Shown here: in pieces, positions 1-64,000 of the stretch | Layout of the letters: each line of letters opens with the position of its first letter | Position numbering within the stretch: position 1 is the stretch's first letter | NCBI GenBank assembly: GCA_947626745.1 | Contig: CANQTF010000006.1 | Location: forward strand, 62,001 to 126,000 | DNA: 64,000 nt | Reading direction: 5' to 3' | DNA from: an uncultured Lachnospiraceae bacterium | Lineage (GTDB): Bacteria > Bacillota > Clostridia > Lachnospirales > Lachnospiraceae | Made by a program: the position numbers and the translations under genes | The notes under the pieces: model-generated | The model's database searches: none | What the model was told of the DNA's origin: nothing | Seen by the model: only the letters and a program-made list of their open reading frames with translations

Positions 1-437
1 CTTGCTGCCGCCGGGACAAGCCCCAGCAGGATATTCACGATATAAGCTGTCAGGAACAGGAACACGCCGTTCACATAGACCACCGCGAACCGCCGGTTCT
101 TATCCACGGGAACGCTGTGGTACAGATCCACCTTGCGCCTGTCGCACAGATAAGAGAAGCCCTGCATGGCGATGATCACCGCCATCCCCGCCGAGAAGAC
201 CGCCAGCACATCGTTGAAGCCCAGCATCTCCGCGGACAGACGGTGCAGCGCATCCACGTACTCCTCACGGGTGCTGATGACCCTGCCCTCCCTGTACCAC
301 TGATCGACACGGCTAAAGTTCACGAGCAGTCTGCCCATGACGGATACGAACATGCCTAAGAAGGTGACGATCCACACCCACGCGCGGCGTCTCTGATTTT
401 CTCTGCTGTTAGCCCAGAATGAGTTTTTTGATGTCAT
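1..437 (-). CDS. ABC transporter permease, N-terminal part (cut by left window edge)
   Basis: An open frame of 145 codons starts at the ATG at 437 and runs off the left edge. It begins MTSKNSFWAN and contains two hydrophobic stretches (about residues 20-35 and 60-80) and a third towards the edge, as expected for the integral membrane subunit of an ABC transporter. The start lies inside the last 29 bases of the ATPase gene, in another frame, which implies translational coupling. The motif DLYHSVPV is typical of permeases that partner YtrB-like ATPases in GntR-controlled operons. The substrate cannot be told from sequence. The frame is certain; the family is inferred from context and hydrophobicity. 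Confidence 0.8.
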   Translation of the reverse strand, partial: MTSKNSFWANSRENQRRRAWVWIVTFLGMFVSVMGRLLVNFSRVDQWYREGRVISTREEYVDALHRLSAEMLGFNDVLAVFSAGMAVIIAMQGFSYLCDRRKVDLYHSVPVDKNRRFAVVYVNGVFLFLTAYIVNILLGLVPAAA

Positions 438-1314
438 AGCCCACTACCTCCGTTTCACTGATAAAGATCTCCTCCAACGAGAGAGGGAGCACCTCATAGA
501 ATACCGTGTCCACCGTGGCGAACCGCGCCTCGATCTCCTCTCTGGTGCTGCGCACGGTGTAGGTGCAAAGCGAACCCCTCTGCTCCTTCTTAAGCATCTC
601 CAGGCCGCCTAACGCCTTCCTCTCCTCGTCCGCGTTCGTGAACACGCACTGCACCTTCTGGATATTGTACTTCATGTCCTCCAGCTCCTTGGACAGCAGC
701 ACGCCGCCCTTGTGCAGAAGTCCCACGTGATCGCAGATGTCCTCCAGCTCCCGCAGGTTGTGGGAGGCGATCACCGGCGTCAGCCCTCTCTCATCCATCT
801 CCTTGGCGAAGATGGATTTCACGCCCTGACGCATCACCGGATCGAGGCCATCCAGCACCTCGTCGCACAGCAGGTATTTGGTGTGTGTACACACGCCGAG
901 CAGAAACGCCAGCTGTTTTTTCATGCCCTTGGAAAAGGTATTGATCTTCCTGTTTTTGTCCAGATCGAACTTCTCCAGATATTGATAGAACTCCTCCCTG
1001 TCAAATCCCTCGTAGACGCCGCTGTAGTAGCGCTCCATCGTCTGCGCGTCGGCGTTGGCGAAGAAGTACGGTTCGTCCGCGATGAAGAACAGCTTCCGCT
1101 TTGCCTCCACATTGTCGTACACGGGCAGATCGTCGATCGTCACCGTGCCGCTGTCGGCCTTAAGCACGCCCGCCAGCATCCGCAGCACGGTGCTCTTGCC
1201 CGCTCCGTTGGTGCCGATCAGACCGAACACGGTATTCTCCCTGATCGTCACGCTGATATTGTCCACCGCCCGTATCTTCTCGAAGTTCTTGGTCAGATCA
1301 TGTATCTCTATCAT
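409..1314 (-). CDS. ABC transporter ATP-binding protein (YtrB-like)
   Basis: This 301-residue ATPase powers the transporter whose permease follows. Walker A is GTNGAGKST at residues 34-42, the signature is FSKGMKK near 127-133, and Walker B is YLLCDE near 147-152. The last ~90 residues form a C-terminal extension common in this drug/peptide exporter subfamily. It lies 22 bases downstream of a GntR regulator and overlaps the permease start by 29 bases, so the three genes form an operon. In Bacillus such GntR-ABC sets respond to cell-wall antibiotics; whether this one does is inference. Domain assignment is secure, substrate unknown. Confidence 0.93.
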   Translation of the reverse strand: MIEIHDLTKNFEKIRAVDNISVTIRENTVFGLIGTNGAGKSTVLRMLAGVLKADSGTVTIDDLPVYDNVEAKRKLFFIADEPYFFANADAQTMERYYSGVYEGFDREEFYQYLEKFDLDKNRKINTFSKGMKKQLAFLLGVCTHTKYLLCDEVLDGLDPVMRQGVKSIFAKEMDERGLTPVIASHNLRELEDICDHVGLLHKGGVLLSKELEDMKYNIQKVQCVFTNADEERKALGGLEMLKKEQRGSLCTYTVRSTREEIEARFATVDTVFYEVLPLSLEEIFISETEVVGYDIKKLILG

Positions 1315-1336
1315 CGTCTGTCTCCTTTCTCTCCCT

Positions 1337-1690
1337 CTACATTCCCTCTATCATGCGTATGAGATCTTCCTTCGTCACGCCGATCTCCATGGCCTCCCTG
1401 ACTAAGGCGCGTATCTGCTCCGCGTACTCCTGTCTGCGCTGCCTGACCAGCCCGTCGTCGCCGGAGACAAAGCTGCCTCTGCCCCGCACCGTGTAGGTAA
1501 AGCCCTGGCGCTCCAATTCCGCATATGCCTTCTGGATCGTATTCGGGTTGATGGACAACTCCATCGCCAGACTGCGCACCGACGGCATCTGCTCGTCCGC
1601 CCGCAGCGCTCCCGTTAAGATCAGCTTCTTGCATTTCTCCACGATCTGTTCGTAGATCGGACGTGTGTCCTTGTAATCTATGATGATCAC
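1337..1690 (-). CDS. GntR-family transcriptional regulator (YtrA subfamily)
   Basis: This is a 117-residue regulator consisting of an N-terminal winged helix-turn-helix (roughly residues 5-75, with the typical PIYEQI start, PSVRSLA recognition region and TYTVRGRGSFV wing) and a short C-terminal helix. The absence of a large effector domain places it in the YtrA group, which usually represses its own ABC transporter operon. It is the first gene of the operon, 22 bases before the ATPase. A promoter and possible operator lie just upstream. Ligand unknown. Confidence 0.92.
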   Translation of the reverse strand: MIIIDYKDTRPIYEQIVEKCKKLILTGALRADEQMPSVRSLAMELSINPNTIQKAYAELERQGFTYTVRGRGSFVSGDDGLVRQRRQEYAEQIRALVREAMEIGVTKEDLIRMIEGM

Positions 1691-1797
1691 CGGACTTATC
1701 CCTCCTTTCCCTGTCTCTGCCTAACTCCTGTCTCTATCCCGTCTGCACCCTCAAGTGTTCTATCCGCGCCAACTGTATTATTTATGTTAGTACACTA

Positions 1798-1826
1798 AGT
1801 ATGCCATGAAGCCTTGACTTTGTCAA
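1798..1826 (-). promoter_or_regulatory. Promoter of the GntR-ABC operon
   Basis: On the minus strand TTGACA (1821-1826) and CATACT (1798-1803) are separated by 17 bp. The -35 box overlaps the hairpin that ends the gpmI transcript. Just downstream lies TGTACTAACATAAATAATAC, an imperfect inverted repeat that could be the GntR operator; that part is inference. Confidence 0.6.
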
Positions 1827-1833
1827 GGCTTCA
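1807..1833 (-). terminator. Terminator hairpin after gpmI
   Basis: A perfect 12-bp stem (TGAAGCCTTGAC and its complement, 3-base loop) starts 11 bases past the gpmI stop. The T-rich run is on the gpmI side, so it is better formed for the plus strand; on the minus strand the U-tract is weak. It separates gpmI from the GntR operon. Confidence 0.6.
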
Positions 1834-1843
1834 ACGAAAATTT

Positions 1844-3385
1844 TTACTTGATGAGCAGGGACTGACCCGTCATCTCCGCCGGCTTCTCCATCTCCATCAG
1901 CTCGATCAGCGTCGGCACGATGTCCGCCAGACAGCCGCCCTCCCGCAGCCTGTAGGAGGGATCTGCGTTGACGAGGATAAACGGCACGGGGTTTGTGGTG
2001 TGCGCCGTGAAGGGCGCTCCCGTCTCGTAGTCTACGAGCTGCTCCGCATTACCGTGGTCTGCGCAGATGAACAGGAAGCCGTCCGCCTCCTTCACCGCCT
2101 CGACGGCGCGTCCCACGCACTCGTCCACCGCCTCGACAGCCTTGATCGCCGCCGCCTCGACGCCCGTGTGCCCCACCATGTCGGGATTCGCAAAGTTGAT
2201 GATGATCACGTCGTACTTGCCGGACTTGATGCAGTCCACCAGCTTATCGCACACCTCGTAGGCGCTCATCTGCGGCTTCAGATCATAGGTCGCAACATCC
2301 TTCGGGGAATTTACAAGGATCCTTTCCTCGTCCGGATTCGGCTCTTCCACGCCGCCGTTGAAGAAGAACGTCACATGCGCGTACTTCTCCGTCTCCGCAA
2401 GCCGCACCTGCTTCATGTGGTTGGCCGCGATCCACTCGCCGAAGGTGTTCGTCACCGCGATCTTTTGGAACGCCACCTCCTTATTCGGGATCGTGGGGTC
2501 ATAGTCGGAGAAGCATACATAGGTGAGCTGCAGCCTCTTCCCCCTGTCAAAGCCCTTGAAATCATCGTCGCAGAAGCTTCTGGTGATCTCTCTCGCCCGG
2601 TCGGGACGGAAGTTGAAGAAGATCACGGAGTCGCCGTCCTTGATCGTCGCCACGGGCGCGCCGTCCTTCATCACAACGGTCGGCTTCACGAACTCGTCCG
2701 TCTCATCTCTGTCGTAAGACGCCTGAATGCCGGCAGGGCCGCTCTCTGCCTGAAGACCCTCGCCCTTCGTCAGCGCCACATACGCCTTCTGCACCCTGTC
2801 GTAGTTGTTATCCCTGTCCATCGCGTAGTAACGGCCCGTCACGGAAGCGACCTCGCCCACGCCGATCTTCTTCATCTCGGCCTCTAAGTCCTCCACGTAA
2901 CCCTTGCCGCTCTTCGGGGGCGTGTCGCGCCCGTCCAGAAAAGCGTGTACATACACCTTGCGCAGACCGTTTCGCTTCGCCAGCTCCAAAAGCCCGTAGA
3001 GGTGCGTGTTGTGGCTGTGTACGCCGCCATCCGACAAAAGCCCGAACATGTGCAGGGAAGAATCGTTCTTCTTGCAGTTATTGACCGCGTCGAGCAGGGC
3101 GGGATTCTCAAAGAACGTGCCGTCCTGTATCTCCTTGGTAATCCTCGTGAGCTCCTGATACACGATACGGCCCGCGCCCATGTTCAGGTGGCCCACCTCA
3201 GAGTTGCCCATCTGTCCGTCGGGAAGTCCGACCGCCATGCCGCTGGCGTTGCCCTTGACAAAGGGATACTCCGCCATCAGCTTATCCATCACGGGCGTCT
3301 TAGCCTGCGCCACCGCGTTTCCCTCTGTCTTTTCGTTCAGGCCGTAGCCGTCCAAGATCATTAAAACTGCAGGTTTCTTTCTCAT
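1844..3385 (-). CDS. gpmI: 2,3-bisphosphoglycerate-independent phosphoglycerate mutase
   Basis: Interconverts 3- and 2-phosphoglycerate in glycolysis and gluconeogenesis in the cytoplasm. The 513-residue product has the family's normal length. Metal-binding Asp12 is in LDGYG and the catalytic serine is Ser62 in GNSEVGH. The second metal site is visible in CADHGNAE near residue 445. A longer frame begins 15 bases upstream, but GGAGG lies six bases before the ATG at 3385 (MRKKPAV), so that start is chosen. It is a single-gene unit between the TPR membrane protein and the GntR operon. Assignment is firm. Confidence 0.97.
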   Translation of the reverse strand: MRKKPAVLMILDGYGLNEKTEGNAVAQAKTPVMDKLMAEYPFVKGNASGMAVGLPDGQMGNSEVGHLNMGAGRIVYQELTRITKEIQDGTFFENPALLDAVNNCKKNDSSLHMFGLLSDGGVHSHNTHLYGLLELAKRNGLRKVYVHAFLDGRDTPPKSGKGYVEDLEAEMKKIGVGEVASVTGRYYAMDRDNNYDRVQKAYVALTKGEGLQAESGPAGIQASYDRDETDEFVKPTVVMKDGAPVATIKDGDSVIFFNFRPDRAREITRSFCDDDFKGFDRGKRLQLTYVCFSDYDPTIPNKEVAFQKIAVTNTFGEWIAANHMKQVRLAETEKYAHVTFFFNGGVEEPNPDEERILVNSPKDVATYDLKPQMSAYEVCDKLVDCIKSGKYDVIIINFANPDMVGHTGVEAAAIKAVEAVDECVGRAVEAVKEADGFLFICADHGNAEQLVDYETGAPFTAHTTNPVPFILVNADPSYRLREGGCLADIVPTLIELMEMEKPAEMTGQSLLIK

Positions 3386-3451
3386 TGTTAGCCTCCTCAT
3401 TCTCTTTGTTCTGTATGATGATAGGATACCTTCCTTGATCCGCCGAAAGCT

Positions 3452-5017
3452 CTAGTAGTCGATCTCCCACTCATGCTCGCCGCCCCAGTCGCCGATCGCG
3501 TTGGTGGTGATGCCCTCGTCCGTGGTGACCTTCGTATCGAAGCGGAAATTCATCTGCGGCACATACGCGCCGTTTATCTTAACGTTGCTGTACAGATACT
3601 CTATCGTGTACTCGGTCTCGTCCGCTCCGTCCTCGACGGCGGGTTCGTAGGAGACCGCGCTTCGCTGCACGCCGTCGTCCTCCTGCCTGGTCCCCCACAC
3701 GGTGATGATACCGTATCGGTTATCGTAATCCTCCTGATCCGGGAAGAGGAACGTGACCCTGCCTTCCTCCCTGTGCAGCGCAAGCAGTTCCCTGTTGACG
3801 GGGATATAGACGCTCCCCTCCCAGTAACCGGAAGCCTCGTTGATAAAATCATCTCTGATCTGCTGATAGGCATCCGAAGCCACCAGCTCTCTCGCGTAGG
3901 CGTAATCGCCCTGCTCAAACTCCGTAAAAGCCTCCGCAAAATAGTCGCGGATCTCGTCCGCGCGCGCAAGACACTGCAGTGTCTCCGTGATGCCGGCATC
4001 GTCCGCCCCGGCATTGACCTTCTCCAACAGCGCCTCATACTGCTCCACGTGAGGCATGCTGATGCGGACATAGGGCATATCGATCAGCGCATACCGGACT
4101 AACGCATCTCTCAGGCCGGAGGTCTTGTTATCCTGATACAAGGCAAGCAGCCTCGTCACCAGTTTTTCATATTCTGCATAACTGCATGTGTCCTGTGACA
4201 CATCTTCGTCGAAGAAAAGCTTGCACGTGTCGTTTTCTTCCGTGACCTCGAAGATCTTGTCATAGCAGTGGGTGGTCAGCGTCGTCAGCGCGTCGCTGTT
4301 GTCCGGTTCAAGCTCCAATACCTGAATGCACTTGTCCGCCGTGGCAAGCGTGCAGTTTCCGGAATTGATCTCTCCCACCGCCTCGTTGTACAGTTCCACG
4401 CAGTAATAGTGCAGAAGCCCCTCGTCCTGCGTCTTCTCCCAGCCGTCATACAGGATCTGCTCCGTCTCGGCCACCCTGCCCTGCGCGAGATAGCTGTCCG
4501 CCATACCGCGGTATGCCTGTACCGACAGGGGGTCTATCTCCAGCGCTTTCCTGTAGGCCGCCTCCGCACTGTCAAATTCTTCCTTCGCCGCGCACTTGTC
4601 GCCCTTCGCCAGACTGCGCGACAGCCGCAGCGAGGGTGTCAGCAAGAGAACGAGGGCAGCCGCGGCAGCCACGATAACGCCGGTCAGCACGGCGATCATG
4701 ATCTTCTGCCTTCTCACCTTGCGTCTGCGCTCCTCGCGCCTTCTCGCACGCTCCGCATCGCGCTTCTCCATGCGCTTCTCGAAGTCCTCCCTGCTCTCGT
4801 CATTTGTGCTTTTGGGCTTTGCGCCCGTCGGCTTCACGCTCCTGATACGCTCCGTTTTATGATCTGCCGAGCCGGCATGTCCGGCCTTCGTTCTCCCTGT
4901 CTTTCCGGCGGTCTTAGCCTTGGCTCTCTTTTTCTTCTTTTTCCTGACATTGCCCTCGATCACTGTCATCTTTGGTCTTGTCTGCTTTTTCACCGAATTG
5001 CTCCCGTTTTGACTCAT
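3452..5017 (-). CDS. Membrane-anchored TPR protein of unknown function
   Basis: A 521-residue protein. Residues 1-105 are strongly basic and hydrophilic (Lys/Arg-rich, presumably cytoplasmic). One transmembrane helix spans about 106-127, and the rest is predicted to lie outside. Residues ~140-175 match a tetratricopeptide repeat (AEAAYRKALEIDPLSVQAYRG) with further helical repeats to about 260. The C-terminal ~150 residues look beta-rich (VYIPVNREL, YGIITVWG). It may be a scaffold for cell-envelope proteins, but no known family with a defined role was recognised. It is transcribed divergently from the metalloprotease at 5199. Confidence 0.75.
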   Translation of the reverse strand: MSQNGSNSVKKQTRPKMTVIEGNVRKKKKKRAKAKTAGKTGRTKAGHAGSADHKTERIRSVKPTGAKPKSTNDESREDFEKRMEKRDAERARRREERRRKVRRQKIMIAVLTGVIVAAAAALVLLLTPSLRLSRSLAKGDKCAAKEEFDSAEAAYRKALEIDPLSVQAYRGMADSYLAQGRVAETEQILYDGWEKTQDEGLLHYYCVELYNEAVGEINSGNCTLATADKCIQVLELEPDNSDALTTLTTHCYDKIFEVTEENDTCKLFFDEDVSQDTCSYAEYEKLVTRLLALYQDNKTSGLRDALVRYALIDMPYVRISMPHVEQYEALLEKVNAGADDAGITETLQCLARADEIRDYFAEAFTEFEQGDYAYARELVASDAYQQIRDDFINEASGYWEGSVYIPVNRELLALHREEGRVTFLFPDQEDYDNRYGIITVWGTRQEDDGVQRSAVSYEPAVEDGADETEYTIEYLYSNVKINGAYVPQMNFRFDTKVTTDEGITTNAIGDWGGEHEWEIDY

Positions 5018-5130
5018 TATGGCTGCACTCCCGCTATCATCTCAGTGTCTCCCCCTATGCGCGTCTCATAAGTCCTCATACATTCAACATACTAGCATAC
5101 TTCATGGGAATTTGTCCAGCTTCTCCTTAT

Positions 5131-5158
5131 TTGTTTTTCGCCGTCGTTGTGTTACAAT
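5131..5158 (+). promoter_or_regulatory. Promoter of the WLM metalloprotease gene
   Basis: TTGTTT (5131-5136) and TACAAT (5153-5158) are separated by 16 bp and lie 41 bp upstream of the chosen start codon. Confidence 0.5.
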
Positions 5159-5198
5159 AGATACCGGCGAAAATACAGCAGAAAGGAGGCGGCGCGAT

Positions 5199-5819
5199 AT
5201 GCGGGCACCGACAGACGGACCGACCGAGAACACATTCCGTATCCAATACCAGAGCAGACTCTACGAGCTGCCCTACACGCTCGTGCGCAGCGACCGCCGC
5301 AGCTGCTCTATCAGCATCGATCCGGACGGCGCCGTCACCGTGCGCGTTCCGCTCCGCATCTCCGAAAAAGAAGTAAACCGCCTTCTTATCGAAAAGCGGC
5401 TTTGGATCATCAAAAAATATTTGGAAACCGAAAAGCGGCGGGCCGAGCAGCCCGTCTCCGACCTGACCGACGCGCAGCGCGCCGCTCTCACGCAGCGCTA
5501 CATCGCCGCCGCAAAAGAATATTTCCCGAAGCGGGTCGAGCACTACATACGCTCGACCGGCGGTTCCTACAAGCGCATCTCCATTCGGGATCAGAAGACC
5601 CGGTGGGGCAGCTGCAGCGGACGCGGCACGCTCTCCTTCAACTGGCGGCTCATGCTGGCGCCGCCGGCGGTCTTGGACTATGTGGTCGTGCATGAGCTGT
5701 GCCACCTGACTTACATGGACCACTCCGCCGCTTTCTGGGACAAGGTAGGCTCCGTATATCCGGACTACCGCGCCGCCCGCCAATGGCTCAAAGACCACGG
5801 ACACGAACTGACGCTGTGA
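5199..5819 (+). CDS. WLM/DUF45 (YgjP-like) zinc metalloprotease
   Basis: A 206-residue protein of the YgjP/SprT-like family. The zinc motif HELCH is at residues 165-169, followed by His175 in DHSAAFW, and the conserved RWGSCS lies at 135-140. The open frame extends 180 bases further upstream, but GAAAGGAGG ends nine bases before the ATG at 5199 (MRAPTDG) and the promoter lies inside the upstream part, so the shorter start is used. Family members are predicted cytoplasmic metallopeptidases whose substrates are mostly unknown. Its stop is 16 bases from the stop of the convergent mecA gene. Confidence 0.92.
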   Translation: MRAPTDGPTENTFRIQYQSRLYELPYTLVRSDRRSCSISIDPDGAVTVRVPLRISEKEVNRLLIEKRLWIIKKYLETEKRRAEQPVSDLTDAQRAALTQRYIAAAKEYFPKRVEHYIRSTGGSYKRISIRDQKTRWGSCSGRGTLSFNWRLMLAPPAVLDYVVVHELCHLTYMDHSAAFWDKVGSVYPDYRAARQWLKDHGHELTL

Positions 5820-5835
5820 CGTGACGGTGCTTTCC

Positions 5836-6489
5836 TCACGCCATATAGATCCTGCGCAGCTTGCTCACGGCCCTGCCCTCGATCAGCCGCTCCCCGTGCT
5901 CTTCCAGATACTGCATCCTCTCCTCGGACACGGCGATCATCGTGCCGAACTCCATCGCCTGTGCGCTGATCTTATTGAACATCTTATAGGACAGCCGATT
6001 CTTCTCGATCACAAGATAATACACCTCGTCCGCCTTGTAGAGATGACTCTTCACGGACAGGTTCGCGGGAACGGAGGCCGCGTACTGCATCGCCTGATGA
6101 AGCGCCGAGAAGACAAACATGCGGCGGTTTTCGTCAAACTCCTGCGCCGCCCGCTGCTGCACGGCCTCGTTCTGCCTGTTGAGCTCCGCGCTGACCCCCT
6201 GCAGCACATCCTTCAGATGCTGCAGGATATCCCTGAAGCCCGCGGGGCTCTCGTTGGTAAACGTAACGACAAGCCCTTGGTTCTGCATGGGCGTGATCTG
6301 CATGGCTATGTTTTCCCCGTTGATCATGTAGCCGACCTCGTCGTGGGCGCGCTCAATGATATCGCGCAGAAAGCCTTCGCCTTTCTCGTTCCTTTCAAAT
6401 ATATCCGACAGCGTCAGCCCGTATGCAGACATATCCTCCGCCGAGATAAAACACTGTACCGTTGCATCATTGATCTTCCTATATTTCAT
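5836..6489 (-). CDS. mecA: MecA-family ClpC adaptor protein
   Basis: A 217-residue protein resembling MecA, the adaptor that delivers substrates to the ClpC/ClpP protease in Gram-positive bacteria. The N-terminal domain (about 1-85) has the family pattern of KINDATVQCFISAEDM, a GLTLSDI turn and an acidic helix. The C-terminal domain (about 110-217) has the mixed alpha/beta pattern with FSALHQAMQYA and SHLYKADEVYYLVI. The linker is charged. No clpC is in the window. Identity rests on the order of motifs and length; moderately firm. Confidence 0.82.
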   Translation of the reverse strand: MKYRKINDATVQCFISAEDMSAYGLTLSDIFERNEKGEGFLRDIIERAHDEVGYMINGENIAMQITPMQNQGLVVTFTNESPAGFRDILQHLKDVLQGVSAELNRQNEAVQQRAAQEFDENRRMFVFSALHQAMQYAASVPANLSVKSHLYKADEVYYLVIEKNRLSYKMFNKISAQAMEFGTMIAVSEERMQYLEEHGERLIEGRAVSKLRRIYMA

Positions 6490-6532
6490 ACGACTCGCTA
6501 TCCTCTGTTTCCTTACTGTCGTCCCCTGTTAT

Positions 6533-8260
6533 CTATTCCAGCTTAAACTTTCCTACCTCATCGTTGAGCTGTCCGGCTATGTGCAGATTGGAATTTGCCT
6601 CCGCCCCGATATCGTGGACGCTTCCCGTCAGGGCAGACGTCATATCCGACACGTTGGTGATGCCGAGCGTGCTCTCGTCGATAGCGGTCTTCAGCCCTTC
6701 CACCATATCCTTGATGGTATCCATGCTCGCCCGCACTTCCCCGCTCTCCGAGGCGAATCTCTGCATCATCTCGTTCATGCTTCCCACGTCGTTCTGGTAG
6801 TCCTCGCTGGTCTTTAACAGCTTCTCATAGCCGTCCATGGCAGTCTCGTTCATGAAGCCCAGCATCTCTTCCGACTCCGCCGCCAACTCATCTACGGAGG
6901 CGATCACATCGTCCGTCACCTTGCGGATCTCCGTGGCTGCTCCCGCGGAATTGGACGCCAGCTTACCGATCTCGTCTGCGACGACCGCAAAGCCTCTTCC
7001 CGCTTCGCCGGCTCTCGCCGCCTCGATGCTCGCGTTCAGCGCCAGCAGATTCGTCTCCTCCGTGATGCTGATGATATTTCTGGTCAGTTCCCTGATCTGT
7101 TCCACTTCTCTCGACTTCTCTATCTTCTCCTGCACGGTCTGCGCCATCTGCGCCGCCTGTGCCGCAGCGTTCTCCCTGCTTGCGACCGCGTCGTCATATA
7201 CCTGCGAGGCGTTCTGCCTGATCTGTTCCGAGGAGCGGCTTCCGTCCTCGGACTGCTGATAGATCTTGTCGATCGCCGCATAGGCCAGCTTGATAGAATC
7301 ATTGACCTGCTCCAAGGCCGCGTTGGATTCTTCCATCGCCGCGCTCATCTGCTCCATCGTCGCGGACACGTCCGATATGCTCACCTCGGCATCCGTCAGA
7401 TTCCGCGCCATCGTGCGGGAGGAATCGCTCAGCCGTCCCGAGTTGGACGAGATGTTCGTCATGATCCCGCGTATGAATCCCAACAGCTCGTTGACGTTGC
7501 CCGCGATCTGCTCCATCTCGTCGCCCGTATGTACGTCCAGCGTCTGCGTCAGATCGCCCTCGCTGTTCACCAGTTCATATATCTTGCCGTCCACAGTGCG
7601 CAGACTCTTGATGATCCGCCCCACGATAAAGTTGACGATGATCAGGACCACCGCCAGACAGATCACCGTGATCAGGATCGTCTGGCGAAGGATCTCGCTC
7701 AGACGCGCCACGACGTTCGACGCGTCATAGTCGCAGCCGACGACGCCGACCACCTTGCCGGTGCTGTCCGTAAGCGGCATATACGCCGAGATCAGATCCC
7801 CGTCCGCCGTGCTGTCGATGTAATCCTGCACGTAGGCTTCCCCTTGGAAAACGCCCTGCAGCTCCTCGTAGGACACCTCAAAGGGTTCGCCGAACGCGCT
7901 GTGGTTTTCCGTGCTGTCAGTGTCGATGCCGTAATATACCTGTGTGCCGTCCGTATACAGGGTATACAGGTATTGTATCCCGCAGTCCTGCCTGATTCCT
8001 TCCATCGCATCGCGCAGCGCGGTATACGCCTCGTTTCCTTCCGACTCCGGCGTCAGCGCCGCCAGCGCGTCCACATCTATGACTCTCGCCGAGATCACCG
8101 CGGCCATGCGCGCCTCCTCGACCCCCATCTGCACCAGACCGTTCTTCGTCCTGCTGTAAGAATTGACCCCCATGACGATACAGAGAATGATGATCAGGAT
8201 ACTGGTCGGCAGGACGATCTTAAACCGAATGCCCATGCCTCTTGTCTTTTCGTTTTTCAT
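6533..8260 (-). CDS. Methyl-accepting chemotaxis protein with extracytoplasmic sensor
   Basis: A 575-residue receptor. A transmembrane helix at about 13-33 is followed by an extracytoplasmic Cache-like domain (to ~190, with YGIDTDSTE and [18 protein letters not shown]), a second membrane helix near 195-215, a HAMP region and the long coiled-coil signalling domain. The hairpin tip is [19 protein letters not shown]. It would signal through CheA/CheW to the flagellar motor; no che or fli genes are in the window. A longer frame exists, but AGAGGGG precedes the ATG at 8260 (MKNEKTRG). Ligand unknown. Confidence 0.94.
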
Positions 8261-8366
8261 TTGCTGCGCCCCTCTTTGTACACAAAACGGCGATGCCGTA
8301 CCGTGAGACGGCATCCCGGCAGTGCGGACGGCAGACCGTCCGGCACACTTCTACTACGCCATTTAC

Positions 8367-8395
8367 AGTATAGCATAAAGTCCGCGCCGTGCCAA
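8367..8395 (-). promoter_or_regulatory. Promoter of the chemotaxis receptor gene at 6533
   Basis: TTGGCA (8390-8395) and TATACT (8367-8372) on the minus strand with a 17-bp spacer. The ~100-base leader contains two GC-rich hairpins, including GATGCCGT paired with ACGGCATC. Confidence 0.65.
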
Positions 8396-8433
8396 CGCAA
8401 ATATTTTCATAATTATTCTTCCGTTTCCTCTCG

Positions 8434-8465
8434 TTGTCTGAAAATTATGCCAATTTTGGTATAAT
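8434..8465 (+). promoter_or_regulatory. Candidate promoter of the small-protein gene
   Basis: A perfect TATAAT (8460-8465) preceded by TGG forms an extended -10. The best -35 (TTGTCT, 8434-8439) has a long 20-bp spacer. The AT-rich stretch 8400-8515 otherwise holds nothing recognisable. Confidence 0.4.
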
Positions 8466-8619
8466 TTTATATTTTTTTACTTTCATTTTATATCATTATC
8501 TGCTAAAATGATATTAAGAAACAGGGGATCCTGCCGATATTATTAACAGAACAAGAGGTTCTACAAAAAATATCCAAGGAGGGATCACAGCAATCTATGC
8601 AGCAGACAGGAAGTATAAA

Positions 8620-8847
8620 GTGGAAGCGGTTATGGCGATAACTCCGCTCAGGAAGGTTTCTTCCAACGACAAAAAACGCCAGTCCAAACAGAATCCGTCC
8701 CAAACCTTTGCAAAGACATTCTTTGCCAGAGTTTTGGACGAGGCATGTGAAAAGGAGCAGGAGCGGAACATCAACATCTGCACCAACGGTTACACGAAGG
8801 ACGCCCTGCCTTTTTACAATCATATCCATATGCGGGAATATTGTTAG
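8620..8847 (+). CDS. Small basic protein of unknown function, start uncertain
   Basis: A 75-residue frame starting at GTG 8620, with ATG 8632 (MAITPLRK) as an alternative start. It is rich in Lys, Gln and Arg and ends in NGYTKDALPFYNHIHMREYC. I do not recognise the family. It is the only plus-strand gene here, has its own candidate promoter and is followed nine bases later by a strong terminator, so it is very probably real. The frame stays open back to 8518 and still reads like protein (IYAADRKYKVEA) before any ATG/GTG. The best ribosome site, AAGGAGGG at 8576-8583, points to an ATC codon at 8593. See findings. Confidence 0.65.
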   Translation: MEAVMAITPLRKVSSNDKKRQSKQNPSQTFAKTFFARVLDEACEKEQERNINICTNGYTKDALPFYNHIHMREYC

Positions 8848-8855
8848 ACAGAACG

Positions 8856-8886
8856 AAAGCCGGTGAAATCAGATTTCATCGGCTTT
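8856..8886. terminator. Bidirectional terminator between the small gene and trpA
   Basis: AAAGCCGGTGAAAT and its complement form a 14-bp stem with a 3-base loop, followed by a short T-rich run on the plus strand. It lies between convergent stops at 8847 and 8892 and can end the small-gene and trp transcripts. Confidence 0.8.
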
Positions 8887-8891
8887 GCGTT

Positions 8892-9698
8892 TTATCCCTG
8901 TTCTCTCCCGTTCATCTGCCGCCGGAAGGTCTCCACATACTCTTTCGCGACGTCCGCGCTGTAACCGTTCTCCTCCATGAGATTGATAAAATGAGAGCCG
9001 ACGATACAGCCGTCGATAGTGTGCTTCATCGGCACAACGTCCGCCGCCGTGCGGATGCCAAAGCCCATCATCACGGGAATCTTCGACACGCTCTTGACCT
9101 GCTCCAAGTAGTTGATGACGTTTCGGTGGAAATCGGCCGCCTGTCCCGTCACACCCATCGAGGACACACAGTAGACGAAGCCCCTCGCGTGCTCCAAGAT
9201 CATCGGGACGCGATCGCCGGACACCGGCGTCACGAGCTGTATGAGGATCGGCGCTCCCTCCCTCGCGTCGAGCACGTCCTGAAGCTGTTTCTGTTCCTCG
9301 TAGGGCAGATCCGGTATGATCAGCCCGTCCACGCCCACCTCGATGCACTTGTCGGCAAACGCTTCCATGCCATAGTGGGTGACCGTGTTGAAATACATCA
9401 TGAAGACAAGCGGGACGCCGCAGCCGTCCGCGCGGATCCCGGCCACCATGTCAAACACCTTCCGCAGATTGACGCCCTGCCGGATCGCCTTGTAGGACGC
9501 CGCCTGGATCACCGGGCCGTCCGCCACCGGATCGGAGAACGGGATCCCCAGCTCCACCACGTCGATCTGCGCCTCCTCCAACGCCTTCACCAGCCCTGCG
9601 CAGCCCTGCATATCGGGCAGCCCGGCGGTCATATAGGTGATGAACGCCTTGTCGCCGCGCTCCTTTACCTGCCGTAATCTCTCCTCTATCCTGTTCAT
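8892..9698 (-). CDS. trpA: Tryptophan synthase alpha chain
   Basis: Cleaves indole-3-glycerol phosphate to indole and glyceraldehyde 3-phosphate; indole passes to TrpB. The 268-residue TIM barrel shows the catalytic pair in VVELGIPFSDPVADGP (Glu near 49, Asp near 60), the family motif ITYMTAGLPD at the first strand and the phosphate-binding GFGIRTAAD. It is the last gene of the trp operon, 24 bases after trpB, and ends before the terminator at 8856. Confidence 0.97.
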   Translation of the reverse strand: MNRIEERLRQVKERGDKAFITYMTAGLPDMQGCAGLVKALEEAQIDVVELGIPFSDPVADGPVIQAASYKAIRQGVNLRKVFDMVAGIRADGCGVPLVFMMYFNTVTHYGMEAFADKCIEVGVDGLIIPDLPYEEQKQLQDVLDAREGAPILIQLVTPVSGDRVPMILEHARGFVYCVSSMGVTGQAADFHRNVINYLEQVKSVSKIPVMMGFGIRTAADVVPMKHTIDGCIVGSHFINLMEENGYSADVAKEYVETFRRQMNGREQG

Positions 9699-9722
9699 GT
9701 CATTGTTCCTCCCGCATATCTG

Positions 9723-10907
9723 TCAGTTTAAATACCCTTTCCCGCTGAAATAAGATTCGATCGTGTGTACATCCTTGTCGCCGCGCCCCGACAGACAAAG
9801 TACGATCGCCTGATCCGGCGTCATCGTCTTGGCTTTCTTGAAAGCGTACGCAAGCGCATGCGCGCTCTCAATGGCCGGAATGATGCCTTCAAGTTTACAT
9901 AACTCTGCCAGCGCCTCCATCGCCTCATCGTCCGTGATCGACACATACTGCGCCCGTCCGCTGTCACGCAGATAAGCGTGCTCCGGCCCTACGCCGGGGT
10001 AGTCGAGTCCGGCCGAAATGGAATGCGCAAGCTGTACATTGCCGTCCTCGTCCTGCAGAAGATAGGAGCGCATACCGTGCAGCGTGCCGGGTCTGCCGAG
10101 CGCCATGGCGGAAGCATGCTTGCCGCTCTCGATCCCCATGCCAGCCGCTTCCACGCCGATCAGCTCCACCGACGGCTCGTCGATGAAATCCGCAAACATG
10201 CCGATCGAGTTGGAGCCGCCGCCCACACAGGCCATGACGACGTCGGGCAGTCTTCCCTCTTTCTCCCGGAACTGTCTCTTCGCCTCCACACTGATGCACT
10301 TCTGAAACTCCTTGACCATTCTCGGATAAGGGTGCGGGCCTACTGCGGAACCGATCACATAGAAAGTATCCTCGGCCTCCTTTGCCCAAGTGCGGATCGC
10401 CTCGTTGGTGGCGTCCTTTAACGTGTTGCTTCCCGACTGCACGCTCACCACCTCCGCGCCGAGCAGCTCCATGCGCATCACGTTCAGGCGCTGCCGCTCG
10501 ATATCCTCGGATCCCATATAGACCTTGCACTCCATATTGAAGAGCGCCGCGCCCGTGGCCGTCGCCACGCCGTGCTGCCCCGCGCCCGTCTCCGCGATGA
10601 CCTTCGTCTTGCCCATCCGTCTCGCCAGAAGGATCTGTCCGATGACGTTGTTGATCTTGTGCGCTCCCGTATGGTTCAGATCCTCGCGTTTGAGATAGAT
10701 CTTCGTGCCGTACTTCTCAGAGAGGCGTCCCGCATAATACAGCGGCGTCTCACGCCCCACGTACTCGCGCAGATAATAGTTGTACTCCTCCCAGAATTTC
10801 GGGTCGGCGATCGCCTCCTCAAAGGCGCGCTCCAGCTCCGCCAGCGTATTCATCAGCGTCTCCGCCACATACTGGCCGCCGAATTCTCCGTAATACTTAT
10901 TGCTCAT
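9723..10907 (-). CDS. trpB: Tryptophan synthase beta chain
   Basis: PLP enzyme that condenses indole with serine to give tryptophan. The 394-residue product has the PLP lysine in [10 protein letters not shown] (near residue 83), the phosphate-binding loop GGGSNSIG and the GAGQHGVA loop. A longer start at 10919 would place its ATG inside the ribosome site; GGAGG precedes the ATG at 10907 (MSNKYYGEF), which is chosen. It is the standard TrpB1 type that pairs with TrpA, encoded directly downstream. Confidence 0.97.
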
Positions 10908-10997
10908 CTCGTCCTCCATTCCGAAGCGTTCCCGCTCCTTGCTATCTGTGAACGCACCGCCGCGCGGCGGGCGTCTTTTCTTCTCAACGCGAACGTC

Positions 10998-11657
10998 TCA
11001 TCGCATCTGCCTGACCGCACGCACAAACGCTCTAAGCTTCTCTCTGTCTTTGCCGTCCCGCGTATCCTTCTCCACGCCGCTCGAGACATCTACCGCATCG
11101 GGCTCCACCCTTCTGACTGCCTCTGCGACATTGGACGGATCCAGACCGCCCGCGAGAAATACCGGCTTTTCGTCCCGCGGAAGCAGCCTGAGCACTTCCC
11201 AGTCAAAGGTCTTCCCGCTTCCGGGCTTTCCCGCGTCAAAGAGATACGCCTCCACCTTCCTGCAAAGACGGGCTTTCTCATACGCCTCTCTCTCTAAGCC
11301 GTTGAATGCCCGTATCACCGGTATATGAACGGCGGCGAGCGTCTCCTCGGACAGCGTGCCGTGTATCTGGATCCTGTCAAAGCCCGCGTTCTGTATCTCC
11401 TCCGTCTGCGCCGGGTCAGGCGACACCGTGACCGCCACCACGCGGATCGGCTCTCCGGACAACGCTCTTGCGCCCTGCAGCGCCGACAGGATCTCCCGCG
11501 CCTGTGCGATCGTCCTGTTGCGGCGGCTTTGGGGATAAAACACCACGATCCCCGCATAGTCCACGCGCTCCTGTGCGATCCACGATGCCTCCTCCGCGGA
11601 AGTAAGCCCGCAGATCTTGATCTTGGTAAGACTGTTCTTTGTCCCTTGCTGCTCCAT
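10998..11657 (-). CDS. trpF: Phosphoribosylanthranilate isomerase
   Basis: Performs the Amadori rearrangement of phosphoribosylanthranilate, the third specific step to tryptophan. The 219-residue barrel begins with KIKICGLTSAEEA, which holds the catalytic cysteine, and has the phosphate-site residues FLAGGLDPSNV and DVSSGVE near the C-terminus (catalytic Asp in the latter strand region). No clear ribosome site precedes the ATG at 11657, so the start is slightly uncertain. It lies 41 bases after trpC and 90 before trpB. Confidence 0.94.
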   Translation of the reverse strand: MEQQGTKNSLTKIKICGLTSAEEASWIAQERVDYAGIVVFYPQSRRNRTIAQAREILSALQGARALSGEPIRVVAVTVSPDPAQTEEIQNAGFDRIQIHGTLSEETLAAVHIPVIRAFNGLEREAYEKARLCRKVEAYLFDAGKPGSGKTFDWEVLRLLPRDEKPVFLAGGLDPSNVAEAVRRVEPDAVDVSSGVEKDTRDGKDREKLRAFVRAVRQMR

Positions 11658-11698
11658 ATCGAATCACACCCGTCTGAAACGCTGCCTCCGGCGGCAGC

Positions 11699-12475
11699 TT
11701 ATTCACATTCCTTCCATCGCTGCGCCAGCGCTTTCGGATCCTCGGCCTCCATAAAGACCGTTCCGATCAGCAGCGCGTCCGCGCCGGCTTTCTTCAGAAA
11801 AGCCACATCGGCCTCGTTCTCCACGCCGCTCTCCGAGACGAGGAGCGTTCCCTCCGGTATCATCTGCGCCAGCCGCTTCGTGGTGTTCAGATCTATGCTG
11901 AAATCCTTCAGGTTGCGGTTGTTGACGCCGATGATCTTCGCGTCCAGTCCCACCGCGCGCATCATTTCCCGCTCATCATGCACCTCCACGAGAACGTCCA
12001 TGCCGAGGCTGTACGCCAGCTCGTAGAACAGCTTCAGTTCCCTGTCGTCCAATATCGCCGCGATCAGCAGGATACAGTCCGCGCCGATCACCTTCGCCTC
12101 GAAGATCTGGTAGGGATCGATAATAAAATCCTTGCGGATCATCGGCAGCTCGGAGATCGCCCTGATCTGCCGGAAATAGTCCACGCTGCCCAGAAAGTGA
12201 TCCTCCTCCGTCAGGCAGGAGATAGCGTCCACCGAGGCGTTGTACCGGTCTATCCTGTCCGTCAGCTCTATCTTGTTGTTCATCTTTCCGTGACTCGGCG
12301 ACGCCTTCTTGAACTCTCCGATAATGGAAAGCCCCTCCTTCGCGATCGCCTGATAGAAGCCGGCGCTCACCCTGTCGCAGGACGCCGCCTCCTCCTTCAT
12401 CTGTTCCTCGGAAATCCGCGCCTTATGCTCTGTCAGACGTTTTCTTTTGTCAGCTACGATCTCATCTAAAATCAT
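11699..12475 (-). CDS. trpC: Indole-3-glycerol phosphate synthase
   Basis: Closes the indole ring from the TrpF product. The 258-residue protein starts with the family's MILDEIVADKR and carries EFKKASPSHG (usually SPSKG in this family), the catalytic-lysine segment MIRKDFIIDPYQ and LLVSESGV. It is a free-standing enzyme, not fused to TrpF as in enterobacteria. It follows trpG by only 19 bases, which leaves no room for trpD. Confidence 0.96.
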   Translation of the reverse strand: MILDEIVADKRKRLTEHKARISEEQMKEEAASCDRVSAGFYQAIAKEGLSIIGEFKKASPSHGKMNNKIELTDRIDRYNASVDAISCLTEEDHFLGSVDYFRQIRAISELPMIRKDFIIDPYQIFEAKVIGADCILLIAAILDDRELKLFYELAYSLGMDVLVEVHDEREMMRAVGLDAKIIGVNNRNLKDFSIDLNTTKRLAQMIPEGTLLVSESGVENEADVAFLKKAGADALLIGTVFMEAEDPKALAQRWKECE

Positions 12476-12494
12476 GCCCCGCTCCTTTACCTGG

Positions 12495-13064
12495 TCATAC
12501 GACCCCGTTCACAAAATTTTCGATCAGTCTCTTGCCGTGCTCCGTGTAAATGGATTCCGGGTGAAACTGCAGCCCGACCACCGGATACTCCCTGTGGCGG
12601 ATCGCCATGATCTCACCGTCCTTTGTCTGCGCCATGATCTGAAGACATTCCGGCAGATCCTCTCTCTGCACGGCCAGCGAGTGATACCTCGCCACTCTGA
12701 TAGGCGACGGGATCCCCGTAAAAACGCTTGTGCCGTCGTGCTCGATCTCACTCTGCTTTCCGTGAAAGATCGCCTTGGCATAGGACACCGTTCCGCCCAA
12801 AGCCTCCCCGATGCACTGGTGCCCGAGACAGATGCCGAGGATCGGCTTTTTGCCCGTAAAATGTCTGACCGTTTCCATACATATCCCCGCCTCCTTCGGA
12901 CTCTTGGGTCCGGGAGACAGGACGATCCTGTCAGGATCGAGCGCCTCGATCTGTTCGAGCGTGATCCTGTCGTTCCTGACCACCTCGATATCGCTTGTGA
13001 AGGTGCCGATATACTGGTATAGATTATAAGTAAACGAATCGTAATTATCAATGAGCAAGATCAT
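12495..13064 (-). CDS. trpG: Anthranilate synthase component II (glutamine amidotransferase)
   Basis: A 189-residue class-I glutaminase that supplies ammonia to TrpE. The nucleophile is in GICLGHQ, and the His/Glu pair is in LQFHPESI. It could also serve p-aminobenzoate synthesis, as in other Gram-positives. A longer frame exists, but the ATG at 13064 (MILLIDNYDS) overlaps the trpE stop as ATGA with a GGAGGAGG site upstream, which fixes the start. It is not fused to TrpD. Confidence 0.96.
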   Translation of the reverse strand: MILLIDNYDSFTYNLYQYIGTFTSDIEVVRNDRITLEQIEALDPDRIVLSPGPKSPKEAGICMETVRHFTGKKPILGICLGHQCIGEALGGTVSYAKAIFHGKQSEIEHDGTSVFTGIPSPIRVARYHSLAVQREDLPECLQIMAQTKDGEIMAIRHREYPVVGLQFHPESIYTEHGKRLIENFVNGVV

Positions 13065-14476
13065 AAATTTTCCTCCTCCACCAGCGTCTTGGCGAGCGCC
13101 ATCACCTTGTTGCAGCACTCTTTATACTCCGACTCGCCCACGGAATCCGCCACGATCCCTGCGCCGGCCTGCAGATACACTTTATTGCCCTTCTTGACCA
13201 TAGTGCGGATCGTGATGCACATATCCATGTTGCCGTTGAAGCCCACATAGCCGGTGGCGCCGCCGTACAGGCCCCTGCGCACCGTTTCCAGCTCGTCGAT
13301 GATCTCCATCGCGCGGATCTTCGGCGCGCCGGAAAGCGTTCCCGCCGGCAGGAAAGAAGCCACCAGATCGAGCGGGTGCCGCTCGCCTTTTTTCTTGCCT
13401 TCCACGAGGGAAACGATGTGCATGACATGGGAATAATTCTGCACGTTCATGAACTGCGTCACCTTGACCGTGCCAAACTCCGCGATCCTTCCCATATCGT
13501 TTCTCGCCAGATCCACCAGCATGACATGCTCCGCGCGCTCCTTCTCGTCACGCAGGAGTTCGTCCCGAAGAAGCTGGTCCTCCTCCTCGTCCCTGCCGCG
13601 GCGTCTCGTGCCCGCGATAGGGCAGGTACACACCTTGTTGTCCGTCTGCTTCACCAGCATCTCCGGGCTGGAGCCGATGATCTCAAAATCCCCGAAGTTA
13701 AAGTAATACAGATAAGGGGAAGGATTCAACTCGCGCAGCTCCTTGTAGAGCGTCAGCCCGTCGTGCCCCGTCTCTATCGTCCAGCGCTGCGATAGGACGG
13801 TCTGGAAGATATGGCCTTCCCTGATGTAATGCTTGATCTGCTCGACCTTGTCACAGTATTCCGCCAAGGTGTCCGTCTTGTGTATGATCTTTCCGTCATG
13901 TACGAACTTCTCCGGCTGTCCCGCGTCCTTCATGCTGTCCCTGACAAGCGCCACGAGATCCGCCGCTTTCTTCTCTCCGGCCGCGCGCCCTTCCGGCGTG
14001 TCCTCCTCCAGCGCAACGCCCGTCATCGTCTCCGCCCTGTGGTCGATGATGATGAACTCCTTGGTGAGCATGAGCTGGATCGTCTCGATCCCGATATCGT
14101 CCGGATTCTCATCCGGCAGTTTCTCGCTGTAACGTATAAAGTCATAGGCGAGACTCCCTACCAGTCCGCCGATCATGGCAAGCTCGCCCTCGTCCTTGAC
14201 TACCTCGAACTCGTCGTAATACTCCTTCAAACGCTCCAGCGGATTGCCTTCCCTGATTTCGACGCTGCCGTCCGCCTTCGTGATCGTAAGGCTCATGCCT
14301 TTCGAGGAGATGATCTCCTCGGGGTCGATGCCAAAGAAAGAATATCTGTCATAGTTCTTATCGTAACTCTCCAAAAGGAAACATTTCCTGTTTCCCGCGA
14401 TCCCCTCAAACATAGAGATCGCTTTCTCGTCTACGATGCTGACCGTCTTGCGGTACGCGCGCAGTTTTCGTTTCAT
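13061..14476 (-). CDS. trpE: Anthranilate synthase component I
   Basis: Makes anthranilate from chorismate with TrpG. The 471-residue protein has the feedback-site motif LLES near residue 34, which binds tryptophan, and the chorismate-enzyme motifs SSPEMLVK, CPIAGTRRRG and LPAGTLSGAPK. It is the first gene of the operon and lies about 340 bases downstream of the T-box terminator. A ribosome site, GGAGG, precedes the ATG. Confidence 0.97.
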   Translation of the reverse strand: MKRKLRAYRKTVSIVDEKAISMFEGIAGNRKCFLLESYDKNYDRYSFFGIDPEEIISSKGMSLTITKADGSVEIREGNPLERLKEYYDEFEVVKDEGELAMIGGLVGSLAYDFIRYSEKLPDENPDDIGIETIQLMLTKEFIIIDHRAETMTGVALEEDTPEGRAAGEKKAADLVALVRDSMKDAGQPEKFVHDGKIIHKTDTLAEYCDKVEQIKHYIREGHIFQTVLSQRWTIETGHDGLTLYKELRELNPSPYLYYFNFGDFEIIGSSPEMLVKQTDNKVCTCPIAGTRRRGRDEEEDQLLRDELLRDEKERAEHVMLVDLARNDMGRIAEFGTVKVTQFMNVQNYSHVMHIVSLVEGKKKGERHPLDLVASFLPAGTLSGAPKIRAMEIIDELETVRRGLYGGATGYVGFNGNMDMCITIRTMVKKGNKVYLQAGAGIVADSVGESEYKECCNKVMALAKTLVEEENL

Positions 14477-14508
14477 GGATCGTCCTCCCTTTTTCCTTAA
14501 ATAGCACT

Positions 14509-14691
14509 TAAGCGCTTTTGCCGGTGCTTCGCCGCTATCGTGCTCATGCGCTTATCCGAAAATCGCGAATAAGCGCTTTTGCCGGTGCTTCGCTCCTATC
14601 GCGCTCATGCACTTATCCGAAAATCGCGAATAAGCGCTTTTGCCGGCGCTTCGCCGCCATCGTGCTCATGCGCTTATCCGAAAATCGCGAA
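14509..14691. repeat. Three tandem 61-bp repeats in the trp leader
   Basis: Units at 14509-14569, 14570-14630 and 14631-14691 differ at only a few positions. Each begins TAAGCGCTTTTGCCGG and ends ATCGCGAA; a fourth copy diverges after TAAGCAC at 14692. Each unit holds short inverted parts (GCGCTTTT, CGCGAATAAGCGC across the junction) that could fold. There is no coding signal. The stretch 14692-14811 adds hairpins GAAATGC/GCATTTC and ATCCTTCATGC/GCATGAGGAT. Confidence 0.9.
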
Positions 14692-14811
14692 TAAGCACAT
14701 TCGAAATGCTCCGCATTTCTCATCGCGTTGCTCGCCGCAAGGCTCCCGGCGGAATCCTTCATGCAAGCATGAGGATCACGCCGTCCGCCTTTCGGCTCTG
14801 CTTATTCGCGC

Positions 14812-15100
14812 AAAAGGCGGGCATCTTCCAATCGGAAAATACCCGCCACCAATTCAAGCTACTGACACGATACAGATACGGGACATATCGTCCGATATCC
14901 TTCTCTTTAACGCAGAGTTACGGCCCAGTCTACTGACGGCCCCGCCGCTTTCGACCTGCATCTCACAAACCCATTCCCACCTGCGTTCCATATCGGTTTC
15001 CACCGTTCCCGACTCTCTGTGATGTCCCTGCCTGTGGTACTCTCTTTGCTCACTGACTTTTCGATTATGATGCTGTAACTGACCGCCGGCTTACGCCGAC
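14812..15100 (-). ncRNA. Trp-type T-box leader with terminator
   Basis: The minus-strand leader of trpE reads as a T-box. It has AGAGAGTACC (the AGUA element of stem I), ACAGAGAGTCGG and GGTGGAAACCGA (distal stem I elements), and a specifier loop GGGAATGGG with the Trp codon TGG followed by a purine. Then comes the stem III element TGCGTTAAAGA and the antiterminator region GAATTGGTGGC, whose TGGC can pair with the GCCA end of tRNA-Trp. The competing terminator is GGCGGGTATTTTCC with its complement (14816-14847) and TTTTG. Uncharged tRNA-Trp should permit read-through. Confidence 0.85.
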
Positions 15101-15106
15101 ACATTT

Positions 15107-15135
15107 ATAGTAATACACTGACGTGATAAAGTCAA
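15107..15135 (-). promoter_or_regulatory. trpE: Promoter of the trp operon
   Basis: TTGACT (15130-15135) and TACTAT (15107-15112) on the minus strand with an exact 17-bp spacer, placing the start of transcription just before the T-box. Confidence 0.85.
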
Positions 15136-15142
15136 CCGTAAA

Positions 15143-16582
15143 TTACTGCAGCTGTTTTGCAAGCGCCAAGATACCCTCGAGCATCTCCCTGCACGCCTGC
15201 ATATCCTGCACAGTCGCCTCAGAGGTCCGAAGCCCTTCCATACTGGAAGCGGCCACCTCCTCGCTCGCCGCCGACAACTGCGAGATATCGTCCGAGATCG
15301 CGTTTGTGCTGTCCAGAATGCCCGCTATGACCTTCTCGCTGTCACGAACGCCCTGCGCCATATTATGCACTTCCTCGTCCACAGCCGCGAACTTTTCCTT
15401 GGTCTCGCCGATCAGCTCGTTCTGCCTGTTGATAGACTCCACCGCGCTGTCCACGCTCTCGCTCACGCTCTTGGTGTCTTGGATCAGTTCGCTGATGATG
15501 TGCGTGATGCTGTTGGAAGCGTCCTTCGTCTGCTCGGAGAGCTGTCTGATCTCCTCCGCTACCACCGCGAAGCCCTTGCCGGCTTCTCCCGCGCGCGCCG
15601 CCTCAATGGACGCATTAAGCGCAAGAAGGTTCGTCTGGCTGGAGATCGAGAGGATCACGCTGATGAAATTCTGCACCTCCGAGACCTTTTCGCTCAGCCT
15701 GTTGCTGACCGCCACGGTCTCGCCGCTTGCCTCCTCCACGTTCTGCGCCTGTTTCCGCAGGTTCTCGACCACCTCCGCGCCTTGGGACACCATGCTGTTG
15801 GCTCTGGCCGACGCGGCGATCAGCTGCTTCATGCTCTCTTCCACCGAATCCGTGTTGCTGCGGATATCCATGCACATATCAGCCTGGCGCTGAATGGACT
15901 GCGCCGTGGCGTCCGTGCTCTCCGCGATATTCGTCATGGCAAAGTTGTTTGTGTCCACATTTCCCTGCAGATCGTTCAGGCGTTCCATCGCGCTGTCAAA
16001 ATTGCGGATGATATCGGCCGCCACCTGAACCATCTTCTGCTGGCTGGCCTCCTGCACCTTAGCCGCTTCTCCCACCGCGCTCACGTTCTCGTCGTTGAAT
16101 ACGATCAGCAACTTGGAGATCCTGATAGAAGCGTATGCCACCAACAGACAGGTCAGAAAAGCCAGCTGCACCGCCGAAGCCTGTTCGCCGCTTACGGTGA
16201 ACAGCTTGATAAAATTCACGAGAACAATAGCCGCGTTGCCGCATACCACAAGCCTTCTGTTATGGTATGCCATCGCGCCGAACAGCACCGGAAACGCGTA
16301 CGCATACACGCCCGAATCCACGCCGAGGAGCACGATCACCGCATATGCCGCCGTGGCGCATATCATCATGGCGACCGCTCCCTTCTTGTGGTCGCGCCAC
16401 AGGACATAAAAGACGACCGTTCCGATGCACGACAGCACGGAGACGATGACCTTGAGATACCCCTGCCATGTAGGATCCGCGTGCAGCGCCGTATAACCCA
16501 TCGCCACGATAAAGTACAGCAGAATTACGATGATCACCGAGAATACGGTCTTATTTGCCCTTTTGTATTGTGATTCCGTCAT
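15143..16582 (-). CDS. Methyl-accepting chemotaxis protein with multi-helix membrane domain
   Basis: A 479-residue receptor. Instead of an extracytoplasmic sensor, the first ~180 residues form about six closely packed hydrophobic helices. The cytoplasmic signalling domain follows, with its tip [20 protein letters not shown]. It may sense a membrane-linked or energy signal, as other multi-span receptors do; this is inference. A longer frame exists, but GGGGGAGG precedes the ATG at 16582 (MTESQYKR). The gene stops eight bases before the trp -35 box. Confidence 0.92.
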
Positions 16583-16715
16583 TGTAAATACCTCCCCCTT
16601 ATGTACCGTCACCCATGTACGGCGGCATGTTCCGCCGTCATAGAGTATTTTAACACACCGTCTTTCAGATTTCCATACCTTCCGCGCAAACCGGCGCGTT
16701 AATTTTCTGTGTCCT

Positions 16716-18536
16716 CTACGCGCCGGGAAGCTCCTGTATCACCGTCTCCGGCAGCCACTTTCTGAGCAGTGCGCTAAGCGCCGCCATGTCGATCGGCTTC
16801 GGCAGGAAATCGTTCATCCCGCCCGCCAGAAACTGTTTCTCCATGTCCTTGACCGCATTGGCGGAGAGGGCGATGATTGGAAGCGAAGCGGTGTACGCCG
16901 TTCCCGTCGCGCGGATCAGCCCGGCGGCCTCGATACCGTCCATCTCCGGCATCATGTGATCCATGAACACGAGATCATAGCCTTCGCGGCTCCTTATCAT
17001 ATCCACGCAGTCCCGCCCGTTGTCCACCAGATCGGGAACGATGCCGAACTTCTTGAGCAGCCCCGCCGCCACGCGCAGATTTACCTTGTTGTCGTCCACC
17101 ACCAGCACCTTGGCCTCCGGCGCTTTAAAATCCACGGCGAACTGTTTGCGCACCACATTTTTCCTGTTCTTACTGTACTCGCACGGCGTCGCGTCGATCA
17201 CGCCCTGCACGATGTCGAACCGGAACGTGCTTCCCTTGCCGTACTCGCTCTCCACGCTGATGTGTCCGTCCATGCTCTCCACTAACAGCTTACAGATAGA
17301 AAGCCCCAGTCCCGTGCCCTCGATGCCCCTGTTCCGCTTCATGTCCACCTGCTCAAAGGCGTCAAACAGCTTGTCGATATCTTCCCGCTTGATGCCGATG
17401 CCCGTGTCCGCCACGCGAAAGGCCAGCCGTCCGCTGTCCGCACCGCCCGGCTGCCACGAGATGCCTAACGTGACCGTTCCCTCGTGGGTGAACTTGACGG
17501 CATTCCCCATGATATTGATCAGGATCTGCTTGATCCTGCCGGTATCGCCGCACAGCTTGCACGGCACATCGTCCGATATCTCCGCGACAAGCTCCACCGG
17601 CTTGTCCTTCACTCTCACATCCATCATGCCCATAACGTCATGTACGAGAGAGGCAAAGTAGTATTCCTCCGGCGTGATCGGCATCTTGCCCGACTCGATC
17701 TTGGAGAAATCGAGGATATCGTTGATGATGCTTAAAAGCCCGTCGCCCGACGACTTGATCGTCACCGCATATTCCCTGCCCTGCTCCGACAGCTTCTCGT
17801 CCAGAAGCATATCCGCCATGCCGCAGATCGCGTTCATGGGCGTCCTGATCTCGTGGGACATATTGGCAAGGAACGCGCTCTTCGCCTCGTTGGACGCCTC
17901 CGCCTCATGCATCAGCCGCTCCATCTCGTCCATGTTCTCCCGGATCGTTCGGGTGTGGTCCACCGCGACCATAGCCAGCACGCCGCAGCCGAACATCAGG
18001 CAGAAAATGTTGATCATGATATTCAGATACCGCAGAAAATTCCCGACAGCGTCCGCTCCCAGTTCATGCCGCGCCCCGAAGAGCGCGCCGATCCCCAGCT
18101 CCACAAAATACCACAGACACAGGATGATGACATTCTTGATCGGGTGAAAGATTCTTTTGTTCAGATTCTGACAGTCCAGCACATAGCCGGTCAGGAACGT
18201 AAACGGGATCACCGCCAGACAGTAGAGCGAGAACTGCGTATATTCGCCCAGAGCGGCGACCGATATGGTCGAATACAGAAGTATCTCCGTGACAAACATA
18301 TAGTAGACCAGCTTGATCCGGTTTTTGCCCGCATAATAAAATGCAGTGAGATAGAGGGATATACTGAAGATATTGACGAACGTCAGGAACATCCTGCCGC
18401 TGAGCCGCATGGCGACCATCAGCACAAAATGCACGATTGCAAGAGCAATGGCGCATATCCGAAGAAACACGTCATAGTTCATGATATTTACTTTGAAATG
18501 CTTGACCTGCTCCCACAGGCGCATGAACTTAGCCAT
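16716..18536 (-). CDS. Hybrid sensor histidine kinase/response regulator with six-helix membrane domain
   Basis: A 606-residue protein. About six membrane helices occupy residues 20-200. A HisKA dimerisation helix follows, with the phospho-accepting His228 in [11 protein letters not shown]. The ATPase domain has the DTGIGIK and [10 protein letters not shown] boxes. A receiver domain near residue 475 has [10 protein letters not shown], phospho-Asp in [11 protein letters not shown] and the conserved Lys in LPKPID. There is no large external sensor and no HPt or output domain, so it needs a separate phosphotransfer partner; the kinase at 20103 carries an HPt. Confidence 0.93.
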
Positions 18537-18636
18537 ACAGATCCCCGATATCTCTCCAGTCCTTACACTCGCCCTGTCTCTACCATTCTACAATAGCACC
18601 CGCCGCAAATGCAAGGCATATTATGACGGTATGCCG

Positions 18637-19071
18637 CTAAATAACGTAATTGTCCGTAAGCTGTTCCTGCCACTCTGCCAGATCCGCCAGCGTCACCTTA
18701 TCGACGACACCGCTGATCGCGTCGTCCAGCATCTTCCACAGGCGCAGCGTAACGCAGCTGCTCTGTCTGGCGCAGTCGTTGACCTCATTGTCCAGACATG
18801 CCACGGGCGCAAGCGATCCTTCCGTCAGGCGCAAGATCATGCCGACCGTATACTTTGCCGGATCCTGCGCCAGACGGTAGCCGCCCTGCGGGCCGCGGAT
18901 GCTCTTCACATACCCGGCCTTGTTCAGCGTAGATATGATCTGCTCCAGATACTTGTCCGAGATCTCCTGTCTCGCCGCGATATCCTTGATCCGCACCGGC
19001 TCTCCGTTGTTGTTGAGCGCCAGATCGAGCATAAGGCGCAGGGCATACCTGCCCTTTGTCGAAATCTTCAT
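18637..19071 (-). CDS. Rrf2-family transcriptional regulator (IscR-like)
   Basis: A 144-residue winged-helix regulator that starts with the family signature MKISTKGRYALRLMLDLA. The Rrf2 wing motif is IRGPQGGYRLA. Three cysteines spaced as in iron-sulphur members (AC-LDNEVND-C-ARQSS-C, about residues 93-107) suggest a cluster-binding sensor of iron-sulphur status, cysteine or redox stress. No isc/suf or cysteine genes are adjacent, so the target is unknown. GGAGGAG precedes the ATG. Confidence 0.92.
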   Translation of the reverse strand: MKISTKGRYALRLMLDLALNNNGEPVRIKDIAARQEISDKYLEQIISTLNKAGYVKSIRGPQGGYRLAQDPAKYTVGMILRLTEGSLAPVACLDNEVNDCARQSSCVTLRLWKMLDDAISGVVDKVTLADLAEWQEQLTDNYVI

Positions 19072-19120
19072 ATCTCCTCCACCTGCTTTCCCGTCTTTTC
19101 TCCATAGTACACAGCCGTCA

Positions 19121-19149
19121 AAAGCGCAGGAGAGAGTCCCCTGCGCTTT
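19121..19149 (-). terminator. Terminator after the tandem-receiver gene
   Basis: AAAGCGCAGG pairs with CCTGCGCTTT around a 9-base loop, followed by TTTTGA on the minus strand, 28 bases after the stop at 19177. Confidence 0.7.
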
Positions 19150-19176
19150 GTCATTCCCATTCTATGTCCGGGGCCG

Positions 19177-19947
19177 TCAGAAACTCAAAAGTTCTTTCTT
19201 CCTGCGTTCCTCGAAGAAATTGTTGATGGATTCGACGATCTTCTCCGGCTCCATCGTCTTAAGCAGATAGCCCTGCGGCTTCAACGCCATGACTTCGAGG
19301 ATCGTCTCCCTGTCTCCCTTGTTCGTCAGGAAGATGACCGGAATATCTTCAAACTCCATCTCGCTCCGGATCATCTCCAGCACCTGCTTGCCGTCCACGA
19401 TCGGCATCTCATAGTCAAGCAGCACCAGATCCGGCCTGTTGGTCGCCAGATACTTGATCGCCATCGCTCCCGAATTGGCTAACGTCACCTGATAGTCCTC
19501 CTCCAGCCAGCCCTTGACATTGCGCAGCATCGTGCCGGAATCGTCCACCACAAGGATCTTTTTCTTATTGCGCTTGTTGTGGTCCTTCATAAAGCTGACG
19601 ATAGCATCGACCACCTCGCTGACATTGATCGGCCGCAGGAATTTACGGCGGATCAGATTTCTGGAGATCATGTTCTCCACTACGGACAACTCGTGCGTAT
19701 CGCCGATCGCAAAGACCGGGATATCCTTCTCCACTGCTTTATCCTTGATAAAATTGAGCGCCTGCTGCTCATCCGCCATCTTCTCGTCTACGTAGAGCAG
19801 GAAAACGTCCATGGTCTCCTCCTCGATCTGGCTGATCGCCTCCACGTCCGCTTTCACGGTCGTGACCTCGTATTCCGCTCTCTCAAAAAATTCTTTCAGG
19901 GACACCAACAAATAACTCTGAACCTGTGATATGATCACTACATGCAT
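19177..19947 (-). CDS. Tandem-receiver response regulator (degenerate REC plus CheY-like REC)
   Basis: A 256-residue protein without a DNA-binding domain. The C-terminal half (about 128-250) is a canonical receiver: ILVVDDSGTM with the acidic pair, phospho-Asp in LVLLDYEMPIVDG, Thr in IFLTNKG and Lys in LLKTMEPEKI. The N-terminal half has receiver-like secondary structure (VVIISQVQSY, DVFLLYVDEKM) but lacks the acidic pair. It probably relays phosphate from one of the neighbouring hybrid kinases to a protein target, or acts like a CheY/CheV-type element; inference. Confidence 0.88.
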   Translation of the reverse strand: MHVVIISQVQSYLLVSLKEFFERAEYEVTTVKADVEAISQIEEETMDVFLLYVDEKMADEQQALNFIKDKAVEKDIPVFAIGDTHELSVVENMISRNLIRRKFLRPINVSEVVDAIVSFMKDHNKRNKKKILVVDDSGTMLRNVKGWLEEDYQVTLANSGAMAIKYLATNRPDLVLLDYEMPIVDGKQVLEMIRSEMEFEDIPVIFLTNKGDRETILEVMALKPQGYLLKTMEPEKIVESINNFFEERRKKELLSF

Positions 19948-20102
19948 ACTAACACTCTCCCAGCCAACTCACAATCTGCGCAACAGCCCCTATATATACA
20001 CTACTCCAATATTATTATAGTATAACAAAGCCCCGACGGTTTCGCAAGCCCTATTCGCAAAACAGCGTGCAAAAACAGCGTGCAAACGATCTTTTCCGCC
20101 CG

Positions 20103-22715
20103 CTATGACCGAAGGTAAGCAAGCCCCGCCTCTGCGGACTGCAGGTACAGCTCCATCGTCCTGCCGTGATACTGTCTGATATAGTCGATCAGCTCCTCCC
20201 GGTGCGCCGCGCCGTCCTTCTGCAGTTCGTTGCCGGCCTGTTCCAGACTGCCCGCCTCCTCGGAAAGCTTTTTTGCGCCGACGCTCAGCGCGGAGGACTT
20301 TAAGCCGTGTACCCGCACGGTATATTCCTTCCAGTCTTCCCTCGCAAATACCGCGTCGATGGCTCCCCGCTCCTCCTTGGACACATCGCAGAACTCCTGC
20401 AGCACTTCCCTGTATACTTCCTCGCTGCCGCCGCAGTAGCGGATTCCCACGGCCGTATCCAGCCACGCTTGCTTCGCCGGCGCATCCCCGCGGTCTTCCT
20501 GCTCCTCCTGCGTCCTCTCCGCCGCGCGCATACTGTCCGTGCGGATCTGTTCCGTAATGGTCTGCACTTTGGCGGAGGGAATATATTTCTTAAGCATCTC
20601 TTCCAGTTCGTTGGCTTCAACAGGCTTGCTCAGATAGTCCGTAAAGCCTTCCTTCATATACATTTCGCGCACGCCCACGATCGCGTTGGCAGTCAGCGCG
20701 ATGACCGGCGTACCCTGACACTTGTGGTCGTACATATCCCTGAAAGCCCGCAGGGTCTCGATGCCGTCCATACCCGGCATCATATGATCCAGCAGGATCA
20801 CGTCATAGTGCTCTTTCTGTATCATGTACAGGCATTCCTTACCGCTCGTACAGGTATCCACCCGCATTTTTGTCTTCTTTAAAAGCTGGCTGATCACGAG
20901 CAGGTTCATCGGCGTATCGTCCACGACCAGTATCTTCGCGTCGGGCGCCGCAAAACTCTCCCGGTACCGGTGCAGTCTTCTGTTGTTCTGCACGACGGCC
21001 TGATACCGCTCCTCGAAATCACCGATCGGCACATCGCTCATGATGCCCTGCGGGATCGCCAGCGTAAACACGGAGCCTACGCCGTGCTCACTCTCCACGC
21101 CGATCTCGCCGTTCATCTGTCTGACAAGCCGATAGGTGATCGCCAGCCCGAGGCCGGTGCCTTCCACATGTCTGTTTTCCTCCATGTCAAGCCGTTCAAA
21201 ATTGTGGAACAGCTTGGGCATATCCTCCTCCCTGATGCCGATCCCGGTATCCTCCACCTGCACTCTCAGAAGGATCTTGTCCCCCTCCAGCGGTTCTCCG
21301 GTCACGGTCAGGGACACGCCGCCCTGCTTGGTGTACTTCACCGCATTGTTCAGGATATTGGTGATCACCTGATGAATGCGCGTACCGTCGCCCCACAGCT
21401 CACTGGGGAGATTTTTGTCTATATCGATATAGAACCACAGGTTCTTGTCCTCGGCCTTGATGCGGACCATATTGATGACATCATTGAGGACCGAAGCGGT
21501 ATCGTACGTGCCTTCTATGATCTCCATTTTGCCGGACTCGATCTTGGAGAAATCCAGAATGTCGTTGACGAGCGCCAGCAGCGTCCGGCTCGCAAGCTCG
21601 ATATTCTGCGCATACTCGTTTATCTCGTCCTGCTCGCTCTCCCGCAGGATCATCTCGTTCATGCCCATGATCGCATTGATGGGCGTGCGGATCTCATGCG
21701 ACATATTGGCCAGAAAGTCGCTCTTCGCGCTGTTTGCCCGATCCGCCATCAGCTTTGCCTCCCTGAGCTCCGCGCTCTCCCGCACCTTCTCCTCGGCGCC
21801 AAACAGACAGACCATACCTGCAAACAGCGCCGCCAGAAGGATGCCGAACACGACCAGCACAAGCACGATCAGATAGCTGATCCCTTCCATCGCCGCGTCC
21901 TCCGGTACGGCTCCCACGAGAAGATAGTCCGTGCCCGCGATCTCGGAGGCAAAGAGGAAGCGCTTCTGCCCATCCGCACGCACATAGACGGACGCCGCAT
22001 GCAGGGCGGGAAGCTGCTCCTTCATCTGCCGAAGGCCGTCACTGCTTTGCACCGACTGCCAAAAACCGTCGTCCGTCTCCGCGCCGTCCGGGATAACGAC
22101 CCTCTCATCGCCGTCCATGACGAGCGCCCTGCCCCTGCCTTCATAGCAGGAGACCCCAAACCGTTCATAGAGAAGCGCCGGCGCATACAGCTTGTACAGC
22201 ACGCACTGCACGCCCGCATCTCCATATACCGGCACGGTAAACAGCAGCCCGCGGCCGGGGCTGTAGCTGACCGCGCTCTCCCCAAGCAAAGACCGCTCGA
22301 TGCCGTCGAAAGCAAGCGGGTCCGGCGCTTCGCCGTACACCGCGCTGCCGTCCGGCCTAAGAAGGCCGACAGAGACGCCTTCCTCCTGCGCAGTCAGGAT
22401 ATCCGCGATATCCTGCTCTTCTTCCCCGCCGCGCTGCAAAAGCGCCGCCGCCCATGACAGCTGCCGAAGCTGCGCCTCGAACCGGTCCTCCACAGTCTGC
22501 GCCAGAAGCTGCGTCTGCCGCACTGTCTGCTGCTCCACATAGCGGTTGAGCAGCGCCCGCATCCTGTCGTGCATCAAAATACCGACCGAACCGGACGCCA
22601 GCGCAAACAGCAGCATACCGACAGCGATCTTCTTATTCTTCCTGATCCATTTGATCCATGTTTTCCATACTTGTGCCATAGAGCCATACGCCTTCCGCAT
22701 ATCATACAAACGCAT
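20103..22715 (-). CDS. Large hybrid sensor histidine kinase with receiver and HPt domains
   Basis: An 870-residue phosphorelay kinase. A membrane helix near 29-48, an extracytoplasmic sensor of about 225 residues (Cache-like), and a second helix near 280-305 precede the HisKA box [15 protein letters not shown]. The ATPase domain has [10 protein letters not shown] and [11 protein letters not shown]; the receiver has [21 protein letters not shown] and LSKPVEA; the C-terminal HPt has [15 protein letters not shown] with the transfer histidine. The ATG at 22715 lacks a good ribosome site; the ATG at 22679 (MAQVWKTW), preceded by GGAAGG, is an alternative. Signal unknown. Confidence 0.93.
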
Positions 22716-22807
22716 TCGGCATCAAATGCCCCGCCCAAAGATTTCCCCTATGTTACCAATCATATCACATTTGGGCGCAGGAGTACAAATCTATTTTCAG
22801 GCGCGGC

Positions 22808-23605
22808 TCAGCTCTCCGTCAGATCCGAGAGCGGTCTGAACGTATATCCCATCTCCTCCCATTTTGTCAAAAGCTCGTCCAAGATCTCCCCGTTGGTCTG
22901 CGACGTGTTGTGCAAAAGCACGATCGCGCCCGGGTGGATCCTTGTCGTCAGTTTGTCGAGCGCCTCTTCCCTGCTCGGCTGATCGTCCTGATCCCAGTCC
23001 ACGTACGCGAGGCTCCAGAAGATCGTGCTGTACCCGAGCTTCTGCGCCGTCCTAAGGTTCTGCTCGCTGCATTTGCCCTGCGGCGGCCTGTAATACATGG
23101 CAAGCTCCGTTCCGGTGACCTCTCTGAAAAGCTCCTCCACATCCTGCATTTCTTCTCGGAACGTCTCCTCGTCCGAGATCGCCGCCATGTCCAGATGATG
23201 ATAGGTATGGTTTCCCACGGCATGTCCCTCCGCAGCCATACGTCTTGCCATGTCCGGCGCCGTCTCCAGAAAATGCCCCACCACAAAGAACGTCGCCTTT
23301 GCGTCATGCTTTTGCAGCGCGTCAAGGATCGGCCCGGTATTGCCGTTCTCGTAACCGCAGTCAAAGGTGAGATAGATGACTTTCCTGTCGGCGTCTCCCA
23401 CATAATACGCATCGTACCACCGAAGCGCCGCCGCCGAGGCGTTTCCCACAGGCTGCGTGCCGGGTTCTCCAAAGGAGAGCCCCCAGTCCTCGGACGTAAA
23501 CGCCAGCGGCCGGCCCTCCGGCGGTTCCGGACTGCGGCCCGTCATCAGTGCGAGCGCCGCCGCGGCTGCCAAAAGCCCTTTTCTCACAATTCCTATCGTA
23601 TCCAT
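22808..23605 (-). CDS. Secreted polysaccharide deacetylase (NodB domain)
   Basis: A 265-residue exported enzyme of carbohydrate esterase family 4, expected to remove N-acetyl groups from peptidoglycan or another GlcNAc polymer. A signal peptide or anchor covers residues 1-25. The NodB motifs are LTFDCGYENGN (catalytic Asp), GNHTYHHLDM (metal histidines) and YRPPQGK. The family resembles PdaA/PdaB of spore formers. A longer frame exists, but GGAGGAGC precedes the ATG at 23605 (MDTIGIVRKG). Its promoter carries the 11-bp direct repeats also found before the amidase at 49780. Confidence 0.93.
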   Translation of the reverse strand: MDTIGIVRKGLLAAAAALALMTGRSPEPPEGRPLAFTSEDWGLSFGEPGTQPVGNASAAALRWYDAYYVGDADRKVIYLTFDCGYENGNTGPILDALQKHDAKATFFVVGHFLETAPDMARRMAAEGHAVGNHTYHHLDMAAISDEETFREEMQDVEELFREVTGTELAMYYRPPQGKCSEQNLRTAQKLGYSTIFWSLAYVDWDQDDQPSREEALDKLTTRIHPGAIVLLHNTSQTNGEILDELLTKWEEMGYTFRPLSDLTES

Positions 23606-23658
23606 GATGCTCCTCCTGTCTTCCGTACCTTGTACGGCAGTCATCTGCCGCCGCACTC

Positions 23659-23713
23659 ATTATAAGATGCGTTTGCATCATAGTTGTATCGGAAATGCAT
23701 CAAAGTTGCATCA
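23659..23713 (-). promoter_or_regulatory. Four 11-bp direct repeats plus -10 box upstream of the deacetylase gene
   Basis: Reading the minus strand from 23713, four 11-base units follow each other: TGATGCAACTT, TGATGCATTTC, CGATACAACTA and TGATGCAAACG. After 5 bp comes a perfect -10 box TATAAT (23659-23664). No good -35 hexamer is present at 17 bp. The layout matches an activator of the OmpR/PhoB/WalR type, which binds 11-bp direct repeats. Confidence 0.75.
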
Positions 23714-23745
23714 TTTATCCGCCGCTTTGGCAATAGAAAAGGCGG

Positions 23746-24384
23746 TCAGCCGACCGCCAGTTTTTCTCTCTGCTCTAAGAAGTAACAATATCCGTGATAA
23801 CAGCCCTGCGCATACAGCCGCGCCACGATCTCCCGCATGCGGCCGTCCAGACGGTGATAGCAGACCCTGTCCTCCCACATGAGGCCCTCGATATACTCCC
23901 GCTGTCTGGCGTTTAACACCCGCATCTGCGCCTCGAACGTGCCGTCCCTTCTCCTGTCCGACAGGCCGAAATCGCAGGAGGCATAAGCCGCCGTGCTGCC
24001 GCACTGTGCGGCCAGATACGCGGCCAGCTCCCCGCATACCGCCGCGTCGTAACGTCTCTCCCGCCAGCAGATAGTCGCCGTTTCCTCTGCCTTGTCCGTC
24101 TCCATACAGAAGCTGGCCCGTCCGAACCGGTCGTGCGTCACTCTGTAGGAAGGCTTTCCGCCCTGTTTTCCGCTGCCCGGCTCACTCGTCAGCACCGTCC
24201 GCGTGTCGAGCAGATGCTGCCACAGCGTCCTGCGCACCCGCTCGTAAGGAGTGGGGTAAGACAGCTGCCCGGCGATCTGTCTTGCCGTGCAGCCCAGATC
24301 CGCCAGATGCCGGATCGCACCGCCGCTTGCCGCCTCATAGGCGAAATCGGACAGCGCGCTTCCGAAATACTCCTGTTCTTCCAT
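23746..24384 (-). CDS. Hypothetical protein with possible helix-turn-helix segment
   Basis: A 212-residue protein I do not recognise. Residues ~25-60 (CTARQIAGQLSYPTP, YERVRRTLWQHL) look like a helix-turn-helix. The rest is rich in Arg, Tyr and Cys, with six or more cysteines spread over the C-terminal half (YASCDFG, RVCYHRL, QGCYHGYCYF). There is no signal peptide or membrane helix. GAGG lies about ten bases before the ATG. It starts 13 bases after the stop of the LamG remnant, with which it was probably co-transcribed. Confidence 0.7.
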   Translation of the reverse strand: MEEQEYFGSALSDFAYEAASGGAIRHLADLGCTARQIAGQLSYPTPYERVRRTLWQHLLDTRTVLTSEPGSGKQGGKPSYRVTHDRFGRASFCMETDKAEETATICWRERRYDAAVCGELAAYLAAQCGSTAAYASCDFGLSDRRRDGTFEAQMRVLNARQREYIEGLMWEDRVCYHRLDGRMREIVARLYAQGCYHGYCYFLEQREKLAVG

Positions 24385-24396
24385 CGTTGTGATCCT

Positions 24397-24699
24397 CTAT
24401 TTCCTGCCCTCAGTCCCAAGGAACGTCTCGTCCCGCTGGTATTCCAAAAATCTCGCCTGTACATCGTCCGCGGAGATGGCATAGTGGTAGATCTCCAGAT
24501 CGGCCAGCTTTCCCTCGTAGGAGTGCTGGTACTCGTCGCCGCCTACCATGATCCGGCGAACGACTTTCATGTTGGGGACATTCTCTCTGCTGCCCACAAG
24601 CAGACCGTTGAAGTACAGCTTGGCGATCTGGGTCACCGCATCGTAGGTGGCGCACAGATACGACCACTGTCCCGGCACCTGGGAGATGACAGACGGCAC
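24397..24699 (-). pseudogene. C-terminal remnant of a LamG (laminin G/concanavalin-like) protein
   Basis: About 95 residues match the second half of a LamG carbohydrate/protein-binding fold: VPGQWSYLCATYD, AKLYFNGLLVG, KLADLEIYHYAIS. The first half of the domain and any signal peptide or catalytic part are missing. The upstream DNA instead encodes, on the other strand, the end of a GH43-type protein. The listed ATG has no ribosome site. I read it as the surviving 3' end of a longer gene. Confidence 0.75.
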
Positions 24700-24835
24700 A
24701 TACTACATGCACTTTACCTACAATGACCGGGAATACAGCGGCGTCTTCTGCGCGATGCATGACGAGGCGGGAACGCCGGTGATGACTTTCAGCGCGGTAG
24801 GCTCCAACGAAAGCGTCTGGGGCGTAAAATACTGA
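24675..24835 (+). pseudogene. C-terminal remnant of a GH43-type arabinanase (GH43_C/lipocalin-like domain)
   Basis: The plus strand encodes GTWEMTDGTYYMHFTYNDR followed by YSGVFCAMHDEAG and SAVGSNESVWGVKY, then a stop. This pattern is typical of the C-terminal beta domain of GH43 endo-arabinanases and related secreted enzymes. The frame is closed by a stop at 24644 and no catalytic domain is present. It abuts the N-truncated LamG remnant head to head, and its stop is five bases from the glpK stop. Homology is judged by eye. Confidence 0.65.
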
Positions 24836-24840
24836 TACCG

Positions 24841-27017
<2,177 letters not shown>

Positions 27018-27075
27018 GATGTATGCCTCATTTCCGTATATTGTATTTATTTGGCCAAACGCCCGTTTTGCCGCG

Positions 27076-27975
27076 TCACCCGGCAGCCGCTTTCTGCTTG
27101 ATGTGATTGCCGATGATCTCGGATACCTCGTTGATCGCTATGAACGCACTGGCGTCGGCCGCGTTGATCAGCTTCTTCAACTCGTATACCTCCAGACGGT
27201 TCAGCACACAGTAGAGAACGTCTTTCTTGCCGCTGATCAGGCCCTCGCCTTCCATGATCGTCACCGTCCGTCCCATCTGTTTATAGATCATATCCGCGAT
27301 GGCCGCGCCGTCGTTCGTGATGATCATGGCCGCCTTCGCCTGATTCATGCCGTTGTCGATAAAATCGAGCACCTTGGAGGCGATATAGTAGGTGAGCAGA
27401 CTGTACATCGCGGAGTCAAAGGTAAACTCAAACCCCGCTATGGTGTAGATCACGACATTGATAAGTAACACCGTCCGCCCCACCGGAAAATCGGTCTTTC
27501 GGTTTATGAGGATCGCCACCGTCTCCGTTCCGTCCAGACAGCCGCCGGCACAGATCACCAGCCCCACGCCGATGCCGAGCAGGATACCGCCGAAGCAGAC
27601 CGCCAGAAGCGGCTCTGTGGTTATGTTCGCAAGCGGCGCGAACATCTCCAGAAAAACGGAGAAGACCACCATGGCATAGCCGGCCTTGACGAAGAAATGT
27701 CTGCCGAGCACCCTGTAACCCACGATCATAAAGGGAACATTCAGCGCGAACGTGAGAAGGCTCAGCCTGATGTTCGTCAGATGACTGACGATGATACCGA
27801 TACCGACCACGCCGCCGTCCAGGATCGTGTTGGGGACGAGGAACTCCTCGATAGCGCACGCGGCGATCGCCGCGCCCAATGTAAGGAGCAGATATTCCCA
27901 TGCCAGCTTCAGCGCCGCCTTGATACCGGCCGCAGCCGCGGATCTAGTGTGACTTTGATTTTCTTTATTATGCAA
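27076..27975 (-). CDS. YitT-family membrane protein (DUF161/DUF2179)
   Basis: A 299-residue protein with about five membrane helices (residues ~25-190) including the family motif AIEEFLVPNTILDGGVVGIG and GICVGLV-type segments. A cytoplasmic DUF2179 domain follows (AAMIITNDGAAIADMI, GKKDVLYCVLNR). The family is widespread in Firmicutes and its transport function is unproven. It starts 30 bases after the GH5 gene stop. Confidence 0.9.
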   Translation of the reverse strand: MHNKENQSHTRSAAAAGIKAALKLAWEYLLLTLGAAIAACAIEEFLVPNTILDGGVVGIGIIVSHLTNIRLSLLTFALNVPFMIVGYRVLGRHFFVKAGYAMVVFSVFLEMFAPLANITTEPLLAVCFGGILLGIGVGLVICAGGCLDGTETVAILINRKTDFPVGRTVLLINVVIYTIAGFEFTFDSAMYSLLTYYIASKVLDFIDNGMNQAKAAMIITNDGAAIADMIYKQMGRTVTIMEGEGLISGKKDVLYCVLNRLEVYELKKLINAADASAFIAINEVSEIIGNHIKQKAAAG

Positions 27976-28004
27976 AAGCAGTTGATCCTTTCTGTGATGT
28001 CAGC

Positions 28005-28964
28005 TTACAGATACTTGAGCAGTTCCTCGCGCACACCGTCCATGCGGCTGTCCGCGATCCCGAAATCCATCTCCTTGTAGCTCCACGCCGCCCGCGCGAT
28101 CCCGTGCTTCTCAAACACGCTGTGGATCGTCTTGTACCATTTCAATGTATCCTCCGGCGAAGCGATATCGATGACGCCGTACTCGCCGCAGTACAGCTCC
28201 GTGCCGTTCTCCTCGGCCTTCTTAAGCGCATCTGCGAACAGCTCCTCGAAGTACGCCGGCGTGATATCCATATCGTCGAAGCGCGGCCTTGCATTCCGGT
28301 CAAAGGCCTCGTCGTCTATCCAGTATGCGCCCTGATGCGTGAACGCAAGCGGCGAATAACAATGGAAATTGTAGATCACCTTGTCGTCATAGGGCTTCTC
28401 CAAGTCCTTGACGGCCTCCGGGCTGTTGTTCCAGTAGCTTCCCAACAGAATCAGCGTATCCGGCGCATAGGCGCGGATCCTCTTGATGCACTCGCGGGAG
28501 ATACGATTCCATTCCCCGATGAAATGCTGCTCCGTCACCTCGTTCAGAAGTTCAAACGCCACATCGTCCGCATACCCCGCAAAGCGTTTCGCCAGCTCCT
28601 CCCACAGTCTGTAGAAGCGCTCCTGATATTTCGCGCTCTCGAAGAAGCCGCTCTCCCGCTCGCCCGCGTCGAAGGAAAATCCCGCCGTCTTGTGCAGGTC
28701 AACGATCGCGTTCATACCGTACTTTTGCGCCAGCCCGATCGCCCTGTCGATCCTCTCAAACCCGCTCTCCTCGTATGCGGTCCCGTCCTCGTTCTCAAGG
28801 ATATTGTAATCCACAGGGATCCTGACATGGTCTGCACCCCACGATGCGACCTTCGCAAAATCCGGCTCCGTGATAAAACCGTCCAGCCTCTCCTTGCTGT
28901 AATCGCACTGGGACAGCCAGCCTCCCAGATCGATCCCTCTGTAAAATCCTCTCTCTTTCAGCAT
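28005..28964 (-). CDS. Glycoside hydrolase family 5 enzyme, cytoplasmic
   Basis: A 319-residue (beta/alpha)8 glycosidase. The acid/base Glu is in AFELLNEV, the nucleophile Glu in ELYCGEYGVI. Other conserved GH5 residues are HVRIPVDYN and FHCYSP. There is no signal peptide, so it acts inside the cell, probably on imported beta-linked oligosaccharides such as cello- or gluco-oligomers. It is the likely first gene of the transcript with yitT. GAGAGG precedes the ATG at 28964. Confidence 0.92.
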   Translation of the reverse strand: MLKERGFYRGIDLGGWLSQCDYSKERLDGFITEPDFAKVASWGADHVRIPVDYNILENEDGTAYEESGFERIDRAIGLAQKYGMNAIVDLHKTAGFSFDAGERESGFFESAKYQERFYRLWEELAKRFAGYADDVAFELLNEVTEQHFIGEWNRISRECIKRIRAYAPDTLILLGSYWNNSPEAVKDLEKPYDDKVIYNFHCYSPLAFTHQGAYWIDDEAFDRNARPRFDDMDITPAYFEELFADALKKAEENGTELYCGEYGVIDIASPEDTLKWYKTIHSVFEKHGIARAAWSYKEMDFGIADSRMDGVREELLKYL

Positions 28965-29018
28965 ACCTCTCTACCGCCTTTCCTCTCTCTATGGTGTCTT
29001 TGTTGTGTGTGACAAAGA

Positions 29019-29052
29019 ACGTCTGTATTCGCACGCATGCAAATACAGACGT
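29019..29052 (-). terminator. Terminator after the chemotaxis receptor at 29098
   Basis: ACGTCTGTATT pairs with AATACAGACGT around a 12-base loop, followed by TCTTTGT on the minus strand. It lies 46 bases past the stop. Confidence 0.65.
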
Positions 29053-29097
29053 ATCGCTTCTTTGGCATATCGTTTATGGATCGGTAAAACATACTTC

Positions 29098-30804
29098 CTA
29101 CAGCGTGAACTTCTTGACATTCCCCTCCAGAGAATCGCTGATCGCGCCGAGTCTGCCCACCGAGTTGTCGCACTCGTTGACGATCTCGCTGAGCTGCATC
29201 ATCGTCGCGGAAGTTTCCTGCGTGGACGCCGCGTTCTCCTCCGAGATAGCGGCGAGGCTTTCCAGATTGCTGTACACCTCGTTCTTGGAGTGATTGATGT
29301 TGTCGATCTCTCCCGCAATACTGTCCACGGCCTCCGTCACATTCTGGATCTCGGCGTCCAGATGACCGAACACGTCTTTCGTCTGGTTCAGCTTGTCGTA
29401 CTGGTTCTGCATCTCCGCCGTAACCGCGCGCATCGCCTCGACACTGCTGTTGGATTTGTCGATCAGCTGTCTCGCGATCATGTCGATCTGCTCCGCAGAC
29501 TCACGCGACTGCTCCGCCAGCTTGCGCACCTCGTCCGCGACAACGGCGAAGCCGCGTCCCTGTTCTCCGGCCCTTGCCGCCTCTATGGACGCGTTCAGAG
29601 AGAGCAGATTGGTCTGTCCCGCGATGTTGGAGATCAGTGCGATCGCATCTTGGATCTCCATGACGGACTGGTTCGTGTCGTTCGTCTGCTGCTGCACTTC
29701 CTCTATGGATTCTCTCGTCCGCGTGCTGATCTTCACCAGATCCTCGAGCGTCGTGCGCACTTCCTTGTTGGAATCCTCCATGCTCTCCGCGCTCTGCTTC
29801 AGCGTCACGATGCTGTCCGATGCCTTATCCACCGCATAGCCCATCTCATTCATCTGCTCCGCCACGGACTGCGTCTCATTCGCCTGGTTGGTCGCGCCGG
29901 TAGCGATCTCCTCCACCGCGATATTGATGTTCGCGATCGACTCGTTGATCGACGCAAAGTTCGTCTTGATGCTCTCGGAGAAATCCGTCAGCGTGTCGGA
30001 GGACACGTTCAGATTGTCCACGATATCTATAAATTTCTTCATCAGGGAATCGATCGAACGGGCGATGTTGCCGACCTCGTCCCCTCTCGCCGTCATCTTC
30101 TCGCGCACCGCAAAGTTCAGCTTGCCGTCCGCCACCTCGTTCAGATTCTCAACGGACTCCTTGATGTTCTTGACGATCCCTCTCACAACGGCAAAGGCGA
30201 TCAGGAAGAATACCACGCCGATCACGATCATGAAGATCGTGTTTGTCGTCATGCGGAGAGAGTAGATCGCATGCGTATTCGTCACGGACACGCCCGTAAA
30301 CACGATCAGCTCGCTGCCCGCGCCGCCGTCGGCAAACAGCGTGTAGACGCCGTAGTACGGCTCGCCCTCCACGGACACATGATCCGAAAAATAATAGCCG
30401 TCCGCCTTGATCTGCTGATACAGGTCATCCGCCATTTCCGTTCCCAGAATACGATTGCCGTCCGCGCCGACGATCGTGGTCGCCCTTCTCGTCTTACCGT
30501 AGAAAAGCGTGATCTCCACGCCCGACTCTTCCTTGAAGCCGTCGATCATCGAAGGATCCGCCGTCAGATCGACGTCGCCGCGGTACAGGTTCTCCCCCTG
30601 CAGCATAAACGGCTCGGTGTTGACGCCGTCCAACAGATGCTGCACCGCATAGTTGGCCGTCTCCAGATGATCCTCCTGCAGTCTGTCCGCCATCAGCGTA
30701 CCCACGCTGTTGATCGACATGACCGAAAAGATCACCAGCAGCAGGACCGGCAGAAGCACACACGCAAGGATTTTGAGCGTGAGATTCAGTTTGATGTTTT
30801 TCAT
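29098..30804 (-). CDS. Methyl-accepting chemotaxis protein
   Basis: A 568-residue receptor. Membrane helix at about 9-30, an extracytoplasmic domain (about 31-180, with double-Cache-like features such as [13 protein letters not shown] and YGVYTLFAD), a second helix near 180-205, HAMP, then the signalling domain with tip [20 protein letters not shown]. It is a single-gene unit upstream of its own terminator. Ligand unknown. Confidence 0.94.
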
Positions 30805-30934
30805 ACCTCATATCCCCTTCTCTATATAGTATCTCTTGTGTAGGACCAATATGTAAATACCTATATTCTATATTACACATTTACGCGCCATATAGCAATA
30901 TCTTTTATCCTTTTTCCGGCAGAAATCCGACGGC

Positions 30935-32749
30935 TCAGATCGCATTGCCCGCAAACTGCGTCATGTACAGCTCATAGTATTTGCCCTGCGCTGCGATCAG
31001 CTCCTCATGATTGCCGGCCTCTATGATCCTGCCCCGATCCATGACCACGATATAGTCCGCGTCCCGGATCGTTGACAGGCGGTGCGCTATGATAAGGCTG
31101 GTCCGGTTTTCCATCAATTTTACCATAGCGTCTTGGATCCGCTTCTCCGTGCGGGTATCCACGTTGGAGGTCGCCTCGTCAAGGATCAGGATCTTGGGCT
31201 GTGCCAGAAACGCCCGCGCAATGGCCAAAAGCTGCCTCTGCCCCTGCGAGAGATTGCAGCCCTCCCCCGCGAGCACCGTGTCATAGCCGTCCTGCAGCCG
31301 CATGATCATATCGTGGCAGTTGCTCATACGGGCCGCCTCTTCCATCTGCTCGTCCGTCGCATCCTGTCTCCCGTATTTCAGGTTGTTCCGCACCGTGTCG
31401 GCAAAGAGCACCGTGTCCTGCAGCACAATGGCGGTGTTCTCCCGAAGCGACTTACAGTCGATATCCCTGATGTTGACCCCGTCTATCAGGATCTCGCCGC
31501 TGTCCGCGTCATAGAAGCGCATCAGCAGATTCACCACCGTCGTCTTGCCGCTGCCCGTCGCGCCGACGAGAGCGATCTTATGCCCTGCCCGCACCTCCAG
31601 CTCAAAGCCGTGCAGCACCTGCTGCCCGGGAATATAGGAGAAATCGACGTTACGGAAATGAATGACGCCCTTCGCCCGCTCCATGTCCCCGCGGCCCGAC
31701 TTATCTTCCCTCGGCTGGTCGATGATCGCGAACACTCTCTCGGCGCCGGCGATCGCCGTCTGGATCTGCCCGTAGATCTGTGCGATCTCGTCGATCGGTC
31801 TCCCGAACTGCTTCGCATAGACGATGAACGCCGAGATCACGCCGATAGAGATCACGCCGCGCACCGCAAAGTAGCCGCCGAAAGCCGCGATGATCACAAA
31901 CCCTGCGTTGTTGATGACATTCATCACGGGGCCCATCGAACCGCCGAGGATCTCCGCAAAAATGCCGGCCTTCGTCAACTCGTCGGCCGTCTCGTTGAAC
32001 GACGCGATGACAGCTTCCTGTTTTCCGTACGCCGCCACCGTCCTGCAGCCGCCGATCATCTCCTCCACCGTGCCGTTCAGCGTTCCCAGAAGCGCCTGGC
32101 GCTTGCGGTAAAAGGTCCGCATCGCGCCTGACAAAAACTTGGTAGCCGCAACCGTCAGGATCACGGTGGTGCAGGACAGAAGCGCCAGAGGCGGACAGAG
32201 CCACAGCATCATCGCCACCGTGCCGATCACCGTCAGCACGCCGGAGAAAAGGGAACTCAGGGACTGCGATACCGTGTTCGAGATATTCTCCACGTCGTTC
32301 GTCATGCGGCTCATGATATCCCCGTGGGAATGCCGGTCTATATAGCCGACAGGAAGATTGACCACGCAGTCGAACAGATCTTCCCGCATACGCTTCACCA
32401 CCCGCTGGCTCAGGATCGCGCTCTCCCGGCTCTGCAGAAACGTGCCGACGCTCTGCACTGCATACACCGCCAGCATGGTGAGCAGCACCGCCGGAAGCGC
32501 CCCGAATTCCCGCTCGGAAATGCTGTCTATGGCATCGCTCTGCAGCTTGGGCGCATAGACGGAGGCAGCCACCACAACGAACACCACCGCCAGAAGGAAG
32601 AACACCGTCCTGCGCTCCCCGGCGAAATATTTCACCAGACGGCGCAGCGTCTTCCCGCCCTCCTTGGGCTTCTCCACCTGCCTGTTACGCGGTCCGCGCA
32701 TGCCGGGCAATTTATAATTACTCATAGACTGTTCTCTTGTTTCGGCCAT
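30935..32749 (-). CDS. ABC exporter half-transporter, subunit 2 (catalytic type)
   Basis: A 604-residue fusion of six membrane helices (about 50-335) and an ATPase. Walker A is GATGSGKTTV, the signature NLSQGQRQ, Walker B LILDEATSNVD with the catalytic glutamate present. The first ~40 residues are a basic Pro-rich extension. It begins three bases after the stop of the other half-transporter and forms a heterodimer with it by inference, as in LmrCD/BmrCD-type multidrug exporters. Confidence 0.94.
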   Translation of the reverse strand: MAETREQSMSNYKLPGMRGPRNRQVEKPKEGGKTLRRLVKYFAGERRTVFFLLAVVFVVVAASVYAPKLQSDAIDSISEREFGALPAVLLTMLAVYAVQSVGTFLQSRESAILSQRVVKRMREDLFDCVVNLPVGYIDRHSHGDIMSRMTNDVENISNTVSQSLSSLFSGVLTVIGTVAMMLWLCPPLALLSCTTVILTVAATKFLSGAMRTFYRKRQALLGTLNGTVEEMIGGCRTVAAYGKQEAVIASFNETADELTKAGIFAEILGGSMGPVMNVINNAGFVIIAAFGGYFAVRGVISIGVISAFIVYAKQFGRPIDEIAQIYGQIQTAIAGAERVFAIIDQPREDKSGRGDMERAKGVIHFRNVDFSYIPGQQVLHGFELEVRAGHKIALVGATGSGKTTVVNLLMRFYDADSGEILIDGVNIRDIDCKSLRENTAIVLQDTVLFADTVRNNLKYGRQDATDEQMEEAARMSNCHDMIMRLQDGYDTVLAGEGCNLSQGQRQLLAIARAFLAQPKILILDEATSNVDTRTEKRIQDAMVKLMENRTSLIIAHRLSTIRDADYIVVMDRGRIIEAGNHEELIAAQGKYYELYMTQFAGNAI

Positions 32750-32752
32750 GAT

Positions 32753-34477
32753 CTACCTCTTGAGCTGAGAGTCACAGATATCCCTGTATATCTCGCTGCT
32801 TTCCATCAGTTCCGCATGACTGCCGCACGCCGCCAGTCTGCCGTTCTCGATCACCGCGATGCGGTCCGCATCTTTCACCGAGGCGATACGCTGGGCGATA
32901 ATGATCTTGGTCACGCCGGCATACTCGCGCCGCAGCGCCTCATACAGCCCCGCTTCCGTCTTCAGATCGAGTGCGCTCGTGGTATCGTCGAATATCAGGA
33001 TCTCCGCATCCTTTAAGATCGCCCTTGCGATAGCGACGCGCTGCTTCTGCCCGCCGGACAGGCTGTGCCCGCCCTGTGTCACCTGCGTGTCGAACCCGTC
33101 CTCTTTTTCTTCAATAAACGCAAGCGCCTGTGCGGCCTCGGCGGCATGCCTGAGCTTTTCCTCCCCGGCTGCCGGATCGCCCCAGGCGATGTTTTCCCGT
33201 ATGGAAGCGCTGAAGATCTCGCTCTTCTGCAGCGCTATGGCTATTTTATCCCGCAGACCGCGCAGCGTGTATTCCCGCACATCGACGTCATCCACCAGAA
33301 CCTGCCCCTCCGTCGCGTCATAAAAGCGCGGGATCAGGCTGACCAGCGTGGATTTGCCGCAGCCGGTGGCGCCCAGGATGCCGAATGTCTCTCCGGGCCG
33401 GATCGTCAGATCCAGATGCGAAAGCACCCGCTCCCCGCCCATGCCCGGATAGGAGAACGATACGTCGCGGAATTCCACCTTGCCCCTGACGGCGGTATTT
33501 CCCGCAAATGTGCCGTCCGCGATCGCCGGCTCGCAGTCGAGCACCTCCCTGACCCGTCTGCCGCTCGCCACGCCTCTGGATACCGTCTGAAATATCATAT
33601 TCACGCGCATCACGGCGTTCAGTATCTGTGATATGTAAGTGACTGCCGCCATCACATCGCCCGGCGTGACATTTCCGGCCTCCACCCGTATCGCGCCGAC
33701 CTTGATGACGGCCACAACGGACACGTTCAAAATGATGTTCATGATAGGCGTCATGTAGGAAAACAGCAGAAGCACCCGAAGCTGCGTGTCGGTCAGTCCG
33801 TCGTTGGCGCGGCCGAAGCGCTCCTTCTCGTACTCCTCCCGCACATATGCCTTGACGACCCGCGTACCCGACACGTTCTCCTGCATCACATTGTTCAGCC
33901 TGTCCAGCTTATCCTGCAGCACGGTGAACATGGGATTGGCCCTGCCGATGAAGAAGATGACGCAGATGACGATGAGCGGCATCGCGCACGCCACTACCAC
34001 GCCGAAATGCAGATCCAGCGAGAGCATACAGACGATGCCGCCCGCAAAGAGAAGGAAGGTTCTCACAAACCCTCTGATACACTGCGTTACAAGATTCTGG
34101 ATCTGGGTGATATCGTTCGTAACCCTCGTGATCAGAGAGCCGGTGGAGAAGCGGTCCGTCTGGCCGAAAGAAAAATACATGACTTTCCGAAAGGCGTCTT
34201 TGCGGATATCGTTGCCAAAATTCTGGCTGCACAGATTGGCGAACACGCCGGACATAATGCCGCAGAAGCAGCCGAACAGCACAAGACAGACCATGCGAAG
34301 ACCCGTGTACAGGACAAGGGAAACGTCGCCCATGCCGCCGTTCGACAGGCCGAGGACGCCCTCGTCCACGATCCTTCCCATCAGCCGCGGCTGCAGCAGA
34401 TCCATGCTCACCTCGCCGAGCATAAAGAGCGGCGCCAATATAAAAAACAGCCAATATTTTTTCAGATATCTCCACAT
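32753..34477 (-). CDS. ABC exporter half-transporter, subunit 1 (degenerate ATP site)
   Basis: A 574-residue fusion of six membrane helices and an ATPase. Walker A is GATGCGKST, the signature LSGGQKQR, and Walker B reads LIFDDTTSALD, with Asp replacing the catalytic glutamate. In heterodimeric exporters one site is normally impaired in this way, while its partner (downstream here) keeps the Glu. Together they would export drugs, peptides or lipids. No regulator is adjacent. Confidence 0.94.
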   Translation of the reverse strand: MWRYLKKYWLFFILAPLFMLGEVSMDLLQPRLMGRIVDEGVLGLSNGGMGDVSLVLYTGLRMVCLVLFGCFCGIMSGVFANLCSQNFGNDIRKDAFRKVMYFSFGQTDRFSTGSLITRVTNDITQIQNLVTQCIRGFVRTFLLFAGGIVCMLSLDLHFGVVVACAMPLIVICVIFFIGRANPMFTVLQDKLDRLNNVMQENVSGTRVVKAYVREEYEKERFGRANDGLTDTQLRVLLLFSYMTPIMNIILNVSVVAVIKVGAIRVEAGNVTPGDVMAAVTYISQILNAVMRVNMIFQTVSRGVASGRRVREVLDCEPAIADGTFAGNTAVRGKVEFRDVSFSYPGMGGERVLSHLDLTIRPGETFGILGATGCGKSTLVSLIPRFYDATEGQVLVDDVDVREYTLRGLRDKIAIALQKSEIFSASIRENIAWGDPAAGEEKLRHAAEAAQALAFIEEKEDGFDTQVTQGGHSLSGGQKQRVAIARAILKDAEILIFDDTTSALDLKTEAGLYEALRREYAGVTKIIIAQRIASVKDADRIAVIENGRLAACGSHAELMESSEIYRDICDSQLKR

Positions 34478-34534
34478 AGCTTCTTACTCTCTCAACGATC
34501 ATGACACGGGTGATCCGCGCGGCCGGCTGTCGGA

Positions 34535-35128
34535 CTATACGTCGATCTCGAACACATACTTTTCATAGGCGTTGATGACCTGCGTCTCCTTGTATGTGGA
34601 CAGCCGCGGAAATCTCCCGTAATTCAGGTGTACGTGCCCGTGAATGAAGTAGGCTGGCCTGTATTTGTCAAGCAGCTCGCAGAATACCCGAAAGCCCCGG
34701 TGGGGCAGGTGTTCCTGATCGTTGACGTGATAGGCCGGCGCATGGGTCAGCAGGATATCAAAGCCCTTGTGATACTTCAGCTTCCACCAGAGTCTGCGCA
34801 CACGTCTGCGCATCTGCGCCTCGGTGTACTGATGACGTCCGGGCTTGTAGCGCATGGAGCCGCCAAGCCCAAGGATGCGCACCCCGTTGTGGACGTAGAT
34901 CTGATCCTCGATGCAGATGCAGCCGTCCGGCGGCACTTCCTCGTACCTGTCATCATGGTTGCCGTGTACATACAGGATCGGCACCGTGGTAAAAGTTGCC
35001 AGAAACGACAGATACTGCGGTTTCAGATCGCCGCAGGAAAGGATCAGATCGATCCCTTCCAGATAACTTTTGTCAAAGTAATCCCACAACAGCTTGGACT
35101 CCTCGTCCGCTATCGCCATAATCTTCAT
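34535..35128 (-). CDS. Calcineurin-like metallophosphoesterase
   Basis: A 197-residue cytoplasmic phosphoesterase. The metal-binding motifs are ILSCGDLKPQYL, YVHGNHDDR, LLTHAPAYH and FIHGHVHLN. The first motif (usually DxH) reads AIADEES, so one typical ligand position is altered. It lies between the BMP fusion gene and the exporter pair with gaps of about 60 bases. Substrate unknown. Confidence 0.9.
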   Translation of the reverse strand: MKIMAIADEESKLLWDYFDKSYLEGIDLILSCGDLKPQYLSFLATFTTVPILYVHGNHDDRYEEVPPDGCICIEDQIYVHNGVRILGLGGSMRYKPGRHQYTEAQMRRRVRRLWWKLKYHKGFDILLTHAPAYHVNDQEHLPHRGFRVFCELLDKYRPAYFIHGHVHLNYGRFPRLSTYKETQVINAYEKYVFEIDV

Positions 35129-35190
35129 CGGATATTCCCCTTATCCCCATAGCAATTTCTACACTTCTCCGTTTTATCCCGTGGGGGCCG

Positions 35191-37125
35191 TCACACATCC
35201 GCCTGCTCCTTGTTCACGCCCTGCATCCTGACCACTGACTGCGCCTCCGGCGTCAGCTCCGCGATCGCCGGGATACTGCCTTCCACATTGTCCACGAGCC
35301 AGTCCATCGTAATGATATCCTGAGGCATCATGAACTGCTCCGCCTCGTTCCTGATGCTGCCGTCCTGTGCAGCGATCTCCCCGTAGAAGGGCACGAGCGT
35401 CTCTGAGCAGATATTGTTGCGCAGCAGATTCGTCAGCCGTTTTGTGCTCTTCGGCAGATCCTGCGAGCAGATCAGATCGACTACGCCCGCCGACAGCCCC
35501 CACCAGTAGTTGATGGCGCGGCTGCCCGCAGCGGCATCGTTGTCCTTCCACGTACCGTTCAGCACGATCCGCACGATCTTCTCGTACAGCTTGCCCCAGT
35601 GCCACGTCGTCATCGCCAGATTGTCCGGCTTATCCCCGCCGACGCGGTACAGCCCGAACCGTCTGGAAGAATCGTTCGGCACCGCCATGTCCCTGTCCAT
35701 GATATAGTTGATGTCCGGATCGTCCGTGATCCGCACGGGCCTGTCTTTCAGTGTGCTCCAGTCCAGACAGATCCTCGCGTCCGGATTGACCATCCTCGCG
35801 CCCAGCGCAAAAGCATTGATGTTCGCCGCCATGCCGTAGATCGGATAGTCCGCGATGTAGCCGATCTTGTTGGTGTTGGTCATGGAGCCGGCGATCGCCC
35901 CCGCGAGGAACTTTGCCTCATACATCCGCGCATAGTATGTCCGCAGCGTCGGGTGCGAAGTGTTCAGCGAACAGTTCAGTATCTTCACGTCCTGATGATT
36001 CGCCGCGATCTTCAGGCTGGCGGGTATCATCACGGGCGACGTGGTAAAGAGCAGATTGTAGCCGTCCGCGATAGCCTGTTCCATGGTCTCCAAGTCGTCT
36101 GTGCCGGGCAGGACATTCTCAAACGCCTTCGTCTCCACCTGGCCGGGAAATACATTTTCCAGGTACAGGCGGCCCAGCTCGTGTCCGTAAGCCCACTTGG
36201 AGGTCCTGTGGTTCTTTTCATAGAAAAAGGCGATCTTGACGCGGCCCGCATTGTCCGGCAGGATCAGGTTCAGCAAATTCTTGTACAGATTCTTGGAATC
36301 CTTCTCCTTGGGCGGCTCCATCAGCAGCTCGATCGACTTCTCTTCCGTCAGCACCACGAACTCATCCCAGATCGTCGTCAGATCCTTCTTGAAGTCCTGC
36401 ACGCTCTTCTGCTTCATCTCCTGATAGCCGAACACGGTCATATACGCCAGAAGCGCGTCGCCGACGGTGATCGGCAGCTTGCCGCCGCCCTTGGCGTCAA
36501 AGGCCTTGCGGAAGCGCGCATACAGGGAATAAAATTCCAGCCTGTCGTCCGACGTCCACTGCTGCCCCTTGGCCGTTCCCGTCAGCTTCAAAAATTCCGC
36601 AAACCTGCCCTTCTCGCTGAAATAGACGACGTTCATCTGCGTGATCTCATAGAAATCCAAGAACTCATAGTAGATCTCATTCTCCTTGGAATTCGACCGC
36701 TTCGGCACGACGCGGATCACGCTGCACGGCACGCTGTAAGCATCCAGATATTTCAGGACGCTGACACGCTTGTTGCCCTCCAGCACATAGAAACGATTCA
36801 TGAACTCGTAGACCTTGACGGGATCGCGCAGTCCCTCTTCCTGCAGGGACGTACACAGACGTATCCATTTGCCCGCGAACTCCGACTGCGGATCCAGCAG
36901 CGGCATGAAATTCGACGCGAACGCATTGGTACGCCCGCGCGTCCTCGTGCCGACGATCAACTCCAGCGGGATCTCGCACGTCCCGATGCTCACTTCATAT
37001 TCCACCTGCACAAAGGACAGGATCTCATCGAGCGCCGGCAGATAGGGATAATCGCCCTTCTGCACATGCGCCCGGTACTCTTTCTGCGCTATCTTCAAAG
37101 CTGCACTGTATTCATCGTATGACAT
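35191..37125 (-). CDS. ParB-like/BMP-family fusion protein without signal peptide
   Basis: A 644-residue protein. Residues about 40-160 resemble a ParB-like nuclease/sulfiredoxin fold (PLELIVGTRTRGR, RFYVLEGNKRVSVLKYLDA). From about 290, beginning RVKIAFFYEKN, the sequence matches the Med/BMP periplasmic-binding fold (YNLLFTTSPVM, YYARMYEAKFLAGAIAG, IGYIADYPIYG, DWSTLKDRP). BMP proteins usually are exported lipoproteins that bind nucleosides, or cytoplasmic Med-type regulators. No signal peptide, lipobox or membrane helix is present, so this one should be cytoplasmic. AAGGAG precedes the ATG. Function unknown. Confidence 0.82.
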   Translation of the reverse strand: MSYDEYSAALKIAQKEYRAHVQKGDYPYLPALDEILSFVQVEYEVSIGTCEIPLELIVGTRTRGRTNAFASNFMPLLDPQSEFAGKWIRLCTSLQEEGLRDPVKVYEFMNRFYVLEGNKRVSVLKYLDAYSVPCSVIRVVPKRSNSKENEIYYEFLDFYEITQMNVVYFSEKGRFAEFLKLTGTAKGQQWTSDDRLEFYSLYARFRKAFDAKGGGKLPITVGDALLAYMTVFGYQEMKQKSVQDFKKDLTTIWDEFVVLTEEKSIELLMEPPKEKDSKNLYKNLLNLILPDNAGRVKIAFFYEKNHRTSKWAYGHELGRLYLENVFPGQVETKAFENVLPGTDDLETMEQAIADGYNLLFTTSPVMIPASLKIAANHQDVKILNCSLNTSHPTLRTYYARMYEAKFLAGAIAGSMTNTNKIGYIADYPIYGMAANINAFALGARMVNPDARICLDWSTLKDRPVRITDDPDINYIMDRDMAVPNDSSRRFGLYRVGGDKPDNLAMTTWHWGKLYEKIVRIVLNGTWKDNDAAAGSRAINYWWGLSAGVVDLICSQDLPKSTKRLTNLLRNNICSETLVPFYGEIAAQDGSIRNEAEQFMMPQDIITMDWLVDNVEGSIPAIAELTPEAQSVVRMQGVNKEQADV

Positions 37126-37211
37126 AGCCCATCACTCCTTCTTATATACCTATCCCGATACTCCCCTGCCGCACATACGCATTGATCTGCGGTCACGGCA
37201 TTCTTGCGCTC

Positions 37212-37240
37212 ACTATATCATATGCGGCCAAAATATGCAA
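37212..37240 (-). promoter_or_regulatory. Promoter of the ParB-like/BMP fusion gene
   Basis: TTGCAT (37235-37240) and TATAGT (37212-37217) on the minus strand, spacer 17 bp. Confidence 0.65.
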
Positions 37241-37319
37241 ATGCCGTTATGCCCATCCGGCGGCCGTTCCTCTCGTCTTCGGCCATACGACGCAGCGTTC
37301 CCGCGCGGCCCCTGCGTTA

Positions 37320-37348
37320 TTGACATCGCCCGTCAAAACTCCTATACT
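37320..37348 (+). promoter_or_regulatory. argC: Promoter of argC
   Basis: Consensus TTGACA (37320-37325) and TATACT (37343-37348) with a 17-bp spacer, 70 bases before the start codon. No clear ArgR box was seen. Confidence 0.85.
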
Positions 37349-37417
37349 GGAATGACAGCATACACGGCGAAAGCCGCTGTGCCGCTCTACGATAAATGAC
37401 CGAAACGGAGATGCAGT

Positions 37418-38365
37418 ATGAAGACGAAAGTATTTATAGACGGAAGCGAAGGAACGACAGGCTTAAGGATCCACGAGAGGTTTCGCGGGCGCGACGATAT
37501 CGAGCTGCTCACGATCCCGTCGGAGCGCAGAAAAGACATCGACGAGCGCAGACGCCTCATCAACGCGTCGGACATCACGTTCACCTGTCTGCCGGACGCT
37601 GCGGCGATCGAGTCCGTGTCCCTCGCAGAAAACGACCGCGTGCGGATCATCGACCCCTCCACGGCGCACCGCACCGAGCCCGGCTGGGCCTACGGTTTCC
37701 CGGAGCTGGCAGACAGCTTCAGGGCCGCGATCAGAGACGGCAAGCGCGTGGCCGTGCCCGGCTGCCATGCCACCGGCTTCATCTCGCTGGTATACCCGCT
37801 CGTCGCGGAAGGCATACTGCCCGCGGACTATCCGGTCTCCGCGTTCTCCATCACGGGATACAGCGGCGCCGGCAAAAAGGTGATCGCGGACTACGAGTCC
37901 GAAGACCGCCCGAAAGAGTATGATGCACCCAGAGAATACGCTCTGAGCCAACAGCACAAGCACCTAAAGGAAATGAAAAAGATCACCGGATTGGAGAAAG
38001 CGCCGCTATTCTCTCCCATAATAGCAGACTATTACAGCGGAATGGTCGTATCCGTGCCGCTCTACGCAGAATATTTAAAAGCCTCTCCGACGCCGGAGAG
38101 GCTGCAGGAATTCTATTCGGATCACTATGCGGGCGAACGCTTTATCCGCGTGATGCCTTTCGGGGCGGAAGCCGAAACGGGCGGCTTCCTCGGCGGCAAC
38201 AACCGCTCCGGCTGGGACGGTCTGGAGATCTACGTGACCGGCAATCCCGACAGGCTGCTCCTGTCCGCACGCTTCGACAATCTCGGCAAAGGCGCGTCAG
38301 GCGCCGCGATCCAGTGCCTGAACATCATGCTCGGCTGCGACGAGACGAAAGGGCTGCAGTTATAA
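37418..38365 (+). CDS. argC: N-acetyl-gamma-glutamyl-phosphate reductase, type 2
   Basis: Third step of arginine synthesis: NADPH-dependent reduction of N-acetylglutamyl phosphate. The 315-residue length and the N-terminal GSEGTTGLRIHERF identify the shorter ArgC type 2. The catalytic Cys is in VPGCHATGF, and the conserved His lies in the HLKEM region. CGGAG lies before the ATG. It is a lone arg gene, transcribed against the surrounding genes. Its stop overlaps by six bases the stop of the convergent diguanylate cyclase gene. Confidence 0.95.
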   Translation: MKTKVFIDGSEGTTGLRIHERFRGRDDIELLTIPSERRKDIDERRRLINASDITFTCLPDAAAIESVSLAENDRVRIIDPSTAHRTEPGWAYGFPELADSFRAAIRDGKRVAVPGCHATGFISLVYPLVAEGILPADYPVSAFSITGYSGAGKKVIADYESEDRPKEYDAPREYALSQQHKHLKEMKKITGLEKAPLFSPIIADYYSGMVVSVPLYAEYLKASPTPERLQEFYSDHYAGERFIRVMPFGAEAETGGFLGGNNRSGWDGLEIYVTGNPDRLLLSARFDNLGKGASGAAIQCLNIMLGCDETKGLQL

Positions 38366-40126
38366 CATAGACGTGGACAGTTCCACGATCTTACCCACAA
38401 GGGCAAGGAGCACCTTATCCTCTTCGGACCACATCTGCCGCCTCGACGACTTCGCAAAGATCAGGTATCCGCGGTGTTTGCAAGACGGCGAATACTGATA
38501 GAAGAGCACGGACTCCACGCCCTCGTTTTTGAGTTTGTTGTAAAGCGTCTCCGTCTTGCTCTCCAGACTGGCGATCACGTGGATCACCAGCGTATTGTTT
38601 TCATCAAAGCTGTCCAAGAAGCCGGCTTCCGGGGAACAGAATACAGGATCCTGAATGCCGGAACGGTATCCCTGATGATCCCAGATGCACGCGCTGCTGT
38701 TGGCGAAGCGCTCCCCGCTTACGACCACGATCTCGTCGAGGTTGAAGCACGCGCCTACCGACGTAATCACCTGTTCAAAGGTCATGACGCGGCGCATCAG
38801 GAACTGCTCCGCGAGCTGCTGCATGACGCCGCTTCTGTCGCCCTGCACCTTCTGCAGGATATCCTCCGTCATCTTCTGATCCGGATTTAAGAGCGCGCCG
38901 TGTATCTCCGGCACAAAGATCACATAACGGTTCTTGCCCTTGCTCTTCGCTATGTAGAGCATCTTGTCCGCAAGGCTGAATATATCGTCATAGCTCTTGC
39001 CGTTATCGGGATAGACCGCCGCGCCCATGGAACAGGTCACTTTCACGTCTTCCCATTTATGCTGGTATTCCCACTCTATATTGGTGCGGATCGTGCGCAG
39101 CGTGTTGCGCAGCTCCGTCTCGCTCTCCACCTGCGGGAAGATGATCATCATCTCGTCGCCGCCGATCCTGCCGAGGATCCCCCGGTCTCCGAGCGCGGCC
39201 TTGATAATCTCCGCCGTGCGTAACAGCACTTCATCGCCCACCATATGTCCCAAGGTATCGTTGACCGTCTTGAAATTATCCAGATCAAGGATGACGAGAC
39301 ACACCTTGTTGTCGCCGACGGTCATGGCCCTCTTCGCATAGTCCGTGATCGATTTCTTGTTCAGGACAGGAAGTCCCGTATCCCTCACATATTCCGGACC
39401 GGCCTGGGCGCCTCCCTGCCGTTTTGCGGATCGGATACAGCCCAATATCTTCTCGCCGCCGTGTCCTTCGATCAGCTGCGCCCTGAACAGGCAGCGTTCC
39501 ATTTTATTCTCTTCGGAAAAACAGTTTGTGGTGATGTCGTAGGAAAAAGAGGTGCGCTTCAGCTCCAGATCCCTGCACAGTCCCGCGAAAGCGGTCTCGC
39601 TGTCCTGCGCCAGCTTGCCGCCCAGCATTTCCTCCCGCCACTTATCCAGCGATCCGTCAAAGAACGTCAATCGCTGCCCGGCATTGCGCATACAGATCAA
39701 TATATGCTTGTCGGCCGTGTCGTAAGAGAACAGGATACCGTTTAACAGGTCGATATAAGCGCTGTACTCGTCTATCCGGTCTTCCAGCCGTTTCTCGGTA
39801 TCGTCGTCCGGGTCCGTCACATGCATCCGATAGATCGTGACCCCGTCCGCACTCTGCGAGGGATCCGAGAGCATGATGACCGCCCAGCAGTATTCCTGCT
39901 GACCGTCCTCCAGCCGCACCATCACCGCGTTCTTCGGCATGGCTTTCTCCTGCATCTCTCTGACGGCGCTGCGGAACTTCTCCTTGTCGTCCGGGTGGAT
40001 ATATTTGAGAAAAGATGTGAACATATCCCGATTGTCCTGCCCCAAAAACCTGCGCAGGGCCTCATCTTCCGTCTTCAATAACATCTGCGAATCTATTGTA
40101 GCATAACTGTTCGGAACCTTCCCCAT
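38360..40126 (-). CDS. Diguanylate cyclase (GGDEF) with PAS-like and GAF-like regions
   Basis: A 588-residue cytoplasmic protein expected to make cyclic di-GMP. The N-terminal ~120 residues look PAS-like (FTSFLKYIHPDDKEKF). The GGDEF domain (about 270-430) has DLDNFKTVNDTLGHMVGDE and the active loop RIGGDEMMIIF, a Phe-to-Met variant. The inhibitory RxxD site is absent (Gly at both positions). The C-terminal ~150 residues resemble a GAF sensor. A longer frame exists; AAAGGA precedes ATG 40126 (MGKVPNSY). There is no membrane helix. Confidence 0.92.
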   Translation of the reverse strand: MGKVPNSYATIDSQMLLKTEDEALRRFLGQDNRDMFTSFLKYIHPDDKEKFRSAVREMQEKAMPKNAVMVRLEDGQQEYCWAVIMLSDPSQSADGVTIYRMHVTDPDDDTEKRLEDRIDEYSAYIDLLNGILFSYDTADKHILICMRNAGQRLTFFDGSLDKWREEMLGGKLAQDSETAFAGLCRDLELKRTSFSYDITTNCFSEENKMERCLFRAQLIEGHGGEKILGCIRSAKRQGGAQAGPEYVRDTGLPVLNKKSITDYAKRAMTVGDNKVCLVILDLDNFKTVNDTLGHMVGDEVLLRTAEIIKAALGDRGILGRIGGDEMMIIFPQVESETELRNTLRTIRTNIEWEYQHKWEDVKVTCSMGAAVYPDNGKSYDDIFSLADKMLYIAKSKGKNRYVIFVPEIHGALLNPDQKMTEDILQKVQGDRSGVMQQLAEQFLMRRVMTFEQVITSVGACFNLDEIVVVSGERFANSSACIWDHQGYRSGIQDPVFCSPEAGFLDSFDENNTLVIHVIASLESKTETLYNKLKNEGVESVLFYQYSPSCKHRGYLIFAKSSRRQMWSEEDKVLLALVGKIVELSTSML

Positions 40127-40172
40127 AACACAGATCCTTTCTGCACAATGCCGACTGCATGATACTATTTTT

Positions 40173-40201
40173 ATTATACACCAAGAAAGCGTCGCAGGCA
40201 A
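40173..40201 (-). promoter_or_regulatory. Promoter of the diguanylate cyclase gene
   Basis: TTGCCT (40196-40201) and perfect TATAAT (40173-40178) on the minus strand with a 17-bp spacer, and TG one base before the -10 (extended -10). Confidence 0.8.
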
Positions 40202-40208
40202 CTTTATA

Positions 40209-40222
40209 TGTAAACGCTTTCA
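40209..40222. promoter_or_regulatory. Catabolite-response element (cre box)
   Basis: TGTAAACGCTTTCA fits the Gram-positive cre consensus TGWAANCGNTNWCA at every fixed position. It lies seven bases upstream of the -35 box of the diguanylate cyclase promoter and 33 bases after the stop of the keto-deoxygluconate kinase gene. CcpA binding is inferred from the sequence only. Confidence 0.75.
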
Positions 40223-40254
40223 AAACTTTTCGGATATCTTCACAGCAGACCGCG

Positions 40255-41337
40255 TCAGCGCTTGATATCGAAATTCATGTTCATCAGATTGCGGATTGCC
40301 TGTGCGTCGTCCGTGATATTGGCATCGCCGCGGATCGTGTGTTTGATGGCGCTGCTCGCCACCGCGAAGTTGATCATATCCATCGGTTTATAGTCTTTGA
40401 TGATCGCATAGATCAGGCCGCTTGCGAAGGCGTCGCCGCCCCCTACCCGGTCCAAGATATTGAAGGTGAACAGGCGGCTCTCGAAAGTATGTCCCTCGTG
40501 CCACATAAAGGCTTTCAGGCTGTTTTCGCTGCCGCTGTGCGCGTACCGGACATGGCGGGCCATGTATTTCAGATTCGGATAGCGCTCCGCGAAGATGCGG
40601 AAGATCTCGTCCTGCTGCTCGTAGCTGGGCTGCAGCGGCACGCCGTCCTTATAGTCCCCCTTGCTGTGGTCGTTCTCGTCCTTCCACAGGTGATAGGGTT
40701 CGATGCCCAGCAGGACATCGACGTAAGGCAGACACTCCGTACAGAAATCTCTCGCCTCCTCCCATGACCAGAGCAGACTTCGGAAATTGCCGTCGAAGCT
40801 CACGGTCAGGCCGAGTTCCTTCGCCTTCTTCAAGCTGTTCATGATAAGCTCTCTGCAGTTTGCGCCCAAAGCCGACGTGATGCCGCTCAGGTGCAGCCAG
40901 TCAAAGCCCTGCAAGAGCGCGTCCAGATCCACCTTACTGAAATCGTATTCCGCGATGGCGCTGTGCGCACGGTCATAAGTCACTTTGCTGGGACGTATCC
41001 CGTACCCCGTCTCGAGATAGTATGTGCCGAGCCGGTGCGTCGGCGTCTCCTCCGGCGTGCTCAGGATCATGGGCGTGCAGTGTACATCGTTGCTCCGAAG
41101 CATACGGATGGCGCTTTTCCCCAGGCTGTTATTGGGAACGACCGAAAAGAACGTGCTGTCGATCCCCAGATTCGCGAGCGCCAATGCGATATTTGCCTCG
41201 CTGCCGCCGTAACTCGCCTCAAACGTACTCGCCATGCGGATCTTCTCATAGTTCGGCGGCGTCAGGCGAAGCATGATCTCACCGATCGTGATAAATTTCG
41301 TGTGTGTGTCACTCTGTATAGGATTCCGATGTTCCAT
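40255..41337 (-). CDS. kdgK: PfkB-family sugar kinase, probable 2-keto-3-deoxygluconate kinase
   Basis: A 360-residue kinase. PfkB signature 1 is in YGGSEANIALALANLG and signature 2 in DRVGGGDAFASGLIY, with the catalytic Asp in GGGDAF. The N-terminus ITIGEIMLRLTPPNYEKI is typical of KDG kinases, which act in uronate and pectin breakdown by phosphorylating KDG before KDPG aldolase. No aldolase or uronate genes are adjacent, so the substrate is inferred from family resemblance. AAAGGAG precedes the ATG. Confidence 0.88.
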   Translation of the reverse strand: MEHRNPIQSDTHTKFITIGEIMLRLTPPNYEKIRMASTFEASYGGSEANIALALANLGIDSTFFSVVPNNSLGKSAIRMLRSNDVHCTPMILSTPEETPTHRLGTYYLETGYGIRPSKVTYDRAHSAIAEYDFSKVDLDALLQGFDWLHLSGITSALGANCRELIMNSLKKAKELGLTVSFDGNFRSLLWSWEEARDFCTECLPYVDVLLGIEPYHLWKDENDHSKGDYKDGVPLQPSYEQQDEIFRIFAERYPNLKYMARHVRYAHSGSENSLKAFMWHEGHTFESRLFTFNILDRVGGGDAFASGLIYAIIKDYKPMDMINFAVASSAIKHTIRGDANITDDAQAIRNLMNMNFDIKR

Positions 41338-41397
41338 AATGCAGCTCCTTTCCCGCTTTCCGCCGACAATAGATCATAACACTCTTATTCGTTAATT

Positions 41398-42831
41398 TTA
41401 CTGTACGATCGAGAAGTTTGTCAAGATTTCCTCTTCCCCGGGCTGCTTCAGTTCCCCATATGTCCGCCGGATCAATACAGCGGCAATGACAAAGGTCAGC
41501 GCATCGGAGACCGGCATCGAGTACAGCACGCCGTCCAAGCCCCAGAACCGCGGAAACAAAAGCGCAAAGCCTACGCCGAATACGATCTCGCGCACCATGG
41601 AGAGCATCGTGGACTCCGCCGCCTTGCCGAGCGCCTGCAGAAAGATAAAGCACGCCTTATTGACACAGGCAAACACGATCATGCACAGATAGATCCGAAA
41701 AGCCCGAACGGCAAAATCGGTATAGTACACGCTCTCATTTGACGCGCCGAAAACTGCGATAAGCTGTTCCGGCAGCAATTCCACGATAAAAAGCGCCAGA
41801 ACGCCTACGGCAGCCTCCGCCGCCAGAAGCAGCGAGAACAGGCGTCTGACTCTGTTCTTAGATCCCGCGCCCATATTGTAGCCCGCGATCGGTATACAGC
41901 CCGCCGCCATGCCGACGACTATGGAAATGACGATCTGGAAGAATTTCATCACGATACCCACTACCGCCATCGGTATCTGCGCGTACTCCTCCTGTCCGAA
42001 GATCGCGTCCGCCGCCCCATACTTGCGTATCATGTTGTTGATAGCGGCCATCGCCGCTACCAGAGACAACTGCGAGAGCAGACTCGTGAGGCCGAGCGTC
42101 AGCGTTTTGCCGGCTATATGGCGGTCGATGCAAAAATCCCTGCCGGCCGGCCTGACTAATTTCATGCGCAGCAGATACCCCGCCGCCAGAGCCGCCGTTG
42201 CGATCTGTCCGATCACGGTAGCCGCCGCCGCGCCCGTCATGCCCCATTTGCAGCCAAAGATAAAAACGGGGTCAAGGACAATATTGATGCCCGCGCCAAG
42301 AAGCGTGGAGACCATGGCAAAGCCGGGCGATCCGTCCGCCCGTATGATCGGATTCATCGCCTGTCCAAACATATAGAAGGGAATGCCGAGCGATATCCAG
42401 AAAAAGTACTCCCTCGCGTATGCAAACGTCTCCGCATTTACCGTGCCGCCAAACATGGTAATGATAGGTCTTGCAAAGAGCAGATAGACTGCGCAGAGGA
42501 TAACGCTGCTCACCAGTATCATAACGACTGCGCCTCCGACGCTCCTTTTGGCATTTTGAAGCTCCTTTTTGCCGAGGCTCAGGCTGACATAAGCGCAGCA
42601 GCCGTCCCCGATCATGACGGCGACCGCCAGCGCGATGACCGTGAGCGGAAACACCACCGTATTGGCCGCGTTTCCGTAAGAGCCGAGATAATCGGCGTTT
42701 GCGATAAAGATCTGATCTACGATATTGTACAGCGCGCCGACTAAAAGAGAGATGATGCAGGGAACCGCATACCGCCCCATAAGTCTGTCGATGCGCTCTC
42801 TCCCTAAAAACTCATTTGTTTCTGCTTCCAT
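41398..42831 (-). CDS. MATE-family efflux transporter (MepA-like)
   Basis: A 477-residue transporter with about 12 membrane helices in two homologous halves. The N-terminal PCIISLLVGALYNIVDQIFIA is characteristic of the MepA/DinF-like group of cation-coupled multidrug exporters. A longer frame exists; GGAGG precedes the ATG at 42831 (MEAETNEF). Its short leader is a single hairpin with a U-tract that I read as a probable guanidine-IV (mepA-type) riboswitch, so export of guanidinium-like compounds is possible. Confidence 0.93.
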   Translation of the reverse strand: MEAETNEFLGRERIDRLMGRYAVPCIISLLVGALYNIVDQIFIANADYLGSYGNAANTVVFPLTVIALAVAVMIGDGCCAYVSLSLGKKELQNAKRSVGGAVVMILVSSVILCAVYLLFARPIITMFGGTVNAETFAYAREYFFWISLGIPFYMFGQAMNPIIRADGSPGFAMVSTLLGAGINIVLDPVFIFGCKWGMTGAAAATVIGQIATAALAAGYLLRMKLVRPAGRDFCIDRHIAGKTLTLGLTSLLSQLSLVAAMAAINNMIRKYGAADAIFGQEEYAQIPMAVVGIVMKFFQIVISIVVGMAAGCIPIAGYNMGAGSKNRVRRLFSLLLAAEAAVGVLALFIVELLPEQLIAVFGASNESVYYTDFAVRAFRIYLCMIVFACVNKACFIFLQALGKAAESTMLSMVREIVFGVGFALLFPRFWGLDGVLYSMPVSDALTFVIAAVLIRRTYGELKQPGEEEILTNFSIVQ

Positions 42832-42856
42832 AATTCTTTTCCTCCGATCCATAGAA

Positions 42857-42927
42857 ATAAAAAAAGCGCGTGCCCCCGACGTCCGCTGGACTTACGCCGG
42901 TGGGCCACACGCTATATTTTTATTATA
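42857..42927 (-). promoter_or_regulatory. Attenuator leader of the MATE gene, probable guanidine-IV (mepA) riboswitch
   Basis: On the minus strand a perfect TATAAT (42922-42927) is followed after a few bases by one ~49-nt hairpin (42865-42913). The outer stem is AGCGTGTG paired with CACGCGCT, with an inner GTCC/GGAC stem and conserved-looking CCGGCGTAAGTCC. Seven Ts follow, then 26 bases later the MATE start. A terminator this close to the 5' end and just before the ribosome site implies regulation by attenuation. The guanidine-IV class is known to precede mepA-type MATE genes in Clostridia. The class assignment is from memory and gene context. Confidence 0.6.
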
Positions 42928-43018
42928 CTCGGAAAAACTGTTTCCGGTATGGGCGGTTTAGACAAAAAATCGTCGCCGTCCTATTGTCGAAATCGCCAAA
43001 AACCGTATACATTCGTGA

Positions 43019-43047
43019 TTGTATTTTGACGCGGGATGTGGTACGAT
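43019..43047 (+). promoter_or_regulatory. Promoter of the rubredoxin gene
   Basis: TTGTAT (43019-43024) and TACGAT (43042-43047), spacer 17 bp, about 50 bases before the start codon. Confidence 0.6.
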
Positions 43048-43097
43048 AGTCCTATGAGGCAAGACCTCATGTACATTATCCGAAAGGAGTCACGATC

Positions 43098-43271
43098 ATG
43101 CAAAAATATTTCTGTAATCCCTGTGGCTACACATACGATCCCGAAAAGGGCGACCCCGAGCACGGCATCAAGCCCGGCACGGCGTTTGAGGATCTTCCGG
43201 ACGACTGGGTATGCCCTGTCTGCGGTATCGACAAGAGCATGTTCCAGCCTTGCATCGACAACTACAATTAA
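43098..43271 (+). CDS. Rubredoxin
   Basis: A 57-residue iron protein that carries single electrons, for example to oxygen- or superoxide-reducing enzymes in anaerobes. The two cysteine knuckles are [13 protein letters not shown] (Cys6, Cys9) and CPVCGIDK (about residues 41-44), which bind one Fe. The usual hydrophobic core residues ([11 protein letters not shown]) are present. AAAGGAG lies nine bases before the ATG; a promoter and a terminator flank the gene. It stands alone; no rubrerythrin is adjacent. Confidence 0.97.
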
Positions 43272-43285
43272 ACGGAACGGACACG

Positions 43286-43315
43286 AAAGACCCGACGCCG
43301 AAGCGCCGGGTCTTT
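43286..43315. terminator. Terminator between rubredoxin and tag
   Basis: AAAGACCCG pairs with CGGGTCTTT, with an inner GC-rich part, followed by CTCTCT on the plus strand. It lies between the convergent stops at 43271 and 43360 and may serve both genes. Confidence 0.75.
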
Positions 43316-43359
43316 CTCTCTGTCAAGATCCGGCGGACATCGCGCGCCGCCGTCTCTCT

Positions 43360-43932
43360 TTATCTGTATTCACAGTATTCCCAGTGGTCATTGATGACCC
43401 CGATGCCCTGCAGGTAAGAATAGATGATCGTCGGGCCCACATATTTGAAGCCGCGCCGTTTCAGGTCCCTGCTGACCCGTTCCGAGAGCTCGTCTTTTGC
43501 GGGCATATCTTTTCCGTCCTGCAGATGGTGGTCGATGACTTTCCCGTCCGTAAAGCTCCAGATATATTTGTCAAAGCTGCCGAACTCTTCCTGCACCCTT
43601 AAGAAAGCCTGTGCATTCGTGACAGCCGCCCTGATCTTGCTCCGGTTGCGGATAATGCCTTTGTCCTGCATGAGCGCTTCGAGCTTCGCATCATCATAAG
43701 CCGCCACGATATTCGGATCGAACCCGTCAAAGGCTTTTCTAAAGTTTTCTTCTTTATCGAGGATCAGATTCCAGCTCACCCCTGCCTGCATCCCTTCCAG
43801 CACGAGCATAGCGTACTGCTCCCGATCCCGGTGTTCCGGCTTGCACCATCTGGTATCGTGATAGAGAAGATACTTCTCCGAAACCCGAGATTGCCCTGTG
43901 CCAAAGGCAAAATCACATCTCCTCTTGTCCAT
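43360..43932 (-). CDS. tag: DNA-3-methyladenine glycosylase I
   Basis: A 190-residue base-excision repair enzyme that removes 3-methyladenine. Family landmarks are MDKRRCDFAFG (Cys zinc ligand), YHDTRWCKPEHRD, VSWNLILDKEENFRKAF and the C-terminal zinc pair NDHWEYCEY. The catalytic Glu region is in YAMLVLEGMQAGVSW. A longer frame exists; ATG 43932 matches the family start. It lies 23 bases after the DUF5722-like gene, probably on the same transcript. Confidence 0.95.
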   Translation of the reverse strand: MDKRRCDFAFGTGQSRVSEKYLLYHDTRWCKPEHRDREQYAMLVLEGMQAGVSWNLILDKEENFRKAFDGFDPNIVAAYDDAKLEALMQDKGIIRNRSKIRAAVTNAQAFLRVQEEFGSFDKYIWSFTDGKVIDHHLQDGKDMPAKDELSERVSRDLKRRGFKYVGPTIIYSYLQGIGVINDHWEYCEYR

Positions 43933-43955
43933 TGTCCGCTCTTCCTCTCCGGCCG

Positions 43956-45617
43956 TTACTGCACTACGCCCGTACCGCTCCTCGTCCACACAATGTTCTG
44001 GCTGATCATCTGATCGATGTCCATACCGATGATCTGCGACGCCCTCGCTTTTGCCGCCGCCTCATTGGCCGTTCCGAGATTCTTATAGATATCGTACGCC
44101 GGCTTTTTGTTGCCGTTTATGTCGCACAGCCCCATAGCCAGATGGCTCTCCATCTCATGTGCGTCGTCCGTCTGCCTGAAAAGCATGAACGCGTCCACAT
44201 CGGGACAGGAAGCCGCTTTCAGGTAGCCGTATGCTATGGACGCTTCCTGCTTGTCATTCCCAAAAGCCGACGTATAGCCGATCTCTGCGATCGAGATGCT
44301 TCTCACTTCCCCTGCCGGATTCAGGAACTGCGACTGGTGCATATAGTTGACCAGGATATCAAAATTCTGCATCGTAATATAAGGCGTGCTGAGCCCTTTC
44401 TGCACCCACACCGCAGGGCCGTTCCACGCATAGGGGTCATACAGCGGCGAGTTATACGGGTGGAAAGAAAGCCCCCAGTCGATGTTTCCCTCCCGCAGCA
44501 TATAGTAATTGAACTGATCCAAATATGCTTTGGAAAGGAAGCTGCCCGGATTCGATTTCCGGTTCCACTCCTGATCTATGGAATTATAGATCCGCAGATT
44601 GGCATTCTGGCTCTTCATCTCGTTGTAGATGATGCGGAACGCCTTGACGTACACGTTGACGTTATAATCTAACGACGAGGAGTCCGTATACCACCACGAT
44701 GTCCTCGCGTTCACCTCGTTGCCGACGATCCAGTTATCGACCTGTCCGCAGCCCGCCTGACCGGAATACCGCTGCGCCAAAAATGCGCCCACGGCTTTCA
44801 GATGATCGACGCCCGCTGCATCCGCCACATTCAGCGCATAACCCGGACAGTTTCCGCCGCGCGCGCCGGGAAGCACCAGATCCTGCGCATAGGGACTCTG
44901 CCCTCCGTTCAGCAGCACCAGCGTCACCTGAATACCATAGCTGTTGAATGTCTTCACCATGGAATCAAACGACTGGATCCTGCCGCCGTTAAAATAATAG
45001 GTCTGCCCGTTATAATTGAAAGGGATCGCCCCGCCCACGGACGCGTCCACGCAGATCTCGTCCATATTCACGTTGTACACGATCTGCTGGATCCCGAGAT
45101 CCTGCAGCTCCCCGCCGGAGCATCTGGCCAGATCCGGCAGAATGCCCTTGATCCCGGTATCTTTGCGCTGTGACGTGTGCGTTGCGATCGCTTCCGGGTT
45201 GGTGATATAGTGTTCGTTGCTGACCTGAACCATCTGTCCGCCGCGCTTCACGGCAACCAGAAACTTACGGCTCAGGTTGGAATCCGCACTGTTATAGTTG
45301 AGCGGAAAGGAAGCCGTCGCGGAGGCTGCCGCATCGACCGTCGCGACCACCTTGCCCGCCGTTCCGTCCTGATAGACTTCGTCTGCATAGATGTAATATT
45401 TGCCGTCGTCGCTGGACGGAACGCTGCCCGCGCTGAGCTGGCACACCACGTTCGATCCCGCAATGGTACAGGAGCTGATAGCGACGGGGCGTCCGTCCGC
45501 CTGCGCATACATCGTATTGTCCCTGCCAAAGATCACGCCGCCGACTATTAACGCCGCGGTCAGGAATACGGCTGACAGCGCCGCCCCGCTCTTCTTGGAT
45601 AATCTGTTCTTTTTCAT
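43956..45617 (-). CDS. Secreted DUF5722-like putative glycoside hydrolase
   Basis: A 553-residue exported protein. Lys-rich start and hydrophobic helix to about residue 33 form a signal peptide. A beta domain follows (about 40-150), then a TIM-barrel-like region with WIVGNEVNARTSW (possible acid/base Glu) and ISIAEIGYTS (possible nucleophile Glu). These are spaced as in retaining glycosidases. I recognise it as resembling the uncharacterised DUF5722 family; activity is not known. A longer frame exists; the chosen ATG 45617 begins MKKNRLSKKSG. Confidence 0.78.
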   Translation of the reverse strand: MKKNRLSKKSGAALSAVFLTAALIVGGVIFGRDNTMYAQADGRPVAISSCTIAGSNVVCQLSAGSVPSSDDGKYYIYADEVYQDGTAGKVVATVDAAASATASFPLNYNSADSNLSRKFLVAVKRGGQMVQVSNEHYITNPEAIATHTSQRKDTGIKGILPDLARCSGGELQDLGIQQIVYNVNMDEICVDASVGGAIPFNYNGQTYYFNGGRIQSFDSMVKTFNSYGIQVTLVLLNGGQSPYAQDLVLPGARGGNCPGYALNVADAAGVDHLKAVGAFLAQRYSGQAGCGQVDNWIVGNEVNARTSWWYTDSSSLDYNVNVYVKAFRIIYNEMKSQNANLRIYNSIDQEWNRKSNPGSFLSKAYLDQFNYYMLREGNIDWGLSFHPYNSPLYDPYAWNGPAVWVQKGLSTPYITMQNFDILVNYMHQSQFLNPAGEVRSISIAEIGYTSAFGNDKQEASIAYGYLKAASCPDVDAFMLFRQTDDAHEMESHLAMGLCDINGNKKPAYDIYKNLGTANEAAAKARASQIIGMDIDQMISQNIVWTRSGTGVVQ

Positions 45618-45779
45618 ATAAACCTGTCTCTCTTCCGTCATTTCTTTTCTATTTCCGTTTTGCGGACGCCGTCTCTCAGGCGTATTGCGTCCACGGATAT
45701 TATAGCCGCAAAATGAAGCCTTGACAAGAACGAATGTCAGATTCGGGGATATCCTGTCAAAAAGCGCCGCCTACCGCAT

Positions 45780-46715
45780 TTACGCCGGATTCACGTGGAC
45801 CATGATATGCTTGACCTTGGGGAAATCCTTCTCGATAGCGTCATGGACGCGCTCGGCGATACCGTGCGCGTTTCGAAGCTTCATCTCCCCGTCCACGCTG
45901 ATCTCGATATCCACATAGATCTTGTTGGCAAATACCCGCGTGTGCAGCAGATCGATCCCCAAGACCCCTTCCTGCGCCAGCGCGCACGCCGCCATTTCCG
46001 CTTCCTCCTCGTCGTCGCACGCCTTATCCACCATTTTGTCTACCGCGTCCATAAAAATATCATATGCCGCCTTTTCAATGAAAATGCAGATCACCAGACT
46101 GGCGATCGGATCCAGGATCGGGAAACCCAGCCTCGCTCCCGCGATACCGATCAGCGCGCCCACGGAAGAGAGCGCATCGGAGCGATGATGCCATGCGTCC
46201 GCCATGAGCGCGCCGGAATCTATCTTTTTTGCATAGACCTTCGTATACCTGTACATAGCCTCCTTGACCGCAATGGACACAACGGCCGCGATCAGTGCGA
46301 GCAGCCCCGGCACGACAAGCTGCAGACGATCGCCCCCGGCGATCTTGGCGGCGGCGGAGTAACCGATGCCCAGACCCGTCACCGCGAGGATCGTCGCCAG
46401 CACGATCGCAGCCACGCACTCCAGACGTTCATGCCCGTAGGGATGCTCTTTGTCCGACGCCTTGTTCGATATCCTGACGCCGATGATCACCACGATCGTG
46501 CTGAACACGTCCGATGCCGAGTGGATCGCATCCGAGATCATAGCGCCCGAATGAGCGAGCGCCCCTGCAAAGAGCTTGAACAGGGTGAGGGCCAGATTCG
46601 CGATGATGCTGACTCTCGATACCCGCATGGCCACCTGCTCATAGTCCTCGCCGCCGCGGTCCGCCGCTTTCTTTTCGTTCATATATGTATTTTGCATACC
46701 TTCCGTGCTGTCCAT
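45780..46715 (-). CDS. Cation diffusion facilitator (CDF) metal exporter
   Basis: A 311-residue transporter with six membrane helices and a C-terminal metal-binding domain (KHIMVHVNP). Metal-site motifs are SDAIHSASDVFS in helix 2 and MADAWHHRSDALSS in helix 5 (HxxxD pairs). GGAGG precedes ATG 46715 (MDSTEGM), which is chosen over a longer frame. The gene is preceded by a NiCo riboswitch, so its likely substrates are Co2+ and Ni2+, exported when in excess. Confidence 0.94.
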   Translation of the reverse strand: MDSTEGMQNTYMNEKKAADRGGEDYEQVAMRVSRVSIIANLALTLFKLFAGALAHSGAMISDAIHSASDVFSTIVVIIGVRISNKASDKEHPYGHERLECVAAIVLATILAVTGLGIGYSAAAKIAGGDRLQLVVPGLLALIAAVVSIAVKEAMYRYTKVYAKKIDSGALMADAWHHRSDALSSVGALIGIAGARLGFPILDPIASLVICIFIEKAAYDIFMDAVDKMVDKACDDEEEAEMAACALAQEGVLGIDLLHTRVFANKIYVDIEISVDGEMKLRNAHGIAERVHDAIEKDFPKVKHIMVHVNPA

Positions 46716-46792
46716 ATATATGCCTCCTTCTGTGGGGAATGCGCGAAAGAGAACCTTTCGCTCCAAAAAGAAAACACCCACGTACGCAGCAA

Positions 46793-46885
46793 TCGTAACT
46801 ACTGTCCCGCAGATGTCATGATCTACTGTCGCGCAGCGCGACCCGGCTCCCGGGCTGATGCCCCGGCCTGCTCAGTTTGTACTGT
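46793..46885 (-). ncRNA. NiCo (cobalt/nickel) riboswitch
   Basis: The minus-strand leader of the CDF gene contains AACTGAGCAGGC, then GGAGCCGGG, CGACAGTAGATCATG and ACATCTGCGGGACAGTAG, in the order and spacing of the NiCo aptamer (conserved CUGAGCAGGC, AGCCGGG, ACAGAUG and GGGACAG). A U-rich run TTTTCTTTTT follows about 20 bases later, compatible with transcription termination as the off state. NiCo RNAs are known upstream of czcD-type exporters and turn them on with Co2+ or Ni2+. Confidence 0.88.
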
Positions 46886-46958
46886 AGTATCAGCCAGAGA
46901 GTTCTCGCTCTCATTGTTGTTATGCAGTGCAAAGAGTATTTTTATCAATGTAACATAA

Positions 46959-46992
46959 GCGGATCGAAAATGCAAGACGATTTCCGATCCGC
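46959..46992 (-). terminator. Terminator after the SpoIID-like/LysM gene
   Basis: GCGGATCGGAAAT pairs with ATTTTCGATCCGC (one mismatch) around an 8-base loop. The following tract TTATGTTA is weak. The loop contains TTGCAT, a likely -35 of the CDF promoter (16 bp before TTACAT). Confidence 0.5.
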
Positions 46993-47009
46993 TTTCCGCT
47001 CCCCGGCCG

Positions 47010-48827
47010 TCAGCCATTGGGTATCAGAAGCACCTGCCCGATGCGCAGAGCATCGCTCGTAAGTCCGTTCAACCGGCGGATCGCTTCCACCGTCGTGCCG
47101 AACCTCTGCGCGAGCAGCCACAGCGTATCGCCTGACCGCACCGTGTACTCAAAATAATCATAGTCCGTCGGCGTCGGGATCTTCAAGACCTGACCGATAT
47201 ACAGCATACTGCCTTCAAGCCCGTTCAGCCGGCGGATCGCCTCCACCGTCGTGCCGTAACGCTGCGCCAGACGCCACAACGTATCACCCGACTGCACCGT
47301 ATACTCAAAATAGGCCGGGTTCGGACCCGTCTCCGGCAGCGTTCCGCGGATATTCAGATAAATGTCGTAGAGCGCCTGCCATGTGGCCGCTCCTACGATG
47401 CCGTCCGGACCAAGCTGCATCATGCGTTGAAAAGCGATCACCGCCTGTCTGGTCGAACTGCCGAAGACGCCGTCCTGCGTGACGCTCGGAATGCCCGGAT
47501 AGAACTGCGCGATCACATTCAGGAGATATTGCAGTGTCAGGACGTCATTCCCGCCCGATCCCTGCCGCAGCACCGAGCTTGGCGGCACGGTGCCGATGCC
47601 GAGCTGCGTTCCTTCACTGTCAAGCTCCGCCAGTCTGGCGACCGCCGTATAGATCTGTGAGATCTTGTACCATGTGGACTTGCCGACAACGCCGTCCGCG
47701 GCCAGGCTGAAGATGCTCTGGAACTTGCGCACCGCGGCCTCCGTAGCGCTGCCAAACACGCCGGACGCATCCGTGATCATCGGGATCGCCGGATAGTTCC
47801 TGCGTATCCGGTTCAGATAATTCTGGATATTCTGCACGTCCAGCCCAGCGCTGCCCCGTCTCAGCGGCGTGCCCGGATAGGACGACAGCACATTGGTCAC
47901 CGCCTGTGCCTGTGAGATCACGACATCGTTCGGATAGTAAGCGCGCAGGATCTGCAGGGGCGTATATCCCCTCTGCGCCAGCGTGACCGTACCCCACTGC
48001 GACAGGCCGGAGCATGTCACGGTCGTGCCGTTGCAGAAGGTCGTGAAGTAGGGCGCGTTCTGTCCCTGCCGCGTCACGTACTCGTTGAATATCTCATCGA
48101 CGATCGCGCTGATGGATTCATAGATCGGTCTGCCGTACACATACGCCTGATCATAGGCCGTGCTGTTCGTGATATCAAAGCTGTAGCCCTGACTTCTGTA
48201 CCACTCCGTGAAGATGCGGTTCAATGCAAACGTGATGATCGCGTAGATATTTGCCCTCAGCGCCGCGTCGGGCCATGTGGGATAGATCTCGCTGCTGGCC
48301 GCATTTTTCACATAATCCGTAAAAGCCACCTGCACATTGGAGGCGTAGGACGCGGGACTCCCCAAATGGACCGTTATCACACTTGGGATCACCACCTGCC
48401 TGAGAATATAAGGCTCTGCCACCGGCCCTTCCTGCTGACGTGTTCCTTCCCGTGCCACAGCGGGTCTTTCGATCGTGATGCGCTCCGCCTCACCGCTCCT
48501 TGCATCGTCCTGCTGCGGGAGCAGCGCCATAGGCAGGATCGCCGTCTCCCCTTCATAGATCGGTACATTTTCCACATAGAGGGACTGGAAACCGACCGCC
48601 TGTGCAAGCACATGATAGCTCACATACGGATCTCCGACATAGTTCGGATCCAACGACAGACCGGCGGCCACCGTCTCGAGCGAGACCATAGGCGTCTCTC
48701 CGCTTTCATCTGTCGTAAGGCCGTACACCCTGTGTCCCTGATCGTCCAAAATCGTGATCTGCACGTTCTCAAGCGGCACGGCATCGTTGGCGATCCTCGC
48801 CTGTATCACTAAATATCCGATAGCCAT
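47010..48827 (-). CDS. SpoIID-like/peptidoglycan-binding/LysM multidomain protein
   Basis: A 605-residue protein. Residues 1-100 look like a transthyretin-like beta domain (NVQITILDDQGHRVYGLTTDE). About 150-310 resembles a SpoIID-like domain (SEIYPTWPDAALRANIYAI, SGLSQWGTVTLAQRG). Two peptidoglycan-binding domains follow (PLRRGSAGLDVQNIQNYLN and VLRQGSGGNDVLTLQYLLN). Two almost identical LysM repeats end the chain (YTVQSGDTLWRLAQRYGTT; YTVRSGDTLWLLAQRFGTT). There is no signal peptide, so it may act in the mother cell or be released by another route. It is likely a spore or cell-wall protein. Confidence 0.85.
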   Translation of the reverse strand: MAIGYLVIQARIANDAVPLENVQITILDDQGHRVYGLTTDESGETPMVSLETVAAGLSLDPNYVGDPYVSYHVLAQAVGFQSLYVENVPIYEGETAILPMALLPQQDDARSGEAERITIERPAVAREGTRQQEGPVAEPYILRQVVIPSVITVHLGSPASYASNVQVAFTDYVKNAASSEIYPTWPDAALRANIYAIITFALNRIFTEWYRSQGYSFDITNSTAYDQAYVYGRPIYESISAIVDEIFNEYVTRQGQNAPYFTTFCNGTTVTCSGLSQWGTVTLAQRGYTPLQILRAYYPNDVVISQAQAVTNVLSSYPGTPLRRGSAGLDVQNIQNYLNRIRRNYPAIPMITDASGVFGSATEAAVRKFQSIFSLAADGVVGKSTWYKISQIYTAVARLAELDSEGTQLGIGTVPPSSVLRQGSGGNDVLTLQYLLNVIAQFYPGIPSVTQDGVFGSSTRQAVIAFQRMMQLGPDGIVGAATWQALYDIYLNIRGTLPETGPNPAYFEYTVQSGDTLWRLAQRYGTTVEAIRRLNGLEGSMLYIGQVLKIPTPTDYDYFEYTVRSGDTLWLLAQRFGTTVEAIRRLNGLTSDALRIGQVLLIPNG

Positions 48828-48923
48828 AGATGTGAAATTCTCCTTTTGACGAGATATTTTTCTGTTTTATTATATGAGCACGATCAAAATGTTCCCTAAA
48901 AATACCCCGGAGAAATCACAAAA

Positions 48924-48948
48924 GGGCGAAGCGCTCTACGCTCCGCCC
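48924..48948 (-). terminator. Terminator after the LytTR regulator gene
   Basis: GGGCGGAGCG pairs with CGCTTCGCCC around a short loop that includes the stop codon; TTTTGTG follows on the minus strand. Confidence 0.7.
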
Positions 48949-49658
48949 TCCTCTTGCTCCTGTTCTCTTTTCCTGCGCAGCATCTGACGCAGATCGCCGT
49001 ATATCGCGCGGCTGACCGGGATCCTGCTGCCGTTTTTCAGTTCAATGCCGGAACGGTTGACGCGGCGTATCTTATCCAGCCTGACGATATATGCGCGATG
49101 ACACCTGCGAAAATATTTTTTGTCAAGCTGTTCCTCCAGCGCCGCAAGGCTGTCCCTGCATTCCAGCTGAAACGTCCAGTTCCTCTGCGGGCAGAACTCG
49201 ATCATGCAGCCGCTGCCCTGCGCCTCCACAAACATGATCCTGTCCGCCACCAGTTCAAGCGGCCCGGTTTTGGTCTGCACCACCAGAACGTCCCTGCGCC
49301 CTTCCCGATACAGCACCTTGTCCATACACCGAAACAATTTTTCTCTGCCGACGGATTTTTTGGAACTGCCCGGCTCCTTATCCCCGTTCTCCGCAAATCC
49401 GGCCGTAAATATGATTGCCAGATCGATATGATCTTTTCTGGCGAAGCCGGATAATTCCTTCCTGTCTTCATCCGCCATATGAGTATCCACCAGAAGGGCG
49501 TCGATATCGCGCTGCCCTTCCCACATTGACCGAAAATCCTCCTTATCGGAAAATGACGTGATCGACAGGGGAATGTCCCGTTCTCTGCCCCATGCTTTGA
49601 CATACCGCCTCAAAAGTTCCGCATGGGTCTCTTCTCCTTCAATCATTGCAAGTTTCAT
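48936..49658 (-). CDS. LytTR-family response regulator with degenerate receiver
   Basis: A 240-residue regulator. Residues 1-120 have a receiver fold, but the N-terminal acidic pair reads IEGEE and the remaining acceptor region is ALLVDTHMAD, so phosphorylation may be altered. The C-terminal LytTR DNA-binding domain (about 125-230) has VVQTKTGPLELVADRIMFVEAQ, FRRCHRAYIVRLDKIRRVN and the basic end. LytTR regulators often control cell-wall, toxin or competence genes. No kinase is adjacent. Confidence 0.9.
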   Translation of the reverse strand: MKLAMIEGEETHAELLRRYVKAWGRERDIPLSITSFSDKEDFRSMWEGQRDIDALLVDTHMADEDRKELSGFARKDHIDLAIIFTAGFAENGDKEPGSSKKSVGREKLFRCMDKVLYREGRRDVLVVQTKTGPLELVADRIMFVEAQGSGCMIEFCPQRNWTFQLECRDSLAALEEQLDKKYFRRCHRAYIVRLDKIRRVNRSGIELKNGSRIPVSRAIYGDLRQMLRRKREQEQEEGGA

Positions 49659-49779
49659 CTTTTGTCACCATGCTTAAGCATATTTTATCTTTTGTTGATC
49701 AGTGCCAGTATATCATAGAAACAAAAATTGCTCAACAGCTACATGGTGATCTCCCCGCCAAAAAGCATCCGTTTCTCTG

Positions 49780-50619
49780 TCATGCGCCCGCGTCCGGATC
49801 CAAATAACGCTCGATCCCTCTGACGATCCCTTCCGCTATCCGCTCGCGGTACGCCGGTGTACACAGCTTTTCGCGCTCGTCCTTGTTGGAGAGGAAGCCG
49901 GTCTCTATCAGACAGGCCGGCATATGGCTTTTGTTGATCACGCACAGTTCGCTGTCCGACGCCAGCTCTCTGGAAACTGCGCCGGTGGAATCGACCGTCT
50001 CCTGCTGTATGAGCGCCGCCAGTCTTCTGCTTTCGGCCGACGCCCTGTTCGCACCGTACCAGGTCTCAATGCCCGACACCTCCGCGTACTCGCAGGAATT
50101 CTGATGAATGCTCACATAGAGAAGCGCGTTGTTCCTGTTGGCGTAGGCGGCGCGGTCGATCTTTTCCACATAATCGTCTCCCTGCCGCGCCAGCTCCGCT
50201 TTGTATCCCCGGTCACGCAGCTTCCTGACGACCTCTCCTGCGATCTGCCTGTTGATATCCTTCTCCAGCACGCCGTCAAAAACGCAGCCGCCGTCCATGC
50301 CGCCGTGCCCTGCGTCGATGACGATCACGCGCGCCGCTTCCTCTTCCAGCCGCGCCTTGGAGGCTTCGCCGACGCGCAGCAGCTTTGACGCCGTATCCCT
50401 TGCGGCGATGATGACGCTCTCCTTACGGCCGGCCAAGACCGTCTCGGGTGCTTTCGCTTCCGCCGCAACCGCCTGAGACGCTTTAGTCTTCATCGCCATC
50501 ACCATGCAGACGGTCATAATGCACACGATCATGAGGATCCATACCGCCGTCCGCAGCGCCTTTTTCCGCCTCTCATCTCTTCCTCGCGCCCGATAGCGCC
50601 GTCTTGCTCTTTTGTACAT
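49780..50619 (-). CDS. N-acetylmuramoyl-L-alanine amidase (Amidase_3, CwlD-like)
   Basis: A 279-residue exported enzyme that cleaves between MurNAc and the peptide stem. A basic N-terminus and membrane helix (about 25-45) anchor or export it. The zinc motifs are VIDAGHGGMDGG, the Glu after it, SIHQNSCEY and the catalytic CLIETGFLSN. There is no separate wall-binding domain, as in CwlD. It is the last gene of the TCS operon but also has its own repeat-bearing promoter. Paired with polysaccharide deacetylase, CwlD-type enzymes make muramic lactam in spore cortex; both are present in the window. Confidence 0.93.
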   Translation of the reverse strand: MYKRARRRYRARGRDERRKKALRTAVWILMIVCIMTVCMVMAMKTKASQAVAAEAKAPETVLAGRKESVIIAARDTASKLLRVGEASKARLEEEAARVIVIDAGHGGMDGGCVFDGVLEKDINRQIAGEVVRKLRDRGYKAELARQGDDYVEKIDRAAYANRNNALLYVSIHQNSCEYAEVSGIETWYGANRASAESRRLAALIQQETVDSTGAVSRELASDSELCVINKSHMPACLIETGFLSNKDEREKLCTPAYRERIAEGIVRGIERYLDPDAGA

Positions 50620-50650
50620 AAAAAGATGCTCCTCTCCTGTGTCTGCCTAA

Positions 50651-50727
50651 AGCATACAGGAAAGGTGCATCAGAATTTCATCATTTTTGCATCAAAGTGC
50701 CGTCATTTTTGCATCATTTTTGCATCA
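50651..50727 (-). promoter_or_regulatory. Six 11-bp direct repeats plus -10 box upstream of the amidase gene
   Basis: From 50727 down to 50662 on the minus strand six 11-base units follow without gaps: TGATGCAAAAA twice, TGACGGCACTT, TGATGCAAAAA, TGATGAAATTC and TGATGCACCTT. After 5 bp comes a -10-like TATGCT (50651-50656). There is no -35 hexamer at the right distance. The array begins at the stop codon of the gene upstream. Same arrangement as at 23659-23713. Confidence 0.8.
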
Positions 50728-51549
50728 TTTGGATATTTTCAGGAAAAGCTCGTTGATACCGTCATAAAAGCCGACCGTGACGATCGTCCTGTCCTCCCCG
50801 GTCCCCGAAATGACGTATTTTCTGTAGTAGGGCGTCGTCTCCAGAAGCGGATTGTCGTTCTCGTACGCCTCCGGTGCCGGAAGTCCCATATATGCGCTCC
50901 ACTTTTCGACTAACCCGTCCGGGTCGATATCCTCCCACTGCAGACCGGAGCGTACATAGAACTCATAGATCTTGCCGTCGTCCGCATCGATATAGGCGTC
51001 TATCACCCGATTTTCTTTATTGGCATTCTGTAAACTGCCGGTCAGACTCAGTTTCCAGACCGCCACATTGTTCCTCGGCTCGGGCACATCAATGGCGGAG
51101 TACAGGGTGGCTTCATAGGAAGCAGGCTGCACATCCCTGATCGTATCGGGAAGAATGCCAAGCTCCTTAAGCGCCGCCAGCTCCCTTCCCGCCGCCTCAT
51201 AGATCTCCGCGTCCGTGATCTCCTGTCCGGACGGCCCGTTATGATTGACTACGAATGCATATGTGCCCGTCAGCTCCTGATAGTTTACTTCCGTCTCCCT
51301 CGCCTGAGAGCTCTGCTCCGTACCCGGCACGCTCTGGGAATTCAGGCACTGCGACAGTATATAGAGTTTTTCGCTTCTGCTCAGCTGGTAGCGGTAACCG
51401 ACGCCGCCGGTCTCCTCCTCTTTCGTCCTGATCGCATTCAGGATACCTCTGTCCTTGTATACCGCCACAGTCTCCGGCCCCCATACGGACACTATGACTG
51501 CCACGGCAGTCAATACAAGAAGCGCAAGATTCCACCTATTCTTCTTCAT
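50725..51549 (-). CDS. Membrane-anchored protein of unknown function in the TCS operon
   Basis: A 274-residue protein with one N-terminal membrane helix (about 8-26) and an extracytoplasmic beta-rich domain (AVWKLSLTGSL, VIDAYIDADDGKIYEFYVRS). The DADDGKIY motif resembles PepSY-like or regulatory accessory domains, but I do not assign a family. Its start overlaps the end of the sensor kinase gene by 14 bases, suggesting coupled translation and a role with the kinase, perhaps as accessory sensor; inference. Confidence 0.75.
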   Translation of the reverse strand: MKKNRWNLALLVLTAVAVIVSVWGPETVAVYKDRGILNAIRTKEEETGGVGYRYQLSRSEKLYILSQCLNSQSVPGTEQSSQARETEVNYQELTGTYAFVVNHNGPSGQEITDAEIYEAAGRELAALKELGILPDTIRDVQPASYEATLYSAIDVPEPRNNVAVWKLSLTGSLQNANKENRVIDAYIDADDGKIYEFYVRSGLQWEDIDPDGLVEKWSAYMGLPAPEAYENDNPLLETTPYYRKYVISGTGEDRTIVTVGFYDGINELFLKISK

Positions 51550-52960
51550 GAGCCGCCTCCTCTCCCGCCTCCGCCAAAAGGAAGCTGACAGATGTACCCT
51601 CTCCGGGTGTGCTCACAATGGCAAGGCTGCTCGCATGAAGACGCAGTATCTCCGTGCAGAGCGCGAGTCCGAGCCCGGCACCGTTGCGGCTCCGCGATCT
51701 GGATTTGTCTACCATATAGAACGCCTGTGTGATCTTGGAGACTTCCTCGGCCGGAATGCCGATACCGTGATCCCTGACGGTAAAAAGATAGCCGTCCTGC
51801 CCCGAACGGCCCGTGACTTCGATCCTGCCCCCGTCCTCCGACGCCTTGCACGCATTATCCATGAGATTCACCAGCACGGTCTGGATCAGGCTGATGTCCG
51901 CCAGCACATATGCCTGATCATAGTCGAAAGCAAACTCCCTGCTTTCGTTCGGCAGAAACATGTCCCGCAGATAGGTAAACAGGACATCCACCGGCGCTTT
52001 CTGCAGCTTTGCGCCCTCTTTTTTGGTCACAATGATATCCAGAAGTCTGAGCGACATCGTCTCCAACCGCTTGCCCTCGGTATAGATATAGTTTGCGGAG
52101 AGAAGACTTTTCTCCTCATCCAGCTTTCTGGAGCGCAGCATATCGGCGTAGCCGATGATCGAAGTCAAGGGCGTCTTCAGTTCATGGGCGAAAGCGCCCA
52201 CAAAGTCTTCCCGCGCCTGCACTTCGTCTTCCAGCTGTCCGATCGTCTTCTCAAGCGCCTCGGACATGCTGTTAAAATCCTGCGTCAAAAGCCCCAGCTC
52301 ATCGCTGCTGACCTGTTCGGCGCGGTATCCGTAATCTCCGGCGGCCATCTTTTTCGTGGCCCGCATCAGGAGCCTGATCGGCTTCGTCAACTTGGAAGAA
52401 ATAAAATACATGATCACGATCCCAAGGATCAGCATCAATATCATCAGCCGGCGATAGACGAGAAAACCCGTCTGCCGTTCCTCAAATACTTGGGACACGT
52501 CCCGCAGCGTCTCCAGAAACAGCCCGCGTCCCAATGCGCTGACACCGCTTGCCGTCTGGATATAGTACTTGCCGCCGGACTCGATGACACGGTATGCGTA
52601 CCGATCCGTCTCCGTGGCATCCAGAAGCGCGCCGTCCGCCTCAAAACCGTCGCTGGCATAGACGGTCTGCCTCTGCTCGTCACAGATGCGCAGAAGTCTG
52701 CCGTCTCCCTGCCCGCTCGTCTCCAGATTGGAGGCGATCTGCTCCACGGAACCGTTCTGCAGCATATCGTATTTCACCGGCACATTCAGCGCCGCAGTCT
52801 CAAAGGCAAACCGCAGGATACTGTTTTCGTCCAGCGCCTGATCCACTTCCCGGTCCAGAGAAGTCTCAAACACATAGTTGACAAAATAGTAGCCGCTGAA
52901 GCCGAGCGTGAGGGCTATGATGATCGTAGTCCACAGCAAAAGTTTCTGCGAAAATTTCAT
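51536..52960 (-). CDS. Sensor histidine kinase of the cell-envelope TCS
   Basis: A 474-residue kinase. Membrane helices at about 7-27 and 165-187 flank an extracytoplasmic sensor of ~135 residues. HAMP follows, then HisKA with FVGAFAHELKTPLTSIIGY (phospho-His) and an ATPase domain with DNACKA, DHGIGIP and GAGLGLAL. It lies 16 bases after its response regulator gene and overlaps the anchored protein gene downstream. The signal is unknown; operon partners point to the cell wall. Confidence 0.94.
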   Translation of the reverse strand: MKFSQKLLLWTTIIIALTLGFSGYYFVNYVFETSLDREVDQALDENSILRFAFETAALNVPVKYDMLQNGSVEQIASNLETSGQGDGRLLRICDEQRQTVYASDGFEADGALLDATETDRYAYRVIESGGKYYIQTASGVSALGRGLFLETLRDVSQVFEERQTGFLVYRRLMILMLILGIVIMYFISSKLTKPIRLLMRATKKMAAGDYGYRAEQVSSDELGLLTQDFNSMSEALEKTIGQLEDEVQAREDFVGAFAHELKTPLTSIIGYADMLRSRKLDEEKSLLSANYIYTEGKRLETMSLRLLDIIVTKKEGAKLQKAPVDVLFTYLRDMFLPNESREFAFDYDQAYVLADISLIQTVLVNLMDNACKASEDGGRIEVTGRSGQDGYLFTVRDHGIGIPAEEVSKITQAFYMVDKSRSRSRNGAGLGLALCTEILRLHASSLAIVSTPGEGTSVSFLLAEAGEEAAHEEE

Positions 52961-52976
52961 GATACACCCATACTCC

Positions 52977-53630
52977 CTAGATCTCTAATCTGTATCCCAC
53001 TTTATATACGGCGACAAGATTTTTCTCCCAGCCCAGCTTGCGCCTCAGTCTTTGCACATGAAGATCCAGCGTCCTGCTGTTGGCATAGTACTCATCGTCC
53101 CAGACTTTCTCGTACAGGTTCTCCCTAAACAGCGCCACGTTCCTGTTTTCCGCAAAGAGAACGAGAAGCTCAAACTCCTTGCTGGTGAGCGGCACAGGCT
53201 TGCCGGCCCGCATCACCCGCCTTGCTTCCAGGTCGATCTCGACCTCGCCGACGACCAGCTTCCTGTCTGCCTTGTTGTATCTGCGCAGCACCGCCTCTAC
53301 TCTGGCCAACAGCTCCGACACGTCAAAGGGCTTGATCAGATAGTCGTCAGCCCCCAGCCTCAGCCCCTTGACCCTGTCCTTCACCTCATGCTTGGCCGAG
53401 ATAAAGATAACGGGCACCTTAAGCGGCGCGATGTATTCCATCACGTCATATCCGTCCGCTCCCGGCAGCATGATATCCAGAAGGACAAGGTCAAACGTAT
53501 CCTTCTCCACCGCCTCGATCGCCGCAAGTCCGTCCTCCGCCGCCACACACGAATAGCCTGATGCCGACAGATTCATTTCTATCAGATCGCGGATCGGTTT
53601 TTCATCATCTACAATCAGTATCTTCGTCAT
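52977..53630 (-). CDS. OmpR/PhoB-family response regulator
   Basis: A 217-residue regulator. Receiver domain (1-118) with ILIVDDEKPI, phospho-Asp in LVLLDIMLPGADG, Thr/Ser in FISAKH and Lys in LIKPFD. The C-terminal winged helix (about 125-217) has PLTSKEFELLVLF, the recognition segment SRTLDLHVQRLRRKLG and the wing VYKVGYRLE. The ATG at 53630 overlaps the upstream stop as ATGA. Regulators of this class bind 11-bp direct repeats, and such repeats precede the amidase gene of this operon. Confidence 0.95.
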   Translation of the reverse strand: MTKILIVDDEKPIRDLIEMNLSASGYSCVAAEDGLAAIEAVEKDTFDLVLLDIMLPGADGYDVMEYIAPLKVPVIFISAKHEVKDRVKGLRLGADDYLIKPFDVSELLARVEAVLRRYNKADRKLVVGEVEIDLEARRVMRAGKPVPLTSKEFELLVLFAENRNVALFRENLYEKVWDDEYYANSRTLDLHVQRLRRKLGWEKNLVAVYKVGYRLEI

Positions 53631-54748
53631 GTCTCCGGACTCCAACCCCAATAGGCTCTCGCCTTCTCCACAAGTTCCGCCACCGTATCCTTCTCCTCAC
53701 AGGCGACCTTGCGCCGCACCTCCGTATCCGCTTCAAAACCGCCGGTCCGCTGGTAATATATCCTGTAGTCGCTCTTCGTGAGGAGCTCGTTCTCGCTGCC
53801 CGCGTAGCTGTATCGGGCAAGCACCAAAATGTCCTTCATGCCGTCCCCGTCAATGTCCCTGCACTGGATCCCTTTCAGCGCGTACAGATTGTCGAAATCC
53901 CCCATCGGCTGAAAACTCCAGACGATATCTCCCTGTTCATTCACCAGATAGATCATGAACGTGGCATATTCCGCCATCGTATATGTGCCCGGCATCACTT
54001 CCAGATACCCCAGCTTCTCAAACTGTCTGGAATAATCCTGCTCTTCTTCAACGACAAACCCTTTCCTGAGAAGCTCTTCCTTGGTGGAAGCCGTGTAGAG
54101 GAACTCCGTGGACCGGCCGTCCCGCACATAGGTTATGATACACTCTGCGCTCTTGTTCATCCCGAATCTGTTGATCTTGTCCGAGATCCGATAGTCCCGA
54201 TAGAACCCCTCTTTACTCTGGAAGAGCACATCTCCTACCTTGTAACTCTTTCCCGCATACGGGCCGCTCCTGTTGCGGCAGTCCGTGATCAGCACGATAT
54301 CCGTCCAGCCGTCCCGATCCAGATCCTGAAAAGCGACCGCGGAGAGTCCGGTGATCGGCTGTTCCATACTGCCGACGTTCCAGCTGTTGGCGGCAAGCTG
54401 CTCCGTGCGCCAGGCCACGCTCCCATCCTCCCGCACCAGAAACAGGGCAAGCCTGTGGTATGTCTCCTCCATGGCGGGAACGAGACGCACACTCCCAAAG
54501 CGCTCCGTCTCTATCGGAAAGACCTGCCCGCCGATAATTGTGAATCCGTTCTCTTCGATCCCGCTCTCTGTCACTATGCCCTGCAGACGCTCCTGATAGT
54601 CCGCATACTCCGCAAGCATCTGACGGTCCGCCGGAGCTGCCGGCTCCGCAGCCCTCGCGGGTACGCCGCAGAAGACGCACAACAGCGCCGCGATCACGCC
54701 AAACGCTATGAATTTATCCCATGATTTCTTCTGATGCACTCTGCTCAT
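53627..54748 (-). CDS. Secreted VCBS/FG-GAP-like protein, first gene of the TCS operon
   Basis: A 373-residue exported protein. A signal peptide ends near AARA-AEP (residues ~31-34). Two segments resemble calcium-binding VCBS/FG-GAP repeats: FQDLDRDGWTDIVLITD and CRDIDGDGMKDILVLARY. Such repeats fold into beta-propeller blades. It may be an external sensor or a wall-associated partner of the kinase. The stop overlaps the response regulator start by four bases. Confidence 0.8.
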   Translation of the reverse strand: MSRVHQKKSWDKFIAFGVIAALLCVFCGVPARAAEPAAPADRQMLAEYADYQERLQGIVTESGIEENGFTIIGGQVFPIETERFGSVRLVPAMEETYHRLALFLVREDGSVAWRTEQLAANSWNVGSMEQPITGLSAVAFQDLDRDGWTDIVLITDCRNRSGPYAGKSYKVGDVLFQSKEGFYRDYRISDKINRFGMNKSAECIITYVRDGRSTEFLYTASTKEELLRKGFVVEEEQDYSRQFEKLGYLEVMPGTYTMAEYATFMIYLVNEQGDIVWSFQPMGDFDNLYALKGIQCRDIDGDGMKDILVLARYSYAGSENELLTKSDYRIYYQRTGGFEADTEVRRKVACEEKDTVAELVEKARAYWGWSPET

Positions 54749-54801
54749 CGCCTCATCGTGTGTCTTTTCAGCGTGTTTTGAAACGCTGTCTGGCGTATTT
54801 T

Positions 54802-55374
54802 CTAACCCTGCATTCGCTGCAGTATTTCACTCTGCTTGGAAACAACATTTTTCAGGACTACGATATCGGCAGCCATATTATCTATCTGCTCCGTCCGCTC
54901 CAAATATCTTTTGGAAGAATCCAGATAACAGGCTTCGATCGTGTTCAGTCTCGGTATCACGCTATTCTCAAGCTGTACGACCCTGACATATCGCATATCC
55001 TTTTCCAGCTTGCCTACTCTCCCCTGCAGACTGTCCATGCCATCTTCGAGCCGGCCTACCCGTTCATCCAGTTTTCCTACTCTCTCATCTAACTTTTTTA
55101 CTCTCTCATCTATCTTTTCTACTCTCTCATCTAACCTTTCTACTCTCTCATCTAATCTTTCTACTCTCTCATCTAATCTTTCTACCCGTTCATCCAGCCT
55201 GTCCAGTCGATCATAGATCGGGTGCAGCTTCTCATCAAACTTCCGATCCAATTTCTCATCCAATTTTTGATCCAGCTGCCGATCCAGTGTCTCACCCAAC
55301 TTTTGATCCAGCTTCTGATCCAGTTTCTCATCCAACAGATCCGATATTGCCGAAAGCATTTCTCTGTCTACCAT
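54802..55374 (-). CDS. Coiled-coil protein with heptad DNA repeats
   Basis: A 190-residue, highly charged protein. Residues ~15-55 repeat DQKLDEKL-like units, and ~57-115 consist of the heptad LDERVER repeated about nine times, a textbook parallel coiled coil. A different C-terminal part (~120-190) ends in further helix. There is no membrane segment or signal. AGGAGG precedes ATG 55374 (MVDREML), preferred over a longer frame. Function unknown; possibly a scaffold or filament. Confidence 0.82.
   Translation of the reverse strand: MVDREMLSAISDLLDEKLDQKLDQKLGETLDRQLDQKLDEKLDRKFDEKLHPIYDRLDRLDERVERLDERVERLDERVERLDERVEKIDERVKKLDERVGKLDERVGRLEDGMDSLQGRVGKLEKDMRYVRVVQLENSVIPRLNTIEACYLDSSKRYLERTEQIDNMAADIVVLKNVVSKQSEILQRMQG
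55050..55202. repeat. 21-bp tandem repeats encoding a heptad coiled coil
   Basis: The plus strand shows about seven near-identical 21-bp units of the type TCTACTCTCTCATCTAA within the coiled-coil gene. The near-identity at DNA level, not only protein level, suggests recent duplication or slippage. Confidence 0.85.
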
Positions 55375-55610
55375 TTCTTTTTCCTCCTTTGGTGTAGCGC
55401 CGCCAGAAAGAACCGCTCTCCACCGCGCAAATATCAGTGTCATAAAATTTTGGCGAAAAGCCGGACACCGAGACGATCGGTGTATCGCACATGATTTTCA
55501 GAAATTTGTTGTGCGAGAATCGATTTTATGTTTCCACCCTATCACACTCAGAGAAGAAAAGCAAGTAAAATCAGGATTTGACGAGAACGTTTGCATGCTA
55601 AAAGATACGA

Positions 55611-56123
55611 TCAATCCATTTTTTCTTTCTGCTCCTCTTCACCCGCATTCTTCACCGCCGATACGACACCGAGTCCGAAGATCGCCAGAATCGATACGGC
55701 GATCACGCTCCCCCAGATCATGGCTGCGGTCCGTACCTGCCCCGCAGCCAGATCCGCCTCTTCTACGAACCGCTGCTCCTCTTTTGAAACGCTGTCCATT
55801 TCCTGCGCCAGGCTTTTCGACTCATCCGCGACATATGTTTCCAACACCTCACTCCTCACATAGCCTTCCGACTCCCGATAGAGCACTCTGCTCCATGCGC
55901 CGTCCGTGCCCTCCACGACGACGGCCGTTCCGGCCTGCAGTTCTCCCACCGTGATACTTCCTGCATCTGCCGCTTCCTTTATCTCGGTGTCCGCAGTCAC
56001 CTCATACAAGATACCTATCTTTGAATCATCCGCCGCCTGTACCTGCGTTCCTATCACGCCAAGCATGCACATGGCGATCACGACAAGCCCCAGTCCCTTT
56101 GATCCGTTCCGCTTCTTTCCCAT
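55611..56123 (-). CDS. Secreted or membrane-anchored bacterial SH3-domain protein
   Basis: A 170-residue protein. Signal peptide to about residue 31 (VQAADDS), a bacterial SH3 domain at about 35-95 (GILYEVTADTEIKEAAD, GAWSRVLYRESEGYV), an acidic helical linker and a membrane helix near 135-157 with a cytoplasmic tail. SH3b domains bind peptidoglycan or surface ligands. Not linked to a known pathway. Confidence 0.82.
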   Translation of the reverse strand: MGKKRNGSKGLGLVVIAMCMLGVIGTQVQAADDSKIGILYEVTADTEIKEAADAGSITVGELQAGTAVVVEGTDGAWSRVLYRESEGYVRSEVLETYVADESKSLAQEMDSVSKEEQRFVEEADLAAGQVRTAAMIWGSVIAVSILAIFGLGVVSAVKNAGEEEQKEKMD

Positions 56124-56213
56124 ACTGTCTCCTTTCCGCTGAATGCCGTCAGATATTTAATGTTTCATACGCTATGGTATTATCTGCGATCATTTCTGTC
56201 TTGACACGATACA

Positions 56214-56234
56214 GGGGAGGCGTCATGCCTCCCC
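56214..56234 (-). terminator. Probable terminator after the Ser-rich secreted protein gene
   Basis: GGGGAGGC pairs with GCCTCCCC around five bases, 33 bases past the stop at 56267. The following U-tract is weak; the T-run lies before the stem on this strand. Confidence 0.45.
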
Positions 56235-56266
56235 CATTGCATAAAAAATCCTGTTTTCCAAAAACG

Positions 56267-56992
56267 CTATTTTGCTACGATGCCGTATGTGCCAAGTCCC
56301 GCCTTGATTGCAAACGTAACCGTCGCAGGGGAACTGTCCTGATCAGCTAAGATCGTGACAACGCCGCCCGGCTGTACGCATACAACAGAGTAGGTCTTGG
56401 ACGTGTCTGCATTCTTGGGAAGTCCTACTACCATACCCGCGCTGCCGTTGGACAGGGAGATCAGCTTGCCGTTCTCCTTCGCGCCCAACGTTACGTTGAT
56501 TGCCGTTACCACCTGTCCTCCAAGAGACTCTGCCGCCGCATCGACACAGTTCATCGCCAGATTGCTCTTCTTGGCGTTCGTGTCAAAGGCGATGACGTAA
56601 GGCGTCTGACTGCCGCTCAGGCCAAGGTTTGCCTTCACCTCTGCAAGCGGCGTGGTAACAACCGCACCCTGCAGCGTGTCCACCTTGACTGCGCCCGCTA
56701 CGGTGCTCCTTACGCTTGTGCCCGCTACGGATACGTTTCCGTCTGCCGATACGAAATCAACCTCAGGAAACGCCGGCGCGCTTTCTTCCGGAGCGGCGGA
56801 CTCGGAACTGCCGGAGTCTGAACTATCGGATTCTGAACTGTCGGACTCGGATCTGTCTACCGAATTGCCGGAAGAGGAACTTCCTGCCGAGTTGCCGGAA
56901 GCGCTTGATGCCGCAACCGACAGTGTAGAACCGGCCAACATCGCCGAAACAAGCACTGCCGTCAACAGCCTTTTGATACTTTGACTTTTCAT
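56267..56992 (-). CDS. Secreted Ser-rich protein of unknown function
   Basis: A 241-residue exported protein with a clear signal peptide (residues 1-28, cut near LSVAASS). A low-complexity Ser/Asp/Glu linker follows (~30-75), then a folded domain (~80-241) with VVTAINVTLGAKENGKL and YSVVCVQPGGVVTIL. The family is not recognised. It is transcribed divergently from the XRE regulator at 57215, which may repress it. Confidence 0.8.
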   Translation of the reverse strand: MKSQSIKRLLTAVLVSAMLAGSTLSVAASSASGNSAGSSSSGNSVDRSESDSSESDSSDSGSSESAAPEESAPAFPEVDFVSADGNVSVAGTSVRSTVAGAVKVDTLQGAVVTTPLAEVKANLGLSGSQTPYVIAFDTNAKKSNLAMNCVDAAAESLGGQVVTAINVTLGAKENGKLISLSNGSAGMVVGLPKNADTSKTYSVVCVQPGGVVTILADQDSSPATVTFAIKAGLGTYGIVAK

Positions 56993-57063
56993 AAATTTTC
57001 TCCTCCTTTTTAGGATAAATGTTTTTCACATAAATCAACATACCATATCCTTCCCCGTTTTGC

Positions 57064-57101
57064 AACTATTAGTTAGTTTTTATGATAACTATTAGTTAGT
57101 T
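57064..57101. promoter_or_regulatory. Two 15-bp operator-like repeats between divergent genes
   Basis: AACTATTAGTTAGTT occurs at 57064-57078 and again at 57087-57101, with starts 23 bp apart. Each contains the palindrome AACTATTAGTT. They lie in the 222-bp region between the secreted protein gene and the XRE gene and are good candidates for XRE binding sites. Confidence 0.65.
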
Positions 57102-57214
57102 ATCTTCTCATATCAATACGGTTAGAATAAAGAAGAGATAAAAGAAAAGACAGAAAGACGCACAAAAGGAGACTAGCGGAAAAACACGGGGAGAACTAAA
57201 AGATAGGAGAATCT

Positions 57215-57544
57215 ATGAACAGAAAAGTATTGGGAAAACGCATTCGCGAAGAGCGCCTGCGCATCGGCTTGACGCAAGAACAGATTGCCGAATACATCGA
57301 TGTTTCAACTACTTATATCGGATTTGTTGAGCGCGGCGAGCGCTCCGTCACTCTCGAAAAGCTCGCTCTTCTGGCGGAGTGCTTTCATGTGTCTATTGAT
57401 TCCCTGCTCAGGGAAGCCTCCGAAAATGCGTCCGACAAAAGGCTCTTTGATGAACTGTGTTTCTTATGGAACGCCGCGTCAACGGAAGATAAGAGACTGA
57501 TCGTATCCATCAGCAATGTGATCGTAAATCGACACGATCCATAA
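57215..57544 (+). CDS. XRE-family transcriptional regulator
   Basis: A 109-residue regulator with a helix-turn-helix at residues 5-62 (GKRIREERLRIGLTQEQIAEY, STTYIGFVERGERSVTL, LALLAECFHVSIDSLL) and a short helical tail that may mediate dimerisation. The chosen ATG 57215 has a purine-rich leader (AGATAGGAGAATCT). It is transcribed away from the Ser-rich secreted protein gene, with tandem repeats in between, so it probably controls that gene and/or itself. Confidence 0.92.
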   Translation: MNRKVLGKRIREERLRIGLTQEQIAEYIDVSTTYIGFVERGERSVTLEKLALLAECFHVSIDSLLREASENASDKRLFDELCFLWNAASTEDKRLIVSISNVIVNRHDP

Positions 57545-57561
57545 CGCTTTGCAAGCATAAA

Positions 57562-57594
57562 AAGAGATCGGATCCCAGCCGGATCCGATCTCTT
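57562..57594. terminator. Bidirectional terminator between the XRE gene and purB
   Basis: A perfect 14-bp stem, AAGAGATCGGATCC with a 5-base loop, between convergent stops at 57544 and 57673. On the minus strand it is followed by TTTTATG, giving a good purB terminator. Confidence 0.85.
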
Positions 57595-57672
57595 CCTGAC
57601 TGACCAACAGCAATATTGCAGTCAAAAAGCCGCCGCAGAGTGTGCTGTCCGATGTTCCTTTCTCCGGATCAC

Positions 57673-59124
57673 CTACACATTGATCTCCGCTTTTACGCCC
57701 AACAATCCTTTGTTTTCAGCCAAGATCGGCTCTACGACCTCCCGCAGGAATTTTTCCACCTGAAGAGGCGCACGTCCCACATATCTGGCAGGGTCCATCG
57801 TCTGTTGCAGATCCTCCTTTGTCATATTGAATGCAGGATCTTCCGCGATCAGTTCCAGAAGATCGTTCTCCCCGCCGTCGCGCTTCACATGTGTGCCGGC
57901 TTCCATGGAAAGCTCTCTGATCTTCTCGTGCATTTCCTGACGGTTGCCTCCCATTTTGACCGCGTCCATCATGATATTTTCCGTAGCCATAAAAGGCAGT
58001 TCGCTCATGAGATGTTTCGCGATGACCTTGTCGTATACTACCAGACCGTCCACCACGTTCAGGCACAGATCGAGGATACCGTCGATCGCAAGAAATGCTT
58101 CCGGGATCGAGAGCCGCTTGTTGGCGGAATCGTCCAGCGTCCTCTCGAACCACTGCGTTGCGGAGGTAATGGCAGGATTTAAAGCGTCTATCATCACATA
58201 ACGCGACAGGGAGGCGATGCGTTCGCTCCGCATCGGGTTTCTCTTGTACGCCATGGCCGAAGAACCGATCTGACTTTTTTCAAAAGGTTCCTCCACCTCT
58301 TTCAGATGCTGCAGCAGACGGATATCATTGGACATCTTATGCGCCGACGCCGCGATGCCCGCCAGCACGTTGCACACCCTCGTGTCCACCTTGCGCGAGT
58401 AGGTCTGCCCGGATACCGGATAGCACTTCTCAAATCCCATCTTCTGCGCGATCATGGGATCGATCCTGTCGATCGTCTCCTGATCTCCGTCGAACAGCTC
58501 GAGGAAAGAAGCCTGGGTTCCCGTCGTACCTTTGGAGCCGAGCAGCTTCATGGTGGAGAGCACATAGTCCAGATCTTCCAGATCAAGACAGAATTCCTGC
58601 GTCCACAGCGTCGCCCTCTTGCCGACCGTGGTGGGCTGCGCCGGCTGGAAATGCGTGAATGCAAGGGTGGGGAGATCCTTGTATCTCTCCGCGAATCCTG
58701 CCAGCTCGGCGATCACGTTCACCAGTTTTTTCTTCACCAGTTTCAGCGCCTCCGTCATAACGATGATGTCCGTGTTGTCACCCACATAGCAGGACGTAGC
58801 GCCCAGATGAATGATGCCGGCCGCCTTGGGGCACTGCTGTCCGTATGCGTAGACATGGCTCATCACATCATGGCGCACTTCTTTCTCGCGCGCCCGCGCC
58901 ACATCGTAATTGATATCCTCCGCATGGGCTTTCAGCTCGTCGATCTGCTCCTGCGTGATGACCGGCTTACCGTTCTGGCTAAGCCCCAGCTCCATCTCCG
59001 TCTCTGCCAGAGCGATCCACAGCTTTCTCCACGTCCTGAACTTCATATCCTGCGAAAAGATATACTGCATCTCTTTGCTCGCATAGCGCTCCGATAACGG
59101 GCTGATGTATTTGTCTGTGCTCAT
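57673..59124 (-). CDS. purB: Adenylosuccinate lyase
   Basis: Acts twice in purine synthesis: SAICAR to AICAR and adenylosuccinate to AMP, releasing fumarate. The 483-residue protein belongs to the fumarase/aspartase superfamily; the signature loop is GSSAMAYKRNPMRSE with the catalytic Ser, and the other conserved regions are GATSCYVGDNTD and FTHFQPAQPTT. It follows purF by about 450 bases of repeat-rich DNA and seems to have its own promoter. Confidence 0.96.
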   Translation of the reverse strand: MSTDKYISPLSERYASKEMQYIFSQDMKFRTWRKLWIALAETEMELGLSQNGKPVITQEQIDELKAHAEDINYDVARAREKEVRHDVMSHVYAYGQQCPKAAGIIHLGATSCYVGDNTDIIVMTEALKLVKKKLVNVIAELAGFAERYKDLPTLAFTHFQPAQPTTVGKRATLWTQEFCLDLEDLDYVLSTMKLLGSKGTTGTQASFLELFDGDQETIDRIDPMIAQKMGFEKCYPVSGQTYSRKVDTRVCNVLAGIAASAHKMSNDIRLLQHLKEVEEPFEKSQIGSSAMAYKRNPMRSERIASLSRYVMIDALNPAITSATQWFERTLDDSANKRLSIPEAFLAIDGILDLCLNVVDGLVVYDKVIAKHLMSELPFMATENIMMDAVKMGGNRQEMHEKIRELSMEAGTHVKRDGGENDLLELIAEDPAFNMTKEDLQQTMDPARYVGRAPLQVEKFLREVVEPILAENKGLLGVKAEINV

Positions 59125-59170
59125 GGTTTGTCTCCTTTTCTATAATTGATTTTGAATCAAATTCTCTCTT

Positions 59171-59182
59171 AACAACGTTGTT
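59171..59182. promoter_or_regulatory. Palindrome AACAACGTTGTT in the purB leader
   Basis: A perfect 12-bp palindrome about 46 bases before the purB start codon, between promoter and ribosome site. It could be an operator. It does not resemble a known PurR site. Confidence 0.35.
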
Positions 59183-59215
59183 TGTTTCAGCGGGATCATG
59201 TGAATCTCTATCATT

Positions 59216-59244
59216 TATTTAGATCATAGCATGTCGCCTGTCAA
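59216..59244 (-). promoter_or_regulatory. purB: Candidate promoter of purB
   Basis: TTGACA (59239-59244) and TAAATA (59216-59221) on the minus strand, spacer 17 bp. Confidence 0.55.
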
Positions 59245-59287
59245 TACTCTGGCGCGGGCAGCGTTGTTTTCTAAAGGAGCCCCTAAA

Positions 59288-59567
59288 AGAGCGTCAGCAC
59301 TTAACGAGGTTCTGTCGAGTTTAGTGCTGCTACGCTCTGATCGGAGCGCAAGCGCGGCGACGTAGAAACAACGCTGTCCGCGCCTCATAACTCCGCGATA
59401 AGCGCTCAGCTCGCAATTCCATTGCTCGCTGTCCGCGCCTCATCACTCCTATTTAGCTCCGCGATAAGCGCTCAGCTCGCAATTCCATTGCTCGCTGTCC
59501 GTTGCACTCCCAAAGTCCTCTGCGCACAAAGCTTCATGCAAGCATGGCTTTGTGCGCCGCGGACTTT
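59288..59567. repeat. REP-like hairpins and a 45-bp direct repeat between purF and purB
   Basis: The gene-free stretch 59245-59575 holds a hairpin at 59288-59338 (AGAGCGT paired with ACGCTCT, inner AGCACT/AGTGCT). Two identical 45-bp copies follow at 59391-59435 and 59457-59501 (starting CTCCGCGATAAGCGCTCAGC). A second hairpin lies at 59522-59557 (GCGCACAAAGC paired with GCTTTGTGCGC), with TTCATGCAAGCATG in its loop; that 14-mer also occurs at 14758-14771. No coding signal is seen. The second hairpin may end the purF transcript. Confidence 0.8.
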
Positions 59568-59575
59568 TGTCGCGC

Positions 59576-61018
59576 TTATCGCTCATAGTCTCCTCTGATG
59601 TCTTCCTGCGGCGGCTCCAGCGGATACTTTCCCGTAAAACAGCCCTTGCAGATGCCGAATCCTCCGGCGATCTCGCTCAGGCGCGCCATCTCAAGATAGG
59701 CGAGGGAATCCGCACCGATGATCCCGCATATCTCCTCAACGGAGCGGCCGTGCGCGATCAACTGCTCTTTGGCCGGCACGTCCGTGCCGAAATAACAGGG
59801 CCACAGAAAAGGCGGCGAGCTGACGCGCATATGCACTTCTTTGGCGCCCGCCTCACGCAGCATCCTGACGATACGGTCGGACGTCGTTCCCCTTACGATA
59901 GAGTCGTCGATCATGATGACGCGCTTGCCCCGCACGGCCTCCCTGATCGCGTTCAGTTTGACCTGCACGCTGCTCTCGCGGCTCTTCTGCCCCGGCTTGA
60001 TAAAAGTCCGTCCCACGTAGGCGTTTTTCACGAAAGCCTGTCCGTAAGGGATCCCCGACTGCATAGCGTATCCCAGTGCGGCACAGTTGCCGGATTCCGG
60101 CACGCCGACCACAAGATCCGCTTCTACCGGCGAGTCCATCGCGAGGAACTTCCCCGCCATGATACGGGAGTCATACACGCTGACCCCGTCCAGATGACTG
60201 TCCGGTCTGGCAAAGTAGATATATTCAAACACGCATCTCGCGTGCCGCTCCTCCCCAAGGCACATGCTCTTATCCGACTCGATCCCTTTTTCGGGCGATA
60301 TCGTGACGATCTCGCCGGGCTCTACGTCCCGCACGAAGCTGGCGCCGATCGTATCCAGCGCGCAGGTCTCCGAGGCAAGTATGTATGCGTTGTCCCTTCT
60401 GCCGATGCAGAGCGGCCTGAAGCCGTACGGATCTCTCGCGCCGATCAGCTTGCGGGGCGACATGACGATCAGGGAGTAAGCGCCTTTGATCTTGTGCATG
60501 GCACGTCTCACCGCCTCCTCCACGGTCTTGCTGTTGAGCCGCTCTCTGGCGATATGATAGGCGATGACCTCAGAGTCGATCGTCGTCTGAAAGATCGCGC
60601 CGGTGTATTCCAGTTCATGCCGCAGCTCCGTCGCATTGATCAGATTGCCGTTGTGCGCGAGCGCAAGCGTTCCTTTCACATAGTTCAGCACAAGCGGCTG
60701 CGCGTTCTCCCTCGTGCTGCTGCCCGCCGTAGAATAGCGCACATGGCCGACACCGATATCGCCTTTCAGCTTATTCAGTATCTCCGGCGTAAAATTCTCG
60801 TTCAGCAGCCCCATCTCCTTTGTGCTCAGGACTTTTCCCTTCGGCCCCGCGGTGTCGCTGACCGCGATACCGCAGCTCTCCTGCCCTCTGTGCTGGAGGG
60901 CGAACAGCCCGTAGTATATGGTGGACGCCACGTCGCCGCCGTCAAAGTCATAGATACCGAATACACCACACTCCTCTCCAAGCTTGTCTGTCTGTTCCAT
61001 CTCTGTCTCCGTGTTCAT
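59576..61018 (-). CDS. purF: Amidophosphoribosyltransferase
   Basis: First committed step of purine synthesis, forming phosphoribosylamine from PRPP and glutamine. The 480-residue precursor has a short propeptide before the nucleophile Cys in EECGVFGIYD. The PRPP loop is VIMIDDSIVRGTTS, and ligands of the structural iron-sulphur cluster are visible in GICKGCFTGKYP, as in the Bacillus type. Two ATGs (61018 and 61000) both have acceptable ribosome sites; the first is listed. The usual pur operon genes are not adjacent apart from purB. Confidence 0.96.
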   Translation of the reverse strand: MNTETEMEQTDKLGEECGVFGIYDFDGGDVASTIYYGLFALQHRGQESCGIAVSDTAGPKGKVLSTKEMGLLNENFTPEILNKLKGDIGVGHVRYSTAGSSTRENAQPLVLNYVKGTLALAHNGNLINATELRHELEYTGAIFQTTIDSEVIAYHIARERLNSKTVEEAVRRAMHKIKGAYSLIVMSPRKLIGARDPYGFRPLCIGRRDNAYILASETCALDTIGASFVRDVEPGEIVTISPEKGIESDKSMCLGEERHARCVFEYIYFARPDSHLDGVSVYDSRIMAGKFLAMDSPVEADLVVGVPESGNCAALGYAMQSGIPYGQAFVKNAYVGRTFIKPGQKSRESSVQVKLNAIREAVRGKRVIMIDDSIVRGTTSDRIVRMLREAGAKEVHMRVSSPPFLWPCYFGTDVPAKEQLIAHGRSVEEICGIIGADSLAYLEMARLSEIAGGFGICKGCFTGKYPLEPPQEDIRGDYER

Positions 61019-61063
61019 GCCGAGTCCTCTCCTCCGATTTAGATTTCCACACTCGTATACACT

Positions 61064-62251
61064 TTATCCCTTCGCGAACTTTTTTTCGTATTCTTCCACG
61101 GCCGCCATGATCTCTTTGGCATATTGAGGATACCGCTCCACCAGTTCCTTGATCTCCTTCTGGGATCCGCCCGCAACCACTTCCCTGTTATAATCCATCC
61201 GCCGGCGCAGCGACTGTCGCCGGATGATCAGATTGTGGCGGATCTCCACCATTTCTTTCGGGTCAAGGATCGCCTCGGTCTGGTGCAGCCAGATAGCCGG
61301 ATCTTTGATCTGGTAGCGTTTTAACATCTGTAAAAGCTCCTGCTGGTTATAGTCCAGTTCCAGCTCCGCCCGACGGTATTTCTCGCGCTCCTCTTTCTCG
61401 ATCTTATAGTTTTCCCACAGCTCCGTCAGCTCCTTTGCGCTGGACACACCGTATTTCAGGTAGAGATAGTCCAACAGGTTCGTGTTGTTGACATATCGGA
61501 TCTTAACCTTATTCTGCAGCAGGATGATCTTGTTGATGCCGTTTTCCACCCGGCGCAGCTCCCGCCTTGCATCAAGATGCCGCACATAGACGATCGTGAT
61601 CGTCAGCGCCGCAGCCCCCGCCGTCACCAGATAGCCTATCTTGGTATCCATATCCAGAAAAAACTGCAGAAAGAGCAGCAGCAGAATGCACAGCCCCAGC
61701 GCCGCCACGCAGATCACAGCCATGCCTCTCGTATCCGCAATAACCCCCATGACTTCGTTTTTGCGGTACAGATAGGCGTGCTTCTCACCCTCCAGGCGGC
61801 TCAGATCCTGCCGGATCGCCTCCTGATACTCCTCCGCCTCCGACAGCTTCCGATAGCCCTCCTCCACCTCATCGACGATGCGCTCGATCTGCTGGTACTT
61901 CTCGTCCGTGATGCGGTGCGGCCTCTCCATGAAACTGGTCTTGCTGTCCTGCAGGAGCGCGACCTGCTTTGCGCACTCTTTGAGCTGCTCGCTCTCCTCC
62001 GGCGGAAGCGCCTCGATCTCTTCCATGTCTTTCAGGTAAGAGGTGACCATATCATATTCAAAGGTCAGATTTTCCAACTCTCTGGTGGCGTCCGCCATGC
62101 GCTCCAGACAGTTTTTGACATAGTCGTCCCGCTGCTCCTTGTCGTTGTAATCGATCTGGTGGACGGCCTCCTCGCCCTCCCACGCATTTTCAAGGCCGTC
62201 GTCCGGATCCTTCCCGAAAAGCTTTGCTGTGAATTTCTGAAACCAACCCAT
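61064..62251 (-). CDS. Coiled-coil protein with two central membrane helices, unknown function
   Basis: A 395-residue protein. An acidic N-terminus (GKDPDDGLENAWEGEE) and a long helical region (~30-180) precede two membrane helices near 183-205 and 210-230 (AVICVAALGLCILLLLFLQ, LVTAGAAALTITIVYV). A second long coiled coil follows (~235-390). The two helical arms would both lie in the cytoplasm. GGAG precedes ATG 62251 (MGWFQKF). It is the third gene of a cluster with the two below, 38 bases after the second. Function unknown. Confidence 0.78.
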   Translation of the reverse strand: MGWFQKFTAKLFGKDPDDGLENAWEGEEAVHQIDYNDKEQRDDYVKNCLERMADATRELENLTFEYDMVTSYLKDMEEIEALPPEESEQLKECAKQVALLQDSKTSFMERPHRITDEKYQQIERIVDEVEEGYRKLSEAEEYQEAIRQDLSRLEGEKHAYLYRKNEVMGVIADTRGMAVICVAALGLCILLLLFLQFFLDMDTKIGYLVTAGAAALTITIVYVRHLDARRELRRVENGINKIILLQNKVKIRYVNNTNLLDYLYLKYGVSSAKELTELWENYKIEKEEREKYRRAELELDYNQQELLQMLKRYQIKDPAIWLHQTEAILDPKEMVEIRHNLIIRRQSLRRRMDYNREVVAGGSQKEIKELVERYPQYAKEIMAAVEEYEKKFAKG

Positions 62252-62289
62252 CGTTTTCTCCGTCCCGCATATACAGAGCTCTGTATATG

Positions 62290-63135
62290 TCAATGATACA
62301 TGTCACGGTATGCGTCCTTCAATCCGTTCGCCAGTTTTTCCATTTCATGATAATACTGCGCGCTCACACCCGACGTACCGTTTCCTTCCTCCTTAAACAC
62401 CTGCAGCGTGACGAGCATGCGGTTTTCATCCGATCCCTCGAACTGTCCGTAGGCCCGTTCCATCTGCCGCTCCACCTTCAGGGAAGCATTGTGATATTCC
62501 GGATGTTCGGCGATATAGGCGATGTACTCCCGGTCTCCGTAATGCATCCGAAGAGCCGCCAGATACATTTCCAGCTCCTCCTCCGACGCCTCTGTCTCGT
62601 ATGCCTCCATGAAATATGCAGCGGCCCGCGCAAACATAAACAGTTTCGCACACACCACGCCCATATTGTGCAGGAGCCGCGCCCTCAGGGACGTCTCACC
62701 GTCCGGAAGCCGCTTAAGCAGTCTGCCGTACTGCGAAAGTGCGGTCTGATATTTGCCGTTGGCCAGCATATAGTCCGCTTTCGCCTTACCGCGCTCAAAG
62801 GGATTCAGCCCTTCGTTTTCGCGAATGGTCCGCTCCGTCTCTGCTATCGTCTCCGCCGGATACAGATTCACATACTCCAGTATCGTTCCCACAAAAGCGA
62901 CCGTAGAACCGTTCTGGTTCATCACCGAGTACAGCGCATGCGCCAACTGCTCCAGCCCGCACGCTTTGTCCAGCCATTCCGCCAGATCGCGCCGCATGAT
63001 ATCCCGATCCAGCAGCTCCGCTTTCTCCACCAGCAGGTAGCACAACTCTTCCACAGAATATAAGTTTACATAAAATCTCTCCATGCAATAGGGTTCGGCA
63101 GCACGCTCTCCCGTCCCCAGAATGATACGACTCAT
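62290..63135 (-). CDS. Helical protein of unknown function (TPR-like)
   Basis: A 281-residue soluble protein, mostly helical. Segments such as ADYMLANGKYQTALSQYGRLL and MFARAAAYFMEAYETEA resemble TPR units (about residues 118-200). The N-terminus MSRIILGTGERAAEPYCMERF is compact, with a second ATG at residue 18 as alternative start. It lies between the coiled-coil membrane protein and the gene at the right edge; all three appear co-transcribed. Confidence 0.75.
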   Translation of the reverse strand: MSRIILGTGERAAEPYCMERFYVNLYSVEELCYLLVEKAELLDRDIMRRDLAEWLDKACGLEQLAHALYSVMNQNGSTVAFVGTILEYVNLYPAETIAETERTIRENEGLNPFERGKAKADYMLANGKYQTALSQYGRLLKRLPDGETSLRARLLHNMGVVCAKLFMFARAAAYFMEAYETEASEEELEMYLAALRMHYGDREYIAYIAEHPEYHNASLKVERQMERAYGQFEGSDENRMLVTLQVFKEEGNGTSGVSAQYYHEMEKLANGLKDAYRDMYH

Positions 63136-63156
63136 CTGTCAGCCTTATCCTCCGTA

Positions 63157-64000
63157 TTACAATGCAAAGGTCTCCTCCCACACCTGCCCCGCAGACGGGA
63201 AGAATTCCCCGAAGCCCAGATCGGCCACCGTGACCCGCACGGTCTCCGGCGCACTCATCGACATCGCAAGGCGATATCTGCGAAAGGGTGGATCGTTCCC
63301 CGCCTTCTCACCCAAACGCACCGTTTTGGTCTCCGCCCCCTTACCGTCAAGCGGCGTGATGACAAACGTAAGCTCCCTGTCCTCTGCCAACAGGAATTCG
63401 CACTCTTTCGTGACCTCGTACCAGTTTTCCCCTGCGTCCAGAAGCGCGTAGTAGGATTCCTTCCCCTGCCGCAGCACATTCATGCCGATGTTGGCTTTCA
63501 GCTTGTCCTTCCCGAGGAACACGTGGGCCTCTCCCGCCTCGCTCGGCGCCAGCTTCTCCTGCAGCCCGTAACACGCTCCCCTGCTGAAAAGGTTATTTCC
63601 CTGAAAAACTCTCCTATTATGGCATAGAAATTGCAAGGATTTCTTATTCCATTCGGAGCGGAATCCGTCCCCCAAAAGATAAGCAGACGACACGATCCTG
63701 CCCTCGCACATCTTTTTGAGGATCCCGAGAAAGCGCTCGTCAGCCATGCGGTAAGCGTCCTGCCTGACCTGCTCTTCCTCCGTCTCCGCCGGAATGACCA
63801 GCGTCTCGTATACCTGCTCTTCGATCAGCACGACGATCGGGGTGGTACGCTTGTTGCACTCCATGCGGTAAGTCTTAAGCTTCCTGCCGTCGTGCTCGCA
63901 CGCGATCACCTGATACGCCCACAGCTCCGGCGGCTGATGCAGCATAAAGTAGTAGAAGCTCTCCGTATGACTCTGGAAAAAGATGCGGTTCGTCTTCAGG
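63157..64000 (-). CDS. Uncharacterised protein, possibly Hsp70/actin-like (DUF5716-like), cut by right edge
   Basis: The frame is open through the right edge; 280 residues plus a stop are visible. Segments such as VSSAYLLGDGF, CHNRRVFQGNNLFSRGACYGL and a beta-rich end (TFVITPLDGKG, YRLAMSMSAPE) recall the second half of an actin/Hsp70-type ATPase followed by a substrate-binding-like beta domain. I think it belongs with the DUF5716 group seen in Lachnospiraceae, but the N-terminal half needed to decide is outside. Upstream of the cluster described here. Confidence 0.6.
   Translation of the reverse strand, partial: LKTNRIFFQSHTESFYYFMLHQPPELWAYQVIACEHDGRKLKTYRMECNKRTTPIVVLIEEQVYETLVIPAETEEEQVRQDAYRMADERFLGILKKMCEGRIVSSAYLLGDGFRSEWNKKSLQFLCHNRRVFQGNNLFSRGACYGLQEKLAPSEAGEAHVFLGKDKLKANIGMNVLRQGKESYYALLDAGENWYEVTKECEFLLAEDRELTFVITPLDGKGAETKTVRLGEKAGNDPPFRRYRLAMSMSAPETVRVTVADLGFGEFFPSAGQVWEETFAL

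Follow-up and report, generated by a model that had tools for sequence, protein, structure and literature searches.

A promoter code made of tandem TGATGCA-N4 units, a 5-bp gap and a -10 element assigns to a single envelope regulon dozens of exported proteins from gut Lachnospiraceae, mostly uncultured bacteria; many of these proteins have no known family, and the recurrent output of the regulon is an amidase-deacetylase pair, often fused. The regulon is coherent, its promoter grammar is strict, and it is a new regulon of the known OmpR/PhoB kind. The same repeat stands at a constant distance upstream of genes for exported proteins, those of wall remodelling among them, and this suggests common control by one neighbouring sensor-regulator pair. 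Judging from sequence comparisons, we consider it highly probable that this is an activator regulon run by the response regulator P0005 and the histidine kinase P0004, with the repeats as predicted P0005 binding sites.

Two phased repeat arrays precede wall-enzyme genes

The window (the whole 64-kb stretch of DNA analysed here, from an uncultured Lachnospiraceae bacterium) contains two such arrays, 27 kb apart (Table 1). The array of the deacetylase gene P0001 reads, on the minus strand from 23713 to 23659, TGATGCAACTT, TGATGCATTTC, CGATACAACTA, TGATGCAAACG, CATCT and TATAAT, with an exact TGATGCA in three of its four cores and CGATACA (5/7 matches) in the third. That of the amidase gene P0002 runs from 50727 to 50651 as TGATGCAAAAA, TGATGCAAAAA, TGACGGCACTT, TGATGCAAAAA, TGATGAAATTC, TGATGCACCTT, TCCTG and TATGCT; four of its six cores are exact, and its first TGA doubles as the stop codon of P0003.

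The first-pass annotation had described four 11-bp units before the deacetylase gene, the last one 5 bp from TATAAT, and this was confirmed, with the qualification that the third core is degenerate. It had also placed the same build before both genes: the 5-bp spacing does hold at both, but the amidase array is longer, with six units instead of four. Its expectation that the same phase and spacing would hardly arise twice by chance was borne out. The best four-unit scores in the window were 26/28 (deacetylase, in phase with TAnnnT) and 25/28 (amidase, whose four promoter-proximal units score 24/28 in phase), and neither was reached in 100 dinucleotide-preserving shuffles of the 64 kb (maximum 21, or 19 when TAnnnT was required at +5). 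A chance origin was rejected on this comparison. TGATGCA itself occurs 24 times in the window versus 12.6 expected, with seven occurrences inside the two arrays, and a whole-window scan returned these two arrays only, with none upstream of P0005. Elsewhere, the window carries a 61-bp tandem repeat (14509-14696; 3.1 copies, 92% matches) and a run of short tandem repeats of 12 to 63 bp with several overlapping periods (55056-55336).

Table 1 Features of the two array promoters and of the associated genes in the window
Feature	Position	Strand	Evidence
P0001, exported PdaA-like polysaccharide deacetylase, 265 aa, motif TFDCGYENG	22808..23605	-	Pfam Polysacc_deac_1
Deacetylase promoter -10, TATAAT	23659..23664	-	sequence; found in phase
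5-bp linker between deacetylase array and -10	23665-23669	-	
Four 11-bp units (TGATGCA, TGATGCA, CGATACA, TGATGCA), TGATGCA-N4 build	23670..23713	-	sequence, motif search, shuffles
P0002, membrane-anchored N-acetylmuramoyl-L-alanine amidase, 279 aa	49780..50619	-	Pfam Amidase_3
Amidase promoter -10, TATGCT	50651..50656	-	sequence; phased motif search
5-bp linker between amidase array and -10	50657-50661	-	
Six 11-bp units before amidase gene	50662..50727	-	sequence, shuffles
P0003, N-terminal membrane helix, possible kinase accessory	50725..51549	-	no Pfam family over cut-off
P0004, sensor histidine kinase (HAMP, HisKA, HATPase)	51536..52960	-	domain models; homolog upstream in 78/80 named loci
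P0005, OmpR/PhoB-type response regulator, proposed repeat binder	52977..53651	-	domain models; homolog upstream in 77/80 named loci

On the minus strand, the amidase gene closes the series P0005, P0004, P0003, P0002. P0005 has the receiver and Trans_reg_C domains of an OmpR/PhoB-type regulator. For P0003, family matches of 54 homologs included weak PepSY hits in 43 (best E 0.0011) and did not include the YycH/YycI families; a profile search against sequences of solved structures gave at best E 0.55, and the predicted structure had a mean pLDDT of 74.6. Downstream of the amidase gene lies a LytTR-domain regulator gene (P0006, 48936-49658, minus strand), with homologs in L112, L116 and L115.

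Against the spore CwlD model TIGR02883, P0002 scored 136 bits (cut-off 221.55). P0001 narrowly missed the spore PdaA family TIGR02884 (281.2 bits, cut-off 298), matched Bacillus subtilis PdaA (1w17) with 208.6 bits and was the best PdaA-like match in the source genome (281 bits, runner-up 156). PdaA-like proteins of at least 268 bits were found in 9/25 genomes of the genus, and all nine orthologs read TFDCGYENG, which aligns to TFDNGYENG of B. subtilis PdaA and so retains the aspartate and GYENG of PdaA-type motif 1. A four-unit array with TAnnnT at +5 precedes seven of the nine orthologous deacetylase genes; in the other two (L147 and L155), no four-unit phased array was seen within the available flank. 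The phased arrays, together with this conservation, support the earlier proposal of a shared regulon with fixed phasing. Upstream of the deacetylase lies P0008 (23746-24384, minus strand), which gave no Pfam match and has homologs both in PdaA-ortholog loci (L109, L099, L114) and in loci of sulfatase-domain targets (L058, L063).

Arrays in the source genome and its relatives

The scan of the genome and its relatives that the first-pass annotation had proposed extended the motif well beyond the window. Searching the source genome for pairs of units, allowing at most one mismatch, yielded 13 matches (0 with the reversed-pattern control). Of these, 12 make up five arrays, located in the window (two) and on contigs C8, C12 and C30 (one each), and the remaining one is an isolated pair on C10 (G000:C10:6044, L017). 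All five arrays have exactly 5 bp between the last unit and TAnnnT (control 0). The targets on C8, C12 and C30 (L014, L015 and L016) have signal- or lipoprotein-like starts and no Pfam match. As the source genome is 83.5% complete, further targets may be missing.

Of 25 genomes of the genus, the source genome among them, 22 contained the exact two-unit motif, compared with none of 16 genomes from other families of the order, and no reversed-control match occurred in any of the 41; the motif was not found in G100, a further same-genus genome from the family sample. That sample yielded 21 sites in 17 of 298 other genomes versus five control sites, so about a quarter may be chance. When three units with at most one mismatch were sought in a class sample, 3/391 genomes were returned, namely the source genome and G538 and G420, which belong to other families of the class. 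In G538, arrays built in this way (L269, L270) stand before the gene of a membrane-anchored protein and that of a lipoprotein-like one; the L270 array is followed by 5 bp and TATACT, and the L269 array has no phased TAnnnT.

Phase was assessed in a genus set of 73 arrays, taken from 63 regions around every listed motif place plus the own genome. TAnnnT lay at exactly +5 in 58 of them by the plain rule (the next offset reached 10), and 64 were in phase once over-extended ends had been trimmed. The nine out-of-phase arrays include those of MBOAT and sigma-factor genes, and others precede what we take from their sequences to be thioredoxin and ABC permease genes. Of the 21 arrays from other genera, 10 were in phase. 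The 64 in-phase arrays had two (9), four (28), five (3), six (14), seven (1) or eight (9) units, an even number in 60.

The array accompanies a wall enzyme, often a fused one

A contig profile scan with the P0003 alignment found 273 loci, mostly titled Lachnospiraceae among the best 80 (L183-L262), which were used here and therefore lean towards close relatives. Within these best 80 of 273, an array of at least four units follows P0003 in 69 loci (67/69 in phase), the full array is missing in 11, and in 58 of the 80 the array starts on the P0003 stop codon; the arrays at L239 and L242 comprise eight units before the -10. After leaving out 8/80 loci with less than 1500 bp of flank, 63 of the remaining 72 had an array, and a wall-enzyme gene came next in 63/63 of these versus 0/9 of those without (Fisher 1.2e-11). 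The array therefore travels with the wall enzyme and not with P0003. The next gene in the 63 array loci encoded an amidase (21), an amidase plus deacetylase (39) or a deacetylase alone (3). Sets selected by motif and by P0003 share some genomes and are thus not fully independent.

In 39/80 loci the amidase is fused to a polysaccharide deacetylase in one membrane-anchored reading frame (for example L103:2058-3482:-), stronger evidence for an amidase-deacetylase pairing than the first-pass annotation had offered in proposing it. Deacetylase domains next to P0003 read TFDDG (45 readings), unlike the TFDCGYENG of the P0001 group, and the one such domain tested, that of L103, had as its closest chain 5jmu, named peptidoglycan N-acetylglucosamine deacetylase. 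These are thus two different deacetylases, and the fusion need not make lactam.

Promoter type and targets

The direct repeats of about 11 bp with a conserved core, lying just before a -10, have the layout of an OmpR/PhoB-type regulon. The -10 elements of array promoters (TATGCT, TATAAT, TAATCT and similar) look sigma-A-like; sporulation sigma factors use other -10 elements. A conserved -35 was not found, matches to TTGACA averaging 1.0-2.3 of 6 positions at spacers of 16-18. Among 20 chosen targets, Pfam identified sulfatase-domain, VIT/VWA, DUF5050/DUF3298 and GH25 proteins, and several had no family; the sulfatase-domain target is presumably of the LTA-synthase kind. By a plain hydrophobicity rule, applied to rough gene starts and background frames, 57/63 targets had a hydrophobic N-terminus versus 130/305 background frames, and the six misses include P0001.

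Link between the motif and P0005

Across the 41 genus and order genomes, motif and P0003 operon occurred together in 20, the motif alone in two and neither in 19, an agreement of 39/41 (Fisher 9.4e-10). The two motif-only genomes are G005, with one off-phase pair, and G008, which is 67% complete. In the family sample, P0003 was found at E <1e-80 in 11/299 genomes (own included), directly followed by an array in nine and without one in two (L177, L178); matches weaker than about E 1e-4 (G156, G184, G215) were excluded from the carriers. At the same E <1e-80, P0003 is missing from 11 of the 17 other motif-bearing genomes of this sample, where some motif sites are chance.

In the motif carriers checked outside the genus (G538, G420, G184, G055), the regulator is 53-58% identical to P0005 (54-58% in G538 and G420), and in the same-genus genomes G005, G015 and G019 the best regulator reaches only 40-50%. 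The recognition-helix stretch SRTLDLHVQRLRRKLGW is conserved in 97 regulator copies sharing 65% identity or more, a count that includes repeats from the same genome, and is largely kept in the distant carriers. Units also stand before the regulator gene itself in G538 (13/14 matches, in phase), G184 (14/14, 4-bp linker) and G055; no clear units were seen upstream of the regulator genes of G420, G304, G053 (operon copy) and G086.

Proposed mechanism and alternative explanations

This two-component system is the likely controller. P0004 would phosphorylate P0005, with P0003 as a probable accessory, and P0005 dimers would line up head to tail along arrays, most of which have four, six or eight units. 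With the last unit at the -35 position, the regulator would bring RNA polymerase carrying the main sigma factor to promoters that possess a -10 and lack a conserved -35. In the source genome, the proteins co-activated by P0005 in this way would be the amidase, the PdaA-like deacetylase and three or more further exported proteins. Envelope stress as the signal is a guess.

That a different OmpR-type regulator binds the repeats, the P0005 operon merely holding one target, is unlikely in our judgement. Regulators abound in the source genome, where the YycF model matched at least 52 scored candidates, the P0005 gene has no array of its own upstream, and some genomes carry the motif without P0003; against this, the order regulator, kinase, P0003, array is kept in most of the 80 loci, the motif goes together with the regulators most similar to P0005 in the genomes that were compared, and units precede the regulator gene itself in several relatives whose helix is similar. 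We think it quite improbable that the arrays are instead operators through which P0005 represses its targets. Array position alone leaves the direction of control unproven, and WalR-type regulators can either activate or repress (PMC9210968), but the lack of a conserved -35 and the single fixed distance from last unit to -10 fit an activator that touches the polymerase.

Sporulation-linked control, which the first-pass annotation had entertained, would make P0002 and P0001 the spore CwlD/PdaA pair that forms cortex muramic delta-lactam. SpoIVA is over its cut-off in 22/25 genus genomes including the source, P0001 is the genome's best PdaA-like protein, and the best NCBIfam names of both proteins are spore enzymes. 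Yet both fall below those family cut-offs, a closer CwlD match exists elsewhere in the source genome (213.5 bits, also below 221.55, versus 133.8 for P0002), CwlD matches of at least 194 bits occur in 24/25 genus genomes, PdaA-like proteins of at least 268 bits occur in just nine of the 25, and the -10s are TATAAT- or TATGCT-like. On these grounds, and given the motif before many other exported proteins, we rejected a sporulation regulon and consider this reading very improbable. The distributions of SpoIVA and PdaA-like proteins also indicate that several species of the genus may sporulate without a recognisable PdaA. It is barely credible that the repeats have no regulatory role, for instance as chance or mobile repeats: single pairs do reach chance rates in distant genomes by the reversed control, but the shuffles, the phase at +5, the wall-enzyme co-occurrence and the arrays at 69/80 P0003 loci all argue otherwise.

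A tentative extension of this model, which we hold to be possible though doubtful, is vegetative wall editing, in which the two-component system would drive an amidase that removes peptides and a deacetylase that works on the sugars as soon as they are exposed; outside spores this would yield deacetylated denuded strands or muramic delta-lactam. The latter is described as unique to spores in the SwsB paper (PMC12444981). In many gut Lachnospiraceae, a single fused, membrane-anchored protein would carry out both of these steps. Were the pair to produce lactam or deacetylated strands during growth, this could bear on lysozyme resistance and host sensing. The promoter code makes the regulator, the signal and the wall chemistry directly testable. 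No description of the regulon was found among the matches listed from open-licence PubMed Central papers, and it may be published elsewhere.

Comparison with known systems

The closest likeness in architecture is to the PHO box of PhoB/PhoP, whose unit is an 11-bp direct repeat with seven conserved and four loose bases that is bound head to tail (PMC4415409); the units here have the same 11-bp make-up of seven conserved and four loose bases. P0005 likewise scores best against the PhoB model, but at 194.6 bits it stays below the cut-off of 296.2, and membership of the PhoB phosphate regulon was rejected. The core also differs (TGATGCA here versus CTGTCAT in E. coli), and, unlike in the PhoB regulon, no observed target carries a phosphate-related name, all of them being envelope proteins.

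In its outputs the regulon resembles WalRK (YycFG), a two-component system with a membrane accessory: the C. difficile study lists the deacetylase pgdA, the amidases cwp16 and cwp17 and many exported proteins under WalRK control (PMC9210968). However, P0005 scored 180.5 bits on the YycF model, where two other regulators of the source genome scored 258.3 and 252.5; the cut-off of 340 was reached by no genus genome. Neither array has a full match to the WalR consensus of that study (TGTWAH-N5-TGTWAH), the highest counts being 9 and 10 of 12, and WalRK membership was rejected.

The link between amidase and deacetylase recalls SddA of E. coli, described as a deacetylase acting on strands stripped of peptides by amidases (PMC12440217), a likeness in functional description. 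SddA is there a separate protein co-expressed with EnvC, whereas here the two activities share a promoter type or one chain. The spore pair CwlD/PdaA comprises the same two enzyme classes, and P0001 keeps the PdaA aspartate, called catalytic in the SwsB paper (PMC12444981), as well as GYENG; the present pair differs in scoring below both family cut-offs, in its promoter type and in the TFDDG motif of its fused deacetylases.
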